Shown: positions 1 through 64,000 of the stretch, piece after piece
Position numbering within the stretch: the first letter of the stretch is position 1
How the letters are laid out: each line of letters opens with the position of its first letter
Assembly (NCBI GenBank): GCA_004299095.1
Contig: SCQQ01000086.1
Span: 1 to 64,000 of the forward strand
DNA length: 64,000 nucleotides
From: Burkholderiaceae bacterium
GTDB lineage: Bacteria > Pseudomonadota > Gammaproteobacteria > Burkholderiales > Burkholderiaceae_C
Direction: 5' to 3'
Translations under genes and position numbers: made by a program
Notes under the pieces: model-generated
Databases searched by the model: none
Told to the model about the DNA's origin: nothing
What the model saw: the letters and a program-made list of their open reading frames with translations, nothing else

Positions 1-276
1 TGCCACCAAGCCACCGGCGCGGGCCTGCCGGGCGCCTTCCCGCCGCTAAAAGGCAACGCCGCCGTGCTGGATACTGACCCCACCAAGCAGATCAAGACCA
101 TCCTGCACGGCTTGCAGGGTGAAGTGATCGACGGCGTGTCCTACCCGAGCCCGATGCCGGCATTCGGCGGAACCCTGAGCGATGCCGACGTGGCCGACAT
201 CGCGAACCACGAACGCACTTCGTGGGACAACAAGGGCAAACTCGTCACCGCCGATCAGGTCAAGGCACTGCGCTGA
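1..276 (+). CDS. c-type cytochrome, 3' part only
   Basis: The reading frame is open from the first base of the window and encodes the last 91 residues of a cytochrome c. The first residues, CHQATGAG, are the second half of a CxxCH heme-binding motif whose first cysteine lies outside the window. The following GLPGAFPPLKGN and the distal methionine in SPMPAFGGTLSDADVADIANH are typical of class I cytochrome c domains at the end of alcohol, aldehyde or sulfur-compound dehydrogenases, or of cbb3-type subunits. By analogy it is an electron carrier of the periplasm or inner-membrane surface. The parent protein and its partners cannot be identified because the 5' part is missing. Confidence 0.88.
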   Translation, partial: CHQATGAGLPGAFPPLKGNAAVLDTDPTKQIKTILHGLQGEVIDGVSYPSPMPAFGGTLSDADVADIANHERTSWDNKGKLVTADQVKALR

Positions 277-319
277 CCTGGCTGGTACGAGCCTGCCGTG
301 AAAGCGGCGGTGCGATCGG

Positions 320-736
320 ATGTCGAACGCGATCGCACTCTGCATCATTGCCATCATGCTTCTGGTCCCGAACACGCTGGTCGCGGGCTACGGGTCGCCG
401 ATGGGGCTCGCACTCACCGGCGGCATGCTCGCCATGGCGGGGCATGCCACCGCTTCCGTTCTGGCGCCGCTTGTCATGGCAGGTTGGTTCGGCATTGCAC
501 GCCTTGGCGTCTGTTTATGGCCTCCCGCGCAGCCGCCCCGACTCAGCCTCCGGCTCGTTTGCGCTGGGTTGTTCTCCTGCACAGTCGTTTCGCTTGGTCT
601 CATCGCAGTAACGGGCAATTCGCTCCTGTTTCGCGTTGGGTTCTTCGGGTGGCCCAGTACCGGCAGCAGTGTCTATCGCGTCAATGCTTTGGCGCAGGTG
701 GCGTGTCTGACTGCTGACGCCAGCGGACGCTCATGA
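320..736 (+). CDS. putative small membrane protein, unrecognised
   Basis: This is a 138-residue ORF beginning ATG, 43 bases after the cytochrome stop. I recognise no family. It has three hydrophobic stretches, at about residues 4-22, 29-60 and 80-105, suggesting an integral membrane protein. The C-terminal 30 residues are polar and featureless. The ribosome-binding site is weak and overlapping frames are also open, as is usual in GC-rich DNA, so the gene is plausible but unproven. Its position directly after a cytochrome might link it to a respiratory module, but nothing in the sequence requires that. Confidence 0.4.
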   Translation: MSNAIALCIIAIMLLVPNTLVAGYGSPMGLALTGGMLAMAGHATASVLAPLVMAGWFGIARLGVCLWPPAQPPRLSLRLVCAGLFSCTVVSLGLIAVTGNSLLFRVGFFGWPSTGSSVYRVNALAQVACLTADASGRS

Positions 737-1100
737 ATCGCACGCACTGACTGGAACCGTGACAAGACCTTCCGGAGCCGTCTTGAGCCGTCTGCGCGAA
801 AGGCCTGCCAACGTATCGGCACCCTGTGGGCAAGTGGCTGGGAACCAGGCGGTTATCCACACGCGGTCTTGTTCGCATGCACTTGTTCACAATCCGTGAC
901 TCGCCGGCGGGACAGTTGTCAATCCTCTTGTCCAAGGTAGAAATCGTTGTTTTCTCTGGATTAAATTGCGCTTTCCAAGGCTTCGCTGGTACTCTTACTA
1001 TCACTACGAACTATAGAAACGTAAATAAGGACTACTTGTGACAGACACGGCGCTTCGGCTCCTCCCTTTCCTTTGAATCGGCCGAAGGACGCTGTGCCAC
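737..1100. other. intergenic region upstream of minC, no gene seen
   Basis: About 360 bases without a convincing coding frame. Part of it (roughly 930-1035) is clearly more AT-rich than the surrounding DNA, with TAGAAACGTAAATAAGG-like sequence. It could hold further promoter or regulatory sites, but I can assign none with confidence. Confidence 0.5.
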
Positions 1101-1109
1101 TGGTAGAAT
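1101..1109 (+). promoter_or_regulatory. candidate extended -10 promoter of minCDE
   Basis: The sequence TGGTAGAAT combines an extended -10 TGn with a TAGAAT hexamer, 69 bases before the minC start. There is no good -35 box at 17 bases, which is acceptable for an extended -10 promoter. Transcription would start near 1116. This is a motif-based inference only. Confidence 0.45.
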
Positions 1110-1177
1110 TCATCCTGGTTTTTTACTGATTCGCAGAGCCTTTTCGGCTTTGACTCCCGTCGCGTTCATCCGGATTC

Positions 1178-1915
1178 ATGCCCATTTCCGTTTCTGGTCG
1201 AAGCCCTGCCACTTTCGAGATCAAGAGCGCAACACTTCCCCTGCTGATGTTGAAGCTCAAGTCGACCGACCTTGACGCGCTCGGAGCGGAATTGCAGACG
1301 TACTACGGCGATGTGGCGGACTTCTTCGACAACGATCCTATCGTCGTCGATTTGACGGAAGTGGCAGCGGACGCCGGTTCGTTCGATTTTGAACAACTGA
1401 AAGCGCTGTTGCGGGCGCGCAAGCTGCATCCATTGGTGGTGCGCGCCGGCAGCGAAGCGCAAATGGCCGCTGCGGCTGCGGCCGGCTTGCTGCCCGCGCG
1501 GGATCTCGTGGAGCGGCAGCAAACGACGGCAACCGTCGAGCCCGCAACGCCCGAGTTGCCGCCCCCCGGCGCTTTGGTGGTTGACATGCCGCTGCGCTCG
1601 GGCCAGCAGATTTATGCGCGCGGGCGCGATCTGGTGTTGCGCGCCATGGTCAATGCGGGCGCCGAAGTGATTGCAGACGGTCACATCCACGTCTACGCAC
1701 CGTTGCGAGGTCGCGCCATCGCTGGCGCCCGAGGTTGGACCGACGCGCGGATCTTTGCCCTTGACATGGAGCCCGAACTGGTTTCCATTGCCGGCGTTTA
1801 TCGCACCAGCGAGGAGCCGCTGCCGGATTCCGTCTGGCACCGCACCGCGGTCGTCTCGCTGGAATCATCGGGCGATCAGGATCAACTCGTTTTCGAGCCG
1901 CTTTCTGCTCGCTAG
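1178..1915 (+). CDS. minC: septum site-determining protein MinC
   Basis: A 245-residue protein followed immediately by minD and minE, which fixes its identity. MinC inhibits FtsZ polymerisation and is carried to the membrane by MinD, so division is blocked away from mid-cell. The N-terminal domain (about residues 10-110) carries the MinC_N pattern with VVDLTEVAADAG. A Pro/Ala-rich linker (about 115-135) joins it to the C-terminal beta-helix domain, where LRSGQQIYARGRDLVLRAMVNAGAEV and DGHIHVYAPLRGRA are the conserved MinD-binding and dimerisation segments. The length is normal. The start is ATG; an upstream SD is not obvious. Confidence 0.97.
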   Translation: MPISVSGRSPATFEIKSATLPLLMLKLKSTDLDALGAELQTYYGDVADFFDNDPIVVDLTEVAADAGSFDFEQLKALLRARKLHPLVVRAGSEAQMAAAAAAGLLPARDLVERQQTTATVEPATPELPPPGALVVDMPLRSGQQIYARGRDLVLRAMVNAGAEVIADGHIHVYAPLRGRAIAGARGWTDARIFALDMEPELVSIAGVYRTSEEPLPDSVWHRTAVVSLESSGDQDQLVFEPLSAR

Positions 1916-1960
1916 GCCGCGGTTCGTGCACTTTTTTGAATTCAATACAGGATCCTTGAT

Positions 1961-2776
1961 ATGGCAAAAATCGTCGTCGTGACCTCCGGCAAGGGCGGTG
2001 TTGGAAAAACCACGACCAGCGCGGCCTTTGCATCGGGCCTTGGGCTCAAGGGCCACAAAACGGCCGTCATCGATTTCGACGTCGGCTTGCGCAATCTCGA
2101 TCTGGTCATGGGATGCGAGCGCCGCGTCGTTTATGACCTGATCAACGTGATCCAGGGTGAAGCCAATCTGACCCAGGCGCTGATCAAGGACAAACAGTGC
2201 GAAAACGTGTCGATTCTGGCCGCCAGCCAGACGCGCGACAAGGACGCTCTCACGCAAGATGGCGTCAAAAAGGTATTGAATGATTTGGCCGACATGGGGT
2301 TTGAATATATCGTTTGCGATTCACCGGCGGGTATTGAAACCGGCGCTCTTTTGGCCATGCGTTACGCGGACGAAGCGCTGGTGGTAACCAATCCCGAAGT
2401 CTCGAGCGTGCGCGATTCAGATCGGATTCTCGGCATGCTCAGCAGCAAAAGTCAGCGCGCCATGGATGGCGGAGAGCGGGTGAAGGAGCATCTGGTGATT
2501 ACCCGCTACAACCCGAATCGGGTGGCGGATGGGCACATGCTCAGTCTGGACGATATTCAGGACATTCTGAGAATCAAGCTGCTCGGGGTCATTCCCGAAA
2601 GCGAAGCGGTGTTGCAGGCTTCCAACCAGGGCTTGCCGGCCATTTATCTCAAGGGCACGGATGTGGCCGGGGCGTACGAAGATGTCGTCGACCGGTTTCT
2701 TGGCGAAGAGCGGCCGATGCGGTATGTCGAGGCGGAGAAAAAGGGCTTTTTCAAACGTATTTTCGGGAGCAAATAG
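1961..2776 (+). CDS. minD: septum site-determining ATPase MinD
   Basis: A 271-residue ParA/MinD-family ATPase, the second gene of minCDE. The deviant Walker A motif [10 protein letters not shown] lies at residues 9-18, followed by FDVGLRNLD and VCDSPAGIE. The last residues, [12 protein letters not shown], form the amphipathic membrane-targeting helix. MinD-ATP binds the inner membrane, recruits MinC, and is released by MinE, giving pole-to-pole oscillation. It starts 45 bases after minC and ends two bases before minE, consistent with one operon. Confidence 0.98.
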
Positions 2777-2778
2777 CA

Positions 2779-3057
2779 ATGTCGTTCCTGAATTTCTTTC
2801 TGCGTGAAAAGAAGAAGACCGCCAGCATTGCCAAAGAGCGCCTGCAAATCATCTTGGCGCACGAACATGCGGGTAACACGCGAGTTGATTATTTGCCAGA
2901 TTTGCAAAAAGACCTGATCGCCGTCATCAGCAAGTACGTCAAAATCGATGAAAACGATATCAAGGTGAATCTGGAACGGCAGGATGACCTGGAAGTTCTC
3001 GAAGTCAAAATTGAATTGCCGGAAGGCCTGAAGAAAAAAGAAAGCACAACCGATTGA
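2779..3057 (+). CDS. minE: cell division topological specificity factor MinE
   Basis: A 92-residue protein two bases after the minD stop. The start [20 protein letters not shown] contains the MinE N-terminal membrane-targeting and MinD-activating segment. The [10 protein letters not shown] stretch is the contact region that stimulates MinD ATPase, and the C-terminal half is the dimerisation domain. It restricts MinCD inhibition to the poles. Length and gene order are canonical. Confidence 0.98.
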
Positions 3058-3203
3058 AAACGGAATGTTTGTTCCTTGCGGTTAGGAAAATACCTCCGAT
3101 TTGGGTAAACGCGGTTCACCAGGCTGATCGAAACCAGGTTCAGCCGTTCGACCGATGTTGCCCACTGACTGCAAGATTCAGTGCGGAATGTGGGTGTAGA
3201 CCG

Positions 3204-3209
3204 TAAAAT
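3204..3209 (+). promoter_or_regulatory. possible -10 box upstream of infA
   Basis: TAAAAT lies about 125 bases before the infA start, in the 278-base gap after minE. No good -35 hexamer sits at the usual distance. It is offered as a weak candidate for an infA promoter separate from minCDE. Confidence 0.25.
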
Positions 3210-3335
3210 ACCGGTTTGCCCGGCGGCGTGTTGCAGGCGCTGCGGGTCGTGTGCTTGTCCAACCGATCATGCGATGCTGCAAGTCGCGCCGGGTGCTGGG
3301 CCCGTTGGAATGATCCAGCTAAGGAGAATTGGCGC

Positions 3336-3599
3336 ATGGCCAAGGAAGAACTGATTGAAATGCAGGGCGTGGTCGATGAGGTGCTGCCCGACACGCGCTT
3401 TCGCGTCACGCTGGATAACGGTCACGAACTGATTGCCTATTCCGCCGGCAAGATGCGCAAGCACCACATCCGAATCCTGGCGGGTGACCGGGTCACGCTC
3501 GAGCTGTCGCCTTACGATTTGACCAAGGGGCGCATCAACTATCGCCACCTCGAGCGCCGCGGCCCTCCAGGGTCGTCCAGAGGGCCGCAGCACCGCTGA
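3336..3599 (+). CDS. infA: translation initiation factor IF-1
   Basis: An 87-residue S1/OB-fold protein that occupies the A site of the 30S subunit during initiation. [50 protein letters not shown] and [14 protein letters not shown] are the conserved IF-1 core. The start is set by an AAGGAG ribosome-binding site at 3321-3326, so the longer ORF from 3216 is not used. The protein has an extra basic tail of about 15 residues beyond the 72-residue classical IF-1. That longer form occurs in betaproteobacteria, often as a second infA copy away from the ribosomal-protein cluster. Whether another copy exists cannot be told from this window. Confidence 0.95.
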
Positions 3600-3647
3600 T
3601 CAGGCCCTTTGAGCCAACGGTAAGAAGTGCAGCGCCAGGAATCGCGC

Positions 3648-3920
3648 TCAGATACCCGACTTGCGCTGAAGCACAGCGGATTGCGCCGCCACCTGCTCTC
3701 GCGGCACCATGCGGATGGCGTCGAACGGGCAGCGCACATAGCAGAGCGCACAGCCGGTGCACGCATCCGCGTCGTCCAACACCGATACCTTGCCGCCAAC
3801 GCCCGGGTGCAACAACAGCACATGGGGCGGGCAGACCGCCACACACCAGCCGCAGCCGGTGCAGCGGTCTAGGTTGATGGCGGGAATCGCGCGCGTGAGC
3901 CGCTTCACGGTTGCGCGCAT
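3648..3920 (-). CDS. 2[4Fe-4S] ferredoxin-like protein
   Basis: A 90-residue protein with two complete cysteine motifs, CTGCGWCVAVCP and CTGCALCYVRCP, each able to ligate a [4Fe-4S] cluster with the final Cys of one motif completing the other cluster. It is a small soluble electron carrier. A short basic N-terminal leader (MRATVKRLTRAIPAIN) precedes the first motif. It is convergent with infA and has no obvious redox partner next to it. The gene downstream of a MarC-family gene on the same strand may be co-transcribed, with a gap of about 115 bases. Confidence 0.9.
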   Translation of the reverse strand: MRATVKRLTRAIPAINLDRCTGCGWCVAVCPPHVLLLHPGVGGKVSVLDDADACTGCALCYVRCPFDAIRMVPREQVAAQSAVLQRKSGI

Positions 3921-4035
3921 CGCCCGAGAGCGGTTGACAAATCCTTCATGGTGTCCAGCTTAGGCACGGTGCAGTGACATTGCGCGGACCACAGTCTTGA
4001 CGGTTGCTGCCGGGGGTCTCGCGCGCAGCGCCGGC

Positions 4036-4722
4036 TCAGTGCATGACCGCCAGCTCGCCCCAGAGCGCGCGCACGCCTTCCCACATGATCTCGATACCCA
4101 CGCACAGCAGGATGAACGCCATCAGCCGCAGAAAAACGATATGGCCCACTTCGCCCAAGCGGCCGAGGAGCTTGTCGGCGTAGCGAAACGTGAGTGTGAC
4201 GATGAGGCCGAGCAGGACGACAGCCACCAGGCCGCCGGCAAAATTGGCCACGGTCTGCCCCCACACCGGCGTTTGCAGACTGGCGCCCACCGCGATGGCG
4301 ACCGAAATCGAACCCGGTCCGCACGTGAGCGGGAATGTCATGGGGTAGAAAGCGCTCATGCTCACGTCTTCGTCGCTCAGCGTTTGCGCCATGTGGGCCT
4401 TGTCAGTGTTGGCGCTGCGCTGCGTATTGAGCAACTGCCAAGCCATGGAGGCCACGATCAGCCCGCCGGCCACGCGCACCACCGGCAGCGAAACGCCAAA
4501 AAAGCGTAGGACGTAGGAGCCGATCAGTAGCGCGCCCGCCAGCAGCAGCACCACGTGGCGCCCGATGCTGGACGCCAGCCGATGGCTCGCGTGGCGGTCC
4601 ATCCCGTGGGTGAAATCGACGAACAGCGGCGCCGTAGCGAGCGGATTGATGATCGGCAGGATGGCCGCGAGCGTGAACAGCAGTCCTTTGCCCGTGGCCA
4701 GAAACAGGATGGAAAAACCCAT
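4036..4722 (-). CDS. MarC-family integral membrane protein
   Basis: A 228-residue protein with about six predicted membrane segments. The start, GKGLLFTLAAILPIINPLATAPLFVDFT, is the diagnostic MarC/NAAT segment, and PMTFPLTCGPGSISVAIA is the second conserved signature. Members were once linked to multiple antibiotic resistance, but that role is not supported for E. coli MarC, and the physiological substrate is generally unknown. It is divergent from the aminotransferase gene at 4819, with less than 100 bases between the starts. Confidence 0.88.
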   Translation of the reverse strand: MGFSILFLATGKGLLFTLAAILPIINPLATAPLFVDFTHGMDRHASHRLASSIGRHVVLLLAGALLIGSYVLRFFGVSLPVVRVAGGLIVASMAWQLLNTQRSANTDKAHMAQTLSDEDVSMSAFYPMTFPLTCGPGSISVAIAVGASLQTPVWGQTVANFAGGLVAVVLLGLIVTLTFRYADKLLGRLGEVGHIVFLRLMAFILLCVGIEIMWEGVRALWGELAVMH

Positions 4723-4818
4723 GGGCGCGAATATAGCCGCGCGACGCGTGCTAAGCTCAAAAAATCAATCGTACGCGCGCTGGCGCGCGGCGCCAATCCG
4801 TTCTTGTGGAGACTCCGA

Positions 4819-5973
4819 ATGCCTGGACTTTTGCCTCATATCGACCCCGAAGGCTTGCTGGAATATTCGGTGGTCTATACCGACCGCTCGCTGAACCACA
4901 TGTCGAAGCGCTTCCAGGGCGTGATGAAAGACATTTCGGTGCTGCTGAAAGAGGTCTATCACGCCGACGCAACCGTGGTGTTGCCCGGCAGCGGCACATA
5001 CGGCATGGAAGCGGTGGCGCGTCAGTTCGCCACCGATCAATCCGTGCTGATCGTGCGCAACGGCTATTTCAGTTATCGCTGGAGCCAGATTCTGGAAACC
5101 GGCCGCATCACCGCGCCGGACCGCATCACCGTGCTGAAAGCCCGGCCGACGGGGGCGGGCGCGCAAGCGCCCTGGGTACCGGCACCGATTGTCGAAGTGG
5201 AAGCGGCCATTGCCAAAACCCAGCCGGCCGTGGTGTTCGTCCCGCACGTCGAAACCGCGAGCGGCATCTTGCTGCCGGATGAGTATTTGCGCCGCATCGG
5301 CGCGGCACTGCACCGCCACGGCGGCTTGTTCGTGCTCGACTGCATTGCTTCGGGCGCGGTCTGGGCCGACATGCGCGCGCTCGGCGTGGACGTGCTGGTG
5401 AGCGCGCCGCAAAAAGGCTGGAGCAGCGCCCCTGCGTGCGCCATGGTGGGCCTGTCCGCGCGCGCGCTGGAAGCGTTGGAAAAGACCACCAGCACCAGTT
5501 TTGCGCTGGATCTGAAAAAGTGGCGCCAGATCATGGCGTCGTATGAAAGCGGCAGCCACGCCTACTACGCCACCATGCCGACCATGGCGCTGCTGGAATT
5601 GCGCGGCGCCATGCAGGAAACGCGCGAGCGGGGCTTTGACGCGGCGCGCGAGCAGCAATTTGCACTGGGGCGCCGCATTCGCGCACTGTTGGCCGAGCGC
5701 GGCTTTCCGAGCGTGGCTGCCCCCGGTTTCGAAGCCCCGGGGGTGGTGGTGAGCTACACCACCGATCCTGACATTCACAACGGCAAGAAATTCCTGGCGC
5801 AAGGGCTGCAAATCGCTGCCGGCGTGCCGCTGCAGTGCGACGAACCGGCCGGCTTCAATACCTTCCGATTGGGCTTGTTCGGGCTCGACAAGCTCGGCGA
5901 TATCGAGGGCACGGTCGAGCGTTTTCGCGACGCACTCGACAAGATGGGCGCGAAGAAGCTGCAAACGGCGTGA
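4819..5973 (+). CDS. class V aminotransferase (serine/alanine-glyoxylate type)
   Basis: A 384-residue PLP-dependent enzyme of fold type I, class V. MPGLLPHIDPEGLLEYSVVY begins the typical N-terminus. LPGSGTYGMEAVARQ binds the cofactor phosphate region, HVETASGILLP and DCIASGAVWADM carry the conserved PLP-ring contacts, and SAPQKGW contains the Schiff-base lysine at about residue 199. Homologues convert alanine or serine plus glyoxylate, or phosphoserine-like donors, but substrate cannot be read from the sequence. The ATG at 4819 is preferred over the track's much longer ORF because GGAG lies just upstream and the family starts here. Its stop codon overlaps the start of cutA. Confidence 0.9.
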   Translation: MPGLLPHIDPEGLLEYSVVYTDRSLNHMSKRFQGVMKDISVLLKEVYHADATVVLPGSGTYGMEAVARQFATDQSVLIVRNGYFSYRWSQILETGRITAPDRITVLKARPTGAGAQAPWVPAPIVEVEAAIAKTQPAVVFVPHVETASGILLPDEYLRRIGAALHRHGGLFVLDCIASGAVWADMRALGVDVLVSAPQKGWSSAPACAMVGLSARALEALEKTTSTSFALDLKKWRQIMASYESGSHAYYATMPTMALLELRGAMQETRERGFDAAREQQFALGRRIRALLAERGFPSVAAPGFEAPGVVVSYTTDPDIHNGKKFLAQGLQIAAGVPLQCDEPAGFNTFRLGLFGLDKLGDIEGTVERFRDALDKMGAKKLQTA

Positions 5974-6338
5974 CTGCTGAAGCGACCGCCGTGGCGCTGT
6001 GGCGGGTCGAAACCACGGTGGCCACGCAAGAGCAGGCACGCGGACTGGCACGTCGCGTCGTTGAACATCGGTTGGCCGCGTGCGTCCAGATTGAGCCGAT
6101 CGAGAGCGTTTACCGCTGGCACGACGAACTGGTTGTGGAACCTGAATACCGGATCGTGTTCAAGACTACCGCTGGACGCTATCCGGCGCTTGAAGCCGCG
6201 CTGCACGCGCACCATCCGTATGAATTGCCGCAGATCGTGGCGATCCAGGCCACGGCGGCTGAAGCCGGCTATGCGAACTGGGTGGATGCCAGCGTACGGG
6301 TGCCGCCAAACCAAGTACCTGGCCCGAACAAAAAATGA
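5970..6338 (+). CDS. cutA: CutA1-like divalent cation tolerance protein
   Basis: A 122-residue trimeric CutA1-family protein. WRVETTVATQEQARGLARRVVEHRLAACVQIEPIESVYRWHDEL and HHPYELPQIVAIQATAA are the family core. CutA was linked to copper tolerance in E. coli, but its biochemical role remains unclear. The preferred start is GTG at 5970, which overlaps the aminotransferase stop as GTGA, indicating translational coupling. An unusual basic, proline-rich tail (VPPNQVPGPNKK) closes the protein. Confidence 0.92.
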   Translation: MTAEATAVALWRVETTVATQEQARGLARRVVEHRLAACVQIEPIESVYRWHDELVVEPEYRIVFKTTAGRYPALEAALHAHHPYELPQIVAIQATAAEAGYANWVDASVRVPPNQVPGPNKK

Positions 6339-6378
6339 CGGGTTGATTCGGCCGCGCGACGGCTACGGACGGGGGTGT

Positions 6379-7929
6379 TCAAAATCGCTCCAGCTCCGGA
6401 AACGCCGTTTTGCCGGCGTGCACCACCATTTGCCCGTACTCGGCGCAGCGGTGCAGCGTGGGGATGACTTTGCCGGGGTTGAGCAGCCCGAGCGGGTCGA
6501 ACGCGTGTTTCACCGCCAGCATCGCGGCGCGCTCTTCGGGCGAGAACTGCACGCACATGCTGTTGAGTTTTTCCACGCCCACGCCGTGCTCGCCGGTGAT
6601 GGTGCCGCCCATGCGCACGCTGGTCTCCAGGATGTCGGCGCCGAAGCGCTTGGCGCGCTCCATCTGGTCGGACTCGCCCGCGTCGAACAGGATCAACGGG
6701 TGCAGGTTGCCATCGCCCGCGTGGAACACGTTGACGCAGCGCAACTGGTATTTCTTCTGCATCTCGCCGATCGCCAGCAGGATGTCGGCCAGGCGCTTGC
6801 GCGGGATGGTCGAGTCCATGCACATGTAGTCGGGGCTGATGCGGCCGCTTGCCGGAAAGGCGTTCTTGCGACCGCTCCAGAAGCGCAGGCGTTCTTCCTC
6901 GCTGCGGCTCACCGCCAACTGCGAAGCGCCCGCGGCATTCAGCACCGCCTTCATGCGGCCGATTTCTTCTGCCACTTCTTCCGGCGTGCCATCGCTCTCG
7001 CACAGCAGGATGGCTGCGGCTTCCAGGTCGTAGCCGGCATGCACGTAGGCTTCGGCCGCGATCGTCATCGGCTGGTCCATCATCTCCAGCCCAGCGGGAA
7101 TGATGCCGGCGGCGATCACCGCGGCCACGGCCCGTCCTGCGCTCTGGATGTCTGGGAAGCTCGCCATGATGCAGCGCGCCAACTTCGGCTTGGGCAGCAG
7201 CTTCACCGTGACTTCGGTGGTCACGGCCAGCATGCCTTCGCTGCCGGTGACGAGCGCGAGCAGGTCGTAGCCTGGCGCGTCCAGCGCTTCCGAGCCGAAT
7301 TCCACCGGGTCGCCCTCGACCGTGAAACCCTTGACCTTGAGCACGTTGTGCACCGTGAGTCCGTATTTCAGGCAGTGCACGCCGCCCGAGTTCTCGGCCA
7401 CGTTGCCGCCGATGGTGCAGGCGATCTGGCTGGATGGATCAGGCGCGTAGTACAGGCCGAAAGGCGCCGCCGCTTCGCTGATCGCCAGGTTGCGCACGCC
7501 GCACTCCACGCGCGCGGTACGCGCCAGCGGATCGATTTTCAGGATGCGGTTGAATTTGGCCAGCGACAGCGTCACGCCCTGCGCATTCGGCATGGCGCCG
7601 CCCGAGAGCCCCGTGCCGGCGCCGCGCGCCACCACCGGCACTTTCAACTGGTGGCAGACGCGCAGCACTGCCTGCACTTGCGCTTCGTTTTCCGGCAGCG
7701 CCACCGCCAGCGGCCGTTGGCGATACGCGGGCAGGCCGTCGCATTCGTAGGGGGCGGTTTGCTCGGGCGTCCAGCGCACGCCATTGCTGGTGAGCACGGC
7801 CTTGAGCGCCGTCACGACTTCGTGTTGCCGGTCGGCGCCGGTGCGGGCCGGCTGCTTCCAGCGGTTGGGATGGGTGATGGGCATGGTGGGTGGGACAGGC
7901 GGCGCTGGCGCTGCCGCTTTGACGAACAT
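6379..7929 (-). CDS. FAD-linked oxidase, GlcD-like (D-2-hydroxyacid dehydrogenase)
   Basis: A 516-residue VAO/PCMH-type flavoprotein. The FAD-binding domain carries VVARGAGTGLSGGAMP and the second nucleotide segment IACTIGGNVAENSGGVHCLKYG. The C-terminal FAD-oxidase domain ends with the diagnostic CVNVFHAGDGNLHP and ITGEHGVGVEK. GlcD is the catalytic subunit of glycolate oxidase and related enzymes oxidise D-lactate or other 2-hydroxyacids. No glcE or glcF is adjacent here, so it may act as a stand-alone dehydrogenase. The GlcD-like gene follows cutA in a convergent arrangement. The start is uncertain: the ATG at 7884 (MPITHP) is as good as the one at 7929, and neither has a clear SD. Confidence 0.88.
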   Translation of the reverse strand: MFVKAAAPAPPVPPTMPITHPNRWKQPARTGADRQHEVVTALKAVLTSNGVRWTPEQTAPYECDGLPAYRQRPLAVALPENEAQVQAVLRVCHQLKVPVVARGAGTGLSGGAMPNAQGVTLSLAKFNRILKIDPLARTARVECGVRNLAISEAAAPFGLYYAPDPSSQIACTIGGNVAENSGGVHCLKYGLTVHNVLKVKGFTVEGDPVEFGSEALDAPGYDLLALVTGSEGMLAVTTEVTVKLLPKPKLARCIMASFPDIQSAGRAVAAVIAAGIIPAGLEMMDQPMTIAAEAYVHAGYDLEAAAILLCESDGTPEEVAEEIGRMKAVLNAAGASQLAVSRSEEERLRFWSGRKNAFPASGRISPDYMCMDSTIPRKRLADILLAIGEMQKKYQLRCVNVFHAGDGNLHPLILFDAGESDQMERAKRFGADILETSVRMGGTITGEHGVGVEKLNSMCVQFSPEERAAMLAVKHAFDPLGLLNPGKVIPTLHRCAEYGQMVVHAGKTAFPELERF

Positions 7930-8070
7930 GGTAGCGAAACGCGACCGACGTGACTTGGGGGTTCGGGTCGCTCGGTCGCCCGGTCACGCCGTCCGGTCGC
8001 GTGCTTTGCGCCGGGAGAAGCGCGCATTACACTGCAAGCGGCCGTCTTCATCATCTTGCGAGGAGCGAAT

Positions 8071-8793
8071 ATGAGTGACTCCACACCCATGGATTTGAGC
8101 CGCCTGATTCCGGGCTTCAATTTCTTTCAGGGCCTGGCCGGCGGTGGCCGTGCGTCCGGCGGCGCAACGGATGCCTCGGGATTCAATCACTGGATCGCGC
8201 CCACCGTGAACGTGGAGGAGCTGGATCGGCGCATCAACGAAATGAAAGCGGTGCAGTTTTGGCTGGAGCAGAACCTGCTCGGCCTGAAGGCCACCGTCCA
8301 GGCGCTGGAAGTGCAGAAAATGACGCTCGCCACGCTGCGCAGCATGAACCTGAGCTTGTCGGACGTGGCCAAGGCGTTCACCCTGCCGGGCGCCAAAGGA
8401 GCCGCAGGGAAAACACCCGCGAGTTGGCCGTTTGTGGATCGGACGGGGAAAGCCACCCCGGCGGGCGCAGCGGCTCCGGCGCAGAAGCCGGCAGCCGGTG
8501 CCAAGGACACACCGCCGGATGACAAAGGCCCAGGGGCTGCGGCGGTCAATCCGGCCGTGCTCGATCCGGCCAAGTGGTGGGGCGCGCTGACCCAGCAATT
8601 CCAGAAAATTGCCGCGCAGACCCTGAAAGAAGTGGCGCAACAGGTCCCGGCGCCGGGCGTGGAACCCAAGCCCGCGGCAACGCCCAAGGCCAAGGGGGCC
8701 GTCAAGGCCCGCACCGCGGCTCGCGCCGGCCGCAAGCCCGCCGCGCGCGCGAAAGCCGTCAAGAAGGCAGTGCCTTCCAGGGCGAAGAAGTAG
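8071..8793 (+). CDS. phaM: PhaM-like polyhydroxyalkanoate granule regulatory protein
   Basis: A 240-residue protein. The N-terminal half contains the PhaM core, VNVEELDRRINEMKAVQFWLEQNLLGLKATVQALEVQKMTLATL, a predicted helical and coiled region. The C-terminal third is an Ala/Lys/Pro-rich, histone-like tail ending in KAVKKAVPSRAKK. In Ralstonia eutropha, PhaM binds PHA synthase and DNA, activating PhaC and distributing granules to daughter cells. The start follows an AGGAG at 8061-8065. No phaC or phaP is nearby, so the assignment rests on the core motif and the basic tail. Confidence 0.85.
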   Translation: MSDSTPMDLSRLIPGFNFFQGLAGGGRASGGATDASGFNHWIAPTVNVEELDRRINEMKAVQFWLEQNLLGLKATVQALEVQKMTLATLRSMNLSLSDVAKAFTLPGAKGAAGKTPASWPFVDRTGKATPAGAAAPAQKPAAGAKDTPPDDKGPGAAAVNPAVLDPAKWWGALTQQFQKIAAQTLKEVAQQVPAPGVEPKPAATPKAKGAVKARTAARAGRKPAARAKAVKKAVPSRAKK

Positions 8794-8881
8794 CGCCGCA
8801 CTCCGCAGCACGCCTGGGGGGACGCGACGGCTCGGCTGTGGACTCGGTGCCACCGAATCTCAAAGGCCAGAGCGGCCCGCT

Positions 8882-9475
8882 CTACCGGCTTTTTCCGCGA
8901 GCCCGGAGGTGCGGTTTGGGCGCGCTTTCGCCGCGCGCCCGCTCGCCGCGGTACATGCTGCTGGTCTTGCGCGCCAGGCCGGCCGCCTGCAGGCGCGCCA
9001 CGACCCGCCCGGCGTGCGCGTGCGTGATCGCCAGGCCGAGCGCGTCGGCGGCGTCGGCGCGCGGCGCGCGCGGCAGCGTCAGCAGGCGCTGCACCATGCT
9101 CTGCACTTGCTCCTTGGCCGCTTTGCCGTAACCGGCCACGGCCTGTTTCATTTGCAGCGCAGTGTATTCCGCCACCGGCAGGTCGCACGCCACCAGCGCG
9201 GTCAGGCACGCGCCACGCGCCTGTCCAAGCAGCAGCGTGGACTGCGGATTCACGTTGACGAAAACGATTTCCACGGCAGCCACGTCGGGCCGGTAGTGCG
9301 CGCTCACTTCCCGGATGCCGTCGAACAGCACCTTGAGGCGCGCGGGCAGGTTGCCCTGCTCGACGTTCCGGGTCTGGATCACGCCGCTCGCCACATAGCG
9401 CAGCTGGCTGCCTTCGACGTCGAGCACGCCAAAGCCGGTGATGCGCAGGCCGGGGTCGATGCCGAGGATTCTCAT
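8882..9475 (-). CDS. ruvC: Holliday junction resolvase RuvC
   Basis: A 197-residue endodeoxyribonuclease. [17 protein letters not shown] gives the first catalytic Asp, DVAAVEIVF the Glu, and [14 protein letters not shown] the C-terminal Asp residues of the RNase H-like active site. It cuts Holliday junctions symmetrically after RuvAB branch migration. The C-terminal 25 residues are a basic extension beyond the usual end. RuvA and RuvB are not adjacent in this window. It is convergent with phaM and lies downstream of the TonB-like gene on the same strand. Confidence 0.96.
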
Positions 9476-9520
9476 GGGAGCGATGCAGCGGTGGTGGTGG
9501 GCGGGGGCGTGGCGGTCGGG

Positions 9521-10441
9521 CTAGGGTTTCGCCGCCGCGGCAGCGGGCGGCATGGCGGGTGGCGGCGCGGTCGTCAACGGGTCGGTCTGCAGCGTGGTTT
9601 CCAGCCGCTCGTCGTGCGTGAAGTTGAAACGTGCGGTCACGTCGAACTGGTCGGTGTCCTGGCGCATGGCGGGCGTGAAGGGTCCAAACGGCGCGGCCTT
9701 GGCCACGATGGCTTCGGCCAGCCGATCCAGCAGGCGGTCGCCGGAGCTGCGCACCACGCGCGCATCCAGAAGCTGGCCGTCATGATTGACGAGCAGCGCC
9801 ATCAGCAACTCGCCGTACAGCTTGCGGCCGGCAACCTGGGGAAAGTTCTGCGTTCCGACCTGCTCGATCTTGTGGCGCATTTCATCATAGTAAATAGCGT
9901 AGGTTGCGCCCAGCGTGGCGGGGCTCAGGTAGCGCTTGCGCGGCCGCGAATTTTCTTCCTGCACGCGCTTCTCGATCGCGGCCAGCAGCTTGGAGAGCCG
10001 CGCGCGCCGCTCCTGATTGGCCTGCGCCCGCGGATCGCCGCTGTCGTTCACGGCGGTTTGCGGCAAGGCATCGAGTTGCTTGCGCACCTGCAGGATGAGC
10101 GCCTGTTGGCGCCGCATCATGTCCGCGATTTCACGCTGGTTCTGGTCGATGGCCGAATCGCCTGCGCTGGCGACCTTGGTGGCCGGCAGCGGCGTGCTGG
10201 CGATCACTTTCCGGTCCGATTCGCCGCCGCCCGCCAGATCGTGCTGGGCGATGGCCTGTGCCTTGATCGGGCGCTCGTCGGACTTCGCGTTCACCAGGAT
10301 GATGTCGAGCGTGTTGTCCTGGAACACGTGCTTGAACGCGTCCGGATGGACGAAGCGGATCGACAGGATGGCCGCGTGCACGGCAATCGACAGGATCAGC
10401 GCCCACTGCAGTGGCGTGACGGTGCGGAGCCAGCGCTTCAT
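9521..10441 (-). CDS. TonB-family C-terminal domain protein
   Basis: A 306-residue protein with an N-terminal membrane anchor (about residues 12-30, LQWALILSIAVHAAILSIRF), a periplasmic region with predicted helices, and a C-terminal TonB-like domain (GELLMALLVNHDGQLLDARVVRSSG, followed by LLDRLAEAIVAKAAPFGPF). The tail is Pro/Ala-rich. Such proteins can transmit proton-motive energy to outer-membrane receptors, but no exbB, exbD or receptor gene is nearby, so its partner is unknown. It is encoded between an RNB ribonuclease gene and ruvC on the minus strand. Confidence 0.8.
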   Translation of the reverse strand: MKRWLRTVTPLQWALILSIAVHAAILSIRFVHPDAFKHVFQDNTLDIILVNAKSDERPIKAQAIAQHDLAGGGESDRKVIASTPLPATKVASAGDSAIDQNQREIADMMRRQQALILQVRKQLDALPQTAVNDSGDPRAQANQERRARLSKLLAAIEKRVQEENSRPRKRYLSPATLGATYAIYYDEMRHKIEQVGTQNFPQVAGRKLYGELLMALLVNHDGQLLDARVVRSSGDRLLDRLAEAIVAKAAPFGPFTPAMRQDTDQFDVTARFNFTHDERLETTLQTDPLTTAPPPAMPPAAAAAKP

Positions 10442-10679
10442 CCTAGAAACCGCAGTTGATCACTTCGCAACCTCATGAATGTCTCATGAACATTGACCGC
10501 GTTGACTTCGCTGGGCCTCACCGCCCAGATGGGAGCGCTACCCGTTCGCCAGCACCGCGCTCGGCGCGCCATGCGGCGTTGCTCGTCCTCGCAGGCACGA
10601 GCCGGCCGCGTCCTCGCGTCTTGCCTGGCACGCCGATCGCGGCACTGCCCAACGGGTTCGACTGCGGTTTCCAGGATCA

Positions 10680-12767
10680 TCAGGGCGTCGCGGGCTCGGC
10701 TCCCGCGTCGGGTTCGTCCACCGAGAGCGCCAGCGCCACTGGGCCGGCGGACTCGGTTTCGTCGGCGTCGCCTTCGTTGTCGGCAGCGCCTTCGGCCGAT
10801 TCCGGCTGCAGCACGGTCGTGACCGTGCCGTGCACGTCCAGCGCGATCAGGTCGACGCCGCCCAGCTGGATCTGCACGTGCATGCCGCGCGCCACGCTTT
10901 GCGCGCCCATCACCGGGAACACCAGGGGCAGATTGTCGGCGCGCACCAGCCAGATGCCCGCGGCCTGCTCCTTGATGAGCGTGGCGGGCAGCTCGCGAAT
11001 GCCCTCCTGTTCCAGATAGCGCAAAGCCCAGAAGCGCTCCATGCCGGCCTGGTGGCGCGCGTAGGCGGCGTAGGTGGCGTCGAACGCGCTGACGATGGCC
11101 AACAGCTCGGTGTCCCGAGGCTTGAACGGCGCCGCCAGCGCGGCCGTGGTGTCGTGCTGCACCGCGGCGATCAACTGCCATTGGTTCACCAGGTCGACGT
11201 AGCGCCGCAGCGGCGACGTGCTCCAGGCGTAATGCGCCACACCCATGCCGGCGTGCGGCGCCGGCTTGGTGCCCATGCGCACCTTGACGCCCGGCGCCAG
11301 ACTGGATTGGCTGCGGTAAATCCCCGGGACGCCCAGGGCCTTGAGCCAGCCGCCCCAGGTATCGTTGGTGAGGATCATCAGCTCCGACACCACCAGGTCG
11401 AGCGGCGCGCCGCGTGCCCGCGTATGGATCGCCACGCGCTCTTCGCCGGTGGGTTCGGCGCCGGCGGCGTGACCGCTCAGGTGAAAGCTGTAGTCCGGCC
11501 GGGTGAAGGTGAGCGGCTTGCCGCGCACCTGCTCGCGCTGCGCCTTGAGGTGCTCCGCCAGGCGGTAGAGAAACTGCAGTTGCGTCGGCAGGCTGGCCGG
11601 CAAACCGCTGCGGTTCGCACCGTTGGGTGCCACCGACGGATCGGTGAGCGACAGGTCGTCGTCCAGGGCTTCGTGGCGCAAGTTGGCCTCGACCGGAACG
11701 CGTTCCAGCCGCGTTTCGGTGGCCTTGATTTCCAGTGTGGCTTCGTCCAGCGTGACGTACAGCGACAAGGCCGGATTGGCGCGGCCGGCCAGCAACGTGT
11801 ATGTGTCGACCACGTCCGCCGGCAGCATCGTGATCTTGTAGCCCGGCATGTAGACGGTGGACAGGCGTTCGCGGCACACCTGGTCGAGGGCGTCGCCCGG
11901 CTGAATCGCCAGGCCCGGCGCAGCGATGTGGATGCCGACCGTGACCGCGCCGCTGCCCAGCCCCTGGACCGACAAGGCATCGTCGATTTCGGTGGTTTCG
12001 TTGTCGTCGATGGAAAACGCCTGCACCGGCGCCTCGGGCAGCGCCAGCGTACTGGCGGGCGCGTGCAATTCCGGAAAGCCGGTGCCGCGCGGAAAATTCT
12101 CGAACAGAAAGCGCTGCCAGTGGAACTGGTAGGCCGAGGTGATGGCGCCGGCGTGCGTGAGCAGCGCCAGCGGCGCGCTCTTCGTGCTGCGCGCAGCTTC
12201 CACCACGGCCTTGTATTCGGGCGCGTTTTTGTCCGGCTTGAACAGGATTTTGTAGAGCTGCTCGCGGATCGGCGCCGGGCATTGCCCTGCGGCCAGCTCA
12301 CCGGCCCAGGCACTCACTTGCGCGGCGATCTGTTTCTTTTTTTCGATGGCGGCGAGCGCTTGTGCCACGATGTCCGCGGGCGCCTTGCGAAAGCGGCCGC
12401 TGCCGGCGCGGCGAAAGTAATGCGGCGCGGCCTGTAGCGCAATGAGCGCCGCGGCTTGCTGGACGGCCGTGGGTGTGCCGCCGAAGTAGTCGCGCGCCAA
12501 GTCCTGGAAACCAAACTCGGCCGCCGGCGCGAATTCCCACGCCAGCGCCGGATCGATGCCGGCGGCTTCGTTGGTGGCTTGCGTGACGAGCGCGTCGCCC
12601 GCAGGCGCATCGAAGTGCAGCAACTGGTGCGCGAGCTTGACCTTCACGCGCTTGCCAGAATCCAGCTCGACCTGGGCCGAGGCATCGGTCTCGGAAAGAA
12701 TGCGGCCGGCCAGAAACTTGCCGGCGCTGTCGAAAAGTACGTACATGGAGGGCGCAGATTGTCCCAT
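10680..12767 (-). CDS. RNB-family exoribonuclease (RNase II-like)
   Basis: A 695-residue protein of the short RNase II/R-like group found in betaproteobacteria and cyanobacteria. An N-terminal beta-rich segment (MYVLFDSAGKFLAGRILS) leads into the RNB catalytic domain, with the active-site block SIDDNETTEIDDALSV and downstream AHYAWSTSPLRRYVDLVNQWQL. Such enzymes degrade RNA 3' to 5'. The Glu in TTEIDD sits where E. coli RNase II has an Asp. The C-terminus is acidic (ESAEGAADNEGDADETESAG). The ORF track begins at a TTG; I prefer the ATG at 12767, although ATG 12746 (MYVLF) matches the usual family N-terminus and cannot be excluded. Confidence 0.88.
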   Translation of the reverse strand: MGQSAPSMYVLFDSAGKFLAGRILSETDASAQVELDSGKRVKVKLAHQLLHFDAPAGDALVTQATNEAAGIDPALAWEFAPAAEFGFQDLARDYFGGTPTAVQQAAALIALQAAPHYFRRAGSGRFRKAPADIVAQALAAIEKKKQIAAQVSAWAGELAAGQCPAPIREQLYKILFKPDKNAPEYKAVVEAARSTKSAPLALLTHAGAITSAYQFHWQRFLFENFPRGTGFPELHAPASTLALPEAPVQAFSIDDNETTEIDDALSVQGLGSGAVTVGIHIAAPGLAIQPGDALDQVCRERLSTVYMPGYKITMLPADVVDTYTLLAGRANPALSLYVTLDEATLEIKATETRLERVPVEANLRHEALDDDLSLTDPSVAPNGANRSGLPASLPTQLQFLYRLAEHLKAQREQVRGKPLTFTRPDYSFHLSGHAAGAEPTGEERVAIHTRARGAPLDLVVSELMILTNDTWGGWLKALGVPGIYRSQSSLAPGVKVRMGTKPAPHAGMGVAHYAWSTSPLRRYVDLVNQWQLIAAVQHDTTAALAAPFKPRDTELLAIVSAFDATYAAYARHQAGMERFWALRYLEQEGIRELPATLIKEQAAGIWLVRADNLPLVFPVMGAQSVARGMHVQIQLGGVDLIALDVHGTVTTVLQPESAEGAADNEGDADETESAGPVALALSVDEPDAGAEPATP

Positions 12768-12844
12768 CAAGCGTGTTGGCGGTCAGTGCGCGGGGCGTCC
12801 GCCGGTCAGGTGGCGCGCCGCACCCATGGCCACACGCCGGCGCT

Positions 12845-13285
12845 TCAAGGCGCGGCTTTTTCCAGAGCCGGGTAGTCGATGTAGCCGTGCGCGCCGCCGC
12901 CGTACATCGTGGCGCGCGCCCCGACCGCCGGCGCCACCGGCCGCGCGCCGCCCGGTTGCAGTTCGGTGTGCGAAATGCGCCCCACGTGCCACAGCTGCAC
13001 CACGATTTTTCCACCGCGCGCGTGCACCGCGTCGGCGACGGCGCGCCAGCCGGCGCGCGCTTCTTCGGTATACAGGCCAGGGACGTTGGCGTGGCCTTGC
13101 CCTTGCGGGCTGATGGCGGCGCCTTCGGTCACGATCAGGCCCGCGTCGGCGCGCTGGGCGTAGTACGTGGCGGCCATGGTCGGCGGCACCGCGCCGGGCG
13201 ACCGGCTGCGCGTGAGCGGCGCCATCACGACGCGGTTGGCCAGCGCCAGGCCGGAGAGATCAAACGGGTCGAACAGGGTGGTCAT
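12845..13285 (-). pseudogene. old yellow enzyme (NADH:flavin oxidoreductase), internally deleted
   Basis: The 146-residue ORF has an intact OYE N-terminus: FDPFDLSGLALANRVVMAPLTRSRS, TYYAQRADAGLIVTEGAAISPQGQG and VVQLWHVGRISHTELQPGGARPVAP. It then passes, in frame, into ATMYGGGAHGYIDYPALE, which is the extreme C-terminus of this family. A complete enzyme has about 360 residues, so roughly 200 residues of the TIM barrel are missing, including the catalytic His/Asn or His/His pair, the active-site Tyr and the C-terminal FMN phosphate site. It cannot be a functional FMN oxidoreductase. The deletion left both ends and the frame intact. Confidence 0.85.
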
Positions 13286-13382
13286 GGAGGGCGTTCAGGA
13301 ACCTCTGGTTGATTCGCGCTGGATGCGCGCGCCATCGGGGGTTCGTTCATTGTGCCGATGGCAGCCGCTGCGCGCAGGCGGG

Positions 13383-13970
13383 TCAACGTGCCAACTGAAG
13401 AAAGTCGCAAACGGCGCCGAGGTGCGTGGCGAACCCGCTCAGCGCGTGATCACCACCCGGCAGAACCCGCAGCGTGGCGCCCCGGTAGCGCGCTGCCATT
13501 TCGCGCCAGTCCAGCACCTCGTCGCCTTGCGCGATCAGGGCGAAGGTGCGCTCGGGTTGCGAAAGAGGACCGGTTGCCAGCGCGCGCAGCTCGGCGATGT
13601 ATTCGGGGCGAAAGAAGAAATGCTGCGTCGGGTCGTGCCACGCCGTTTGTTCGCCGATGGCCGCGGCCAAGTCGCGCGCCGGATCGACGGCAGGGTTCAG
13701 CAGCGCCGCGCGCGCACCTGTCCGTTCGGCCCACCAGGTCGCGTAGTAGCCGCCCAGTGACGATCCCACGACCGCCATGCGCTCGCGCGGCCAATCGGTG
13801 GTGCCGCTTTCGATCAATGCCGCCGCGGCGCGCGGCGATGGCGGCAATTGCGGGCACCACCAGTGCACGGTTGGATACATGGCGCGGACGTGTGCCTGCA
13901 TCAGTTGCGCCTTGTGCGACTGCGGCGACGAGCGAAAACCGTGCAGGTAGAGGAGGTGGGTGGTCGGCAT
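13383..13970 (-). CDS. YqiA-like esterase, alpha/beta hydrolase
   Basis: A 195-residue hydrolase of the UPF0227/YqiA group. The start motif LLYLHGFRSSPQSHKA supplies the oxyanion region. The nucleophile Ser lies in VVGSSLGGYYATW, the acid in LIAQGDEVLDW, and the catalytic His in GGDHALSGF. YqiA homologues hydrolyse short acyl esters in vitro; the natural substrate is unknown. I use the ATG at 13970 (MPTTHLLYLHG) because it is where the family begins; the upstream extension in the track is Arg-rich and unlike protein. It is divergent from rodA. Confidence 0.85.
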   Translation of the reverse strand: MPTTHLLYLHGFRSSPQSHKAQLMQAHVRAMYPTVHWWCPQLPPSPRAAAALIESGTTDWPRERMAVVGSSLGGYYATWWAERTGARAALLNPAVDPARDLAAAIGEQTAWHDPTQHFFFRPEYIAELRALATGPLSQPERTFALIAQGDEVLDWREMAARYRGATLRVLPGGDHALSGFATHLGAVCDFLQLAR

Positions 13971-14146
13971 GGTGTTTCCAGGCGCTTTTCGCGGCATTCT
14001 CCGCCGCGCTCGCGGAGCAGGCACGCCACCGAGGAGCGGCTCGCGATCCGCGTGGCGCCCCCAGGCTGTGGGGACCTGTTGAATCTTTGCGCCCAATGGT
14101 GAACCAACGCCCGGGTGCGCCGCGGCGCACCCGGATAATTCAGCCT

Positions 14147-15301
14147 GTGGCCGTAACCATCAACAAACCCACCGCCTGGCAGCGCATCGTACCGATGCTG
14201 CGCGGCTTCGATTACCCGCTGCTGCTGGTCATCCTGGTACTGGCGACGCTCGGGTTGCTGGCGATGTATTCGTCCGGCTTCGACCAGAGCGGCCGCTTCG
14301 AGCAGCACGCGCGCAACATGGCGCTGGCGGCCGTGGTGATGCTGATCGTGGCGCAAATTCCGCCGCAGCGCTTGATGGAACTCGCGGTGCCGCTGTACGT
14401 CGCCGGTATCGCCCTGCTGGTGGCGGTGGCGCTGTTCGGCGTGAGCCGCAAGGGCGCACAGCGCTGGATCAATGTCGGTATCGTGATCCAGCCGAGCGAG
14501 CTGCTGAAGATCGCCATGCCGCTGATGCTCGCCTGGTGGTTCCAGATTCGCGAGGGGCAAACCCGCTTTGCCGAATTTCTGGTGGCGTTCCTGCTGCTCG
14601 CGATTCCGGTCGCGTTGATCACGCGCGAGCCCGACCTGGGCACGGCGATCCTGGTGCTGGCTGCCGGGCTGGCGGTGATTTTCTTTGCCGGCCTGCCGTG
14701 GAAAGTGGTGTTGCCGCCGCTCGTCATCGGCGCGATCGCGGTGCTGCTGGTGACGATGTACGAGCCGCGGTTGTGCGCCGATGGCGTCAACTGGCACGTG
14801 TTGCGCGAATACCAGCGCCAGCGCATTTGCACGCTGCTCGATCCCACCCGTGATCCGCTCGGGCGCGGTTTTCACATTTTGCAGGCCATGATTGCCATCG
14901 GCTCGGGCGGGCTATATGGCAAGGGTTTCATGCAGGGCACGCAAACCCATCTGGAATTCGTTCCCGAGCGCACCACTGATTTCATTTTTGCCGCGTTTTC
15001 GGAAGAATTCGGCTTGGTCGGCAATCTGATTTTGATCGGCGCCTTCACGCTCCTGATTTATCGTGGTTTCAAGATCGCGGCCGAAGCGCCGACGCTGTTT
15101 ACCCGCTTGCTTGCGGCCGGTTTGACGGCGATCATCTTCACTTACGCGTTCGTGAACATGGGCATGGTGAGCGGCATCCTGCCGGTGGTCGGCATCCCCT
15201 TGCCTTTCGTCAGTTACGGCGGCACGGCCCTGGTGACGCTCGGCATCGCGCTCGGCATTTTGTTGTCGATTGCCAAATTGAAACGCTTGATGCCGAGTTG
15301 A
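14147..15301 (+). CDS. rodA: rod shape-determining protein RodA (SEDS glycosyltransferase)
   Basis: A 384-residue SEDS-family protein with about ten membrane segments. Signatures include GFDYPLLLVILVLATLGLLAMYSSG, WINVGIVIQPSELLKIAMP, ITREPDLGTAILVL, GIPLPFVSYGGTALVTLGIALGILLSI and FVPERTTDFIFAAFSEEFGL, the extracellular loop typical of RodA and FtsW. RodA polymerises peptidoglycan glycan strands during elongation with PBP2. The end resembles RodA rather than FtsW. The likely start is GTG at 14147; a downstream ATG at 14195 is the alternative. No mreBCD or mrdA gene is in this window, so rodA is separated from them here. Confidence 0.93.
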   Translation: MAVTINKPTAWQRIVPMLRGFDYPLLLVILVLATLGLLAMYSSGFDQSGRFEQHARNMALAAVVMLIVAQIPPQRLMELAVPLYVAGIALLVAVALFGVSRKGAQRWINVGIVIQPSELLKIAMPLMLAWWFQIREGQTRFAEFLVAFLLLAIPVALITREPDLGTAILVLAAGLAVIFFAGLPWKVVLPPLVIGAIAVLLVTMYEPRLCADGVNWHVLREYQRQRICTLLDPTRDPLGRGFHILQAMIAIGSGGLYGKGFMQGTQTHLEFVPERTTDFIFAAFSEEFGLVGNLILIGAFTLLIYRGFKIAAEAPTLFTRLLAAGLTAIIFTYAFVNMGMVSGILPVVGIPLPFVSYGGTALVTLGIALGILLSIAKLKRLMPS

Positions 15302-15383
15302 ACGCTGTGGCGCGGCGCAATGACTTGCGCGCAGCATTTGTGCAAAATAGGCCGGTCGCTTTTTCACACGGAGGCCACCTGTC

Positions 15384-15722
15384 ATGCCCGGTCGCTACGA
15401 ACTGAAGAAATCCAAGAACGGTCAATTTCATTTTTCGCTGCTCGCCGCCAACGGTCAGATCATTCTCAGCAGCGAAATGTACGAGGCCAAGGTCAGCGCT
15501 GTGAAGGGGATCGAATCGGTGAAGAAGAACGGCGGCGATGCGGCGCATTACGACAAATTGACCGCCAAGAGCGGCCAGCCCTATTTCACGCTCAAGGCCA
15601 CCAACGGCCAGGTGATCGGGCAGAGCCAGATGTATGCAAGCGAGAGCGCGCGCGATGGCGGGATTGCCTCCTGCATGAAGAACGCGCCCGATGCGCCGAT
15701 AGACGATCAAACCGCGGCCTGA
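15384..15722 (+). CDS. YegP-family DUF1508 protein
   Basis: A 112-residue protein made of two tandem DUF1508 repeats: residues about 5-52 (KSKNGQFHFSLLAANGQIILSSEMY) and 55-105 (AKSGQPYFTLKATNGQVIGQSQMY). Each forms a small beta-sheet domain. The function of this family is not established. An SD-like GGAGG precedes the ATG. It is on the same strand as rodA, 82 bases behind it, and nothing else in the context indicates a role. Confidence 0.9.
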   Translation: MPGRYELKKSKNGQFHFSLLAANGQIILSSEMYEAKVSAVKGIESVKKNGGDAAHYDKLTAKSGQPYFTLKATNGQVIGQSQMYASESARDGGIASCMKNAPDAPIDDQTAA

Positions 15723-15824
15723 AGTGCGCCCGACCGCGCTGCGACGCGGGGCCTCGCGCATAATTTCGGCTTCCGGACTCGACGGCGCGTTGCGTGGCCG
15801 GCACCTGTCCCACGCCTCGCTCAC

Positions 15825-16883
15825 ATGACCCATTTCTCTCGCCCGGCTCCTCAAGCGCTCTGGGGCGTTGCGATCTTTGCGCTGATCGCCATCGTCGGGC
15901 TTTTCTACGTCAAATGGGCGCCGTATTACGGGCGCGCTTTCGTCGCCGCCGACACGCATTCGATCGGCCATTCCATCCTGACCGGAGCCAATGCGGCGCC
16001 GCCCGCGCCGTCGCTTGCGGCTGCGCTGGATTACGCCTGGGCGTACGGGCTGGCGATCTGGAAAGCGCTGGTTCTCGGGTTGTTGCTGGGCTCGGCGATC
16101 CAGGCGCTGGTGCCGCGCCGCTGGGTCATGCGCGTGCTCGGCGGCACCGGCGTCGGCAGCGTGGTGGCCGGCGGCATGTTGTCGGTTCCCAGCATGATGT
16201 GCACCTGCTGCTCGGCACCCGTCATCAACGGCCTGCGCCAGCAGCGCGCCGCCTCCGGCAGCACGGTCGCGTTCTGGCTCGGCAACACCATGCTCAATCC
16301 CGCCACGCTGGTGTTCATGGGTTTCGTGCTGGGCTGGCACTGGGTCGGGTTGCGCCTCGGCGTGGGCATCGTGATGGTGTTCGGCCTGGGCTGGATCCTC
16401 AACCGCATGAGCCAGGCGCGCGGCGATTGCGCACCGCGGGTCCCGGTCAAGGATGCCTTCGTGGATGGCGCCGAGCCGGGCATGTTCGTGCGCTGGCTGC
16501 GCTCGCTCACGCGCATGACGTTGCAACTGTTGCCGGAATACCTGGTGATCGTGCTGCTCCTGGGCGCCGCGCGCGCCTGGCTGTTCCCGGCGCTGGACGT
16601 GGGCGTGGACAACAGCCTGCTGTGGATCGTCGGGCTGGCGATTGCCGGCATGCTGTTCGTGATTCCGACGGCGGGCGAGGTGCCCATCGTGCAAGCCGCG
16701 CTGTCGCTTGGCATGGCGGCCGGGCCCGCGGCGGCGCTGCTGGTGACCTTGCCGCCCATCAGCTTGCCGTCGCTTGCCATGGTCTATCGGTCGTTCCGGC
16801 GCACCGAGCTGGCGCTGCTCATGGGCGGCGTGGTGGCGCTCGGGGTGGGCGCGGCCGGACTGGCCATTGCGCTTGGCTTCTGA
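15825..16883 (+). CDS. permease of the ArsP/UPF0718-like superfamily
   Basis: A 352-residue protein with about eight predicted membrane segments. The central motif MMCTCCSAPVINGLRQQRA, followed by GNTMLNPATLVFMGFVLGW, and near the C-terminus PTAGEVPIVQAALSLGM, marks the permease family PF03773-type (ArsP, YraQ). Some members export organoarsenicals; many have unknown substrates. The paired cysteines in the CTCC motif might bind a metal or thiol ligand. No ars genes are adjacent, so I do not assign an arsenic role. Confidence 0.83.
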   Translation: MTHFSRPAPQALWGVAIFALIAIVGLFYVKWAPYYGRAFVAADTHSIGHSILTGANAAPPAPSLAAALDYAWAYGLAIWKALVLGLLLGSAIQALVPRRWVMRVLGGTGVGSVVAGGMLSVPSMMCTCCSAPVINGLRQQRAASGSTVAFWLGNTMLNPATLVFMGFVLGWHWVGLRLGVGIVMVFGLGWILNRMSQARGDCAPRVPVKDAFVDGAEPGMFVRWLRSLTRMTLQLLPEYLVIVLLLGAARAWLFPALDVGVDNSLLWIVGLAIAGMLFVIPTAGEVPIVQAALSLGMAAGPAAALLVTLPPISLPSLAMVYRSFRRTELALLMGGVVALGVGAAGLAIALGF

Positions 16884-16924
16884 TCGGGTCAACCCCGCAC
16901 AGCCCCGATGCAATGAAGAACGAC

Positions 16925-16963
16925 GTCGCCGCCCGGCGGCGACATGACGGCGGCTTTGCCGCC
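16925..16963. repeat. pair of perfect GC-rich palindromes
   Basis: Behind the permease gene lie two adjacent inverted repeats: a 19-base palindrome with 9-bp arms (GTCGCCGCC/GGCGGCGAC), at 16925-16943, then GGCGGC-TTT-GCCGCC at 16949-16963. CATGACGG occurs twice around the second, and further partial GC-rich inverted repeats continue to about 17040. They have no T-run, so they are not classical terminators. They may be REP-like extragenic palindromes. Confidence 0.6.
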
Positions 16964-17115
16964 ATGACGGGTCATGGCCGCCGCAGGCGACCGTCATCGA
17001 AGCGCCCCGGGGTCATGCCGCAGCGCAGCGGCGGCAGTCATTGCGCCAGACGTCGGGTTTAATCGAAGGCCTCAGGGCCGCGTGACCTCGTGCGCGGCCG
17101 TCCATGGGAGCGCAC

Positions 17116-17895
17116 ATGATTTCTCTGGCTCAACTCGTCACCCAGGTGGATGCGTCCACGCCGTTGCGAGTGCCGTCCAACTGGCTGCAGGGACGCACGG
17201 CGTACGGCGGCGTCACCACGGCGCTGGCGCTGCAGGCGGCGCTGCACGCGGTGCCGGATTTGCCGCCGCTGCGCTCGGGCCATGTCTCGTTCATCGCGCC
17301 AGCAGTCGAGGCGCTGACGTTTCGGCCGGAGATGCTGCGCCGCGGCAAGTCCGTGGCGTCGATGTCGGTCGACGTGCGCTCCGAGGACGTGCTGGCCGCG
17401 CGCGTGGCGCTGGTGTTCGGGCAGGCGCGCGCGAGCCGCATCGCGCACGACTTCTCCGAGCGGCCACCGGTCGAAGGGCCGCAGGCGTACCCTGCGCTCA
17501 CGCCGGAAGAAAGACGCGTGGGCCCGGTATTTGCGCAGAATTTCGACATCCGTCCCGCAGGTGGCTCGCGTCTGATGTCGGGCGCCGCGCACCCGGAACT
17601 GCTGATGTGGATGAAACATGTCGACGCCGCTGGCGTGGACCCGACGGTCGCTCTGGTGGCGCTGGCCGATGGTTTGCCGCCCGCGGCCTACACCAGCTTC
17701 ACCGAGCGCGCGCCGATCAGCTCGGTCACCTGGACGTTCGATTTGCTGCAGCCGGACCTGAAGGGCGAGTGGTTCCTGCTGCGCGCGTTCAGCAGGCACA
17801 GCAGCGCCGGCTATTCCGTGCAGGACATGGAAATCTGGGATGAAAGCGGCCGCTCGGTGCTGTGGGGGCGGCAAATGATTGCGATCTTCACCTGA
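17116..17895 (+). CDS. acyl-CoA thioesterase-like protein (double hotdog)
   Basis: A 259-residue protein resembling the TesB-like thioesterase-superfamily double-hotdog group. NWLQGRTAYGGVTTALALQAALH is the conserved N-terminal hotdog segment; the C-terminal copy has FDLLQPDLKGEWFLLRAFSRHSSAGYSVQDMEIWD. Such enzymes hydrolyse acyl-CoA thioesters in fatty-acid or aromatic-acid metabolism; specificity is not predictable. The ATG at 17116 is chosen because GGGAG lies five bases before it, overlapping the alternative ATG at 17104. It stands alone on the plus strand. Confidence 0.82.
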   Translation: MISLAQLVTQVDASTPLRVPSNWLQGRTAYGGVTTALALQAALHAVPDLPPLRSGHVSFIAPAVEALTFRPEMLRRGKSVASMSVDVRSEDVLAARVALVFGQARASRIAHDFSERPPVEGPQAYPALTPEERRVGPVFAQNFDIRPAGGSRLMSGAAHPELLMWMKHVDAAGVDPTVALVALADGLPPAAYTSFTERAPISSVTWTFDLLQPDLKGEWFLLRAFSRHSSAGYSVQDMEIWDESGRSVLWGRQMIAIFT

Positions 17896-17934
17896 CGCAA
17901 TCGGTTGACTTGGCGACGGCTGGCCGCCGCGTCG

Positions 17935-18129
17935 TCACAGCCACTTGACGAGCAAGCTGACCACCAGGCTCAGCACCACGGTGCTCGCCAGCGGAATCGA
18001 CCATGTGCGTCCGAACCACCGGAATTCGAGGTCTCCGGGCAGGCGCCCGATGCCGAGCTTGCGCAGGAATGGCGCAAGGCCATTGAGCGCGACCAGCGCG
18101 ACGAAGATGGCGAGCAGCCAGCGGATCAT
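17935..18129 (-). CDS. DUF2905 small membrane protein
   Basis: A 64-residue protein with two hydrophobic segments, one at residues 4-21 and another at about 43-62, separated by the conserved KLGIGRLPGDLEF and a short polar stretch. These features match the DUF2905 family of small membrane proteins of unknown function. It lies 12 bases downstream of the MidA-like methyltransferase gene and on the same strand, suggesting co-transcription. Confidence 0.85.
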   Translation of the reverse strand: MIRWLLAIFVALVALNGLAPFLRKLGIGRLPGDLEFRWFGRTWSIPLASTVVLSLVVSLLVKWL

Positions 18130-18141
18130 CGCGGTCCCTGG

Positions 18142-19287
18142 CTACAGCCGGTGAATGCGGTCGCCGGTGATGAAGCCGCAGGCGTCCCACTCGGCTTGCG
18201 CGGCGACGCCGATGACCTTGAACAACTCGCCCATTTCGTGCTCGTTCACCAGCTTCAGCGCGCGCGAGCGCTCCGCGATGGAGGCGTTTTGCATCAGCTC
18301 CGACAGGCCGCAATTCAGCAGGAAACGCCCTTGCGAGGTGTAGCCCAGCACCGTGAGTCCGGCGTCCTGCGCGGCCAGCGCGATGCCGGTGAAATCGACG
18401 TGCGCCGTGATGTCCTTCTGCCCTACGTCGGCCAGCGGGTTGTCATCCATGCGGTGCGCGTGGTGGCACACCAGCGTTCCGCTGGCGCGCTGCGCGTGGT
18501 AGTACTCGGCTTCGGGAAAGCCGTAGTCGATGAAAAACGCCGCGCCGTGCTGCAGGCGCTCCGCAATGGTGCGCATGAAGGCTTCAGCCTGCGGGTGGAT
18601 TTCGGTGACGTAGTCGTCGCCGCCCTCGATCCCGATCGGCGGGCGCAGCGCGGTCGGGCGATCGGCCCAGAAAAAAAGCGGTTCGGCGGCTTGCAGGCTC
18701 ACGCCGCGTTCGAACCAGGCGCCATCGCGGCGCGCCAGCAGCTTGACGGGCATGGCATCCAGCACTTCGTTGCCGACGATCACCCCGCTCATGGCGTCGG
18801 GCAGGGCCTCGGCCCAGCGCACGCGATCGCCGAAAGGCGCGAGGCGCTGCTGCTGCAGGCCGCGCAGCGCGCCCGAAACGTCGACGATGGTGTAGCGCCG
18901 CACCGCCGTTTCGGACTGTTCAGCGGCGCGCAGAAGCTGCTCGGCCAGGGCACCGGAACCGGCGCCGAATTCCCAGATCTCGTCGGTCTGCGTGGCCTGC
19001 AGTGCTTCGCTCACTTGGCGCGCCAGCGCCGCGCCAAAGAGCGACGAGAGTTCGGGCGCCGTCACGAAGTCGCTGCCGTCTTCGGCGAACCAGCCAAACT
19101 TGGGCGAGCGGCGCGCGTAATAGCCCAGGCCCGGCTGGTACAGCGCCAAGTGCATGAAGCGGTCGAACGGCAGCCAGCCGCCGGCGTCGCCGATGGCGCG
19201 GGCGATGTGCTGGGTGAGTTCGCTGGCGGCGGATGAATCGGCAGCGGGAATGGACGGGACGGGCACGCGCCGATTGTCCCCGATCAC
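18142..19287 (-). CDS. SAM-dependent methyltransferase, MidA/NDUFAF7-like
   Basis: A 381-residue protein with the conserved N-terminal [22 protein letters not shown] and [16 protein letters not shown]-binding [14 protein letters not shown], and later [15 protein letters not shown]. In eukaryotes NDUFAF7 methylates an arginine of complex I; bacterial counterparts are largely untested. The start codon is GTG at 19287; a second GTG at 19266 is an alternative. It faces away from metX across a 200-base gap that holds the metX promoter and leader. Confidence 0.85.
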
Positions 19288-19357
19288 CCGGTTCGCGCGG
19301 ATGCTTTTCGCTGGGACGCAGGCGTGGTTTTCACGCCGTTGCGGCGACCCACCGCGC

Positions 19358-19363
19358 TATACT
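19358..19363 (+). promoter_or_regulatory. candidate -10 box for metX leader RNA
   Basis: TATACT lies 11 bases before the start of the riboswitch P1 helix. A start site near 19370 would place the aptamer at the very 5' end of the transcript. The -35 region is poor: TTGCGG at 19339 is only 13 bases away. Confidence 0.45.
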
Positions 19364-19373
19364 GGACCGCGAA

Positions 19374-19446
19374 CAGCGCCGATTTGCCTCTGCTTGCGGG
19401 CGCTGCGGAACGAGTTGAAACGTTCCGGCATAAATACGGCTAAATC
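19374..19446 (+). promoter_or_regulatory. SAM-II-type riboswitch upstream of metX
   Basis: P1 is a perfect 7-bp helix, CAGCGCC (19374-19380) with GGCGCTG (19399-19405). Its loop is GATTTGCCTCTGCTTGCG, which starts with GAUUUG and has GCUUGC near its end, both SAM-II hallmarks. The pseudoknot helix P2 can form between AUUUG (19382-19386) and UAAAU (19431-19435), followed after three bases by the conserved GCUAAA (19439-19444). An additional hairpin (CGGAACG/CGTTCCG, 19406-19427) is inserted between P1 and P2. SAM-II riboswitches repress methionine genes when S-adenosylmethionine is abundant. The alignment was made by eye, from memory of the consensus; a covariance search would decide. Confidence 0.78.
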
Positions 19447-19472
19447 GAGACGCTGGCAACCTGGTTTCGATT
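19443..19472 (+). promoter_or_regulatory. candidate antiterminator helix of the metX leader
   Basis: AATCGAGAC (19443-19451) can pair with GTTTCGATT (19464-19472), nine base pairs with one G-U. Its left strand overlaps the last bases of the GCUAAA aptamer element and its right strand takes G19464 from the terminator stem, so aptamer folding and antitermination would compete. Confidence 0.6.
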
Positions 19473-19492
19473 CGACGAGGCCGGGTTTTTTT
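19458..19492 (+). terminator. intrinsic terminator directly before metX
   Basis: AACCTGG (19458-19464) pairs fully with CCGGGTT (19481-19487, one U-G), and seven T residues run from 19486 to 19492. The last T is six bases from the metX ATG. Such a hairpin before a start codon is expected for transcriptional attenuation by the upstream aptamer. Confidence 0.75.
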
Positions 19493-19498
19493 ATTGCC

Positions 19499-20641
19499 AT
19501 GTCCCTGATCGCCACGCCGCACACCCAGCATTTCGACGCGCCGCTCGCGCTGCGAAGCGGTGCCGCGATCGCGCACTACGACCTGGTGTATGAAACCTAC
19601 GGCACGCTCAATGCCGGGCGCAGCAACGCGGTGCTGATTTGCCACGCGCTCAACGCCTCGCACCACGTGGCCGGGGTGTATGCCGACGATCCGGGCAACG
19701 AAGGCTGGTGGAGCAACATGGTGGGCCCGGGCAAGCCGGTCGATACCAACCGCTTTTTCGTGGTCGGCATCAACAACCTGGGCTCCTGCTTCGGCTCCAC
19801 CGGGCCGATGGATGCCAATCCCGAAACCGGCGAAATTTACGGCGCGAACTTTCCGGTGCTGACGGTCGAAGATTGGGTGGCCGCGCAAGCGCTCTTGATC
19901 GAGACGCTGGGCATCACGCAACTCGCAGCCGTCATGGGCGGCAGCCTGGGCGGCATGCAGGCGCTTTCCTGGACGCTGCAATACCCCGACCGCGTGTGCC
20001 ATGCCGTGGTGGTGGCCAGCGCACCGAACCTGTCGGCCGAGAACATCGCTTTCAACGAAGTGGCACGGCGCGCCATCAGCACCGATCCCGATTTTCACGG
20101 TGGCGATTTCTACCGCTTTGGCGTGGTGCCGGCGCGCGGCTTGCGCATCGCCCGCATGATCGCCCACATCACGTACTTGAGCGACGACGTGATGAACCAG
20201 AAGTTCGGCCGCGCGCTGCGCGATGCCGTGGCGCAAAACCCGGACGGCTACAAGTTCAGCACGCAGGACGTGGAGTTCCAGATCGAGAGCTATCTGCGCC
20301 ACCAGGGCGACAAGTTCAGCACCTATTTCGACGCCAACACGTATTTGCTGATCACGCGCGCGCTCGACTACTTCGATCCGGCTCGGGTCCACGGTGGCGA
20401 TCTGACGAAAACGCTGGCGCCCACGCAGGCCAAATTCCTGCTGGCGAGCTTCAGCACCGACTGGCGCTTTCCGCCGCCGCGCTCGCGCGAAATCGTGAAG
20501 GCCCTGCTGGAAAACCGGCGCGACGTGAGCTACGCGGAAATCGACGCGCCGCACGGCCACGACGCGTTCCTGTTGACCGACGAGCGCTACCTGAACGTGG
20601 TGCGCAGCTATTTCGACGGCATTGAAAGGGGGCTGGCATGA
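19499..20641 (+). CDS. metX: homoserine O-acyltransferase MetX
   Basis: A 380-residue alpha/beta-hydrolase-fold enzyme that acylates homoserine (acetyl or succinyl donor) as the first dedicated step to methionine. Conserved blocks are [49 protein letters not shown], the nucleophile elbow [12 protein letters not shown], and the C-terminal FSTDWRFPP and [11 protein letters not shown] with the catalytic Asp and His. Proteobacterial metX enzymes with metW next to them often use succinyl-CoA, so donor specificity is open. No normal SD is present because the terminator occupies the region. The stop overlaps an ATG (ATGA) leading only to a 21-codon ORF; metW starts 58 bases downstream. Confidence 0.97.
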
Positions 20642-20699
20642 GCGCGCCGGGTCGTTTCCAAGCGCGCATCCCGCGGTGCGCGGCGCGGAGGGGGTTCCA

Positions 20700-21290
20700 G
20701 TGAGCGATCCCTTCCTCGTCGAGACCATTGCCGCGCTGGTACCGCAAGGCGCGCACGTGCTCGATCTGGGCTGCGGCGACGGCGCGCTGCTGGAGCTGCT
20801 GCAGCGCACCAAGGGTTGCAATGGCTACGGCATCGAAATCGACGATGCCAACGTGCTGGCCTGCGTGCGGCGCGGCGTGAACGTGCTGCAGCTCAACCTG
20901 CATCAAGGCCTGGCCGCGTTCCAGGACCAGAGCTTCGACGTGGTGCTGCAGATCGACACGCTGCAGCACCTGCGCAACGCCGAAGCCATGCTGCTGGAGA
21001 CGGCGCGCGTGGGCCGAACGGGCATCATCGCCTTCCCCAACTTTGCCCACTGGCCGAATCGGCTGAGCGTGGCGCGCGGCCACATGCCGGTCACGCGCCG
21101 CATGCCGTACGCGTGGTACGACACGCCGAACATTCGCGTGGGCACCTTCAAGGACTTCGCGGCGCTGGCGCGCAAGCACAACTTGCGCGTCCTCGATGCC
21201 TTCGGCCTGCAGGACGGCCGGATGGTGCGGCAGTGGCCGAACTTGCGCGCCAGCACAGCGGTGTTCAAGCTGGCGCGACAGGCCAGTTGA
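20700..21290 (+). CDS. metW: methionine biosynthesis protein MetW
   Basis: A 196-residue methyltransferase-fold protein that always accompanies metX in many proteobacteria. Motif I is HVLDLGCGDGALLELL, followed by GIEIDDANVLACVRRGVNV, SFDVVLQIDTLQHLRN, and the MetW-type NFAHWPNRLSVARGHMPVTRRMPYAWYDTPNIR. MetW associates with MetX and is needed for full activity in some organisms. The GTG at 20700 is preferred because GGAGGGGG lies just before it; the upstream in-frame ATG at 20622 would overlap metX. It shares the metX riboswitch. Confidence 0.95.
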   Translation: MSDPFLVETIAALVPQGAHVLDLGCGDGALLELLQRTKGCNGYGIEIDDANVLACVRRGVNVLQLNLHQGLAAFQDQSFDVVLQIDTLQHLRNAEAMLLETARVGRTGIIAFPNFAHWPNRLSVARGHMPVTRRMPYAWYDTPNIRVGTFKDFAALARKHNLRVLDAFGLQDGRMVRQWPNLRASTAVFKLARQAS

Positions 21291-21638
21291 TCCCGCGCGG
21301 TGGCCCCGCTTTGTTGCACTGGATGACGTGAATCGGGCCGCGCTCCAAACCTTGTTCCGGAGCGGCAACACGGCGGTGCTCGAGTTCAGCGATGGCCAGC
21401 GTGTTTTCCATGGCATTCCAAGCAAAGGTCAAAGGGCAATACCCCGTCAATACCGAAAACGGTACGGCTCAATCGGAGAAATGGATTCTCGGCTCGGTCA
21501 GTTGACGGTTCTGCCCGGGTGCGGGTGGGTTCGAGGTGATGGACGGTGCGCGGCCCTTGAACGCGGGACCGACGCGACGCATCTAACCCGCGGGGCGCAC
21601 CAATCGGCGTGCCCGGCGCAAAAAAAGGAGACAGCGTC
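21291..21638. other. intergenic region after metW
   Basis: 348 bases. One frame reads through DDVNRAALQTLFRSGNTAVLEF and VFHGIP before turning into low-quality sequence, with no initiation codon supported by an SD. It may be a degraded gene piece or chance. No terminator with a T-run is seen. Confidence 0.4.
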
Positions 21639-21917
21639 ATGACCAGCGAAGTTGACGTTTCCGAACTGCGCGCTTATGTGAGTTCGCTCGAACTCGTGAT
21701 TTCGTCGCTGGTGGTCACGCACCACGACAAGACCCTGCTCGCATCCAAACTCGCAGAAGTGGCGCTTTCGCTTCATCCCGGTGGAGCCCAGACCGCGCAC
21801 GGGAGTCCGCAGGCCAGTGCCGCGAACTACGACACGGTGATGAGCTATGCGCGCTTGGCCGAGGACGCCCTTGGGCACGACTACCGGCGCGCCGACGGCC
21901 ATCGCACGCCGCGCTGA
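21639..21917 (+). CDS. hypothetical protein, 92 residues
   Basis: A small acidic-to-neutral protein that I do not recognise. AAGGAG at 21625-21630, eight bases before the ATG, strongly supports the start. The first two thirds (DVSELRAYVSSLELVISSLVVTHHDKTLLASKLAEVALSL) look alpha-helical with a regular hydrophobic pattern, and a second helix (NYDTVMSYARLAEDAL) follows. No membrane segment, cysteine or known motif is visible. It is convergent with the MFS gene to the right, with 114 bases between. Confidence 0.65.
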   Translation: MTSEVDVSELRAYVSSLELVISSLVVTHHDKTLLASKLAEVALSLHPGGAQTAHGSPQASAANYDTVMSYARLAEDALGHDYRRADGHRTPR

Positions 21918-22031
21918 CGCGCCGCGCTGTTGCGCGGCCCATCTGTTCCGGGAACGGGTGAGCAAAACCGACGAGGCGTTGCTCACTGCAGTCCGGTTGC
22001 CTGTTGCAGCCGACGGGTCGCATCGCGCGCT

Positions 22032-23402
22032 TCAGTGCGCGATTTCTTCGAGGTGCCGGCCCACGGTCTTCGGCCCCCAGATGCCGACCGCGAGCACCAC
22101 GACGAGAACGAAGAACCAGATGAACGTGAACGTCGGCACCAGCCCCTTGGGCAGGAAGTACGTGGCGATGATCGCGACCCAGAGCGAGGTCGAGATGCGG
22201 CTGACCGAGTAGACCGTGCCCGCGGCCATAGAGCGCACGCGCGTCGGGAACAGTTCGGACTCGAAGGTGTGCTCGAAGTTGGAGAAATTCCACAGGCAGA
22301 ACGCCGTCAGGAAGCCGAAGATCACGGTGGCCGTTTCGCTGTTCGCGGTGGCAAACAGCGTGCCGAATATGCCGGCCAGGATGGTCGTGCCGACGATGCC
22401 CCACTTGCGGTCGACCTTGTCGATGAACGACATGTTGACGATGCTGCCGAGGAAGAAGCCGAGAAAAATGATCATCGTGAACAGCAGCGAGTGCGCGAGG
22501 GTGATGCCCTTGTGCACCAGGAACGTCGGCGCCAGGGCGGTGAAACCGTAGAAGATGCCGGTCTGGAAGAACTCGAATACCAGCATCATGATGGTGCGGC
22601 TGCGGAGTTGCGGACCGAACAGCTCGCGCCACTTGCCGCGCTGCAGGTTGGAGGCCAGCCGCAGCCGCGGTTCGGGCAACTCGGTGAGGTTGTATTGCTG
22701 CAAGGCCTGCTGCTCCATGCTGGCGACGATCTGCTCGGCTTCATCGTGCCGGCCTTGCGCCGCCAACCAACGCGGCGACTCGGGAATGCGCAGCCGGAAA
22801 TACCAGGCGATCAGCGCCAGCACGCCGATGATCCAAAAGAGCGCGCGCCAGGAGTACGCGCCTGGTTCGGGGTGCGAGACCAGGTACGCCATGCCCACCA
22901 GGATCGGCGCCGCCAGCACCGCGAGCGTGTACACCGACGCGATGCGCTTGCCGCGTTGCTTGCCCGGGAAAATCTCGGCGGTGTAGGTATCGACCAGCGG
23001 GAATTCACCGCCCACGCCGATGCCGGCAATGAAGATGAAGAGCGCAATCCACAGCGGGTGCGACAGGAAGCCGGCAACGATCAGCCCGGCCGCGAAAATC
23101 AGCAGATCCCAAGAAAACAGGGTGCGTCGGCCAAAGCGGTCGGCCAGATAGCCGATGGAAAAGCTGCCGACGAATTCGCCGACGAAGAATGCGCTCGGCA
23201 CGATGTAGGCGCTCTCGGCCGCCGAGAGGTGCAGCACGTGCGCCATGATGGCGAGCATGGCGCCGTTGCCCAGCAGCATCATCGATTCCACGAACTCGCC
23301 GCCGGCCACCATGAAAATGAAGTTGCGGTGCGTGTGCGTGAACGGTATTCGCTCCAGTCGCCCGATGATGTTGGCGCCCTGATCGTTTCCTGCTTGGCTC
23401 AT
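22032..23402 (-). CDS. MFS transporter (sugar-porter/aromatic-acid-like)
   Basis: A 456-residue major facilitator with twelve predicted membrane helices. GYLADRFGRRTLFSWDLLIFAAG is the loop 2-3 signature, GIGVGGEFPLVDTYTAEIFPGKQRGKR the helix 4-5 signature, and PESPRWLAAQGRHDEAE the central loop motif of sugar-porter-like carriers. FNFSNFEHTFESELFPTRVRSMAAG-like sequence repeats the pattern in the second half. The substrate cannot be deduced. The ATG at 23402 has AAGGAG eight bases before it, so the longer track start is not used. Confidence 0.86.
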   Translation of the reverse strand: MSQAGNDQGANIIGRLERIPFTHTHRNFIFMVAGGEFVESMMLLGNGAMLAIMAHVLHLSAAESAYIVPSAFFVGEFVGSFSIGYLADRFGRRTLFSWDLLIFAAGLIVAGFLSHPLWIALFIFIAGIGVGGEFPLVDTYTAEIFPGKQRGKRIASVYTLAVLAAPILVGMAYLVSHPEPGAYSWRALFWIIGVLALIAWYFRLRIPESPRWLAAQGRHDEAEQIVASMEQQALQQYNLTELPEPRLRLASNLQRGKWRELFGPQLRSRTIMMLVFEFFQTGIFYGFTALAPTFLVHKGITLAHSLLFTMIIFLGFFLGSIVNMSFIDKVDRKWGIVGTTILAGIFGTLFATANSETATVIFGFLTAFCLWNFSNFEHTFESELFPTRVRSMAAGTVYSVSRISTSLWVAIIATYFLPKGLVPTFTFIWFFVLVVVLAVGIWGPKTVGRHLEEIAH

Positions 23403-23841
23403 TTTGTCTCCTTGCGGGCCGCGTTGCTTGAACACGGCGCGCGGCTACCCTCACCTCTTCCAGTTCGTTTGCCGCGGCGGCCGGGATGCCTGCCACGCCA
23501 ATTCCAGCGCGTGTCCCGCGTGTAGGCCGCTCCGGCTTGCGCAGCCACGCCTCGCGCCTGCGGCCAGCCCGAACGTGCGTGCCCGCTCGCCGGCAACCAT
23601 CGGGCGTGCGGCGCCGGGACTTAGCACACGTCTCCGCGCGGCCGTTGCGGCCGCCCGCCTGCTGATTCGATAACCTCCAGACGATCCCACCCGCTTGAGT
23701 TTTTCGCTTCGTTCACTTCGACCTGCCTTGAGTCGAGTGCGGCTCAAATCAATGGGTTGGACAAAGGTTTCGCAGCATTCGTTCAGTTTTCCAGTGCGAT
23801 GGCTGCACAGGGCGGCGCCCTGGCGGTCAACAGCCGGTGCT
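23403..23841. other. intergenic region between the MFS and pxpBC genes
   Basis: 439 bases without a supported gene; six-frame ORFs here are Arg/Ala-rich shadows. It must hold the MFS promoter on the minus strand, and probably the end of the pxp transcript. A short inverted repeat (TTGAG...CTCAA) occurs near 23735. I see no clear terminator or operator. Confidence 0.45.
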
Positions 23842-25476
23842 TCAGTCCCGGTTTTGGTCAAAGAACGGGCCGATCACCCGGAAGCGGATGTTGCAGCCGA
23901 TCGGAATTTGCGCCGCCAGATCAAGGTGGGGCCGCGCGACCACCGCGATCACTGGATAGCCGCCGGTGAGCGGATGGTCGGCCAAGAACAGCACCGGCTG
24001 CCCGCTCGCGGGCACTTGAATGGCGCCGGTCATCGTGCCTTCGCTCGGCAACTCATCGTGCCGCGCGCGTTGCAGCGGCGCCAGGCCCTCAAGTCGCATG
24101 CCGACCCGGTCGCAGCGCGGCGTGACGCGCCACGGCTGTTGCGTGAGCAAATCGATCGCGTCGGGGGAAAACCAGTCGGTGCGCGGGCCGAGTGCGACAT
24201 CCAGCACCACGGTGTCGCCCCGTTGGGGCAGTGTTCGGGGCGCTTCGGTCGGCTGTCCGGGCTTGCGCAGCGCGCGCGCCGCGATGGCATCGCCCACCGC
24301 GATGTGTGCTTTGGCGCGCAATGGCGGCGGCCCGATTTTTGCCAGCGTGTCGGTGCTGCAGCTTCCGAGCACGGCGCCGACGCGCCAGCCGCCGCGCGCG
24401 GCGACGTAGCAGCGCACGCCGGCGCTGGCGTGGCCGAGTTTCAGCACATCGCCGTCCGCCAGGGGGATGGCCTGCGCTGGCGAGGCCACGCGTTCGCGCC
24501 CATCCGCTGCGGTCACGCTCAAGGCGACGCTGGCGCCGCTTGCGGCCAGCAGGACGCCGTCGCCGTGCGCCCGCAGCGTCAAGCCGCCCAAGGCGTTTTC
24601 GAGCACCGCCGCATCGGCGGGATTGCCGACCAACCGATTGGCCTCGCGCAGGGCGCTCCGGTCGAGCGCGCCGGAAGCCGAAACGCCGAGTTGCGCCTGA
24701 CCCGGCCGGCCCCCGTCCTGGACCAGCGTTTGCAGGCCCGGTTGGACGATTTCGATCACTTGCCTGGCGCGTGGCAGCGCGAGCACGCGCTTTTTCTGGG
24801 GTGCCTTGGCTGCAACCGATGGCGGGAGGTTGACCCGTCCGCCCGGCGCGTCCGCGTCGACGAATTGCACCTGCATACCCGGCTGGATCAGCGCCGGCTC
24901 GGCGCGCGCCATGTCCCACATCGCCAGATCGGTCATGCCGATCAATTGCCAGCCGCCGGGGCTGTCGTGCGGATAAACGCCGCTCAAATTCCCGGCCAGC
25001 GCGACCGACCCGGCAGGCACCTGCACGCGCGGCGTGGCGCGGCGCGGGATAGAGGCAAAGCACGGGTCGCCGTCGGCCAGGTAGACGAAACCGGGCGCAA
25101 AGCCGGCAAAGGCCGCTTGCCAGGGCTGGCCGGTGTGGCGCGCGGCGACTTCACGTTCGGACAGGTGCAGCAGCCGCGCCACCTCGGCCAGATCGTCTCC
25201 GCGGTAATGCACGGGAATTTCGACGCTGCGCTGCGCCGCGCTGGCAGCGGCCGCAGGAGCAGCCGCGGCGCGGCCGCGATCCGTGAGCGCGGCCAGCAAC
25301 CGCGCGCGCGTGATCGCGGCGGGGTCGTGGCGCACCAACACCGTACGCGCGGCCGGAATGCATTCCTCGACGCCCGCAATCGACTGCGCGCCGATGGCGC
25401 GGTACAGCGCCAGCGCCTGGTCCAGGTCGTCCAGTTCGACCAGCAGCGCGCAGTCGCCGGCGGAGAGGAAACGCAT
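23842..25476 (-). CDS. fused 5-oxoprolinase subunits PxpB-PxpC (KipI-KipA type)
   Basis: A 544-residue fusion. Residues about 1-215 form a KipI/PxpB-like part (MRFLSAGDCALLVEL, HTGQPWQAAFAGFAPGFVYL, PRVQVPAGSVALAGNLSGVYP, SPGGWQLIGMT). A linker rich in Lys and Ala leads to a KipA/PxpC-like part beginning IEIVQPGLQTLVQDGGRPGQAQLGVSASGALD and ending GAIQVPASGQPVLFLADHPLTGGYPVIAVV. With PxpA, these subunits cleave 5-oxoproline to glutamate using ATP. Usually pxpB and pxpC are separate genes. The start ATG lies four bases after the pxpA stop, so the two are one transcriptional unit. Confidence 0.9.
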   Translation of the reverse strand: MRFLSAGDCALLVELDDLDQALALYRAIGAQSIAGVEECIPAARTVLVRHDPAAITRARLLAALTDRGRAAAAPAAAASAAQRSVEIPVHYRGDDLAEVARLLHLSEREVAARHTGQPWQAAFAGFAPGFVYLADGDPCFASIPRRATPRVQVPAGSVALAGNLSGVYPHDSPGGWQLIGMTDLAMWDMARAEPALIQPGMQVQFVDADAPGGRVNLPPSVAAKAPQKKRVLALPRARQVIEIVQPGLQTLVQDGGRPGQAQLGVSASGALDRSALREANRLVGNPADAAVLENALGGLTLRAHGDGVLLAASGASVALSVTAADGRERVASPAQAIPLADGDVLKLGHASAGVRCYVAARGGWRVGAVLGSCSTDTLAKIGPPPLRAKAHIAVGDAIAARALRKPGQPTEAPRTLPQRGDTVVLDVALGPRTDWFSPDAIDLLTQQPWRVTPRCDRVGMRLEGLAPLQRARHDELPSEGTMTGAIQVPASGQPVLFLADHPLTGGYPVIAVVARPHLDLAAQIPIGCNIRFRVIGPFFDQNRD

Positions 25477-25480
25477 GGCG

Positions 25481-26245
25481 TCAGGCGTCGGCAGGCGCGG
25501 CAAAGGGCCGCAACTCGATGCCCTCCTGCTCGAAGCGCTGGCGCAGGCGCTGCGCCATGTGCACGGCGCCGGGGCTGTCGCCGTGCACGCAGATCGAATC
25601 GGCCTGCAGCGCCACGGCGTTGCCATTGATCGACGGCAGGGTGCCGGTGCGCACCAGGCGCAGCATGCGCTCGGCGATCGCCTCGGGATCGTGCAGCACG
25701 GCGCCCGGCAGGCGGCGCGAGACCAGCGTGCCGTCGTCGTTGTAGCCGCGATCGGCGAAGGCTTCCGATATGACCCGCAGGCCGCGCTGGCGCGCGCGTT
25801 CGACCAGCGGGGCGCCGGCCAGCACCACCAAGGCGAGCTTTCCGCCCAGGGCCAGCAGCGCATCGATCACGTCGTCTGCCTGGCGCTCATTGTGCGCGAT
25901 GGTGTTGTAGAGCGCGCCGTGCGGCTTGACGTAGCGCACCGCGGTGCCGGCCGCTGCCGCCAGCCCTTGCAGCGCGCCGATCTGGTAGATCACGTCGCCC
26001 ACCAGTTCGCGGCTGGTGGGGTCCATGTTGCGCCGGCCAAAACCCGCCAGGTCGCGGTACGCCACGTGCGCGCCGATCACCACGCCACGTTGCGCGGCAG
26101 CGCGCAAGGTATCGAGGATGCCCGCCGGATCACCGGCATGGAAGCCGCACGCCACGTTGGCGCTGGTGACCACGTCCAGCATGGCGGCGTCGTCGCCCAT
26201 GCGCCAGGCGCCGAAGCTCTCGCCCAAGTCGCTGTTGATGTCCAT
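25481..26245 (-). CDS. pxpA: 5-oxoprolinase subunit PxpA (LamB/YcsF family)
   Basis: A 254-residue LamB/YcsF protein. [76 protein letters not shown] and [11 protein letters not shown] are the successive family motifs of the deformed beta/alpha barrel. PxpA works with PxpB and PxpC to hydrolyse 5-oxoproline, which forms spontaneously from glutamine and glutathione-cycle intermediates. It precedes the fused pxpBC gene by four bases and follows an MFS gene on the same strand. Confidence 0.93.
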
Positions 26246-26308
26246 GGTGTCCTGCCTTTCGTGGCTCGTCCGCAGCGCCCGAGCCGGGGAGAAGACCTGC
26301 CTCCGCCG

Positions 26309-27604
26309 CTACTTGGCCTGTTGCACGGCGCTGGCGGCGACGGCGGGATTGCGTTTGAGGTCGCCCAGGCTGATCAACGCGCGCCCCTTGGTTTCCGGCA
26401 GCATCACGATGCAAATCAGCGCCAGCACATAGGCCCCACCCGCGAATACGCCGATGGCCATGCCGAGCCCCATTCGCTGGCTGAGGAAACCGATCAGCGT
26501 GGGAAACAGCGCGCCAACGCCTCGGCCGAAGTTGTAGGTGAACCCCTGCCCATTGGCGCGGATCTCGGTCGGAAACAACTCGGTCAGATAGGCGCCCATG
26601 CCGCTGAAGATGCCGGACGCGGCAAACCCCAGCGGGAAGCCCATGATCAGCATGGAGGTGTCATTCAGGGGTACCTGGGTATAGAAGTAAACCGCCAAGC
26701 AGCACAGGATGGCGAAAATGATGACGTTGGCGCGCCGGCCGAGCTTGTCGGTGAGCCACGCGCCCACCAGATAGCCGCAGAACGAGCCCAGGATGATCAC
26801 CAGCAGGTAGCCGCCGGTGCCGATCACGGACAGGTGCCGCACCGTCTTTACGTAGGTGGGCAACCAGGTGGTCACGCCGTAGTAGCCGCCCTGAATGCCG
26901 GTGCAGAGCAGCGCTGCCAGCACCGTGGTTTTCAGCACCGAGGGCGAAAAAATGGTCCAGAACGAGTATCTCGTCGCGGTTTTCTCTTCCCGCGCCTTGG
27001 CCGCCGTGAAGATTTCCGGGTCGCGCACGTGCAGGCGGATGTAGAGCGCAAGCAGCGCCGGAATCGCGCCCACCCAGAACAGCGCGCGCCAGGCCCACTG
27101 TTCCGGGAAGACGGTGAAGAAGAGCGCGAACAGGATGGCCGCGACCCCCCAGCCAATGGCCCAGCCGCTTTGCACCGTGCCCACGGCCTTGCCACGGTGC
27201 GCGGAGCTAATGACTTCGCCCATCAGTACGGAGCCCACCGCCCATTCGCCGCCGAAGCCCAGGCCCTGCAGCGCGCGGGTAATGAAGATCTGCTCGAAGT
27301 TCTGCGTGAAGCCGGTGGCCACCGTGCAGAGCGAAAACCACAGCACCGTGGCCTCGAGCACGCGCACGCGGCCGTAGCGGTCGGCCAGAATGCCCGCGCC
27401 CCAGCCGCCGATGGCCGAGAACAGCAGCGTCACCGTTCCCAGGATGCCGGCCTCGCCGGCACTCATGCCCCACAGCTTCATCAGGGTAGCGATGACGAAC
27501 GTGTAGACCATGTAGTCCAGCGCGTCGATGCCCCAGCCCAGGAACGACGCCTTGAAAACGCGCTTGCCGTTGGTGTCGAGTTCCTTGTACCAATCGAGAG
27601 CCAT
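26309..27604 (-). CDS. MFS transporter, organic-acid-like (SHS-type)
   Basis: A 431-residue twelve-helix carrier. MALDWYKELDTNGKRVFKASFLGWGIDALDYMVY resembles the N-terminus of lactate/sialate-type MFS carriers. GAGILADRYGRVRVLEAT and ALQGLGFGGEWAVGSVLMGE are the characteristic loops, and YLTELFPTEIRANGQGFTYNFGRG repeats in the C-terminal half. It is 63 bases upstream of pxpA on the same strand and 5 bases downstream of an amidohydrolase gene, so it probably imports a compound used by that operon. The ATG at 27604 has GAGGTG upstream; the longer ORF is not used. Confidence 0.87.
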   Translation of the reverse strand: MALDWYKELDTNGKRVFKASFLGWGIDALDYMVYTFVIATLMKLWGMSAGEAGILGTVTLLFSAIGGWGAGILADRYGRVRVLEATVLWFSLCTVATGFTQNFEQIFITRALQGLGFGGEWAVGSVLMGEVISSAHRGKAVGTVQSGWAIGWGVAAILFALFFTVFPEQWAWRALFWVGAIPALLALYIRLHVRDPEIFTAAKAREEKTATRYSFWTIFSPSVLKTTVLAALLCTGIQGGYYGVTTWLPTYVKTVRHLSVIGTGGYLLVIILGSFCGYLVGAWLTDKLGRRANVIIFAILCCLAVYFYTQVPLNDTSMLIMGFPLGFAASGIFSGMGAYLTELFPTEIRANGQGFTYNFGRGVGALFPTLIGFLSQRMGLGMAIGVFAGGAYVLALICIVMLPETKGRALISLGDLKRNPAVAASAVQQAK

Positions 27605-27609
27605 GGTTG

Positions 27610-28530
27610 TCACCTCGTTGCTTTGGGCGCCTGTGCGGGCGGAAAGCCGTACAAACGCTCGGGATTGTTCACCAGAATCCGCTGCCGTTGCAACGGATCG
27701 GGTGCCCACGTGGCAAGCAGATTGCGCAGCCGCCCCGTGTTGGGCATGCGCGGAATGGCGACGTGCGGCCAGTCGCTGCCCCACAGCATGCGGTCGGGCG
27801 CCGCTGCGATCAGCGTCTGAGCCCACGGCACGACGTCGTCGAAGTCCTGGTCGAAGCGCGTGCTGATGCGATAGGCGCCGGACAGTTTCACCCACCAGCC
27901 CAGGTCACGCACGCACTGCATCAGGGCGCGAAAACCGGCGCTTTGCAGCCCCTCGGCGACGGGCATGTGGCCCATGTGGTCGATGACGCACGGCAGCGTG
28001 AGCTTTTCGAGCCGGGGCATGAGCGGCGGCAGGTCGCGCGCGTCCACCAGAAACTGCAAATGCCAGCCCAGTGGGGCGATGCGCTGGGCCAGCGTTTCGA
28101 GCGCGGCAAATCCCACGCCGCCGCCAAACAGCACGTTGATACGCAAGCCGCGCACGCCGGCCGCGTGCAGCGCTTCGAGTTCGCGGTCGGAAACGTCGGC
28201 AGCGACCACGGCCACGCCGCACAATCGGTCCGGATGCCGGCGCAGCGCTTCGAGCAGCAGGCGGTTGTCGGTGCCGTGCACGCTCACCTGGACCAGCACG
28301 CCGCGCGCCATGCCGCAGGCGGCAAGCATCGCGAGGTAGGCCTGTTCCGGCGCCGGCGGCGGGGTATAGCTGCGCTCGCTGACAAAGGGGTAGCGCACGC
28401 CGTCGCCAATGAGGTGTGCGTGGGTGTCGCAGGCGCCCTCCGGCACGTCGAAGGTGGCGGGTTCGACCTCTGCCAGCGGCGCTAGGCAGGCGTCGTGATC
28501 GACCGGCAGCGAGTGGGGTGAGAGCGGCAT
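27610..28530 (-). CDS. amidohydrolase-family (TIM-barrel) hydrolase
   Basis: A 306-residue metal-dependent hydrolase resembling 2-pyrone-4,6-dicarboxylate lactonase and related dicarboxylic-lactone hydrolases. GACDTHAHL carries the metal-binding His pair, the VIDHMGHMP segment a further active-site His, and RMLWGSDWPHVAIP the catalytic Asp. Other helices match the PF04909-type amidohydrolase_2 fold. It overlaps nothing, being 5 bases before the MFS gene and first in a likely operon: amidohydrolase, MFS, pxpA, pxpBC. A lactone or lactam substrate would fit the neighbours, but that is inference. Confidence 0.85.
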   Translation of the reverse strand: MPLSPHSLPVDHDACLAPLAEVEPATFDVPEGACDTHAHLIGDGVRYPFVSERSYTPPPAPEQAYLAMLAACGMARGVLVQVSVHGTDNRLLLEALRRHPDRLCGVAVVAADVSDRELEALHAAGVRGLRINVLFGGGVGFAALETLAQRIAPLGWHLQFLVDARDLPPLMPRLEKLTLPCVIDHMGHMPVAEGLQSAGFRALMQCVRDLGWWVKLSGAYRISTRFDQDFDDVVPWAQTLIAAAPDRMLWGSDWPHVAIPRMPNTGRLRNLLATWAPDPLQRQRILVNNPERLYGFPPAQAPKATR

Positions 28531-28886
28531 TCTGGGCGTCTCCGTTTCAGTGTTGGGTCAGCGGCAGGCCGCCGGAGGACAGCGCGCCGTGTGCCGCATG
28601 AATGATGCGGTTGTAGCGCTTTCCCCGCCGTTCGGCCGGCATGGCGTGTTTGATCGGCGTTCCGTTGATGCGGGGAACTTCTGCGCCGAGTGCAGCCTGC
28701 CGCGGCCCGGCCGCGCCAGGGTTTTTCGGTGCCCAGCGCCCTGGACGGCCTGTCGGGAAACGCCGCGGTGACGCTGGCGCGCGCCGGGCGGAAGGTTTCG
28801 ACTCGCCCGCGATTCCTGCGCCGCCGCGGCCGCCGTTTTATGCTTGCGCCACGATCCTTTTGAACGGAAATGACGGGAGCACGACT
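28531..28886. other. divergent intergenic region (amidohydrolase/amidase)
   Basis: 356 bases between two genes that diverge, so it should hold promoters for both. A TATGCT near 28839 could be the -10 of the amidase but lacks a good -35. I see no operator palindrome and no neighbouring regulator gene in the window. Confidence 0.35.
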
Positions 28887-30239
28887 TTGAACACCATCGA
28901 CCAGCACGCCGCCGCTCTGGCGGCCGGCAAGACCACAGCGCTCGCGCTCGCACAGGCAGCGCTTGCGCGAGCCCGTGATCCCGCCGGCGAAGGCGCACGC
29001 GTGTTCACGCGGCTGGACGAGGCGCGGGCGCTGGCCGCCGCGCGCGCCTCCGACGCGCTGCGCTCCGCCGGCATCGTGCGCTCGCCGCTCGAAGGCCTTC
29101 CGGTGTCCGTCAAGGACTGCTTCGACATCGCGGGCCAGGTCACCACCGCGGGTTCGGCGGTGCTGAAAGACGCGGCACCGGCCGCGCGCAACGCGCCGGT
29201 GGTCGATCGCCTGATCGCCGCGGGCGCGGTGATCGTCGGCCGCACCAACATGAGCGAGTTCGCCTTTTCCGGCCTGGGCATCAACCCGCACTACGGCACG
29301 CCGCGCAATCCGTGGGATCGGGCGGGCGGCGGCCGCATCCCGGGCGGCTCCAGCAGCGGTGCCGCGGTGTCCGTGGCCGACGGCATGGCGGTCGTCGGGA
29401 TCGGCACGGATACCGGCGGTTCGGTGCGCATCCCGTCCGCGCTGTGCGGGTTGACCGGCTTCAAGCCCACGCAGCGGCGCGTGCCGACCACGGGCGTGCT
29501 GCCGCTCTCCACGTCGCTCGATTCCATCGGTGGGCTGACCGCGAGCGTGCGCTGCTGCGCCATCGTCGATGCGATTCTCGCGGGCGAGGAACCGGTGCCG
29601 CCGGCCATGCGCCCGGTGAAGGACGCGCGCTTCCTGGTACCCGAGAACGTCGTGTTGGATGAACTCGATGCCGACGTGGCCGCGGCGTTCGAGCGCGCCC
29701 TTTCGCGCCTGTCGGCCGCCGGCGCGCGCATCACGCATCAGGCCGTTCCCGAACTGGCCGAGTTTTCTGAATTGCACCGGCACGGTACCTTGCCCGCGGC
29801 CGAATCCTGGGCCTGGCACCGGGCGCTGCTGGCGCGCGCCGAAGGCCAATATGACCCGCACGTGTCGCATCGCATCCGGCGCGGCGAAAAAATGAATGCC
29901 GCTGATTACATCGATTTGCTGGCGGGGCGCAAGCGCTGGATCGCGGCCATGGCAGCGCGCACCGCGGCGTTCGACGCGCTGCTCATGCCCACGGTGGCGT
30001 GCGTGGCGCCCAAGGTCGCCGCGCTGGAACCGCCGCACGACGACGCCTACTGGGCCGCCAACCGCCTGATCCTGCGCAACACCACGATCATCAATTTCCT
30101 CGATGGCTGCGCGCTGTCGCTGCCGTGCGGGAGCGCCGGCGAGGCGCCGGTCGGGCTGATGCTGGCGGGCATTGCCGGGACCGATCGGGACATCCTGGCC
30201 CTGGGCCTGGGCGTCGAAAGTTGCCTCGGCGGCGGGTGA
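28887..30239 (+). CDS. amidase signature family hydrolase
   Basis: A 450-residue enzyme with the Ser-cisSer-Lys triad. Lys is in LPVSVKDCFDIAG, the cis-Ser in PGGSSSGAAVSVADG, and the nucleophile Ser in IGTDTGGSVRIPSALCG. The family includes amidases, the GatA transamidase subunit, and allophanate or indoleacetamide hydrolases; the substrate is not known. There is no good ATG: TTG at 28887 follows a GGGAG ribosome-binding site by seven bases, so I use it. It is divergent from the amidohydrolase gene and precedes the kdp locus. Confidence 0.87.
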   Translation: MNTIDQHAAALAAGKTTALALAQAALARARDPAGEGARVFTRLDEARALAAARASDALRSAGIVRSPLEGLPVSVKDCFDIAGQVTTAGSAVLKDAAPAARNAPVVDRLIAAGAVIVGRTNMSEFAFSGLGINPHYGTPRNPWDRAGGGRIPGGSSSGAAVSVADGMAVVGIGTDTGGSVRIPSALCGLTGFKPTQRRVPTTGVLPLSTSLDSIGGLTASVRCCAIVDAILAGEEPVPPAMRPVKDARFLVPENVVLDELDADVAAAFERALSRLSAAGARITHQAVPELAEFSELHRHGTLPAAESWAWHRALLARAEGQYDPHVSHRIRRGEKMNAADYIDLLAGRKRWIAAMAARTAAFDALLMPTVACVAPKVAALEPPHDDAYWAANRLILRNTTIINFLDGCALSLPCGSAGEAPVGLMLAGIAGTDRDILALGLGVESCLGGG

Positions 30240-30440
30240 CCGGACGAGCCGTCGCGTGGCCGGCTGACGTTGTCGCTCGGCGCCGCCGGCTCGACCCGAA
30301 TGGTTCGCACGCCGTGCTGCACTGCACGCTGGTGCACCGAAGCGCGCGTTGCCCCAGCCTTGACTCGGGGGAGCGGAACGCCAGGCGCTTGTCCGTCTTG
30401 ATGCGTACTTGATATCGGTGCCGTCAATCTTGGCGGCAAT

Positions 30441-30446
30441 TTGACG
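30441..30446 (+). promoter_or_regulatory. possible -35 box of the kdp operon
   Basis: TTGACG lies 93 bases before kdpF. A sequence TCATAC begins 17 bases after it and would be a poor -10, as expected for a promoter that needs an activator such as KdpE. Weak evidence. Confidence 0.3.
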
Positions 30447-30538
30447 CCGCGGTTTCTAACATTTCATACCGGATCATCGGACGGCGTGGCGTTGTTCCGG
30501 GCGGCTGGCGCCGGGATGCGCGCAAAGGGGCATATCGC

Positions 30539-30637
30539 ATGGATTCCCTCATCGTCATTTACTGGCTGGCCGGCGCCGGCGCGATCGGCCTCTTCGTTTA
30601 TCTGGGCTACGCCTTGCTGCGGCCCGAGAAATTCTGA
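30539..30637 (+). CDS. kdpF: KdpF small subunit of the K+ transport ATPase
   Basis: A 32-residue ORF too short for the ORF track. After an AAGGGG SD it encodes a single hydrophobic helix (LIVIYWLAGAGAIGLFVYLG) followed by YALLRPEKF, the conserved KdpF ending. KdpF stabilises the KdpABC complex in the membrane. It is the first gene of the kdp locus. Confidence 0.9.
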   Translation: MDSLIVIYWLAGAGAIGLFVYLGYALLRPEKF

Positions 30638-30649
30638 GGCGCGGTAGCG

Positions 30650-30733
30650 ATGCAAGACCTGTTGTTCGTCGGCCTTGCGGCTGGTTTTTTCGTCGCCACC
30701 GCCTGGCTGCTGCTGGCGCTGCGACGGCTTTGA
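30650..30733 (+). CDS. 27-residue putative membrane peptide between kdpF and kdpA
   Basis: An ORF of 28 codons, 12 bases after kdpF and 9 before kdpA, too short for the track. It reads MQDLLFVGLAAGFFVATAWL and ends LLLALRRL: one membrane helix with a basic end. A similar short helix is found near kdpF in other bacteria, but I know of no assigned role. Tight spacing in the operon argues that it is translated. Confidence 0.6.
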   Translation: MQDLLFVGLAAGFFVATAWLLLALRRL

Positions 30734-30742
30734 AGGTCTCGC

Positions 30743-32449
30743 ATGGAGCTCAAGATCGTCGAGTTTGTCGTCGTTCTGGCCACGATGACCGGGGCCGCGG
30801 TACTCATGGGCCGCTGGTTGGCGCGCGCGTTCGGCGATACCCGCCATTGGGCAGTCGAGCGCCTCTCGTACCGGGCGCTGGGCATCGATCCGGCCGAGCG
30901 CATGGGCTGGGCGCGCTATGGCCTCGCGCTGCTGCTGTCGAACGCCGCGATGATGGCGCTGGGCTATCTGCTGTTGCGCCTGCAGGGCGTGCTGCCCTTG
31001 AATGACCTGGGCAACCCGGCGCAAACACCCGATCTGGCGTTCAACACCGCCGCTTCGTTCATCACCAACACCAACTGGCAGGCCTACGCGGGCGAGAGCA
31101 GTCTGTCGAACGCCACGCAAATGGTGGCGATCACTTTCCTGATGTTCTGCGGCGCCACCACGGGCGTGGCGGCCGCGGGCGGCTTCATCCGCGCGCTGGC
31201 GCGCGCGGGCAGCCAGGACCTGGGCAATTACTGGGTGGATTTCATGCGTGTGCTGTGGCGCGTGATGCTGCCGCTCAGCTTCATCCTGGCGCTGGTTTAT
31301 GTGTGGCAGGGCATTCCGCAGACGCTCGACAGTCAGACCCTCGCCGCCACGGTCGAGGGCGCACGCCAACAGATCGTCCTGGGGCCGGTGGCGAGCCTCG
31401 AGACCATCAAGCACATCGGCACCAATGGCGGCGGTTTTTTCAACGCGAACGCCGCGCACCCGTTCGAGAATCCCACGCCGCTGGTCAACCTGCTGCACAT
31501 CCTGTCGATGCTGCTGATTCCTGCGGCGCTCACCGTCACCTTCGGCACGATGCTGGCGCGGAAAAAGCAGGGTTGGATCTTCTTCGGCGCCTTCCTGATC
31601 ATGCTCGTCGGCTTCCTGGCGCTGGTCTACGGCGCGGAGCAGGCCGGCAATCCCCTGCTCGCGCGCGCCGGTGCCGACCAGGTGGTCAGCGGCGCGCAGC
31701 CCGGCGGCAACATGGAGGGCAAGGAACTGCGCTTCGGCATTGCCGACAGCGCGCTATTCGTCGCCGCCACCACGGCGACGACCGCCGGCTCGGTGAACGC
31801 CATGCATGACTCGCTCACCCCGTTGGGCGGCCTGGCACCCCTGGCGCAGATGATGCTCAACAGCGGGTTCGGCGGCGACGGCGTGGGCTTCGTCAACCTC
31901 ATCCAGTACGCCATCCTCACGGTGTTTCTGGCCGGCATGATGATCGGCCGCACGCCGGAATTCCTGGGCAAGAAGATCGAGGCGCGCGAAATCAAGCTGG
32001 TGATGCTCTCGGTGCTCGTACACCCCGCGGCCATCCTTGGTTTGACGGCGCTGGCCTGTTTATGGCCCGAAACGGCGGCGAGCCTCGGCAACCACGGCCC
32101 GCACGGGTTTTCCGAAGTGCTTTACGCCTACGCCTCAGGCACGGCCAACAATGGTTCGGCGTTCGCCGGCCTGAACGCCGATACGCCGTTTTTCAACACC
32201 ACCATCGGCCTGGCGATGCTGGTGGGCCGCTACCTGACGCTGTTGCCCATGCTGGCCGTGGCCGGCGCGCTTGCAGCCAAGAAAACGGTGGCGGCCGGCG
32301 CCGGGACCTTTCCCACCGCCACGCCGCTCTTCATGGGGCTGCTGGTGTTCGTGGTGCTGGTGGTGGGCGGGCTCACCTTCCTGCCGGCGCTGGCGCTCGG
32401 ACCCGTGGTCGAGCAGTTGCAGATGCTGGCCGGCCACGTTTATCCCTGA
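30743..32449 (+). CDS. kdpA: potassium-transporting ATPase subunit A
   Basis: A 568-residue, ten-helix protein of the SKT superfamily, giving the K+ selectivity filter of the Kdp pump. [40 protein letters not shown] and [20 protein letters not shown] are filter loops with the conserved Gly-rich segments. It forms the ion-conducting unit that feeds potassium to KdpB. It precedes kdpC, not kdpB as usual. Confidence 0.98.
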
Positions 32450-32462
32450 AGCGAGGCACACG

Positions 32463-33161
32463 ATGGATCCCTCGAACCCCAGTTCCGCTGCGCCCACGGC
32501 ACCGCCCGAGGCATCGCCCGTCAGCGGCTTGCTGGGCCCTTGTCTGCGCGGCGCCCTGTTCGTGGCCTTGATCACCGGTCTGGCCTATCCCTTGCTCGCC
32601 ACCGGCGTGGCGCAACTCGCCCTGCCGTATCAAGCCAACGGCAGCCTGATTCGCGAGAACTCGCGGGTCGTGGGCTCCGCGCTCATCGGCCAGCCGTTCA
32701 CCGCCGAACGCTATTTCCATCCGCGTCCCAGCGCGACCACGGCGCCCGACCCCGAAGACGCGAGCAAGACCGTCGCGTCGCCGTACGACGCCGACGCTTC
32801 GTCCGGCAGCAACCTGGGGCCGACCAGCCAGGCGCTGATCGATGCGGTGCGGCAGCGCGTCGCGCACTACCGCCAAAGCAACGGCCTTGCGGCCGATGCG
32901 CCCGTGCCGGTGGATGCGGTGACGGCGTCCGCCTCGGGGCTGGACCCGGACATCTCGGTGGCCAACGCCGAGCTGCAGGTCGGTCGTGTCGCCCGGGCGC
33001 GCCGGTTGCAGCCCGCCCAGGTGCGGCACCTGGTGCAGATGCTTGTCGAGCCGCGCGTGCTCGGTCTGCTCGGTGAGCCGCGCGTCAATGTGTTGCGCCT
33101 GAACCTGGCGCTGGACCGGCTGGCCGCCCGTTCGGGCCATGGCGTGGTCGCGGCCCAATGA
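32463..33161 (+). CDS. kdpC: potassium-transporting ATPase subunit C
   Basis: A 232-residue subunit with one N-terminal membrane helix ([26 protein letters not shown]). [19 protein letters not shown] and [11 protein letters not shown], then [23 protein letters not shown], are KdpC signatures. It is longer than the usual 190 residues, with an N-terminal acidic/Pro-rich extension of about 20 residues and a lengthened loop before [11 protein letters not shown]. KdpC may help potassium or ATP binding. It lies before kdpB here, 13 bases after kdpA. Confidence 0.96.
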
Positions 33162-33181
33162 CATGATGGGAGAGACGCGCC

Positions 33182-35275
33182 ATGGCTGACAAGAAAGTGC
33201 GCGCGCTGTTCGATCGCGCCCTCGTGCGCCCGGCGCTGCGCGATGCGCTGCGCAAGCTTGCCCCGCAAGCGCAGTGGCGCAATCCGGTGATGTTCGTGGT
33301 GTACCTGGGCGCCATCCTGACCTCGGTGCTGTTTTTCCAGGCGCTGGGCGGCCACGGGGAGGCGCCGGCCGGATTCATCCTGGCGATCGCGCTGTGGCTG
33401 TGGTTCACGGTGCTGTTTGCCAACTTCGCCGAGGCGCTGGCCGAGGGGCGCAGCAAGGCCCAGGCGGCCAACCTGCGCCGCCTGAAGACGCAAACCTGGG
33501 CCAAGAAGCTGCAGGGCGGCGAATACACCGGCGGGCGCGTGCGTGATCCATCCGGCTGGGCGCGGGTCGCGGCCGACAGCTTGCGCCAGAGCGACATCGT
33601 GCTGATCGAGGCGGGCGACGTGATCCCGGCCGACGGCGAAGTCATCGATGGCGTCGCCTCGGTCGATGAATCGGCCATCACCGGCGAATCGGCGCCGGTG
33701 ATCCGCGAAGCGGGCGGCGATTTCTCGGCCGTGACCGGCGGCACGCGCGTGCTCTCGGACTGGATCGCGGCGCGTGTGACGGCGAACCCGGGCGAAACCT
33801 TCGTCGATCGCATGATCGCCATGGTCGAGAGCGCGAGCCGCCGTAAAACGCCCAACGAAATCGCGCTCACCATCCTGCTGGTGGGGCTGACGCTGGTGTT
33901 TCTGCTGGTCATCGTCACCCTGCGGCCGTTTTCATCGTTTGCCGTGGCGCAGGCGGGCGCGGGCAGCGTGGTCAGCGTGACGGTGCTGGTGGCGCTGCTG
34001 GTGTGCCTGATCCCGACCACCATCGGCGGGCTCCTGAGTGCCATCGGCGTGGCCGGGATGAGCCGCATGATGCAGGCCAACGTCATCGCCACGTCGGGCC
34101 GCGCGGTGGAGGCGGCGGGCGACGTGGACGTGCTGCTGCTGGACAAGACCGGCACCATCACCTTGGGCAATCGCCAGGCCAGTGCCTTTTTGCCCGCCCG
34201 GGGGGTGAGCGAGCAGCAACTGGCCGACGCGGCGCAGCTCGCTTCGCTGGCCGACGAAACGCCCGAGGGCCGCAGCATCGTGGTGCTGGCCAAGCGGAAG
34301 TTCAATTTGCGCGAGCGCGACGTGGAGAAGCTGGGCGCGCATTTCGTGCATTTCACGGCGCAAACCCGCATGAGTGGCGTCGACCTGGCGGGCGGCCGCG
34401 TCATCCGCAAGGGCGCGGCCGACGCCATCCGCAGGCACGTCGAAGCGCTCGACGGCCGCCTGGCGCCCGAGTTGCAGCAAATCGTCGACGCGGTGGCGCG
34501 CCGCGGCGCCACCCCGCTGGTGGTGGCCGAAGGCCGGCGCGCGCTCGGCGTGGTGGAACTGAAAGACGTCGTCAAGGGCGGCATCAACGAGCGCTTTGCC
34601 GAGTTGCGCCGGATGGGGATCAAGACGGTGATGATCACCGGCGACAACCGCCTCACGGCGGCGGCCATCGCCGCCGAGGCAGGCGTCGACGACTTTCTGG
34701 CCGAAGCCACGCCGGAAGCCAAGCTGGCGCTGATCCGCGACTATCAGGCGCGGGGCCAGCTGGTGGCCATGACCGGAGACGGCACCAACGACGCGCCGGC
34801 GCTGGCGCAAGCCGACGTGGCCGTGGCCATGAACACCGGCACCCAAGCCGCCAAGGAAGCCGGCAACATGGTCGATCTGGACAGCAACCCGACCAAGCTG
34901 ATCGAGATCGTCGAGACCGGCAAGCAGATGCTGATGACGCGCGGCGCGCTCACCGTCTTCAGTGTCGCCAACGACGTGGCCAAGTACTTCGCCATCGTTC
35001 CGGCGGCGTTCGTCAGCACCTACCCGCAACTGGACGCGTTGAACGTGATGCGGCTCGCGAGCCCCGAGTCGGCCATCCTGTCGGCGGTGGTCTTCAACGC
35101 GCTCATCATCGTGCTCCTGATCCCGCTGGCGCTCAAAGGGGTGGCTTATCGCGCCGTCGGCGCGGCGGCCCTGCTGCGGCGCAACGTGCTCCTCTACGGC
35201 GTCGGCGGCCTGATCGTCCCGTTCGTCGGCATCAAGGGGATCGACGTGGTGCTCGCCGCGCTGGGGCTGGCGTGA
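33182..35275 (+). CDS. kdpB: potassium-transporting P-type ATPase subunit B
   Basis: A 697-residue type IA P-ATPase, the energising subunit of Kdp. [17 protein letters not shown] has the phosphorylated Asp at about residue 321, [19 protein letters not shown] is the actuator motif, and [25 protein letters not shown]-like sequence is the hinge (P-domain) signature. [19 protein letters not shown] is a Kdp-specific membrane segment. It is encoded after kdpC rather than between kdpA and kdpC. Confidence 0.98.
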
Positions 35276-35329
35276 CCGGCGGGCCGCTTGTCGCGTGCAG
35301 AATCCACGGCGTCGAACCGAGTGCAGATC

Positions 35330-38083
35330 ATGGCCACCCCCGACCCCACGCGCGACGCCGAGCAGCGCCCCGATCCGGACGCCCTGGTCGCGCGCGCGCA
35401 GCAGGAGGAACCGCAGCGCGGGCGGCTGAAGATCTTTTTCGGCGCTTCGGCCGGCGTGGGCAAGACCTATGCCATGTTGTCGGCGGCGCACGCCTCCCTG
35501 GCGCAGGGGACGCCGCTGATCGTCGGGCTGGCCGAGACGCACGGCCGCGCCGAAACCCAGGCCTTGCTTGTTGGTTTGCCGCGACTGCCGCTCAAGGAAC
35601 TGCCGCACCGCGGCCGCGTGCTGCAGGAATTCGACCTCGACGCCGCCCTGGCCTTCGGCGCCGCTCATGCCGGTGGCCCGCAGGCGCCGCTGGTGCTGCT
35701 GGACGAGCTGGCGCACAGCAACGCGCCCGGCTCGCGCCATCCCAAGCGCTGGCAGGATGCGCAGGAACTGCTGGCCGCTGGCATCGACGTGTGGAGCACG
35801 ATGAACGTGCAGCACCTCGAAAGCCTGAACGACGTGGTCGGCGGCATCACCGGGATTCACGTTTGGGAGACGGTGCCCGACACGCTGTTCGACGCGGCCG
35901 CAGAGGTGGTGGTGGTCGATCTGCCGCCGGACGAACTGCTGGCGCGGCTCGCGGCCGGCAAGGTTTACATCGCGGCGCAGGTCGAGCACGCCGCCGCCCA
36001 CTTCTTTCGCAAAGGCAATCTGATCGCGCTGCGCGAACTGGCGCTGCGCCGCACGGCCGATCGCGTGGACAGCCAGATGCAGCACTGGCGCCGCACCGGC
36101 CGCGGCGGTGCGGTGGGTCAACCGGTCTGGGCCACGCGCGATGCGCTGCTGGCCTGCGTCGGCCCCGGCGCGGGCGGCGAGGTGGTGGTGCGCACCGCGG
36201 CGCGGCTTGCGGCACGCACCGAACTGCGGTGGCACGCCGTGTTCGTCGACGCGCCGGCAGGGCAGCACGTGCGTGCCGCGGAGCGTCAGCAGGCGCTGCA
36301 AGCGCTCGAACTGGCGCGGGAATTGGGTGCAACCACGGCCACCCCTTCGGGCGTCGACGTGGTGGAAACGCTGGTGCATTACGCGCGCGAGCGCAACCTG
36401 TCGCGCTTCGTGTTGGGCCGCCGCCCCGGGCGACGCCGCTGGCGGGCGGCGCTGACCGAACGCCTGGCCGAGTTGACGCCCGACATGGACGTGCTGCAGG
36501 TGCCGCTCGCAAGAACCGGGTGGGACGGGTTCGGCCGCGAGGCGGTCGAGGGGCGTTCGGCCGGTGTTCCCTGGCGGGGCTACGCCGCCGCGGTGGTCGC
36601 TTGCGGCCTTGTGACCCTGATCGCGACGCTTCTGAACGGTGCCCTTGCGGTGACCAACGTGGTGATGCTGTTCCTGTTGCCGACCGTGGGCGTGGCGCTG
36701 CGCCATGGTCGCGGGCCGGCGCTGCTCGCGGCTTTCCTGGGCGTGGCGCTGTTCGACTTCTTTTTCGTGCCACCGGTCCTGTCATTCGCGGTCGGCGACG
36801 TGCAATACCTGATCACTTTTGCCGTCATGCTGGCGGTGGCGCTGGTGATCGGCCAGCTCACGGCGGGCCTGCGCGCGCAGGCGCGTGCCGCCCGTGGCCA
36901 GGAGCGGCGCATGCGCGAGCTCTACCAGATGGCGCGCGAGTTGTCGGCCGCGCTGCTGCCGGAACAGGTCGGCGAAATCAGCGCGCGTTTCCTGTCGGCC
37001 GAATTCTCGGCCCGCTCGGGGCTGCTGGTGGCCGACGACGAGGGCCATCTGCACGCCCAGCCCGGCGCCAACGCCGAGCTCGACATGGCGGTGGCGCAAT
37101 GGTGCTTCGACAAAGGCCGTGCGGCCGGACGCGACACCGACACGCTGCCGGCGAGCGCTTGCCTGACGCTGCCGCTGAAGGCGCCGATGCGGCTGCGCGG
37201 CGTGCTGGCGGTGCAGCCGGCGCAGACCACGCTGCTCACGCCCGAGCAGCGCCAGTTGCTGGACACCTGCGCGTCGTTGCTGGCGATCTCGCTGGAGCGC
37301 ATCCATTACGTCCGGGTGGCGCAACGCAGCACCGTGCAAATCGAATCCGAACGCCTGCGCAATTCGCTGCTGGCGGCGATTTCGCACGATTTGCGCACGC
37401 CGCTCGCGGCCATGGTGGGCTTGGCCGACACGCTGGCGCTGGCGCGGCCGCCGCTCGGCGAGCCGCAGGCCGGCGTCGCGCAGGCCATCCGCGCCTCGGC
37501 GCAACGCATGAGCGAGCTGGTGAACAACCTGCTTGACATGGCGCGACTGGAATCGGGCGCGGTCCGGTTGCGGCGCGAGTGGCAACCGCTGGAGGAGGTG
37601 GTGGGCAGCGCGCTTGCGGCCTGCGCGCAGGCCGTCGACGGCCGGCAAGTGGACGTGAAGCTGGCGCCCGACCTGCCGCTGCTTCACCTGGACGCGGCGC
37701 TGTTCGAGCGCGTGTTCGCCAATCTGCTGGAAAACGCCGCCAAGTACACGCCGGCAGGCACCCCCCTGCGCATCGCCGCCGAGGTCGAGGGCGACACGGT
37801 GCGCATCACCCTGGACGACGACGGCCCCGGCCTGCCAACCGGGCGCGAGGAGGCCGTGTTCGAAAAATTCGAACGTGGCAGCAAGGAGGCTGCGGCCCCG
37901 GGCGTCGGACTGGGGCTCGCGATCTGCCGCGCCATCGTGCAGGCGCATGGGGGGCGAATCCATGGCGAGAACCGGATCGAGAACGACCGCGTCGCGGGCG
38001 CGCGTTTCGTCATCACGCTGCCGCGCGGCGAGCCGCCGCAAGACGATGGCAGCCAACTCGTGCCCGTGCCGGATGCGCCATGA
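35330..38083 (+). CDS. kdpD: osmosensitive K+ channel sensor kinase KdpD
   Basis: A 917-residue sensor. The N-terminal domain has the Walker A motif FFGASAGVGKTYAML and DELAHSNAPGSRHPKRWQD, and a UspA-like segment follows. Four membrane helices (about residues 420-510) precede a GAF-like region. The kinase has the H-box LAAISHDLRTPLAAM, N-box LLENAAKYTPAG and G-box GVGLGLAICRAIVQAHGG. It senses low K+ or high ionic strength and phosphorylates KdpE. The ATG at 35330 is used; the track begins at a TTG. Its last codon overlaps kdpE. Confidence 0.95.
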   Translation: MATPDPTRDAEQRPDPDALVARAQQEEPQRGRLKIFFGASAGVGKTYAMLSAAHASLAQGTPLIVGLAETHGRAETQALLVGLPRLPLKELPHRGRVLQEFDLDAALAFGAAHAGGPQAPLVLLDELAHSNAPGSRHPKRWQDAQELLAAGIDVWSTMNVQHLESLNDVVGGITGIHVWETVPDTLFDAAAEVVVVDLPPDELLARLAAGKVYIAAQVEHAAAHFFRKGNLIALRELALRRTADRVDSQMQHWRRTGRGGAVGQPVWATRDALLACVGPGAGGEVVVRTAARLAARTELRWHAVFVDAPAGQHVRAAERQQALQALELARELGATTATPSGVDVVETLVHYARERNLSRFVLGRRPGRRRWRAALTERLAELTPDMDVLQVPLARTGWDGFGREAVEGRSAGVPWRGYAAAVVACGLVTLIATLLNGALAVTNVVMLFLLPTVGVALRHGRGPALLAAFLGVALFDFFFVPPVLSFAVGDVQYLITFAVMLAVALVIGQLTAGLRAQARAARGQERRMRELYQMARELSAALLPEQVGEISARFLSAEFSARSGLLVADDEGHLHAQPGANAELDMAVAQWCFDKGRAAGRDTDTLPASACLTLPLKAPMRLRGVLAVQPAQTTLLTPEQRQLLDTCASLLAISLERIHYVRVAQRSTVQIESERLRNSLLAAISHDLRTPLAAMVGLADTLALARPPLGEPQAGVAQAIRASAQRMSELVNNLLDMARLESGAVRLRREWQPLEEVVGSALAACAQAVDGRQVDVKLAPDLPLLHLDAALFERVFANLLENAAKYTPAGTPLRIAAEVEGDTVRITLDDDGPGLPTGREEAVFEKFERGSKEAAAPGVGLGLAICRAIVQAHGGRIHGENRIENDRVAGARFVITLPRGEPPQDDGSQLVPVPDAP

Positions 38084-38763
38084 ACGAACGCATCCTGATC
38101 GTCGAGGACGAGGCCAACATCCGCCGCTTCGTGCGGCTCACGCTGGCCGCCGAGGGCTATGAGGTGTTCGAGGCGGCGAGCCTGCAGCGCGGCCTGATCG
38201 AAGCCGGCACGCGCAGGCCCGACGCCGTGGTGCTGGATCTCGGCCTGCCCGACGGCGACGGGATCGATCTGATCCGCGACGTGCGCACCTGGTCGGCCGC
38301 GCCCATCATCGTGCTGTCCGCGCGCGTGAGCGAGGCCGACAAGATCGCGGCGCTCGACGCCGGCGCCGACGACTACCTGGTCAAGCCTTTTGGCGCCGGT
38401 GAGTTGTTGGCGCGCGTGCGCGCGCAACTGCGCCGCTGGCGCGAGCAAACCCCGGGCGGCGAGCCGTTGATCAGTTTCGGCGATGTGACCGTCGACTTGA
38501 CCGGGCACAGCATCCGGCGCGCGGGCGAGGCGCTGCACCTGACGCCCATCGAATACCGTCTGCTGACGCATCTGGCGAGCCACCCCGAGCGCGTGCTGAC
38601 GCACAAACAGTTGCTGCTGGCCGTTTGGGGTCCGGCCCACGTCGAGGACACGCACTACGTACGCGTGCACATGGCCAATCTGCGAAAAAAAATCGAAGCC
38701 GATCCGGCGCGCCCGCGCCATTTGCTGACCGAGGCGGGCGTGGGCTATCGTTTCGTCGGGTGA
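38080..38763 (+). CDS. kdpE: Kdp two-component response regulator KdpE
   Basis: A 227-residue OmpR-type regulator. ILIVEDEANIRRF and VVLDLGLPDGDGID (phosphoacceptor Asp about residue 52) start the receiver domain; LVKPFGAGELLARVRA ends it. The winged-helix domain has LHLTPIEYRLLTHLASHPERVLTHKQLL and VRVHMANLRKKIEADPARPRHLLTEAGVGYRFVG. It overlaps kdpD by ATGA, a translational coupling, and presumably activates the kdp promoter. Confidence 0.97.
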   Translation: MNERILIVEDEANIRRFVRLTLAAEGYEVFEAASLQRGLIEAGTRRPDAVVLDLGLPDGDGIDLIRDVRTWSAAPIIVLSARVSEADKIAALDAGADDYLVKPFGAGELLARVRAQLRRWREQTPGGEPLISFGDVTVDLTGHSIRRAGEALHLTPIEYRLLTHLASHPERVLTHKQLLLAVWGPAHVEDTHYVRVHMANLRKKIEADPARPRHLLTEAGVGYRFVG

Positions 38764-38823
38764 GTGTGGTTGTCGCCCGGTCTCCGGGCGGCGCCACGCG
38801 CCGGTCACCCGGCCGGCCAGTCT

Positions 38824-40092
38824 TCAGCCAGCTGCCGGCGTCATGATTTTGGGCGTGTAGGTGAGCGTCGCGAAATAGTCGTCCAGCGTCTGCTCGCGCC
38901 GGATCAGTTCGACTTGGCCGTCGGCGCGCAACAGCAGCTCCTTCGGCCGCAGGCGGCCGTTGTAGTTGAAACCCATCGAATGGCCGTGCGCGCCGGTGTC
39001 GTGGATCAGGAGCAGGTCGCCGTCGGCAATGGCGGGGAGCGGGCGCTGCTCGGCAAACTTGTCGTTGTTCTCGCACAGCGATCCCACCACGTCGACCGGC
39101 CGGTCGTTCGCGCTGGCGCTCTTGCCGAACACTTCGATGTGGTGGTAGGCGCCGTACATGCCGGGCCGCATCAGCGCCGACATGCACGCGTCCACGCCGA
39201 TGTGGATGCGGTAGATGTCCTTGCGGTTGATGGCGGTGGTGACCAGCGCACCGTGCGGGCCGGCGATGTAGCGCCCGCTTTCCATGAAAATCTTGGGCTG
39301 GTAGCCGTTGTGCCCCGCAAACTCGCGCAGCAGGCGCGTGGTTTCGCGGCCGAGCTTCATCACGTCGAAAGCCGAATCGCCCGGCCGGTACGGAATGCCG
39401 AGGCCGCCGCCCATGTTGATGAATTCGAAGCGGATCGAAAGCGCCTGGCCGATGCGGGCGATCAGCTCCAGCATCATGTGGACCGTTTCGATCACGTAGT
39501 CGGCATTGCGCTCGTTGGAGGCCAGCATGCAGTGCAAGCCGAAGCGCTGGACGCCGCGCGCCTTCACCGTCCTGAAGGCGGGCACGATTTGCGAATCGGC
39601 CACGCCGAACTTGGCTTTCTCCGGCGCGCCGATGATTTCGTTGCCGGTGCGCGCCGGACCCGGGTTGTAGCGGAAGCACAGCAGCTCGGGCAGGCGCGGC
39701 ACTTTGGCGATCAGGCTGATGTCGTCCAGGTTCAGGATGCAGCCCCCGTCACCCAGCGCCGCCGCGAATTCCTCCGGCGTGGTGTTGTTGGAGGTGAACA
39801 TGATGTCTTCACCGCGCGCGCCGGCTTGCCGGGACAGGATCAGTTCAGCCACCGAGCTGCAGTCGAAGCCGAAGCCCACGTCTTTCATGATGTCCAGGAT
39901 GCGCGGGTTCGGCAGCGCCTTGACGGCGAAATATTCGCGGAACCCCGGCACGTCGGCAAACGCGGTTTTCAGCAACTGCGCGGTCTCGCGGATGCCGACT
40001 TCGTCGTAAATGTGAAACGGCGTGCCGAAGTTTGCCGCCACGTCTCTCAGGATGGGTCGCAGGCGTGAATGGAAACCCGGGGACATGGGCAT
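38824..40092 (-). CDS. lysA: diaminopimelate decarboxylase LysA
   Basis: A 422-residue alanine-racemase-fold PLP enzyme. FREYFAVKALPNPRIL supplies the Schiff-base lysine; FINMGGGLGIPYRPGD is the Gly-rich phosphate-binding segment; KIFMESGRYIAGPHGALVT and VGSLCENNDKFAEQRPLP carry active-site residues. It decarboxylates meso-diaminopimelate to lysine. The protein differs from short LysA variants in its lineage but motifs are complete. It is 61 bases downstream of dapL and on the same strand, probably one unit. Confidence 0.85.
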   Translation of the reverse strand: MPMSPGFHSRLRPILRDVAANFGTPFHIYDEVGIRETAQLLKTAFADVPGFREYFAVKALPNPRILDIMKDVGFGFDCSSVAELILSRQAGARGEDIMFTSNNTTPEEFAAALGDGGCILNLDDISLIAKVPRLPELLCFRYNPGPARTGNEIIGAPEKAKFGVADSQIVPAFRTVKARGVQRFGLHCMLASNERNADYVIETVHMMLELIARIGQALSIRFEFINMGGGLGIPYRPGDSAFDVMKLGRETTRLLREFAGHNGYQPKIFMESGRYIAGPHGALVTTAINRKDIYRIHIGVDACMSALMRPGMYGAYHHIEVFGKSASANDRPVDVVGSLCENNDKFAEQRPLPAIADGDLLLIHDTGAHGHSMGFNYNGRLRPKELLLRADGQVELIRREQTLDDYFATLTYTPKIMTPAAG

Positions 40093-40153
40093 GGTGAAGA
40101 CTTGGTTCGTGGTTGGAAAAAGCGCGGCGTACCGCAGCGAGGCCGGTGCAACT

Positions 40154-41374
40154 TTACAGCGTGGCCGCGATGCGGCGCATGGCTTCCTGGGTGTTTTCCA
40201 GGCTGTTGAAGGCGCTCATGCGGATGTGGCCTTCGCCGCAGCGGCCGAAGCCGGCGCCGGGGGTGCACACCACGCCTGCCTTTTGCAGCAACCGGTCGAA
40301 GAACGCCCATGAATCGCCTTTGATTTGCACCCAGATGTAGGGCGAGTTGTCGCCGCCGGTGCACTTGAATCCCATTTCCTGCAGCGCCGTGCGCGCGCAG
40401 GCGGCGTTGGCGAGGTAGTAGTCGGTGAGCGCCCGCACCTGGCGCTGGCCGTCGGCGCCGTACACCGCCGCGGCCGCGCGCTGCACCGGATAGGACACGC
40501 CGTTGAACTTGGTGTTGTGGCGACGGCTCCACAGGTCGCGTACCGCCACGGGTTTGCCGGCGGCAGTCCACGCGGTGCATGCCTTGGGTACTACGGCGTA
40601 GGCGCAGCGCACGCCGGTGAAGCCGGCGGTCTTGGAGTAGCTGCGGAACTCGATCGCCACCTCTTGCGCGCCCGGGATTTCGTAAATCGAATGCGGCAGG
40701 TGTTCGTCGCGGATGTAGGCCTCGTACGCCGCGTCGAACAGGATCAGTGCCTTGTTCTCGCGCGCCCAGTCGACCCAGGCTTTCAGTTGCTCGCGCGTCG
40801 CGGTGGCACCAGTCGGGTTGTTGGGAAAGCACAGGTAAATCAGGTCGACCGGTTCCGTGGGCAACGCCGGCACGTAGCCGTTGGCGGGGGTCGAATCGAG
40901 GTAGGTCACGCCCTGGTAGCGGCCGTCCTGCTGCGGTCCGGTGCGTCCGGCCATCACGTTGGTATCCAGGTACACCGGGTACACCGGATCGGGAATCGCC
41001 AGGCGGATGTCTTGCGCAAAGATTTCCTGGATGTTGGCGGTATCGCACTTGGCGCCGTCGCTCACGAAAATCTCGTCGGCCGAAATATCCGCGCCGCGCG
41101 CTTGAAAGTCGTGCTGGGCAATGGCGTCGCGCAGAAAGTCGTAGCCCTCGGACGGGCCGTAGCCGCGGAACGTGCGTGCATCGGCCATTTCGTCCACCGC
41201 CTTGTGGAAGGCCGTGATGCAGGCGTCCGGCAACGGGCGCGTGACGTCGCCGATCCCCATCCACACCAGTTCGCGCTCCGGATGTTCTTTCTGAAACGTC
41301 TGCACGCGCTGGCTGATGCCGGCGAACAGGTAGCTGGACTGCAGCTTCAGGTAGTTGTCGTTGATGGTGATCAT
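40154..41374 (-). CDS. dapL: LL-diaminopimelate aminotransferase DapL
   Basis: A 406-residue class I/II PLP aminotransferase. The N-terminal NDNYLKLQSSYLFAGISQRVQTFQKEHPERELVWMGIGDVTRPLP is diagnostic of DapL, with RGYGPSEGYDFLRDAIAQ and FVSDGAKCDTANIQEIF following. The PLP lysine lies in FRSYSKTAGFTGVRCAY. DapL converts tetrahydrodipicolinate directly to LL-diaminopimelate, bypassing the acyl steps (DapD, DapC, DapE). I use the ATG at 41374 (MITIND), since the track start at 41404 is TTG and the family starts here. No SD is obvious. Confidence 0.9.
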   Translation of the reverse strand: MITINDNYLKLQSSYLFAGISQRVQTFQKEHPERELVWMGIGDVTRPLPDACITAFHKAVDEMADARTFRGYGPSEGYDFLRDAIAQHDFQARGADISADEIFVSDGAKCDTANIQEIFAQDIRLAIPDPVYPVYLDTNVMAGRTGPQQDGRYQGVTYLDSTPANGYVPALPTEPVDLIYLCFPNNPTGATATREQLKAWVDWARENKALILFDAAYEAYIRDEHLPHSIYEIPGAQEVAIEFRSYSKTAGFTGVRCAYAVVPKACTAWTAAGKPVAVRDLWSRRHNTKFNGVSYPVQRAAAAVYGADGQRQVRALTDYYLANAACARTALQEMGFKCTGGDNSPYIWVQIKGDSWAFFDRLLQKAGVVCTPGAGFGRCGEGHIRMSAFNSLENTQEAMRRIAATL

Positions 41375-41478
41375 GAGAGGCCAGAAAAATGCGGAATGAA
41401 ACAATCAAAAACGATCCGGAAGCCGCCGCAACGGCTCGCGGATCGCGGCGCGGCACGGGCCGCTTCGCGCGTGCCGGA

Positions 41479-42927
41479 TCAGCGCGGCAGTTCGCTGTAG
41501 CCCATCAGGTATTCGTCCACGGCGCGCGCGCATTGCCGGCCTTCGCGGATGCCCCAGACCACCAGCGACTGGCCGCGGCGCATGTCGCCCGCGGCGAAGA
41601 TCTTGTCCACGTTGGTGCGGTAGCCGTTGATGATGTCGTCCGTGGCCTTGACGGTCCCGCGCGGCGTGCGCTCGACGTTGAACGCTTCCAGCATCGATTG
41701 CCGCGGCGAGACGAAGCCCATGGCCAGCAGGATGAGCTCGGCCGGGACGTCGAAATCGGTGCCCGGAATTTCGACCATCCGGCCGTGTTCGAGCTTCAGT
41801 CGCGACGCCGTCAGGCTCTTGACTTTGCCGTGCCCGTCGTCGTTGAAGCGCTTGGTACCGATGGCCCAGTCGCGCAGGCAACCCTCTTCGTGCGAGCTGG
41901 AGGTGCGCAATTTCAACGGCCAGTACGGCCAGATGAGCGGCTTGTTCTCGTGCTCGGGCGGCATCGGGAACAGCTCGAAGTTGGCCACCGATTGGGCGCC
42001 CTGGCGGTTCGACGTGCCGATGCAGTCCGAGCCGGTGTCGCCGCCGCCGATCACCACCACGTGCTTGCCGCTGGCATGGATCTGCTGGCGCACCTTGTCG
42101 CCCGCGTTCACGTGGTTTTGCTGCGGCAGGAATTCCAGCGCGAAGTGCACGCCGTCGAGCTCGCGCCCCGGAATTGGCAGATCGCGCGGCGTCTCGGAGC
42201 CGCCGGCGAGCACCACGGCGTCGAATTCGGCCACCAGGTCATCGGCGCTGATGGATGCCGCGCCATCCCAAGTCAACGCCACCGCCGTGTTGCAGCGGAA
42301 CGTCACGCCTTCAGCCTGCATTTGTTGCACGCGGCGGTCGATGTGGCTTTTTTCCAGCTTGAAGTCGGGGATGCCGTAGCGCAGCAGCCCGCCCGGGCGG
42401 TCGTTCTTCTCGAACACCGTCACGGCGTGGCCGGTGCGCGCCAGTTGCTGCGCCGCCGCCAGGCCCGACGGGCCGGAGCCGATGATGGCCACGCGTTTGC
42501 CGGTCATGTGCTCGGGCGGCTGCGGCACCACCCAGCCTTCTTCCCAGCCCTTGTCGATGATCTTGTGTTCCAGCGACTTGATGCCCACCGGGTTGTCGCC
42601 GATGCCGAGCGTGCACGCGGCTTCGCACGGCGCCGGGCAAATGCGGCCGGTGAATTCGGGGAAGTTGTTGGTGGACAGCAGCGAATCGAGCGCTTTTTTC
42701 CAGTCGGATTTGTAGACCAGGTCGTTCCAGTCCGGAATGATGTTGTTCACCGGGCAGCCGTGCTGGCAGAACGGAATACCGCAATCCATGCAGCGAGCCG
42801 CTTGCACCTTGGCGTCTTCGTCGCTCAGGTGCTGGATGAATTCGTGCCAATGGTGCTTGCGGTCCGCGGGGGGCTCGTGCGGCTCCTCCAGGCGCTGGAA
42901 TTCGAGAAAACCGGTAATTTTTCCCAT
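41479..42927 (-). CDS. gltD: glutamate synthase small subunit GltD
   Basis: A 482-residue iron-sulfur flavoprotein. [27 protein letters not shown] and [12 protein letters not shown] are the Cys motifs for [4Fe-4S] clusters. [21 protein letters not shown] binds FAD and [16 protein letters not shown] binds NADPH. It passes electrons from NADPH to the GltB subunit to form glutamate from glutamine and 2-oxoglutarate. It lies 37 bases downstream of gltB on the minus strand, in the usual gltBD order. Confidence 0.97.
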
Positions 42928-42964
42928 GGTTAGACCTAACTGCGATGGATGGCAATAAACGGTT

Positions 42965-45900
42965 TCAGACGGTGGCGCGCGCGGCGGCAGGTTCGGCCGT
43001 GCGCTTGCGGGCAGCGTCGATCAGCGCGCGCTGGTATTCGTGCGGCATAACTTTTACGAACAGCTCGCGCGCCGCGTTCCAGTTCTGCAGGATCTCGCGC
43101 GCGCGCAGGCTGCCGGTGGTGCGCCGGTGCGCTTCCAGCAGGTCGCGCAGGATGATTTCGTCGGCCGTCGGTGCGCCGCCGCGTACCGGCAAATGCCAAT
43201 GGCTGCGCGGAACGCGCGTTTCCTGATCGGCGCGGGCCAGCACGGGCTCGAGCGCCACGCTGGCCTGGTTGCATTTGCGCGTAAACGTGTGGTGCGGGTC
43301 GTACACGTAGGCCACGCCGCCCGACATGCCGGCGGCGAAGTTGCGCCCGGTATCGCCCAGCACCACCACGGTGCCGCCGGTCATGTATTCGCAGCCGTGG
43401 TCGCCCACGCCTTCGACCACGGTGCGCGCGCCGGAATTGCGCACGGCAAAGCGCTCGCCCGCCACGCCGCTGAAATACGCTTCGCCTTCGGTCGCGCCGT
43501 AGAGCACGGTGTTGCCGATGATGATGTGGTCCGGGCCGAAGCCGCGGAAGCCTTGCGGCGGACGCACGATGATGCGGCCGCCCGACAGGCTCTTGCCGAC
43601 GTAGTCGTTGCTTTCGCCGGCGAGTTCGAGCGTGATGCCACGCGCCAGGAACGCGCCGAAGCTCTGCCCGGCGGATCCCTGGAATTCGATGTGGATGGTG
43701 TCGTCGGGCAGCCCGGCATGGCCGAAACGGCGCGCCACTTCGCCGGAAAGCATGGCGCCCACGGCGCGGTTGCCGTTGCGCACGGCCAGGCTGAAGCGCA
43801 CTTTCTCGCCGCGTTCCAGCGCCGGCGCGGCCTGCGCGATCAGCTTGTGGTCCAGCGCTTTTTCCAGGCCGTGGTCCTGCACTTCCGCATGGCGGCGCGC
43901 GATGTTGGCGGGCTCGTCGGGCAGCTCGAAAATGCGCGAGAAATCCAGCCCGCGCGCTTTCCAGTGCGCGATGCCGGCGCGCGTGTCGAGCAGGTCGGCG
44001 CGCCCGACCAGGTCGTCGAACTTGGCGATGCCGAGCTGCGCCATGATCTTGCGGGCTTCCTCGGCCACGAACAGGAAGTAATGCACCACGTGTTCCGGCT
44101 TGCCGGTAAAGCGCTTGCGCAGCACCGGATCCTGCGTGGCGATGCCGACCGGGCAGGTGTTGAGCTGCCCCTTGCGCATCTGGATGCAGCCTTCCACCAC
44201 CAGCGGCGCCGTCGCAAAACCCATTTCGTCGGCGCCCAGCAGCGCCGCGATCACCACGTCGCGGCCGGTTTTCATCTGGCCGTCGGCCTGCACCCGGATG
44301 CGGCCGCGCAAGTGCTTCAGCACCAGCGTCTGCTGGGTTTCCGCCAGGCCCAGTTCCCACGGCGTGCCGGCGTGGCGGATCGACGACCAGGGCGACGCGC
44401 CAGTGCCGCCATCGTGCCCGGCGATCACCACGTGGTCGGCCTTGCACTTGGCCACGCCCGCGGCCACCGTGCCGACGCCGATTTCGGACACCAGCTTGAC
44501 CGAAATGGAGGCGCGCGGGTTGCAGCTCTTCAAGTCGTAAATCAGTTGCGCCAGGTCTTCGATGGAATAGATGTCGTGGTGCGGCGGCGGCGACACCAGC
44601 CCCACGCCCGGCACCGAGAAGCGCAGTTGCGCGATGTAGTCCGACACCTTGTGGCCGGGCAACTGTCCGCCTTCGCCCGGCTTGGCGCCCTGCGCCATCT
44701 TGATCTGGATCTGGTCGGCCGAATTCAGGTAGGCCGCAGTCACGCCGAAGCGCGCCGACGCCACTTGCTTGATGCGCGAGCGCAGCGAATCGCCGGGTTT
44801 CAGCGCGATGTCGGCCTGGATGTCGGCGCGTTTGCCGAGGACGCTGGCGAGCGTGTCGCCCTCTTTGAACGAGCCGCCACCCATTTCGTTCTGGTAGCGG
44901 TTCTCGTCCTCGCCGCCTTCGCCGGTGTTGGACTTGCCGCCCAGGCGGTTCATGGCGAGCGCCAGCGTGGTGTGCGCTTCGGTGGAGATCGACCCCAGCG
45001 ACATCGCGCCGGTGGCAAAGCGCTTGACGATCTCGCTCGCGGGCTCGACGTCGTCCAGCGGAATGGATTTCGCCGGGTCGATCTTGAACTCGAACAGGCC
45101 GCGCAGCGTCATGTGGCGCTTGGTCTGGTCGTTGATGATGTGCGCGTATTCCGCGTAGGTTCCGGCGTTGTTGGCGCGCGTGGCGTGCTGCAGCTTGGCG
45201 ATGGCGTCGGGCGTCCACATGTGCTCTTCACCACGCACGCGCCAGGCATAGCTGCCGCCGTCTTCCAGCGTGTCGCGGACCACTGGGTCGTCGTCGCTCC
45301 ATGCCGCCTGATGCCAGCGCAGCGCTTCCTCGGCCAACTGGAACAGGCCGATGCCTTCGATGTTGCTGGTGGTGCCGGTGAAGTATTTGTCCACCAGTTC
45401 GCGCGACAGCCCGACGGCCTCGAAAATCTGCGCGCCGGTGTACGACATGTAGGTCGAGATGCCCATCTTGGACATCACTTTCTGCAGGCCCTTGTTGAGC
45501 GCGTGAACGTAATTGTCGATTGCTTTTTCGACCGTGATGCCGCGCGGCGCGCCGGCGTATTCGTGCGCCAGCGTTTGCAGCGCCAGATACGGGTGCACGG
45601 CTTCCGCGCCATAGCCTGCCAGCAGCGCGAAGTGATGCACTTCACGCGCCGAGCCGGTCTCGACTACCAGCCCGGTGGAAGTGCGCAGGCCGCGCGCCAC
45701 CAGGTGGTGGTGGATGGCCGAGGTGGCGAGCAGCGCCGGAATGGCAAAGCGCTCGCGGTTCGACTGGCGGTCGGACAAGATCAGGATGTTGTGGCCCTGC
45801 TCGATCGCGTCGACCGCTTCGGCGCAAAGCGACGCCAGGCGCGCCTCGATCGCCGCGCTGCCCCACTCCACCGGGTAGGTGATGTCGAGTTCGTGGCTGC

Positions 45901-47674
45901 GGAAACGCTCGCGCGAATAGCGGCCGATGTCGCGCAGCCGCGCCATGTCGGCCACGCTCAGCACCGGTTGCGCCACTTCCAGGCGCAGCGGCGGGTTGAT
46001 GTTGTTGATGTCAAGCAGGTTCGGCTTCGGGCCGATGAACGACGTGAGCGACATCACCAGTTGCTCGCGGATCGGATCGATCGGCGGGTTCGTGACCTGC
46101 GCGAACGTCTGGCGGAAGTAGTGGTAGAGCGAGCGGTTCTTGCTGGAGAGCACCGCCATCGGCGTGTCGTCGCCCATGGAGCCGATGGCTTCCTGGCCGA
46201 ACTCGGCCATGGGCAGCAACTGGAACTTCAGGTCTTCCTTGCTGTAGCCGAACGCTTCCTGGCGTTGCAGCAAGTCGGTGCCGCCCGGCATGCGGACTTC
46301 CGGCTCGGGCAAGTCGGCGAGGTGCACGCTGATGCGCTCGATCCAGCGCTGGTACGGGCGCGCGCTGGCCAGTTGGTCCTTCAGTTCCTGGTCCTCGATG
46401 ATGCGGCCGGCTTCGGTGTCGATCAGCAGCATCTTGCCGGGCTGCAGGCGCCATTTCTTGACGATGTGCTCCTGCGGCACCGGCAGCACGCCGGCTTCGG
46501 AGGCCAGCACGACGAAGTCGTCGTCGGTGACCAGGTAGCGCGCCGGACGCAGGCCGTTGCGATCCAGCATGGCGCCGATCTGGCGGCCGTCGGTAAAGGC
46601 GATCGCGGCCGGGCCATCCCACGGCTCCATCATGGCGGCGTGGTATTCGTAGAACGCGCGGCGGCTCGCGTCCATCAGCGTGTTCTGCTCCCACGCTTCC
46701 GGAATCATCATCACCATCGCGTGCGCGAGCGAGTAGCCCGCCATGGTGAGCAGTTCCAGGCAGTTGTCGAACGAGGCGGTGTCGGATTGGCCGGGGTAGA
46801 TCAGCGGCCACAGCGTTTGCAGGTCGTCGCCCAGCACCGGCGAGGCGATCGCTTTGGTGCGCGCGTTGATCCAGTTGACGTTGCCGCGCACGGTGTTGAT
46901 TTCGCCGTTGTGCGCGATCATGCGGTAGGGGTGCGCCAGCTCCCACGCCGGGAACGTGTTGGTGGAAAAGCGCTGGTGCACCAGCGCCAGCGCCGACACC
47001 GTGCGCGGATCGGTCAGGTCTTTGTAGTAGCGCCCCAGTTGGCCCGCCAGCAGCAGGCCCTTGTAAACCACGGTGCGCGTCGACATCGAGGGCACGAAAT
47101 AGTCGCTGCCGTGCTTCAGGCCCAGCGCCAGGATGGCATGGCTGGCGGTCTTGCGGATCACGTAGAGCTTGCGCTCGAGCGCATCGGGCACCATCACGTC
47201 GGCGCCGCGGCCAATGAAAATCTGCCGCATCACCGGCTCGCGCTCCTTGACCGCGGGCGACATTTCCATGGCGTGATCCACCGGCACGTCGCGCCAACCC
47301 AGCAGCACCTGACCCGCCGCGCGCACCTTGCGCTCCAGTTCCTGCTCGCACGCCAGGCGCGCGGCGTGCTCGGTGGGCAGAAAAATCATGCCGACGCCGT
47401 ATTCGCCCGGCGGCGGCAGCGTCACGCCCTGGCGCGCCATGTCTTCGCGATAGAGCGCGTCGGGAATCTGGATCAGGATGCCGGCGCCGTCGCCCATCAG
47501 CGGATCGGCACCGACCGCGCCGCGGTGGTTCAGGTTGCGCAGGATTTCCAGGCCGTTCTGGATGATGTCGTGGCTTTTCTTGCCCTTGATGTGGGCCACG
47601 AGGCCGACGCCGCAGGCATCGTGCTCATTCTCGGGGTTGTACAAACCTCGCTGGTGGGGTGGGCGCATCGTCAT
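42965..47674 (-). CDS. gltB: glutamate synthase large subunit GltB
   Basis: A 1569-residue enzyme. The N-terminal class II amidotransferase domain begins after a short propeptide, [19 protein letters not shown], whose Cys is the catalytic nucleophile after processing. The central and FMN-binding domains follow ([81 protein letters not shown]), then a [3Fe-4S] site [21 protein letters not shown], and a C-terminal GXGXG beta-helix domain. The ATG at 47674 is preferred over the track's longer start. It is divergent from glnA, with 500 bases between. Confidence 0.97.
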
Positions 47675-48174
47675 GATCTTGGACCTGCAACGGGAAAAAC
47701 AGTCGAAAACTGAACGCGCATCTTGCTTTTGGTACCGAATCCAACGCTTTCGCTTTGGCATTCAGCACCGTGGCGCACGCGAAAAAAGAGCGAACCTTGT
47801 ATCGTGCGCGCGAGCGCGAAAAAAATCAACAGAAACGCTTGGGTTGCGGGCTACATCACCTGCGTGAGCGCCGCGGACGCAAGTTTTGCCGCGACGCCGC
47901 GGCCGCGCTTGCAACGATGAAAAAAGTTTTCCCGGCAACGTGGTTTTTTTACCGAAATCCGCCGGGCGCCGCAGCGAGCGGACCGGAACCGCCGACGCGG
48001 CAGCCGGACGACTGCGTGAAGCCGCGGATTCGCCGGGCGCACGTGCGCGCGTGGTAAAACAGTTGGCAGCGAAGGCTGACGCGCGCATAATCCGCGGCCG
48101 CCGAAACAACGCCACGTGGTGCGCAAATTCCGCGTTTCCACCCCCGGTTTCATCACCCACAATCTGGCACCATC
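47675..48174. other. divergent gltB/glnA intergenic region
   Basis: 500 bases with no coding frame of its own. It must contain promoters for gltBD (left) and glnA (right). Several short A- or T-runs (AAAAAATCAACAG, GATGAAAAAAG, GGTTTTTTTACC) stand out against the GC-rich background. A TTGATT...GATACA pair on the minus strand has a 20-base spacer, too long for a good sigma70 promoter. I found no convincing sigma54 box. Confidence 0.5.
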
Positions 48175-49584
48175 ATGACGCCCAAAGAAGTCCTTGCGAC
48201 CCTCCAGAAGGAAGCGGTCGAATTCGTTGATCTGCGCTTCACCGACATGCGCGGCGTGCAGCACCACATGAGCTTCCCCGCCGAAGCGGTCGGCCCCGGC
48301 ATCTTCGATGAAGGCAAGATGTTCGATGGCTCCTCCATTGTGGGCTGGAAAGGCATCCAGGAATCGGACATGGTGCTCATGCCTGACCCGGCGACGGCCT
48401 TCATCGACCCGTTCGCGGCGCAAAAGCAGCTCAACATGGTGTGCGACGTGCTGGAGCCGTCGACCATGCAAGCCTATAAGCGCGATCCGCGTTCCATCGC
48501 GCGCCGCGCCGAGGCTTACCTGCAGTCCACCGGCGTGGGCGACACCGCGTTTTTCGGGCCTGAGCCGGAATTCTTCGTATTCGACGAAGTGCGCTGGCGC
48601 AACGACATGGGCCGCGTGTTCTACGAAATCCGCTCGCACGAAGCCGCGTGGAGTTCGGGCTACGAATACGAGGAAGGCAACCGCGGCCATCGCCCCGACG
48701 TCAAGGGCGGCTATTTCCCCGTGCCGCCGGTGGATTCGCTGGCCGACCTGCGCGCGCAGATGTGCAAGGTGCTGGCGCAACTGGGCATGGGTGTGGAAGT
48801 GCACCACCACGAAGTCGCCAATGCCGGCCAGTGCGAAATCGGCGTGCGTTTCGACACGCTGCTGGGCAAGGCCGATCAACTGCAGAACATGAAGTACGTG
48901 CTGCGCAACGTGGCGCACGCGGCCGGCAAGACGGTCACCTTCATGCCCAAGCCGCTGGTGGGCGACAACGGTTCCGGCATGCACGTGCACCAGTCGATTG
49001 CCAAGGGCGGTACCAACCTGTTCACGGGCGAGCTCTACGGCGGCCTGTCGCAACTCGCGCTCAACTACATCGGCGGCATCTTCAAGCACGCGCGCGCCAT
49101 CAACGCGTTCTCGAATTCCACCACCAACTCGTACAAGCGCCTGGTACCGGGCTTCGAAGCGCCGGTGATGCTGGCCTATTCGGCGCGCAACCGCTCGGCC
49201 TCGTGCCGCATTCCGTTCGTCAACAGCCCGAAAGCGCGCCGCATCGAAGTGCGCTTCCCCGATGCGATGAACTCCGGCTACCTCACGTTCACCGCGCTGA
49301 TGATGGCGGGGCTCGACGGCATCCTGAACAAGATCGATCCGGGTGCGCCCATGGACAAGGACTTGTACGACTTGCCGCCGGAAGAAGAGCACAACATTCC
49401 GCAAGTGTGCTCGTCGCTCGACCGGGCACTCGAGGCGCTCGACCAGGATCGCGCGTTCCTTAAGGCCGGCGACGTGATGAGCGACGATTTCATCGACGCC
49501 TACATCGGCGTCAAGATGAAGGAAGTGACCGCGTTTCGCGCTGCCACGCACCCGCTGGAATACCAGCTCTACTACTCGATCTGA
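48175..49584 (+). CDS. glnA: type I glutamine synthetase GlnA
   Basis: A 469-residue dodecameric GS-I-beta-type enzyme that forms glutamine from glutamate, ammonia and [25 protein letters not shown] is the beta-grasp signature; [37 protein letters not shown] and [10 protein letters not shown] are metal and nucleotide-binding blocks. [10 protein letters not shown] contains the adenylylation tyrosine (about residue 398), so GlnE-type control is expected. It reads away from gltB, and together they form the GS-GOGAT nitrogen assimilation pathway. Confidence 0.98.
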
Positions 49585-49635
49585 GACGGGATCCGGCACG
49601 CGCGTTCTGGGCGCGGGCCGTTGCCGGACGCGCCG

Positions 49636-50331
49636 TCAACGCGGCGCCGCGACTTCGCGTTCAACGTCAGCCTGGAAGTCGTGCGCGCCAAGCGCGCTGC
49701 TGACATCGGCACTCTCGATCCAGCCGGTGTAGACGGTGCGGAAATCGGCGGTGATCTGCTCCAGCGGCAAATCGTCGAAGTGGCCGCGCTGATTCACGTA
49801 TTCCATGTGGCGCCGGCCGGTGCGGTCGAATTCGTGATAGAGCGAATCGTGCACGCCGTCGAAATCGAGCGGCAGCAGCCCGAACTTTTCGCACAGCTCG
49901 ATATTGAACGCGGGCGTCGCCTTGCGCCACGCACCGTCCAGCCACAGCTCGGTGTAGCCGTGCCAGATGAACAAATCGGTGTGCATGGTCGCGCGCATGC
50001 GCTCCGTCGAGAGGTGGTTGCGCACGTCGGCAAACCCGAGTCGCGCCGGGATCCCAGCCGCGCGTGCCACTGCCGCCAGCAGCGTTGCCTTGGGCACGCA
50101 CCAGCCCCAGCCGTTTTCCAGCACGCGGCTGGCACGCATGCCGGCCAGCGACAGGTCGATGCGGTACGGGTCGTAGCGGAAACCGTCGCGCACCGCGTAG
50201 AACAGCGAGATGGCGCGCTCGCGCTCGGTGGCGCCGCATGCGTGCTTGCGCGCGAACTGCTGTACCGCAGGGTGACTGGAATCAATAGCGGGCGTGGCAG
50301 CCAAGTGGGCGGTGGTCGGACGGTCAAGCAT
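49636..50331 (-). CDS. transglutaminase-like protein
   Basis: A 231-residue protein with the Cys-His-Asp protease-like fold. The Cys is in GWGWCVPKATLLAAVARAAGIPARLGFADVRNH, the His in FIWHGYTELWLDGAWRKATPAFN, with a likely Asp in the following strand. Such bacterial proteins may act as cysteine proteases or acyl transferases; function is unknown. The ATG at 50331 is used; the track's start is a GTG. It is 48 bases downstream of trkH on the same strand. Confidence 0.85.
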   Translation of the reverse strand: MLDRPTTAHLAATPAIDSSHPAVQQFARKHACGATERERAISLFYAVRDGFRYDPYRIDLSLAGMRASRVLENGWGWCVPKATLLAAVARAAGIPARLGFADVRNHLSTERMRATMHTDLFIWHGYTELWLDGAWRKATPAFNIELCEKFGLLPLDFDGVHDSLYHEFDRTGRRHMEYVNQRGHFDDLPLEQITADFRTVYTGWIESADVSSALGAHDFQADVEREVAAPR

Positions 50332-50379
50332 GGATGCACCGTAACAGAACCGGCCTGGGCTGTGCGGTTGCGGCCACAC

Positions 50380-51840
50380 TCAGCGTCGCCAGAACTGCGG
50401 CGTGAACAGCACCAGCACAGAGAGCAGCTCGAGCCGCCCGAGCAGCATGGCGGCGGCACACAGCATCATCTGGAAATCGGTGAGCGAGCCGTAGTTGCCG
50501 GCCGGGCCCACTTTGCCAAGGCCGGCACCGATGTTGTTCAGGCAGCCGATGATGGCGCCGAAAGCGGTGACCGCGTCCTGGCCGGAAGCCAGCATCAGCA
50601 GGATCAGCGCGATCATGACGCCGCCGTAGATCAGCATGAAGGCCATGACGGCGGCCACGGCGCGATCGGCCACCGGCGCGCCACCCACGGTCACGGGTTG
50701 TACCGCGTGCGGGTGGATGATGCGCACCAGTTCGCGCTGCGCCAGGCGGCCGAGCACCAGCATGCGCACCATCTTGATGCCGCCGCCGGTGGAGCCGGCG
50801 CACGACACGAAGCAGCCGAGGAACAGCATGAAGACCGGAACGAACGCGGGCCAGAGCAGGTAATCGGTGGTGGAAAAGGCCGTGGTGGTGGCAATCGACA
50901 CCACCTGGAACGCCGCCTGGCGAATGGCGGTGGAATAGTCGGCGTAGGTGTGGCTGAAGAGCAGCACCAGCCCGACCAGCATGGTCGCGAGCGCCAGCAC
51001 GCCCACGTAGGCGCGCACTTCGGTATCGCGCGCGATGGCTTTGAGCGAACGGCTGCGCCAGACCATGAAGTAGCGCGCGAAACTGATGCCCGAGAGCAGC
51101 ATGAAGAGCACCGCCGTCCATTCCAGTTGCGGCGAGTTCCAGTAGCCGAAGCTGCGGTCGTGCGAAGAGAAGCCGCCGAGCGCCACCGTGGCGCACATGT
51201 GCATGAACGCGTCCGACCAGCTCATGCCGCCCCAGCGGTAGGCCAGCAGGCAACTCGCGGACAGCACGAAGTAGATGGTCCACAGGCCGCGCGCGGTCTG
51301 CGCGATGCGCGGCGTGAGGCGCGTGTCTTTCATCGGTCCCGGCACTTCGGCCTTGTAGAGCTGCATGCCGCCCAGGCCCAGGAACGGCAGGATGGCCACG
51401 GCCAGCAGCATGACGCCCAGGCCGCCGATCCACTGCAGGAAGCAGCGCCAGACGTTGACCGACGGCGCCAGCACGTCGAGGCCCGACAGGCCGGTGGCGC
51501 CGCTGGCGGTGAGGCCGCTCATGGCCTCGAAGTAGGCGTGGCTCCAGCCGATGCCGTGGACGGTAAACACGAGCGGCAGCGCCGCGTAGGCGGGCAGCAC
51601 GATCCACACCAGGTTGACCAGCAGAAAACCGTCGTGGATGGACAGCTCGTGGCGCTGCTCGCGCGTGCGCAGCCACAGCCAGCAGCCGGTGGCGAACGTG
51701 AAGATCGCGCACTCCAGCCAGGTGAGCGCATGCGCCGGGCTTTCGCCCACCCAGGCCCAAGCCATCGGCACCAGGAAGGCAAACGCGAACCCCATGATGA
51801 CCCAGGAGAGCGTGTAGAACGCGGCGCTGAAACGCTTCAT
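50380..51840 (-). CDS. trkH: Trk potassium uptake protein TrkH
   Basis: A 486-residue SKT-superfamily channel subunit. The four selectivity-filter loops are SGLTASGATGLSGLDVL, ATVALGGFSSHDRS, VSIATTTAFSTTDYL and FGAIIGCLNNIGAGLGKVG. Membrane segments alternate with these pore loops. It imports K+ at low affinity and high rate, gated by TrkA. The ATG at 51840 (MKRFSAAF) is used; the Arg-rich extension in the track is unlike protein. It is 107 bases downstream of trkA. Confidence 0.96.
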   Translation of the reverse strand: MKRFSAAFYTLSWVIMGFAFAFLVPMAWAWVGESPAHALTWLECAIFTFATGCWLWLRTREQRHELSIHDGFLLVNLVWIVLPAYAALPLVFTVHGIGWSHAYFEAMSGLTASGATGLSGLDVLAPSVNVWRCFLQWIGGLGVMLLAVAILPFLGLGGMQLYKAEVPGPMKDTRLTPRIAQTARGLWTIYFVLSASCLLAYRWGGMSWSDAFMHMCATVALGGFSSHDRSFGYWNSPQLEWTAVLFMLLSGISFARYFMVWRSRSLKAIARDTEVRAYVGVLALATMLVGLVLLFSHTYADYSTAIRQAAFQVVSIATTTAFSTTDYLLWPAFVPVFMLFLGCFVSCAGSTGGGIKMVRMLVLGRLAQRELVRIIHPHAVQPVTVGGAPVADRAVAAVMAFMLIYGGVMIALILLMLASGQDAVTAFGAIIGCLNNIGAGLGKVGPAGNYGSLTDFQMMLCAAAMLLGRLELLSVLVLFTPQFWRR

Positions 51841-51947
51841 GGGGTGGTGCCGGGCGGCGCTGCGCTGCGCCGCCCGACGCATTGACCGTGCGAACCGGCG
51901 GATGGAAAACGGGATGCGATTGGGTGCATGGGCGGGCGGCCGCAGCA

Positions 51948-53333
51948 TCAGAAGAAGGTGGCGCGCACCTGGAACAGCTTTTCCACGTCGCGCATCGTGC
52001 GCCTGCGCGGCACGAAGATGATCACGTGGTCTTCAGACTCGACCGTGGTCGTTGCATCCGGTATCAGCGTGCGCGCCGCGCTGCCTTCGCCGCGCACGAT
52101 GGCGCCGATGCGTGCGCCGTCGGGCAGCTTGATTTCCGCCACGGTCTTGCCCACCAGGCGCGACGTCTTGGCATCGCCGTGGGCAATGCCTTCGAGTGTT
52201 TCGGACAGGCCGCGGCGCAGGCTGTGCACCGCCGCCACTGCGCCGCGGCGCACGTGCGTCAGCAGTTCGCCGATCACCGCCTGCGCGGGCGAAATGGCGA
52301 TGTCGATGGCGCTGCCGTGCAGCATTTCGGCGTAGGCGCGGCGCGTGATCAGCGCGGCCACGCGGCGCGCGCCCATGCGCTTGGCCAGCATCGCCGCCAT
52401 GATGTTGTCCTCGTCGTCGTTGGTGAGCGCGATGAACATGTCCATTTCGCCCACGCCTTCGGTCAGCAGCAGCTCTTCGTCCGAGCCGTCGCCCTGCAGC
52501 ACCAGCATGTCGGGCGCCAGCTTGGACGCCAGATAGTCGCAGCGCTCGGCGTCGCGCTCCAGCAGCTTGACTTCGAAGTTGCCGCGCAACTGGCGCGCCA
52601 GGCGCAGGCCGACGCGGCCGCCGCCGGCAATCATGATGCGGCGCACCTTGCGCCCGGCATCGCCAATCACGTTGAGCGCGGCGCGCAGGTTTTCCCGGCC
52701 GACGGCGACGTACACCTCGTCGCCGGTCTGCACGCGCGTGTTGGCGTTGCACGGCAGCTCCACGTCGTTGCGATAGACCGCCACGATGTGCAGCGGCAAG
52801 GCCGGGTATTGCGCGTGAAATTCGCCGATGCTGTGGCCGACCAGGCCGCTCGCCGGCGCCACGCGCACCACCGCCAGGTGCGCTTGGCCCTGCGAGAAGC
52901 GCACCACTTGCAGCGCCTGCGGGTAATCGATCAGCAACTGGATGTAGCGCGTGACCGATTCCTCCGGGCAGATCATGCGGTTGACGGCAAAGCCGTTCTG
53001 GCCCAGCAGCCCGGCCTCGCGGAATTCGGACGAGCGCAGGCGGGCAATGGTCGTGGCCACGCCGAACACGTCGTGCGCGATCTTGCACGCCACCAGGTTG
53101 GTTTCGTCGCGGCCGGTGCAGGCGATGAACAGGTCGCAACCCGGCGCTCCGGCGTCGCGCAGCACCGAGGGGTGCACGCCGTCGCCGCGCACGCCGCGCA
53201 GGTCGAAGCGCTCTTCCAGCACTTGCAGGCGCCGCGAATCGACGTCGATCACCGTGATGTCGTTGGCTTCCGATACCAGCGTTTCGGCCACGCTTTCACC
53301 GACTCGTCCGGCGCCCAGGATCAGTATTTGCAT
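51948..53333 (-). CDS. trkA: Trk potassium uptake regulatory protein TrkA
   Basis: A 461-residue cytosolic protein with two RCK units. Each has an NAD-binding Rossmann fold, MQILILGAGRVGESVAETL and IMIAGGGRVGLRLARQL, followed by a TrkA_C domain (HSIGEFHAQYPALPLHIVAVYRND; KTVAEIKLPDGARIGAIVRG). It senses NAD(H)/nucleotides and controls TrkH gating. It is first of the three-gene minus-strand group trkA, trkH, transglutaminase. Confidence 0.97.
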   Translation of the reverse strand: MQILILGAGRVGESVAETLVSEANDITVIDVDSRRLQVLEERFDLRGVRGDGVHPSVLRDAGAPGCDLFIACTGRDETNLVACKIAHDVFGVATTIARLRSSEFREAGLLGQNGFAVNRMICPEESVTRYIQLLIDYPQALQVVRFSQGQAHLAVVRVAPASGLVGHSIGEFHAQYPALPLHIVAVYRNDVELPCNANTRVQTGDEVYVAVGRENLRAALNVIGDAGRKVRRIMIAGGGRVGLRLARQLRGNFEVKLLERDAERCDYLASKLAPDMLVLQGDGSDEELLLTEGVGEMDMFIALTNDDEDNIMAAMLAKRMGARRVAALITRRAYAEMLHGSAIDIAISPAQAVIGELLTHVRRGAVAAVHSLRRGLSETLEGIAHGDAKTSRLVGKTVAEIKLPDGARIGAIVRGEGSAARTLIPDATTTVESEDHVIIFVPRRRTMRDVEKLFQVRATFF

Positions 53334-53512
53334 GGGGAATGGTTCAGTTCGCGGCGGGAAGACGAAGGGGCGACACCGGGATGGCGTGCGCGGGTTGGAG
53401 CACGGCGGGGAAGCGCTGTTGAAGACAGCGGGTAGGCCCTTGCGATTTTAAAGGGGCGGTGTGGCCGCCTTCGGCGGGCTGTGCAGGGAGAGTGAGCGCC
53501 CGAACGCGGCCT

Positions 53513-54148
53513 TCAGGAGACGTTCGTTGCCGAAGCGTGAACCTGGGGCGTCAATCCGCAGCGGAACGCGGCCACGATGGAGCGCGGCGTGAGCACGGTG
53601 ACCATCGCGGCCGCGCCGGGGGTGTTGCGGGCCGGGTGGTAGCCGGTGTGCGTCCACGGCCAGAGCGCGCCGTTCCAGATCAGGCAAGGCGCACCGTCCA
53701 GCGCGATGAACGTGCCGGGCGGCAGCTTTCCATAGGATTCGGTCCACGTGACCTTGCCGCCGCCCCGGAGCGCGCGCTCGGCGTGCAGTTGGGCGTCGAT
53801 CTGCGCCACGCGCAGCGCACGGGCGGCCACTTCGGGATGGTTGGCGGCGCCCCACGCCGTCTTGAACTCATCGAAGCGCGTGTGCCGGCAAAACGAGCAC
53901 GGGCGATGGCCCGCCGCGAACGCGGTGGCTTCGTCCAGGAAGAACAGCTCTGTCCACGTATGCGGGCTGAACACCACGCGGTGCACGCCCTTGTAGTCCA
54001 GCCGACAGGTGATCCAGGCCTTGGTGCGCCACGGCGCCACGATGCGCTTCTGGTCGTCGTGCAGGATGCCGCGGTTGCCCATCCACGCGCCGCGCGCCGT
54101 CGCGGCTTCGAGCTGGCCCCACGGGGTGACCCGGTTCTGTAGTGGCAT
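53513..54148 (-). CDS. uncharacterised protein with CxxC motif
   Basis: A 211-residue protein I do not recognise. The only clear motif is FFLDEATAFAAGHRPCSFCRHTRFDEF, whose AAGHRPCSFCR resembles the second half of the Ada-type zinc module (AAGYRPCKRC). The first cysteine pair of that module is not present, so any metal would need other ligands. GNRGILHDDQKRIVAPWRTKAWITCRLDYKG and LPPGTFIALDGAPCLIWNGALWPWTHTGY look like structured, Trp-rich beta segments. An AAGGAA SD seven bases before the ATG at 54148 fixes the start. It is divergent from the DUF2784 gene. Confidence 0.75.
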   Translation of the reverse strand: MPLQNRVTPWGQLEAATARGAWMGNRGILHDDQKRIVAPWRTKAWITCRLDYKGVHRVVFSPHTWTELFFLDEATAFAAGHRPCSFCRHTRFDEFKTAWGAANHPEVAARALRVAQIDAQLHAERALRGGGKVTWTESYGKLPPGTFIALDGAPCLIWNGALWPWTHTGYHPARNTPGAAAMVTVLTPRSIVAAFRCGLTPQVHASATNVS

Positions 54149-54196
54149 GGGTGGTTCCTTGGTGGCGGTGGCGCCCGAGCGTGACCACAATGGCCC

Positions 54197-54577
54197 ATGG
54201 CCGCGACTCTGATCCTTGCGCTGCACTTCGGCGTCATTGTCTTCAATGTCGCCGGTTGCGTACTGATCCCGCTGGGCGCCTGGCGCCGCTGGCGCTGGGT
54301 GCATGAATTCTGGTGGCGCCTCGCGCATCTGCTGAGCCTGGCGGTCGTGGCGCTGCAGGCGCTGCTCGGGCGTGCCTGCTTTCTGACGATCTGGCAGGGC
54401 GACCTGTCGGGCCATTCGCAGGCGCAGCCGCTGATCGCCGGCTGGATCAACCACTTGATTTACTGGCCGCTGCCGCTCGCGGTGTTCGCGACCGGCTACG
54501 TGGTGGTGTTCGCGTACGTCGTCGCGCTGTGGTTCCGGGTTCCGCCGCACTGGCGAGGGAGCGGCCGCTCCCGGTAA
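54197..54577 (+). CDS. DUF2784-family membrane protein
   Basis: A 126-residue integral membrane protein with about four hydrophobic segments. LHFGVIVFNVAGCVLIPLGAWRRWRWVHEFWWRLAHLL and GRACFLTIWQGDLSG match the DUF2784 family, whose function is not known. It starts 48 bases from the divergent CxxC gene and is convergent with the ketopantoate-reductase-like gene to its right. Confidence 0.85.
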   Translation: MAATLILALHFGVIVFNVAGCVLIPLGAWRRWRWVHEFWWRLAHLLSLAVVALQALLGRACFLTIWQGDLSGHSQAQPLIAGWINHLIYWPLPLAVFATGYVVVFAYVVALWFRVPPHWRGSGRSR

Positions 54578-54617
54578 GCGCGCCGGGGTCGACCAGGTGT
54601 CTGGTGGCCTCAAGGGC

Positions 54618-55547
54618 TCAAGTGTTCTCTCGGCTGCGCCGCGCTTCATAGGCGCACAGGTGCGTGTGGACGATGGGCAGCAGACGCAGCTTGGCCGTGT
54701 CTGCGCCCGCGTGGCGGATCAGCTCGCCAATGATGTGCTCGCCCTCGATGCGCGCGCCGTGTTCCATGTCCTTCATCATGGAGGCCGTGAGCGTCGATTC
54801 CGGGTTGGTGCTGAACGCCAGCAGGCGCTCGCGCGCCGCCGGGCGCGGGGCGAAGCCGTTGACCGCGGCCACGGCGCTGCATTCTTCGAACAGCCCGGTG
54901 ATGAAGTCTTTGGAACCCGCCTTGACGATGTCGCAAATGGCGGCGCGCATCAGGCAGGTGGCGCCCGCCACGGTGGCGATCAGCACCCATTTCTCCCACA
55001 TCTCCTGCTGCACGTTGGCGCTCAACTGCGCGTCGAACGCGGCACCCGAAAAATCGCTTTGGATGGCGCTGGCCCGGTCCGAGCGCTTGCCGTCCAGCTC
55101 GCCATAGACCAGCCGGTGTGCCTGATTCAGGTGGCGCACGGTGCCGTTTCCATCCAGCGCGACGGAGATCACGCACATGCCGCCCAGCACGTGGTCCGCG
55201 CCGAAACGCTGTTGCAGCGCGCCCACGTGGCTCAAGCCGTTGAGCAGGGGCAGGATGGCGGTGCGCGGCCCGACGGCGGGCGCGAAGGCGTCCATCGCTG
55301 AAGGCAGGTCGTACGCCTTGCAACTCACCAGGACGACGTCGTACGGGGCGGACAGTTGTTCGGCGAGCAGCGTGGACGGGTGCGCCACATGCGCCGGCCC
55401 GTGCGGGCTCTCGATCGAAAGCCCGGCGCTTTGCAATTGACCTTGGCGCTTGGCATGCACCAGAAAAGTCACGTCGCGCCCGGCTTGCGCGAGCCGTCCG
55501 CCAAAGTACCCGCCAATCGCGCCCGCGCCCACCACCAGCCATTTCAT
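54618..55547 (-). CDS. 2-dehydropantoate 2-reductase-like protein
   Basis: A 309-residue ketopantoate-reductase-family enzyme. MKWLVVGAGAIGGYFGGRLAQAG binds NADP(H); DVVLVSCKAYD and ILPLLNGLSHVGAL are conserved substrate-side motifs; WEKWVLIATVAGATCL supplies the catalytic Lys region of the C-terminal helical domain. PanE makes pantoate for coenzyme A, but many family members are paralogues acting on other 2-ketoacids, so I give no symbol. Its gene faces away from amtB, about 250 bases off. Confidence 0.87.
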   Translation of the reverse strand: MKWLVVGAGAIGGYFGGRLAQAGRDVTFLVHAKRQGQLQSAGLSIESPHGPAHVAHPSTLLAEQLSAPYDVVLVSCKAYDLPSAMDAFAPAVGPRTAILPLLNGLSHVGALQQRFGADHVLGGMCVISVALDGNGTVRHLNQAHRLVYGELDGKRSDRASAIQSDFSGAAFDAQLSANVQQEMWEKWVLIATVAGATCLMRAAICDIVKAGSKDFITGLFEECSAVAAVNGFAPRPAARERLLAFSTNPESTLTASMMKDMEHGARIEGEHIIGELIRHAGADTAKLRLLPIVHTHLCAYEARRSRENT

Positions 55548-55794
55548 TTGCGTTGCCCCTGCTTGCTTTCGTGTGCCGCGATCTTATTGCGCTGGCGCTT
55601 GGCCGTCCGCAGGCGGCACCGGATCGATGGCTTCCGGCCGGCGATCCGGGAGGCAGCCACAGCATCCGAAGCCCCGCGCGTCAGCCGCAACGGCAATACC
55701 GATGCCGGCGTGCGGCACGCCCGATCGGCCGATAATCGCGCCCCGTTTGATCGGCCCGATGGCCATTTTTCGGCGCCGCGAAAGGAAGTTCGTG

Positions 55795-56994
55795 ATGAAT
55801 CCGCTGCACAGCCCGGCTGACGTCTTGTTCATTTTCATTGGCGGCGTCCTGATCCTGGCGATGCACGCCGGCTTTGCTTTTCTCGAGCTGGGTACGGTGC
55901 ACAAGAAAAACCAGGTGAACGCGCTGGTCAAGATCCTGAGCGATTTCGGCGTCTCTACGCTGGCCTATTTCTTCATCGGCTACGGCATTGCCTACGGCAC
56001 GCATTTCTTCGAAGGCGCCGACTTGCTCGCACACGACAACGGTTTTGCCCTTACCCGCTTCTTCTTCTTGCTGATGTTCGCCGCCGCGGTGCCGGCCATC
56101 ATTTCCGGCGGCATCGCCGAGCGCGCGCGCTTCTATCCGCAATTGATCGCCACGTTCTGTCTGGTGGCGTTCTTCTACCCGCTGTTCGAGGGCATCGCCT
56201 GGAACGGCAACTTCGGCATCCAGGCCTGGCTTACGCACGTGTTCGGCGCGCCGTTCCACGACTTCGCAGGCTCGGTGGTGGTGCACGCCGTCGGCGGCTG
56301 GATGGGGCTGGTTGCAGTGCTGCTGCTCGGCCCGCGCTACGGGCGCTACGCCGAAGGTGGCGGCTCGGCGCACCCGCCGTCATCCATTCCGTTCCTGGCG
56401 CTGGGCACCTGGATCCTGGTGATCGGCTGGTTCGGCTTCAACGTCATGAGTGCGCAGGGGCTCGACCGGATTTCCGGCCTGGTGGCGGTGAATTCGCTCA
56501 TGGCCATGGTCGGCGGTACGCTGGCCGCGCTGGTGGCCGGGCGCAGCGACCCCGGTTTTGTCCACAACGGCGCGCTTGCGGGTCTGGTGGCGGTGTGCGC
56601 GGGCTCCGACATCATGAATCCGCTCGGTGCGCTGGTGACCGGTGCGGTGGCCGGCGTGCTGTTCGTATTCCTCTTCACGCTCACGCAGAACCGCTGGAAG
56701 ATCGACGATGTGCTGGGCGTCTGGCCGCTGCACGGGCTGTGCGGCACTTGGGGCGGCCTGGCCGCCGGCATCTTCGGCTTGCAGGCGCTGGGCGGCGAAG
56801 GCGGCGTGAGCTTCGTTTCGCAATTGCTTGGCACCGTGCTCGGGATCATGATCGCGCTGGCGGGCGGCTTCGTGGTGTACGGCATTCTCAAGCGCACCAT
56901 GGGCATACGCCTGAGCCCGAACGACGAGTACCGCGGCGCGGACTTGAGCATTCACCGCATTTCCGCCACGCCCGACCACTGGGCGCCGTGGTAG
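55795..56994 (+). CDS. ammonium transporter (Amt/Mep/Rh family)
   Basis: A 399-residue protein with eleven predicted helices. MHAGFAFLELGTVHKKNQVNALVKILSDFGVSTLAYFFIGYG, VVVHAVGGWMGLVAVLLLGPRYGRY, GWFGFNVMSAQ and VLGVWPLHGLCGTWGGLAAGIFG are Amt signatures, including the twin-His pore residues (His in VVHAVGG and in WPLHGLCG). It allows ammonium uptake, feeding the GS-GOGAT genes ten kilobases away. The usual glnK partner is not next to it. AAAGGAAG sits before the ATG; the upstream extension in the ORF track is not part of it. Confidence 0.95.
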   Translation: MNPLHSPADVLFIFIGGVLILAMHAGFAFLELGTVHKKNQVNALVKILSDFGVSTLAYFFIGYGIAYGTHFFEGADLLAHDNGFALTRFFFLLMFAAAVPAIISGGIAERARFYPQLIATFCLVAFFYPLFEGIAWNGNFGIQAWLTHVFGAPFHDFAGSVVVHAVGGWMGLVAVLLLGPRYGRYAEGGGSAHPPSSIPFLALGTWILVIGWFGFNVMSAQGLDRISGLVAVNSLMAMVGGTLAALVAGRSDPGFVHNGALAGLVAVCAGSDIMNPLGALVTGAVAGVLFVFLFTLTQNRWKIDDVLGVWPLHGLCGTWGGLAAGIFGLQALGGEGGVSFVSQLLGTVLGIMIALAGGFVVYGILKRTMGIRLSPNDEYRGADLSIHRISATPDHWAPW

Positions 56995-57001
56995 CGCGGG
57001 C

Positions 57002-57859
57002 TCAGGCGCCCGTGAAATCGGCGCGGTAGTCCTGCAGGAACGTGGCCAGTGCGGTTGGCGGGCGTCCGGTGAGCTGCTCGAAATCCGCTGATACCGCGTT
57101 GTCCGGCGGCTCGTAGGCGTACAGGATGTGCGCCAAGTCGAAGGCGCGCCAGCCGGGCACGTCGCGCACGCGCAGCCGCGCTTCCCAGTCGTGCGGATCG
57201 ACCGCTTCGTACTCCACCGGCCGGCCAAGCAATTCGGAGAGCGCGGCGGCCACCTGGTCGTAGCTGATGGCTTTCGGTCCGGTCAGACGGTAGGTCTTGC
57301 CCCGGTGCGCAGCCGGGTCCATGAGCACGGCAGCGGCGGCCGCTCCTACGTCACGCGCGTCCACGAGCGGCAGGCTGTCGTGCGCCATCGGTGCCGAGAG
57401 ACGCCCGGTCTTGCGGATGGCAGCGGCCGCACGCAGCAGGTTTTGCAGGTAGAGGTGCGGCTGCAGCAGCGTCCAGCCCGACGGCCCCGCCCGCAGGCGC
57501 TCGTCCAGCGCGTGGTGATCGGCCATGAGGTGCACCGGCGAATAGGCGGATGCGCCGATCGCCGACAGCTTGACGATGTGGCGCACGCCCGCGGCCCAGG
57601 CGCGCTCCAGCACACCCACGTAGTGCGGCACGGCATCGGGGTGGTCGGCGCAGACCAGCAGCAGCGCGTCCACGCCGGTGAGCGCTCGGTCCAGCGATGC
57701 GCCATCTTCGAAGCTGCCTTGGACGATTTCGGCGCCTTCCAGCCTTTGCGCAAATGCCAGGTTGCGCACCAGCGCCCGCACTGGCGCGCCTTGTGCCAGC
57801 AATGCGCGGGCCGTGGCGCCGCCCACCTGGCCGGTGGCGCCGGTGATCAGAATGGTCAT
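57002..57859 (-). CDS. NmrA-like NAD(P)-binding protein
   Basis: A 285-residue atypical short-chain dehydrogenase. MTILITGATGQVGGATARALLAQGAPVRALVRN is the nucleotide-binding start and VRHIVKLSAIGASAYSP a catalytic-region equivalent lacking the usual Tyr-x3-Lys. TYRLTGPKAISYDQVAAALSELLGRPVEYEAV is typical of NmrA/HSCARG or quinone-reductase-like members. The substrate is unknown. It is convergent with amtB and 41 bases downstream of the FNR-type gene. Confidence 0.85.
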   Translation of the reverse strand: MTILITGATGQVGGATARALLAQGAPVRALVRNLAFAQRLEGAEIVQGSFEDGASLDRALTGVDALLLVCADHPDAVPHYVGVLERAWAAGVRHIVKLSAIGASAYSPVHLMADHHALDERLRAGPSGWTLLQPHLYLQNLLRAAAAIRKTGRLSAPMAHDSLPLVDARDVGAAAAAVLMDPAAHRGKTYRLTGPKAISYDQVAAALSELLGRPVEYEAVDPHDWEARLRVRDVPGWRAFDLAHILYAYEPPDNAVSADFEQLTGRPPTALATFLQDYRADFTGA

Positions 57860-57900
57860 GAACGGTGGAAACCGTGGGCGAAGTCAGAGGGCGGCGCGGC

Positions 57901-58599
57901 TCAATAGCCCTCGAACTCTTCCGTCTTGATGTTGTCTTCGTCGGCGCCCACGTCGACCAGCAGCTTGCGCATGGCTTTCACCATGCCTTCGGGGCCGGAG
58001 AGGTAGTACTTGGGCGCACCGATGTCGGGTACGTGCGCGCGCACCATCTTGGCATCGATGAAGCCGTCGGTATCGCTGAAGCTCGGAACGAAGGTGAAAT
58101 TCTTGTTCACTTCGGCCAAGTGCTTGAGTTCATCCAGATACGCCGCCTGCGCCGGGTTGCGGTTGGAATACAGCAGCGTGATCTTGTGATTGGTTTTGTC
58201 GTGCGTGGCCTGCGCGATGATGCTGCGCACCGGCGTGATGCCGATGCCGCCGATCAGGAACACCGCCGGGATCTTGTCGTTCTTCTGCAGCGTGAAATCG
58301 CCCCAGAGCGCCAGCAGCTTGACCATCGTGGCTTCGGGCACCTTGGCCGCGGCCTGCTTGTATTTGCTTTGCGCGCGCATGCGCGTGGCCATGCGCAGCG
58401 TGTCCTCGAATGGCGCGCTCACGAACGAAAAGCCGTGCTTGTTGTTGCTGTCATCCAGTCCGGTGGAAGCCGGCAGCACCAAGTCGCCGTACTGGCCGGC
58501 GCGGTACTGGAAGCCCTTGGGTTTTTCCAGCGTGAACTCCAAGGTGCCTTGCGCCACTTCTTTTTTGTGCAGCAACTTGACGTTGTAACTGTCAGGCAT
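57901..58599 (-). CDS. FNR-type FAD/NAD(P) oxidoreductase
   Basis: A 232-residue flavoprotein of the ferredoxin-NADP+ reductase superfamily. FQYRAGQYGDL and KHGFSFVSAPFE form the FAD-binding beta-barrel in the HxFS style seen in ferric-reductase-like members, rather than RxYS. PAVFLIGGIGITPVRSIIAQA is the NAD(P)-binding site, and YYLSGPEGMVKAMRKLL with the end EEFEGY complete the C-terminal domain. The electron acceptor is unknown. AAGGAG precedes the ATG. Confidence 0.87.
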   Translation of the reverse strand: MPDSYNVKLLHKKEVAQGTLEFTLEKPKGFQYRAGQYGDLVLPASTGLDDSNNKHGFSFVSAPFEDTLRMATRMRAQSKYKQAAAKVPEATMVKLLALWGDFTLQKNDKIPAVFLIGGIGITPVRSIIAQATHDKTNHKITLLYSNRNPAQAAYLDELKHLAEVNKNFTFVPSFSDTDGFIDAKMVRAHVPDIGAPKYYLSGPEGMVKAMRKLLVDVGADEDNIKTEEFEGY

Positions 58600-58883
58600 G
58601 GGTTGAACTCCTTCAGAATTTCAATGGTCGTTTCGATTATTGCGTGCGCCGCATAACTGGCATCGGTGTGCGTCTTTGTCGCCTCTTGGCGATGGGCACA
58701 GGGACAACCGGGATGCCGGCAAACGCGGAACCCGGGGTTTCGTGCACAGGGCGGCCGCGCGGAACAACCGGTTTCGCGGACTCGTCTCTTGGATGACGGG
58801 AGGTCGGGCTTTGTGACGCCGGCACCCGCTGGTCGACCGTTGTTCAGTGCCATGGCGCGTTCAGAGGTCGCGCCCGTTGGTCT

Positions 58884-59969
58884 TTACCCGTGCGCCGCCT
58901 GGCTGGCGATCCGGCGCGCCAGCTTCAGGTAGTCGTCGTGTTTTTCCAGGCCGTCCATGAAGCGCTTCGGGATCCCCTGAACGCCCACCATGGCGCCGAC
59001 CAACGCACCGGTCAGGATCGCACGCGCCTGGTTCTGGCCGCCGCCGTTGATGGCGCTCAGCACGGCGGTTTCATAGTCGTCCGCAAAGCGCGCCGCCAGG
59101 TGATATGCAGCCGGGAACTGGTGGTACACGGCGCACGGCATGCCGTAGACCTGCGACACCTTCCACGCCGGCTCGATGCGCACCGCCGGATCGAGCGCGG
59201 CACCGGCGATGTAGCCCATGCCGATGAGCGCATCGGGCGACGCGAAATTGCCCGCCACGTGCACCCGTTCGGGGCCCGGCGCCACGCTGTCGAGCCCCGG
59301 TGTGGTCACGCTGTGAAACGGCAGCGTGCCGTCGTGTACGCGCGCCATCAGTTTGTCGGTGATCTGGCCGTCGAAATGCTCGCCCTGCACCAGCAACCCG
59401 AGCGCCGCGCAGTACGCCGTGGTCATGGCGCCCACGGTGGCGTCGATTTGCGTGAGGGCCGTGTTGCCGCTCACGTGGCGCGCGAGCTGGCTCAGGTCTT
59501 TCGCGTAGCGCACCGCAATCGCCAGCACGCGCTCGGCCGCTTCCGTATTGTCCGCATAGCCGCCCACCTGGCCCCAAGGCTTGTGCTGCTGCACGCGCAA
59601 GCGATAGGCCTCGCGCATTGACTGGCTGGTATAGCCGCCGGGGCCGTTCTTGGGCGAGCCGTTGATCAGCGGGAAGAATTCTTTGTCCAGACGCGCGCAG
59701 AAATCGGCTTCGTCGTACTTGCCGTGCTCGGCCAGCGAGCGCATGGTGAGCGCCAGCAGCCAGCCCGATTGCGACGATTGCCCGGCTTTCAATCCTTCGT
59801 GATAGCGCCCGGGCTTCGGCGTGGTGTAGTCGCTGATCCACGGGCCGTAAGCGGCGTGCAGCTCGTCCAGGTTGTAGTACCAGTGCGGGCCGACGCCGAG
59901 CGCGTCGGCCACGAGCGCGCCCATCAGGGCGCCGGCGGCGCGGTCTTCGAAAGTGGTGGTGGTTGTCAT
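58884..59969 (-). CDS. ADP-ribosylglycohydrolase-family protein
   Basis: A 361-residue all-helical protein. FEDRAAGALMGALVADALGVGPHW starts the family and carries an early acidic ligand. AINGGGQNQARAILTGALVGAMVGVQGIP is the C-terminal segment that normally supplies the second metal site as GGDTDT-like sequence; here it is GGGQNQ, so the usual Asp-Thr-Asp is missing. The family reverses ADP-ribosylation or acts on related substrates. The ATG at 59969 is used; an upstream ATG at 59999 cannot be ruled out. Confidence 0.82.
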   Translation of the reverse strand: MTTTTTFEDRAAGALMGALVADALGVGPHWYYNLDELHAAYGPWISDYTTPKPGRYHEGLKAGQSSQSGWLLALTMRSLAEHGKYDEADFCARLDKEFFPLINGSPKNGPGGYTSQSMREAYRLRVQQHKPWGQVGGYADNTEAAERVLAIAVRYAKDLSQLARHVSGNTALTQIDATVGAMTTAYCAALGLLVQGEHFDGQITDKLMARVHDGTLPFHSVTTPGLDSVAPGPERVHVAGNFASPDALIGMGYIAGAALDPAVRIEPAWKVSQVYGMPCAVYHQFPAAYHLAARFADDYETAVLSAINGGGQNQARAILTGALVGAMVGVQGIPKRFMDGLEKHDDYLKLARRIASQAAHG

Positions 59970-60015
59970 GGAGCGACTGTAGTTCGTGCCGGGCGCCATT
60001 GCAGAGGCGCCCGGT

Positions 60016-61350
60016 TCAAGTGCGGAACCCGGCGAAGGGCAGCCCGAAGGCGTCCAGCAGGAGCATGAGGTTGAGCGCCATGACTGCTGCCGCGCCGGCC
60101 CAGGCGATCCCTCGCAGGCGCCAGCCGATGGCGAATTCGCCCATTACGTCGCGGCGCGCGACGAACCACAGCAGGGGCAGCATCGGCACCGGCAGCGAAA
60201 CGGCGAGCACCACCTGGCTGAGCACCAGCGCACGCGTGGTATCCATGCCGAGGGCGATGACGACGAACGCCGGCGCCATGGTGACGGCGCGCCGCAGCCA
60301 CAGCGGGATGCGCCGGTGGATGAAACCCTGCATGACCAGTTGCCCGGCCATCGTCCCGACCACCGAACTGGAGATGCCCGAGGCGATCAGCGAGGTCAGG
60401 AACGCGCCCGCAGCCAGCCCGCCGAGCAGCGGCGCGAGCGAGTGGTAGGCCGTGCCGAGGTCGGCCACCTCGGGGTGGCCGCGGTGGAACGCCGCGGCGG
60501 CCATGATCACCATGGCGACGTTCACCAGCCCGGCGACGCTGAGGGCACCCACCACCTCGAGGTTCGAATAGTGCAGCAGCCGCCGCCGCTCGGACAGCGT
60601 GGCGTCGGGCATGCGCTCGGCCGTCAGCCCCGAATGCAGGAACAGCGCATGCGGCATGATGGTGGCGCCGACGATACCGACCGCGAGCACCAGCGCGCCG
60701 CTGTCGGCCAAGGCCGGCGTTACCGCGCCCCGTGCCGCAGCGGGCCAGTCGACCGGCGCGATGAACAGCTCGATCAGGTAGCACAGGCTGATGATGACGA
60801 CGAAACCGCCGATCAGCAGCTCCATCGGCCGGAAACCGCGATCGCCCAGCACCAGCAGCGCATAGGTCACGGCGGCCGTTATCCCCATGCTCCAGAGCAG
60901 CGGCACGCCGAAGAGCAGCGACAAGCCGATCGCGCCGCCGAGGAATTCCGCCAGGTCGGTGGCCATCGCCGCGATTTCCGAGACGATCCACATGACCTGC
61001 ACCAGCGGCCGTGGCAACCGGTCGCGGCTGACTTCGGCCAGGTTCTTCCCGGTGGCGATCCCGAGGCGCGCCGAAAGCGCCTGGAACAGCATGGCGATCA
61101 GGTTGGCCGCCACCACCACCCAGAGCAGCGAGAAGCCGTAGCGCGCCCCCGCCTGGATGTTGGTCACGTAGTTGCCGGGATCGACATAGGCGATCGAGGC
61201 GATGACCGCCGGGCCGAGGAACAACAGAAAGGCGAACGGCCCGCCACGCCCATCCAGCGCCGCCCGCACATGCGATGCCGTGCGGGTGCTGAGACCCGTG
61301 CCCGCCGGCGCGCGCGCATTGCCGATCGCCTGCGGCACTTCAGTCTTCAT
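60016..61350 (-). CDS. NRAMP-family divalent metal transporter (MntH-like)
   Basis: A 444-residue membrane carrier with about eleven helices. GPAVIASIAYVDPGNYVTNIQAGARYGF is the TM1 DPGN metal-binding motif, and GIVGATIMPHALFLHSGLTAER the TM6 MPH motif with the conserved MxH. MntH-type proteins import Mn2+ or Fe2+ with protons; substrate depends on the TM6 Met, which is present, favouring transition metals. I use the ATG at 61350. No MntR box or regulator is seen. Confidence 0.9.
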   Translation of the reverse strand: MKTEVPQAIGNARAPAGTGLSTRTASHVRAALDGRGGPFAFLLFLGPAVIASIAYVDPGNYVTNIQAGARYGFSLLWVVVAANLIAMLFQALSARLGIATGKNLAEVSRDRLPRPLVQVMWIVSEIAAMATDLAEFLGGAIGLSLLFGVPLLWSMGITAAVTYALLVLGDRGFRPMELLIGGFVVIISLCYLIELFIAPVDWPAAARGAVTPALADSGALVLAVGIVGATIMPHALFLHSGLTAERMPDATLSERRRLLHYSNLEVVGALSVAGLVNVAMVIMAAAAFHRGHPEVADLGTAYHSLAPLLGGLAAGAFLTSLIASGISSSVVGTMAGQLVMQGFIHRRIPLWLRRAVTMAPAFVVIALGMDTTRALVLSQVVLAVSLPVPMLPLLWFVARRDVMGEFAIGWRLRGIAWAGAAAVMALNLMLLLDAFGLPFAGFRT

Positions 61351-61479
61351 GCATTGGGATGTGGCGCGGATCGCGGCGCGATTCAAGCGGCTTCCGTTGC
61401 TCCGGCGTACTCCTGCGTGCGTCGTTGCCGGCCGCGCGCGGGTCGATCCGCGCCAGCGCGCAGCGAGGTGTGTCCGGGC

Positions 61480-62532
61480 CTAGTCGTACACCACCACGCG
61501 ATCGCCCACTTTCACTTGCTCGTACAGCCACTTGGCGCTCTGGTAGTCGTTCAGTTGGCTGCAGCCGTGCGAACCGCTGGCGTAGCCGGTTCGGGCGAAA
61601 TCGTCGGAATAGTGAATCGCCACGTTGCCCAGATAGAAGATGGCGTACGGCATGGGCGTGCGCTCGCCGAAGATTTTGGAAATCGTGTCCTGGTTCATGT
61701 ACCAGATGCGGAATTCGCCCACCGGGCTGTCGTAGCCGGGCCGGGAAAAGCGCGCTGCGCGCGTGAGCTGCGCCTGGCCATTCACCACGTACGACATCTT
61801 CTTCTGGCGCTTGGAAATGCACACCACCTTGCCCGTGAGGCAGCGGGTATCGAGCGCTTGCGTGAGCGTGCTCGCGGGCGGCGCGTCGAAGAGCTGCGCA
61901 TAGCGCGGGCTGCGTGTTTCGCCGATGAGCCGGGCCCAGGTGCGCTCGTCCATCACGTCGCTGGCCGGCAGACCGACCTTGCGGCGGTACGCGGCGATGG
62001 CGGCTTGCGTCGGATGGTCGAGTGCGCCGTTGATCGGTCCCTGATAGGCGCCGGCCTGCTTCAGCCGGTGCTGCAGCTCCATCACGTAGCCCGCTTGCGT
62101 CGGGCTCGTGAACCAGGCGCCGACGTCGGTGTTGTCGAGTTCGGCGGCGGTCGGTGCGCGTGATTTCGCCAGCAACACGTCCCACGTTTTCTGGTCGACC
62201 ACGCCGGTCGGTTTCAAGTCATGGTCGCGCTGGAATTTCTCCACCGCAGCGCGCGTTTGCTGGCCGAAGCGGTCGTTGGCGTCGTACGCCGCCAGGTATT
62301 TGGCGTGGCGCAGGCGGATCTGCAGTTCGCGCACTTGCGGTGATTCCATCTTGTAGCGCAGGGGGTGCTGTAGCACGGCAAGGTGCGCTGACGGCGACGG
62401 CGCCGCGTGGATGGCGGCCGTCGTGGGCGCCGCCGTCGAACCCGCGGGCAGCACGGTGCCCAGCGTCGCCAGCACGCCGGCCACGATGCCGGTGTTCAGG
62501 AAGGAAGCGAAGCGCCGGCGGATCATCGTCAT
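61480..62532 (-). CDS. L,D-transpeptidase with peptidoglycan-binding repeats
   Basis: A 350-residue exported enzyme. Residues 1-35 form a signal peptide (MTMIRRRFASFLNTG..., hydrophobic core, small-residue cleavage region). Two peptidoglycan-binding_1-type repeats follow (VRELQIRLRHAKYLAAYDANDRFG; VMELQHRLKQAGAYQGPINGALDHPTQAAI). The C-terminal YkuD domain has IHYSDDFARTGYASGSHGCSQLND with the catalytic His and Cys. The usual Arg after the GC-x is Gln here. It would cross-link or anchor peptidoglycan in the periplasm. Confidence 0.88.
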   Translation of the reverse strand: MTMIRRRFASFLNTGIVAGVLATLGTVLPAGSTAAPTTAAIHAAPSPSAHLAVLQHPLRYKMESPQVRELQIRLRHAKYLAAYDANDRFGQQTRAAVEKFQRDHDLKPTGVVDQKTWDVLLAKSRAPTAAELDNTDVGAWFTSPTQAGYVMELQHRLKQAGAYQGPINGALDHPTQAAIAAYRRKVGLPASDVMDERTWARLIGETRSPRYAQLFDAPPASTLTQALDTRCLTGKVVCISKRQKKMSYVVNGQAQLTRAARFSRPGYDSPVGEFRIWYMNQDTISKIFGERTPMPYAIFYLGNVAIHYSDDFARTGYASGSHGCSQLNDYQSAKWLYEQVKVGDRVVVYD

Positions 62533-62548
62533 CGTTGGCTGTGATCGC

Positions 62549-64000
62549 TCAGCGCAGGCGCCGCCAGAACGTCGCCTGCGCCAGCGTGTGCTGGAACTTG
62601 CGCCGCGTCTCGCGGATGACGAACGGCACGTCCTGCGGCGCGCCCACCAGCTCGAAGTGCTTGCCGAGCATCTGCTTCAAGGCGTCGAGCGTGCGCCAGG
62701 TTTCGCCGTCCTTCTTGAAACCGCCCAGCCACTTGGCGCGCGGCGTGTGCTCGGCAAGCCAGGTGTAGGGTGAGGTGATCATCAGCATGCCGCCGACGTT
62801 CAGGCGTTCGTGGATGGAATTCACGAACTTCGCCGGATCGTACAGCCGGTCGATCAGGTTGGCGGCGACGATCAGGTCGTAGCCGGTGAACTGCGGCTTC
62901 AGATTGCAGGCGTCGCCTTGCCAGAACTCGACGCTGCCGGCGGTGTCGCGCAGCCCCAGGTCGGTGAGCTTCACGCCCTTGTATTCGACCAGTTCGCCTT
63001 CGTCGGGCACGGTATAGCGCACGGTGTCGCCACGCGCCAGCGCCACGCCCTGTTCGATGAAGCGCGCCGAAAAATCGACGCCGATCACCTTGTCGAAGGT
63101 ACGCGCCAGCTCGAACACGCCGCGGCCGGTGGCGCAGCCCAGGTCCATGGCGAGGCGATGCGGTCCGTCGCCCACGGTCTTGATGGCCAGTTCCGCCACC
63201 GCCTTCGGGAAGTTGGGCACGCCCCAGTAAGTCGCGCCGTAGTGGAAGTCCATGTACTCGGTCACGAGATCGTCGGTTTCGTAGCGCGACGGAATGGCGC
63301 CCACCGGCGTGTCGGTGACGATGTAGCGGAAGCCCGCGTGCTGGAAGAAGTGGCGCCGGAAGGCATAGCGCGATTCGGGCTCGGCTTCATTGCCGGTGGC
63401 GATCCACGAGCCGCCTTTCATCAGGTTGTGCCGGCCGTCGAAGGTCGGCGTGGTGAAGTCGTCATAGATCGGGTGCGTCTTGAACCCTTCGAACGGATAC
63501 GTGGGCGTTTCGGTCCATTGCCAGACGTTGCCGACGACGTCGTAGAACGGCCCGTGCTTGAAGGTATCCACCGGACACGACGAGGCCCAGTGCTCCAGGT
63601 ACATGTTCGCGTTGACTGCGCCGCCTTCGGCCACGTCGGTCAGGTGCCAGCCGCTTGCCGCCAGCATGCGGTGCCATTCGTCTTCGGTCGGCAGGCGCAC
63701 CGACTGCCTCGTTTCGGCGGCTTTCCAGCGGCAGAACGCGGCGGCTTCCAGGTGGTTGGTTTCCACCGGCCAATTCCACGGCATGGCGACCTCCTGCGTC
63801 AGCAGGCGCAGCTTCCAGTCGTGGCCGTCAGGCACCCAGAACGTCGGGCGCGTGGCCTTGGCATAGTCGCGCCAGCGGCGTCCCTCGTCGTCCCACCAAG
63901 CGTCGTTGGCGTAGCCGCCGGCGTCGACGAACGCCTTGAATTCGCCGTTGCTCACGAGCATCTTCGCGGCCTGGAACGCGCCCACGTCGGCTTCGTGGTG
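62549..64000 (-). CDS. OvoA-like 5-histidylcysteine sulfoxide synthase, N-terminus cut by window
   Basis: 483 residues are visible; the gene continues past the right edge. The first half is an FGE-sulfatase-like domain (MLVSNGEFKAFVDAGGYANDAWW, NHLEAAAFCRWKAAE, GNVWQWTETPTYPFEGF, LMKGGSWIATGNEAE). The second half is a SAM methyltransferase (RLAMDLGCATGRGVFELARTFDKVIGVDFSARF, DLIVAANLIDRLYDPAKF). This fused order is typical of OvoA, which joins Cys to His in ovothiol biosynthesis and then methylates the thiolated histidine. The N-terminal DinB-like part lies outside the window. Confidence 0.85.
   Translation of the reverse strand, partial: HHEADVGAFQAAKMLVSNGEFKAFVDAGGYANDAWWDDEGRRWRDYAKATRPTFWVPDGHDWKLRLLTQEVAMPWNWPVETNHLEAAAFCRWKAAETRQSVRLPTEDEWHRMLAASGWHLTDVAEGGAVNANMYLEHWASSCPVDTFKHGPFYDVVGNVWQWTETPTYPFEGFKTHPIYDDFTTPTFDGRHNLMKGGSWIATGNEAEPESRYAFRRHFFQHAGFRYIVTDTPVGAIPSRYETDDLVTEYMDFHYGATYWGVPNFPKAVAELAIKTVGDGPHRLAMDLGCATGRGVFELARTFDKVIGVDFSARFIEQGVALARGDTVRYTVPDEGELVEYKGVKLTDLGLRDTAGSVEFWQGDACNLKPQFTGYDLIVAANLIDRLYDPAKFVNSIHERLNVGGMLMITSPYTWLAEHTPRAKWLGGFKKDGETWRTLDALKQMLGKHFELVGAPQDVPFVIRETRRKFQHTLAQATFWRRLR

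Follow-up and report, generated by a model that had tools for sequence, protein, structure and literature searches.

On the minus strand of the window (the whole 64,000-nucleotide stretch of DNA analysed here), an open reading frame (ORF) of 146 codons at positions 12845..13285 resembles an old yellow enzyme (OYE) of the alkene/GTN reductase type, OYE C1, from which the middle is missing. The locus raises the question of whether this frame is a decaying gene, a small protein that is still in use or a gap introduced when the genome was assembled. With a probability of roughly 85%, we read it as a full-length class C1 OYE that was acquired, lost its middle in one in-frame deletion and is now a pseudogene rather than a working mini-protein.

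Two ends of one enzyme in a single open frame

The ORF starts with ATG, stops with TGA and contains no internal stop codons or frameshifts. Its descent from the OYE family is indicated by the Pfam profile PF00724 (Oxidored_FMN), which it matches at 98 bits against a cut-off of 27, albeit with partial coverage only (profile positions 2-116 of 342, corresponding to ORF residues 4-114). Its best matches in the PDB are the glycerol trinitrate (GTN) reductases 5n6g and 4jic. The chain of 5n6g aligns in two separate pieces, residues 1-129 with ORF residues 1-128 (174 bits) and residues 351-370 with ORF residues 123-142, which indicates that the segment from approximately 130 to 350, some 221 residues, is absent. 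The Pfam and two-part PDB alignments thus bear out the original prediction that the start of an OYE is joined in frame to its end, without a stop codon.

The N-terminal part (residues 1-119; 12929..13285, minus strand) comprises the lid and the first approximately three beta/alpha units, as far as QLWHVGRISH...PVAP, and is 62-77% identical to intact relatives. The C-terminal part (12845..12913, minus strand) consists of ATMYGGGAHGYIDYPALEKAAP and the stop codon and carries the GxxDYP motif of the OYE C1 subgroup. Between them, alignment with intact relatives places the deletion of approximately 221-230 codons in a junction zone, AVGAR (12914..12928, minus strand). Within PVAP-AVGAR-ATMYGGG, this zone can be aligned to either flank, leaving an ambiguity of about five codons. 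The breakpoints first proposed, approximately 125 residues from the start and 20 from the end, hold to within a few codons, and we refine them to an N-terminal part of about residues 1-119 and a C-terminal part beginning at about ATMYGGG. The proposed loss of approximately 0.65 kb also stands; measured against the nearest intact relatives (367-376 amino acids) it amounts to 221-230 codons, or 0.66-0.69 kb, about two thirds of the coding sequence. As a DNA pattern, defined as WHxG followed after 60-90 nt by YGG...GY, the fusion occurs once in the window (12882-12991, minus strand) and in none of 100 shuffles.

Compared with known enzymes, residues 1 to about 119 and the YGGGxxGYxDYP tail align in order with NerA and XdpB (OYE C1; PDB 4jic, 5n6g and 5epd), whereas the approximately 221-230 residues that include the catalytic His/Asn pair are missing and XdpB Tyr68 is replaced by His. 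The best NCBIfam match, over residues 3-120, is to N-ethylmaleimide reductase NemA (NF007899), but the score of 153 bits lies far under the cut-off of 403 because of the deletion.

Lost residues, fold and constraint

The active site of XdpB, which is closely related to NerA, has H176 and N179 as its catalytic pair, with Y181, Y68, Q100, R228 and R318 surrounding the flavin (PMC5891007). H176, N179, Y181, R228 and R318 (XdpB numbering) all fall within the deleted part of the ORF, which confirms the predicted loss of the active site: neither the catalytic His/His or His/Asn pair nor the Arg228/Arg318 residues of a functional OYE are present. The complete (alpha/beta)8 barrel is absent as well, with approximately three of its eight strand/helix units left and five gone. 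Among the FMN and active-site residues of the N-terminal part, Gln100 of XdpB is kept as Q97, while Tyr68, mapped with the same offset of three, corresponds to His65. This position is occupied by Tyr in all 108 aligned intact homologues. Of the columns that at least 90% of these homologues conserve, the fragment deviates at four, a number reached or exceeded by only 3 of the 108. The GxxDYP signature near the C-terminus that marks the OYE C1 subgroup (PMC5891007) is present as GYIDYP.

Structure prediction with AlphaFold2, using a 13-sequence alignment, did not assign the fragment a confident fold (pLDDT 42.7, pTM 0.41), as compared with a pLDDT of 70.2 and a pTM of 0.79 for an intact full-length relative with the same alignment. 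The earlier suggestion that the frame may still yield a stable mini-protein is not supported by these results, given the few barrel units left, the replaced invariant Tyr and a pLDDT of 43 against 70. A mini-OYE retained in a new role, for example by partnering with an intact OYE or acting as its decoy, would be in keeping with the open frame, the preserved GxxDYP tail and the intact OYEs in the same genome. A precedent for such contact exists in XdpB crystals, in which the C-terminus inserts into the FMN site of a neighbouring molecule (PMC5891007). However, the tail of the ORF ends in ...EKAAP, unlike the polar end tied to XdpB self-inhibition, the fusion was found in no second genome examined, and the loss of most of the barrel and of a conserved residue, together with the poor fold prediction, makes a new role highly improbable. 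We consider it just as far-fetched that the cell expresses the fusion and retains it as a small protein that regulates or contacts one of the three intact OYEs. Most likely the fragment has no present-day function. With five of the eight barrel units gone from its product, along with the active-site Arg residues and the catalytic His/Asn pair, the gene would be a pseudogene drifting towards loss.

The pattern of substitutions gives some indication of when this decay may have begun. Among intact homologues, the nearest one found comes from genome G566, which belongs to another genus of the same family, and shares 77% identity over residues 2-119. Differences between the fragment and this homologue number 20, 13 and 43 at the first, second and third codon positions. 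The third-position excess indicates either that most of the divergence predates the deletion or that some constraint remains; the coding-like codon-position composition that persists in the fragment, together with the open frame, counts against the pseudogene reading. The deletion would be fairly recent relative to the split from G566. Judging from the replaced invariant Tyr and the four conserved-column departures, the retained part appears to be under relaxed constraint. The loss of the Tyr suggests that decay is under way, though this loss may have come before the deletion. In a tree of the N-terminal part (118 columns) the fragment has no firm placement, and its terminal branch is long, the fourth longest of 109, though not exceptional.

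A probable accessory gene between yqiA and rnb

The ORF is flanked upstream by a yqiA-type esterase gene (UPF0227; 13383..13970), which served as the locus anchor in relatives, and downstream by rnb, an RNB-domain exoribonuclease gene (10680..12770) which probably begins at the ATG near 12766; all three genes are on the minus strand. Throughout the order, yqiA and rnb lie next to each other, and in none of the relatives with both genes on the examined locus does an OYE lie between them. The gap separating the two genes measures 0-330 bp in many relatives and 560-800 bp in others. In same-genus genomes with the longer gap (L116, L117, L119, L121, L123 and L124), the region is filled by a putative cytochrome b561-like open frame, labelled by reading the translated frame rather than through a family search. 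These varied contents suggest a slot in which accessory genes come and go. The OYE of G566 resides at an unrelated locus, beside genes that, as read from their translations, resemble an FAD-dependent monooxygenase and a metal P-type ATPase.

Two further features of the slot were observed. A 26-nt repeat of 77% identity, CGCCCTCCATG, occurs at 12729-12754, within the 5' end of rnb, and at 13268-13293, before the OYE start; it may be due to chance or may be a trace of OYE insertion. In the single-contig genome G024 (L141, 1458-2040), yqiA is split into overlapping frames, pointing either to gene decay or to an assembly prone to errors.

The lineage probably gained a full-length class C1 OYE, an NADPH-dependent alkene/nitrate-ester reductase, at this slot. 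Acquisition is the simplest reading here, though loss in the relatives may instead explain the pattern. Later, a single deletion would have removed approximately 0.66-0.69 kb from the middle of the gene, with the frame kept by luck; by chance, one deletion in three keeps the reading frame. Three other OYE-family genes, all full-length and scoring above the cut-off, are found elsewhere in the genome, and the deletion would have been tolerated because these remain. The order of events could also be different, the fragment having arrived pre-deleted or having been built from two OYE pieces at insertion. A full-length OYE occurs at this locus in no relative examined, and the sequence shared by the OYE start region and the rnb start could reflect a short-homology insertion, both of which would accord with such an origin. 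Nevertheless, the two parts match the same OYE type, with the order and reading frame expected of one gene, for which a single deletion is simpler, and we regard arrival in the shortened form as unlikely.

The deletion may have been assisted by recombination between short repeats at the breakpoints, one of the explanations first proposed. In most of 105 intact homologues, among which the unrearranged parent is not represented, in-frame identity between the two breakpoint regions extends over only 4-6 nt, which indicates that such repeats are common in these GC-rich genes and are no proof without the parent. Direct repeats of the length expected at the breakpoints from intact homologues, only 4-8 nt, also bear on whether the assembler dropped the approximately 0.66-0.69 kb from a gene that is in reality full-length. 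The assembly, a draft in 122 contigs, leaves some room for such an error, although nothing points to one. Yet repeats this short are too short to mislead an assembler, and no long repeat is present at the junction. The missing middle segment is on no other contig of the assembly, where its only matches are the three complete paralogues. Nor would an assembly error account for the replacement by His of an active-site Tyr that is otherwise invariant. An artefact is accordingly improbable, and a genuine deletion remains the preferred reading.

A single occurrence among related genomes

The fusion was absent from the 398 other genomes searched in the order (399 including its own genome, which matched as a positive control), from 28 genomes of the genus and from the family matches listed. 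Several short or broken OYE frames were considered as second examples and rejected. Those of G737 and G006 are cut off by contig ends, that of G678 (L188) is a full-length gene with a single frameshift, and that of G005 (L152:1423-2489) is frameshifted; the internal deletion is present in none of the four.

The ORF resembles other bacterial internal-deletion pseudogenes in having paralogues that make it redundant, in stemming from one event confined to its locus and in deviating at conserved sites, and it differs from them in that the frame is kept. This is ordinary pseudogenisation, a process already known, and it gives no sign of a novel protein type or mechanism. Annotators should label the ORF a pseudogene and leave it out of counts of ene-reductases. 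It has little wider import, serving as an example of accessory-gene turnover in the yqiA-rnb slot and of how a GC-rich pseudogene can retain an open frame and resemble a small protein.

OYE genes are frameshifted in three relatives, G005 (L152:1423-2489), G678 (L188) and G003 (L156), and some of these frameshifts are possibly sequencing errors. In G022 (L151:2268-2429), a genome of the same genus, a C-terminal OYE remnant of approximately 46 residues is all that is left, an independent case of OYE decay.

Follow-up and report, generated by a model that had tools for sequence, protein, structure and literature searches.

A probable SAM-II riboswitch with an optional P3 hairpin and a transcription attenuator in the metX-metW leader of a Comamonadaceae-like bacterium

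Introduction

In SAM-II riboswitches (SAM_alpha, RF00521; PMC1273637; crystal structure 2QWY), loop L1 lies in the major groove of helix P2b, L3 touches P1 through A-minor interactions of its adenines, and helix P2a, which holds the C16-G50 pair, closes last (PMC12434664, PMC6061858). In alpha- and beta-proteobacteria, these elements are mostly tied to terminators, through mechanisms that were unproven when the association was reported (PMC2258182), and 44 examples of tandem SAM-II switches are known (PMC9481103). The first SAM-II paper allows "optional sequence insertions" in its consensus drawings (PMC1273637). SAM-V (Huang and Lilley 2018) has a P3 stem-loop 3' of P1, a helix that is stated to be absent from SAM-II (PMC6061858).

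Another RNA has been described ahead of the same kind of genes. Leyn et al. (2014, PMC4239095) report a "metXZ" element before metXW or metZ in beta-proteobacteria, with a pseudoknot and a terminator, in 10 of 11 Comamonadaceae; there the element is called novel and has no ligand, and SAM_alpha is stated to occur only in Rhizobiales and Rhodobacterales. Bordetella is already in the first SAM-II alignment (PMC1273637), and papers of 2007 (PMC2258182) and 2009 name beta-proteobacteria among the carriers of SAM-II, so that the identification proposed below is partly implicit in the literature.

Results

A SAM-II-like core in the metX-metW leader

The locus belongs to a Comamonadaceae-like bacterium and lies in a stretch of 64,000 nt (the window), where it forms the 5' leader of metX-metW; coordinates refer to the plus strand of the window unless stated otherwise. 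A sequence-only reading had proposed a SAM-II-type riboswitch with an extra hairpin and a complete attenuator at this site, and all the pieces that it named were found on base-by-base reading of 19360-19500. P1 pairs CAGCGCC (19374-19380) with GGCGCTG (19399-19405) over 7 bp and closes the L1 loop as in SAM-II, and the compensatory P1 changes looked for in the metX leaders of relatives are present (AGCGCC/GGCGCT, GTCGCC/GGCGAC, and ATCGCC/GGCGAT). The loop opens with GATTTG (19381-19386), conserved in the family, whose T19383-T19385 would be, by analogy with the SAM-II and SAM-V structure papers, the counterparts of U10-U12, the uridines of the SAM-II triplex strand. Within the same loop, GCTTGC occupies 19392-19397, and its TTGC (19394-19397), which we take to be U20-C23 of the SAM-II crystal numbering in a way consistent with the structure papers, provides the 5' strand of P2b. 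It pairs with 19439-19440 and 19442-19443 inside GCTAAA (19439-19444), the P2b 3' strand; these letters (UUGC with GC-U-AA) are invariant in the family, an invariance that gives no covariation signal. T19441 would by analogy occupy the position of the uridine that faces the SAM adenine (U44), with A19442-A19444 following. The A-rich L3 of SAM-II is present beside P1 as ATAAAT (19430-19435). The SAM-contacting positions named for SAM-V and SAM-II are kept, except that the A19/A18 position is a C. The sequences of P1, L1, and L3 vary little, so that much of the fold rests on homology.

As for SAM-II, the genes downstream are methionine/SAM genes: metX, of the homoserine O-succinyltransferase type (19499-20641; NF047916, 634 bits, cut-off 560), and metW (20622-21290; TIGR02081, 234.6 bits, cut-off 189.5), listed with a TTG start downstream of which its true start may lie. 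Upstream, the likely -10 element is TATACT (19358-19363), proposed from its sequence and its placement in the family, a good -10 hexamer being found just 5' of P1 in 107 of 146 family leaders with a median gap of 7 nt; no good -35 was seen ahead of it, and transcription is expected to start immediately 5' of P1. The metX leader has its intergenic region in common with a divergent neighbour (minus strand, 18142-19287), which by eye resembles a SAM-dependent methyltransferase of the MidA/NDUFAF7 type.

Rfam misses the element and a family-built model finds it

With Rfam release 15, nothing in the window rose above threshold and no SAM family matched a local 501-base stretch at E<=10; a whole-genome search with RF00521 and RF01726 left the place of the element unmatched. 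The leader thus falls short of the gathering cut-off of RF00521 (36 bits), which is a detection threshold and not a structural feature, and of that of RF01726 (44 bits); the case for its membership in SAM-II is consequently made on homology and structure and not on score. The sequence-only reading had proposed a covariance search with RF00521 over 19360-19500 and had tied its claim to the outcome, and this null result is why the family was rebuilt from relatives. The metX leaders of relatives from the same genus and order show the same core and a terminator. Model R1, a covariance model of 28 leaders from which the target was left out, matches 19371-19446 with 59.2 bits (in a genome of 3.14 Mb, E 3.9e-12), the next-best match in the genome reaching 23.6 bits, i.e. 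35.6 bits less. Genomes with an R1 match number 302 of 399 in the order, 126 of 142 in the family, and 26 of 29 in the genus; the named relatives are Comamonadaceae such as Limnohabitans, Curvibacter, Acidovorax, and Variovorax.

The Rfam model itself recognizes many of these relatives. At E<=0.001, RF00521 matches leaders in 80 of the 142 family genomes (one per genus), 37 of them above cut-off, and in none of 14 control genomes; its family matches fall almost always at the R1 coordinates. On those metX leaders without an insert that were scanned, no other SAM family scores as well as RF00521 (23-45 bits, some above 36), and a hairpin-free leader of the same genus with nearly the same core (G016) scores 30.3 bits. 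The covariance search therefore failed for the target and succeeded for insert-free relatives with nearly the same core: the Rfam miss goes with the inserted hairpin, and hairpin-bearing leaders are those that drop out. Together, homologous leaders, covariation, and gene context bear out the assignment to SAM-II that had been made from the letters. A relaxed DNA pattern also matches coding sequence by chance, and such loci were excluded (L009, L010, L013, L019-L023, L025, L029, and L030).

Two further families come near these leaders. The SAM-II long-loops family, reportedly described from Bacteroidetes and marine sequences, resembles the element in having a SAM-II-like core with larger loops. 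It differs in giving no usable match here (RF01726, Weinberg 2010), an insert-free tandem relative (L260) reaching only 21 bits. RF02424, the "Burkholderia sRNA" Bp2_Cand287_SIPHT, matches metX leaders weakly but repeatedly on the opposite strand, for example L147, L153, and L164 (16-37 bits against a cut-off of 70; best 37.4 bits, E 1.8e-5); it is probably the same riboswitch locus recovered by another screen, and the family may have been read on the wrong strand.

The pseudoknot is formed by P2b and P2a

The pairing of ATTTG in the loop with the downstream TAAAT (19431-19435), which the sequence-only reading had taken for the pseudoknot, is possible on paper and did not survive comparison with the family and with the SAM-II structure. 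Both strands are nearly invariant, the fifth "pair" has no pairing preference, and the metK-type class described below breaks the second. Since SAM-II has L1 in the P2b groove and the L3 adenines on P1, ATTTG and TAAAT would instead correspond by analogy to the L1 triplex strand and to the L3 A-minor strand, with A-minor contacts to P1 expected for the latter. The true pseudoknot is P2b (TTGC with GC(U)AA) together with P2a (CTC, 19388-19390, with GAG, 19447-19449). The letters alone had thus led to the right element, although one of its helices had been assigned wrongly.

P2a is only 3 bp in the target, and its support comes from the family. In 130 distinct leaders of the metX type, L1 and the nucleotides that follow GCTAAA are more complementary than under permutation at gaps of 3 nt (5') and 2-3 nt (3'), with a z of 8.1 (native score 4.97 against 3.56 +/- 0.18 for 2000 permutations, the highest of which reaches 4.18), shared ancestry staying in the comparison. 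This spacing is that of C16-G50 in the numbering of the 52-nt SAM-II crystal RNA. The excess is weaker at offsets 4/3 and 4/4, which are the same helix one pair further out, and with free offsets no excess was seen (native 8.12, swapped 8.01), so that the result depends on geometry. The offset was fixed after some examples had been seen by eye; the crystal spacing serves as an outside check, and the signal lies at one register.

The inserted hairpin is an optional P3

The extra 7-bp hairpin that had been proposed between P1 and P2 is there: CGGAACG (19406-19412) pairs with CGTTCCG (19421-19427) around an 8-nt loop, between the P1 3' strand and L3. Most family leaders lack an insert, and many have related or unrelated hairpins at that site. 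Among 17 alignable inserts, 98% of cells pair, five of six pairs change on both sides, and the covariation score is reached by none of 500 shuffles. On a metX tree, the insert is found in 23 of 86 leaders, and at least eight gains or losses are needed, three of them forced by well-supported branches. The hairpin is therefore an optional "P3" that was gained or lost repeatedly. Within the genus of the target, only the target genome and G305 have an insert; because their sequences differ, the target's was probably gained separately.

A proposed attenuator precedes metX

All parts of the attenuator claimed ahead of metX-metW are present. Its seven-T run (19486-19492) is as had been described, whereas the hairpin before it is longer than the 7 bp first assigned: it has 12 bp (19458-19469/19476-19487) with three G.U pairs and -17.1 kcal/mol, the intrinsic terminator as a whole spanning 19458-19492. 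Terminators with a strong hairpin and an uninterrupted T-run were found in 152 of 162 family leaders. The 9-bp helix said to overlap the end of GCTAAA was also read, as the antiterminator AATCGAGAC (19443-19451) with GTTTCGATT (19464-19472), with one G.U pair; the two final A's of GCTAAA are the first bases of its 5' strand. In a swap test on 91 non-redundant leaders, with shared ancestry not removed, complementarity of GCTAAA and the spacer to the terminator 5' arm and loop exceeds that of swapped partners (-9.94 versus -8.77 kcal/mol, p 7e-4). Pairing takes in two or all three of the A's of GCTAAA in 52 of the 91 native cases, versus 41% of swapped ones; the target leader stands at rank fraction 0.01.

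Nucleotides 19439-19449, which supply the 3' strands of P2b and P2a, run into the 5' strand of the antiterminator (19443-19451), with GAG of P2a lying in both. The aptamer with SAM bound and the antiterminator would accordingly be mutually exclusive, leading to termination at high SAM. This strand in common is in line with the earlier proposal that the SAM-bound aptamer prevents the antiterminator and lets the terminator form, the direction of the switch being what we infer from the overlap.

A second SAM-II-like element precedes metK

In the same genome, outside the window, a SAM-II-like element lies just ahead of metK (G000:C99:21437-21518, L066), and it is at this place that the genome's best RF00521 match (15.7 bits) and the second-best match of R1 (23.6 bits) coincide. 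The metK type is also present in genomes of the same genus and family. It has the loop GAGTTA, as against GATTTG at metX, and compensatory P1 changes; P2a is mostly 4-5 bp in the same geometry (42 sequences). No terminator was seen after these elements, which keep a conserved tail, GCGTTCGCC / GCTAAAGCGTTCGCC, and GGAG. A model of the metK type matches 191 of 300 order genomes at E<=1e-5, with metX-type leaders among its weaker matches, and at least 16 of the 29 loci read precede metK. RF00521 gives 16-25 bits or nothing on metK-type elements, and a literature search found no report of a SAM-II-like element in metK leaders, so that this element, widespread in Burkholderiales, is apparently undescribed. 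In four metK leaders (L127, L130, L255, and L271), a hairpin after GCTAAA, GCGTTCGCCA...TGGCAACGC, has CTCC inside it, a possible partner for the GGAG that precedes metK, and GTTC doubles as a P2a strand; this suggests a translational switch.

Tandem and variant elements also occur among the relatives. Tandem SAM-II elements were noted at L074, L167, L149/L129, L011, L260, and L272, often the first with a terminator and the second without, and L011 carries three. Several leaders (L074, L282-L285, and L288-L290) are followed by the gene of a small conserved protein of about 95-102 aa starting MYDC, an N-terminal fragment of which had no Pfam match. A third loop type, CGCCGGATTTGATCGACATCTTGCCGGGGCGAC...GGCTAAAG, appears in L129/L149, L011, L012, L014, and L260; the base after TTGC is changed to C together with that before GCTAAA to G, in keeping with a base pair predicted by the SAM-II mutual-information analysis of 2007 (PMC2258182).

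Discussion

We consider, with a probability of about 0.9, that the metX-metW leader is a transcriptional SAM-OFF riboswitch of SAM-II type, and the evidence supports its placement as a variant of SAM-II that combines an optional P3 with a transcription attenuator. P1, the L1 uridines, P2b with GCUAAA, the A-rich L3, P2a at the crystal offset, a -10 element just 5', the terminator, and metX-metW downstream are all features of SAM-II (RF00521). What departs from it is the 7-bp hairpin between P1 and L3, the miss by the Rfam model, and the short P2a. The hairpin (19406-19427) is likened to SAM-V (PMC6061858), where P3 follows P1 on its 3' side and precedes the A-rich strand, at exactly this site, and the pocket nucleotides are the same. 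However, SAM-V is translational, with a P3 of 3 bp, a Shine-Dalgarno in a 2-bp P2a, and no terminator, whereas the present leader has a P3 of 7 bp, a terminator, no Shine-Dalgarno at P2a, and SAM-II leaders without P3 as its nearest relatives. Filing it under SAM-V was rejected on account of the terminator and of this closest homology, and a separate new class on account of the RF00521 matches to insert-free relatives.

In the mechanism that we propose, SAM would dock at high concentration in the L1.P2b triplex and fix the pseudoknot (P2b TTGC/GCTAA and P2a CTC/GAG), which would bury 19439-19449 and block the antiterminator (19443-19451/19464-19472); the 12-bp terminator would then form and metX-metW would remain untranscribed. 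At low SAM, P2a would open and GAGAC would pair with the terminator 5' arm and loop, allowing read-through. The inserted P3 would be peripheral and stack on or beside the end of P1 with the pocket intact; it is most naturally read as a tolerated, perhaps stabilising helix. Such SAM-OFF transcription attenuation agrees with the terminator-linked SAM-II of alpha- and beta-proteobacteria.

The same aptamer might instead act wholly or partly on translation, the hairpin close to the metX start excluding the ribosome and termination being secondary. The T-run ends at 19492, 6 nt before the ATG at 19499, no separate Shine-Dalgarno was seen between them, and the spacing is equally tight in many leaders of the genus. 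We nevertheless regard this as unlikely, given the near-universal pairing of a strong hairpin with an uninterrupted T-run in the family (152/162), the prevailing link of SAM-II to terminators in these proteobacteria (PMC2258182), and the metK sister elements, where translational-looking leaders are without a terminator and keep GGAG; a translation block could still contribute in the target leader. Also proposed for the state without SAM was the minimum-energy structure of the 131-nt leader, in which 19374-19388 (P1 5' strand and loop) pairs with GGCTAAATCGAGACGCTG (about 19438-19455). The leader folds 2.3 sd better than shuffles, but in a structure that lacks the pseudoknot and does not represent the functional state; energy models take account of neither pseudoknots nor SAM. 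This helix needs GCTAAATC, most family leaders read GCTAAAGA or other letters, and a pairing so poorly kept is very improbable as a functional state; it was rejected.

In all likelihood, this leader class and the metXZ element that Leyn et al. described in 2014 are one and the same, as judged from the published description: both are metXW/metZ leaders of beta-proteobacteria including Comamonadaceae, with a pseudoknot and a terminator/antiterminator, although metXZ as published has pairings other than those proposed here and no ligand (PMC4239095). That metXZ could be an independent class sensing another signal draws on the identity of genes and taxa (10/11 Comamonadaceae), on the pseudoknot and terminator common to both, and on the restriction of SAM_alpha to Rhizobiales and Rhodobacterales in that study (PMC4239095). 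We hold it to be most improbable: RF00521 scores above cut-off on metX leaders in 37 of 142 genomes (one per genus), beta-proteobacteria were in the SAM-II record from the Bordetella sequence onwards, and P2a of the metX leaders has SAM-II geometry. A literature search found no other paper naming both metXZ and SAM_alpha. Scarcely credible is a plain attenuator without ligand, in which the conserved bases would be a protein or sRNA site, since conservation falls on the SAM-contacting nucleotides and on a covarying P1 and P2a of SAM-II geometry.

Returning to the SAM-II reading, it is an even bet that Burkholderiales genomes harbour two SAM-II subtypes each: a terminating GAUUUG type at metX, which would be metXZ and would have acquired a SAM-V-like P3 several times over, and a GAGUUA type at metK that has not been reported and seems to act on translation. 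In the latter, G takes the place of the pocket uridine U10, perhaps with another affinity or ligand preference. What gives the finding its value is the link from metXZ to SAM-II, together with the covarying P3 and the metK sister class. An RNA regulator published in 2014 as a new class, with no signal assigned to it, gains a likely ligand and a structure, and one optional hairpin suffices to hide a real SAM-II from the standard search, as 126 of 142 family genomes were matched by the local model and 37 of 142 at the Rfam cut-off. The metK leaders represent a pocket change in a well-understood aptamer, and a P3 within SAM-II is relevant to the question of whether SAM-II and SAM-V should be counted as a single family in which some parts are optional.
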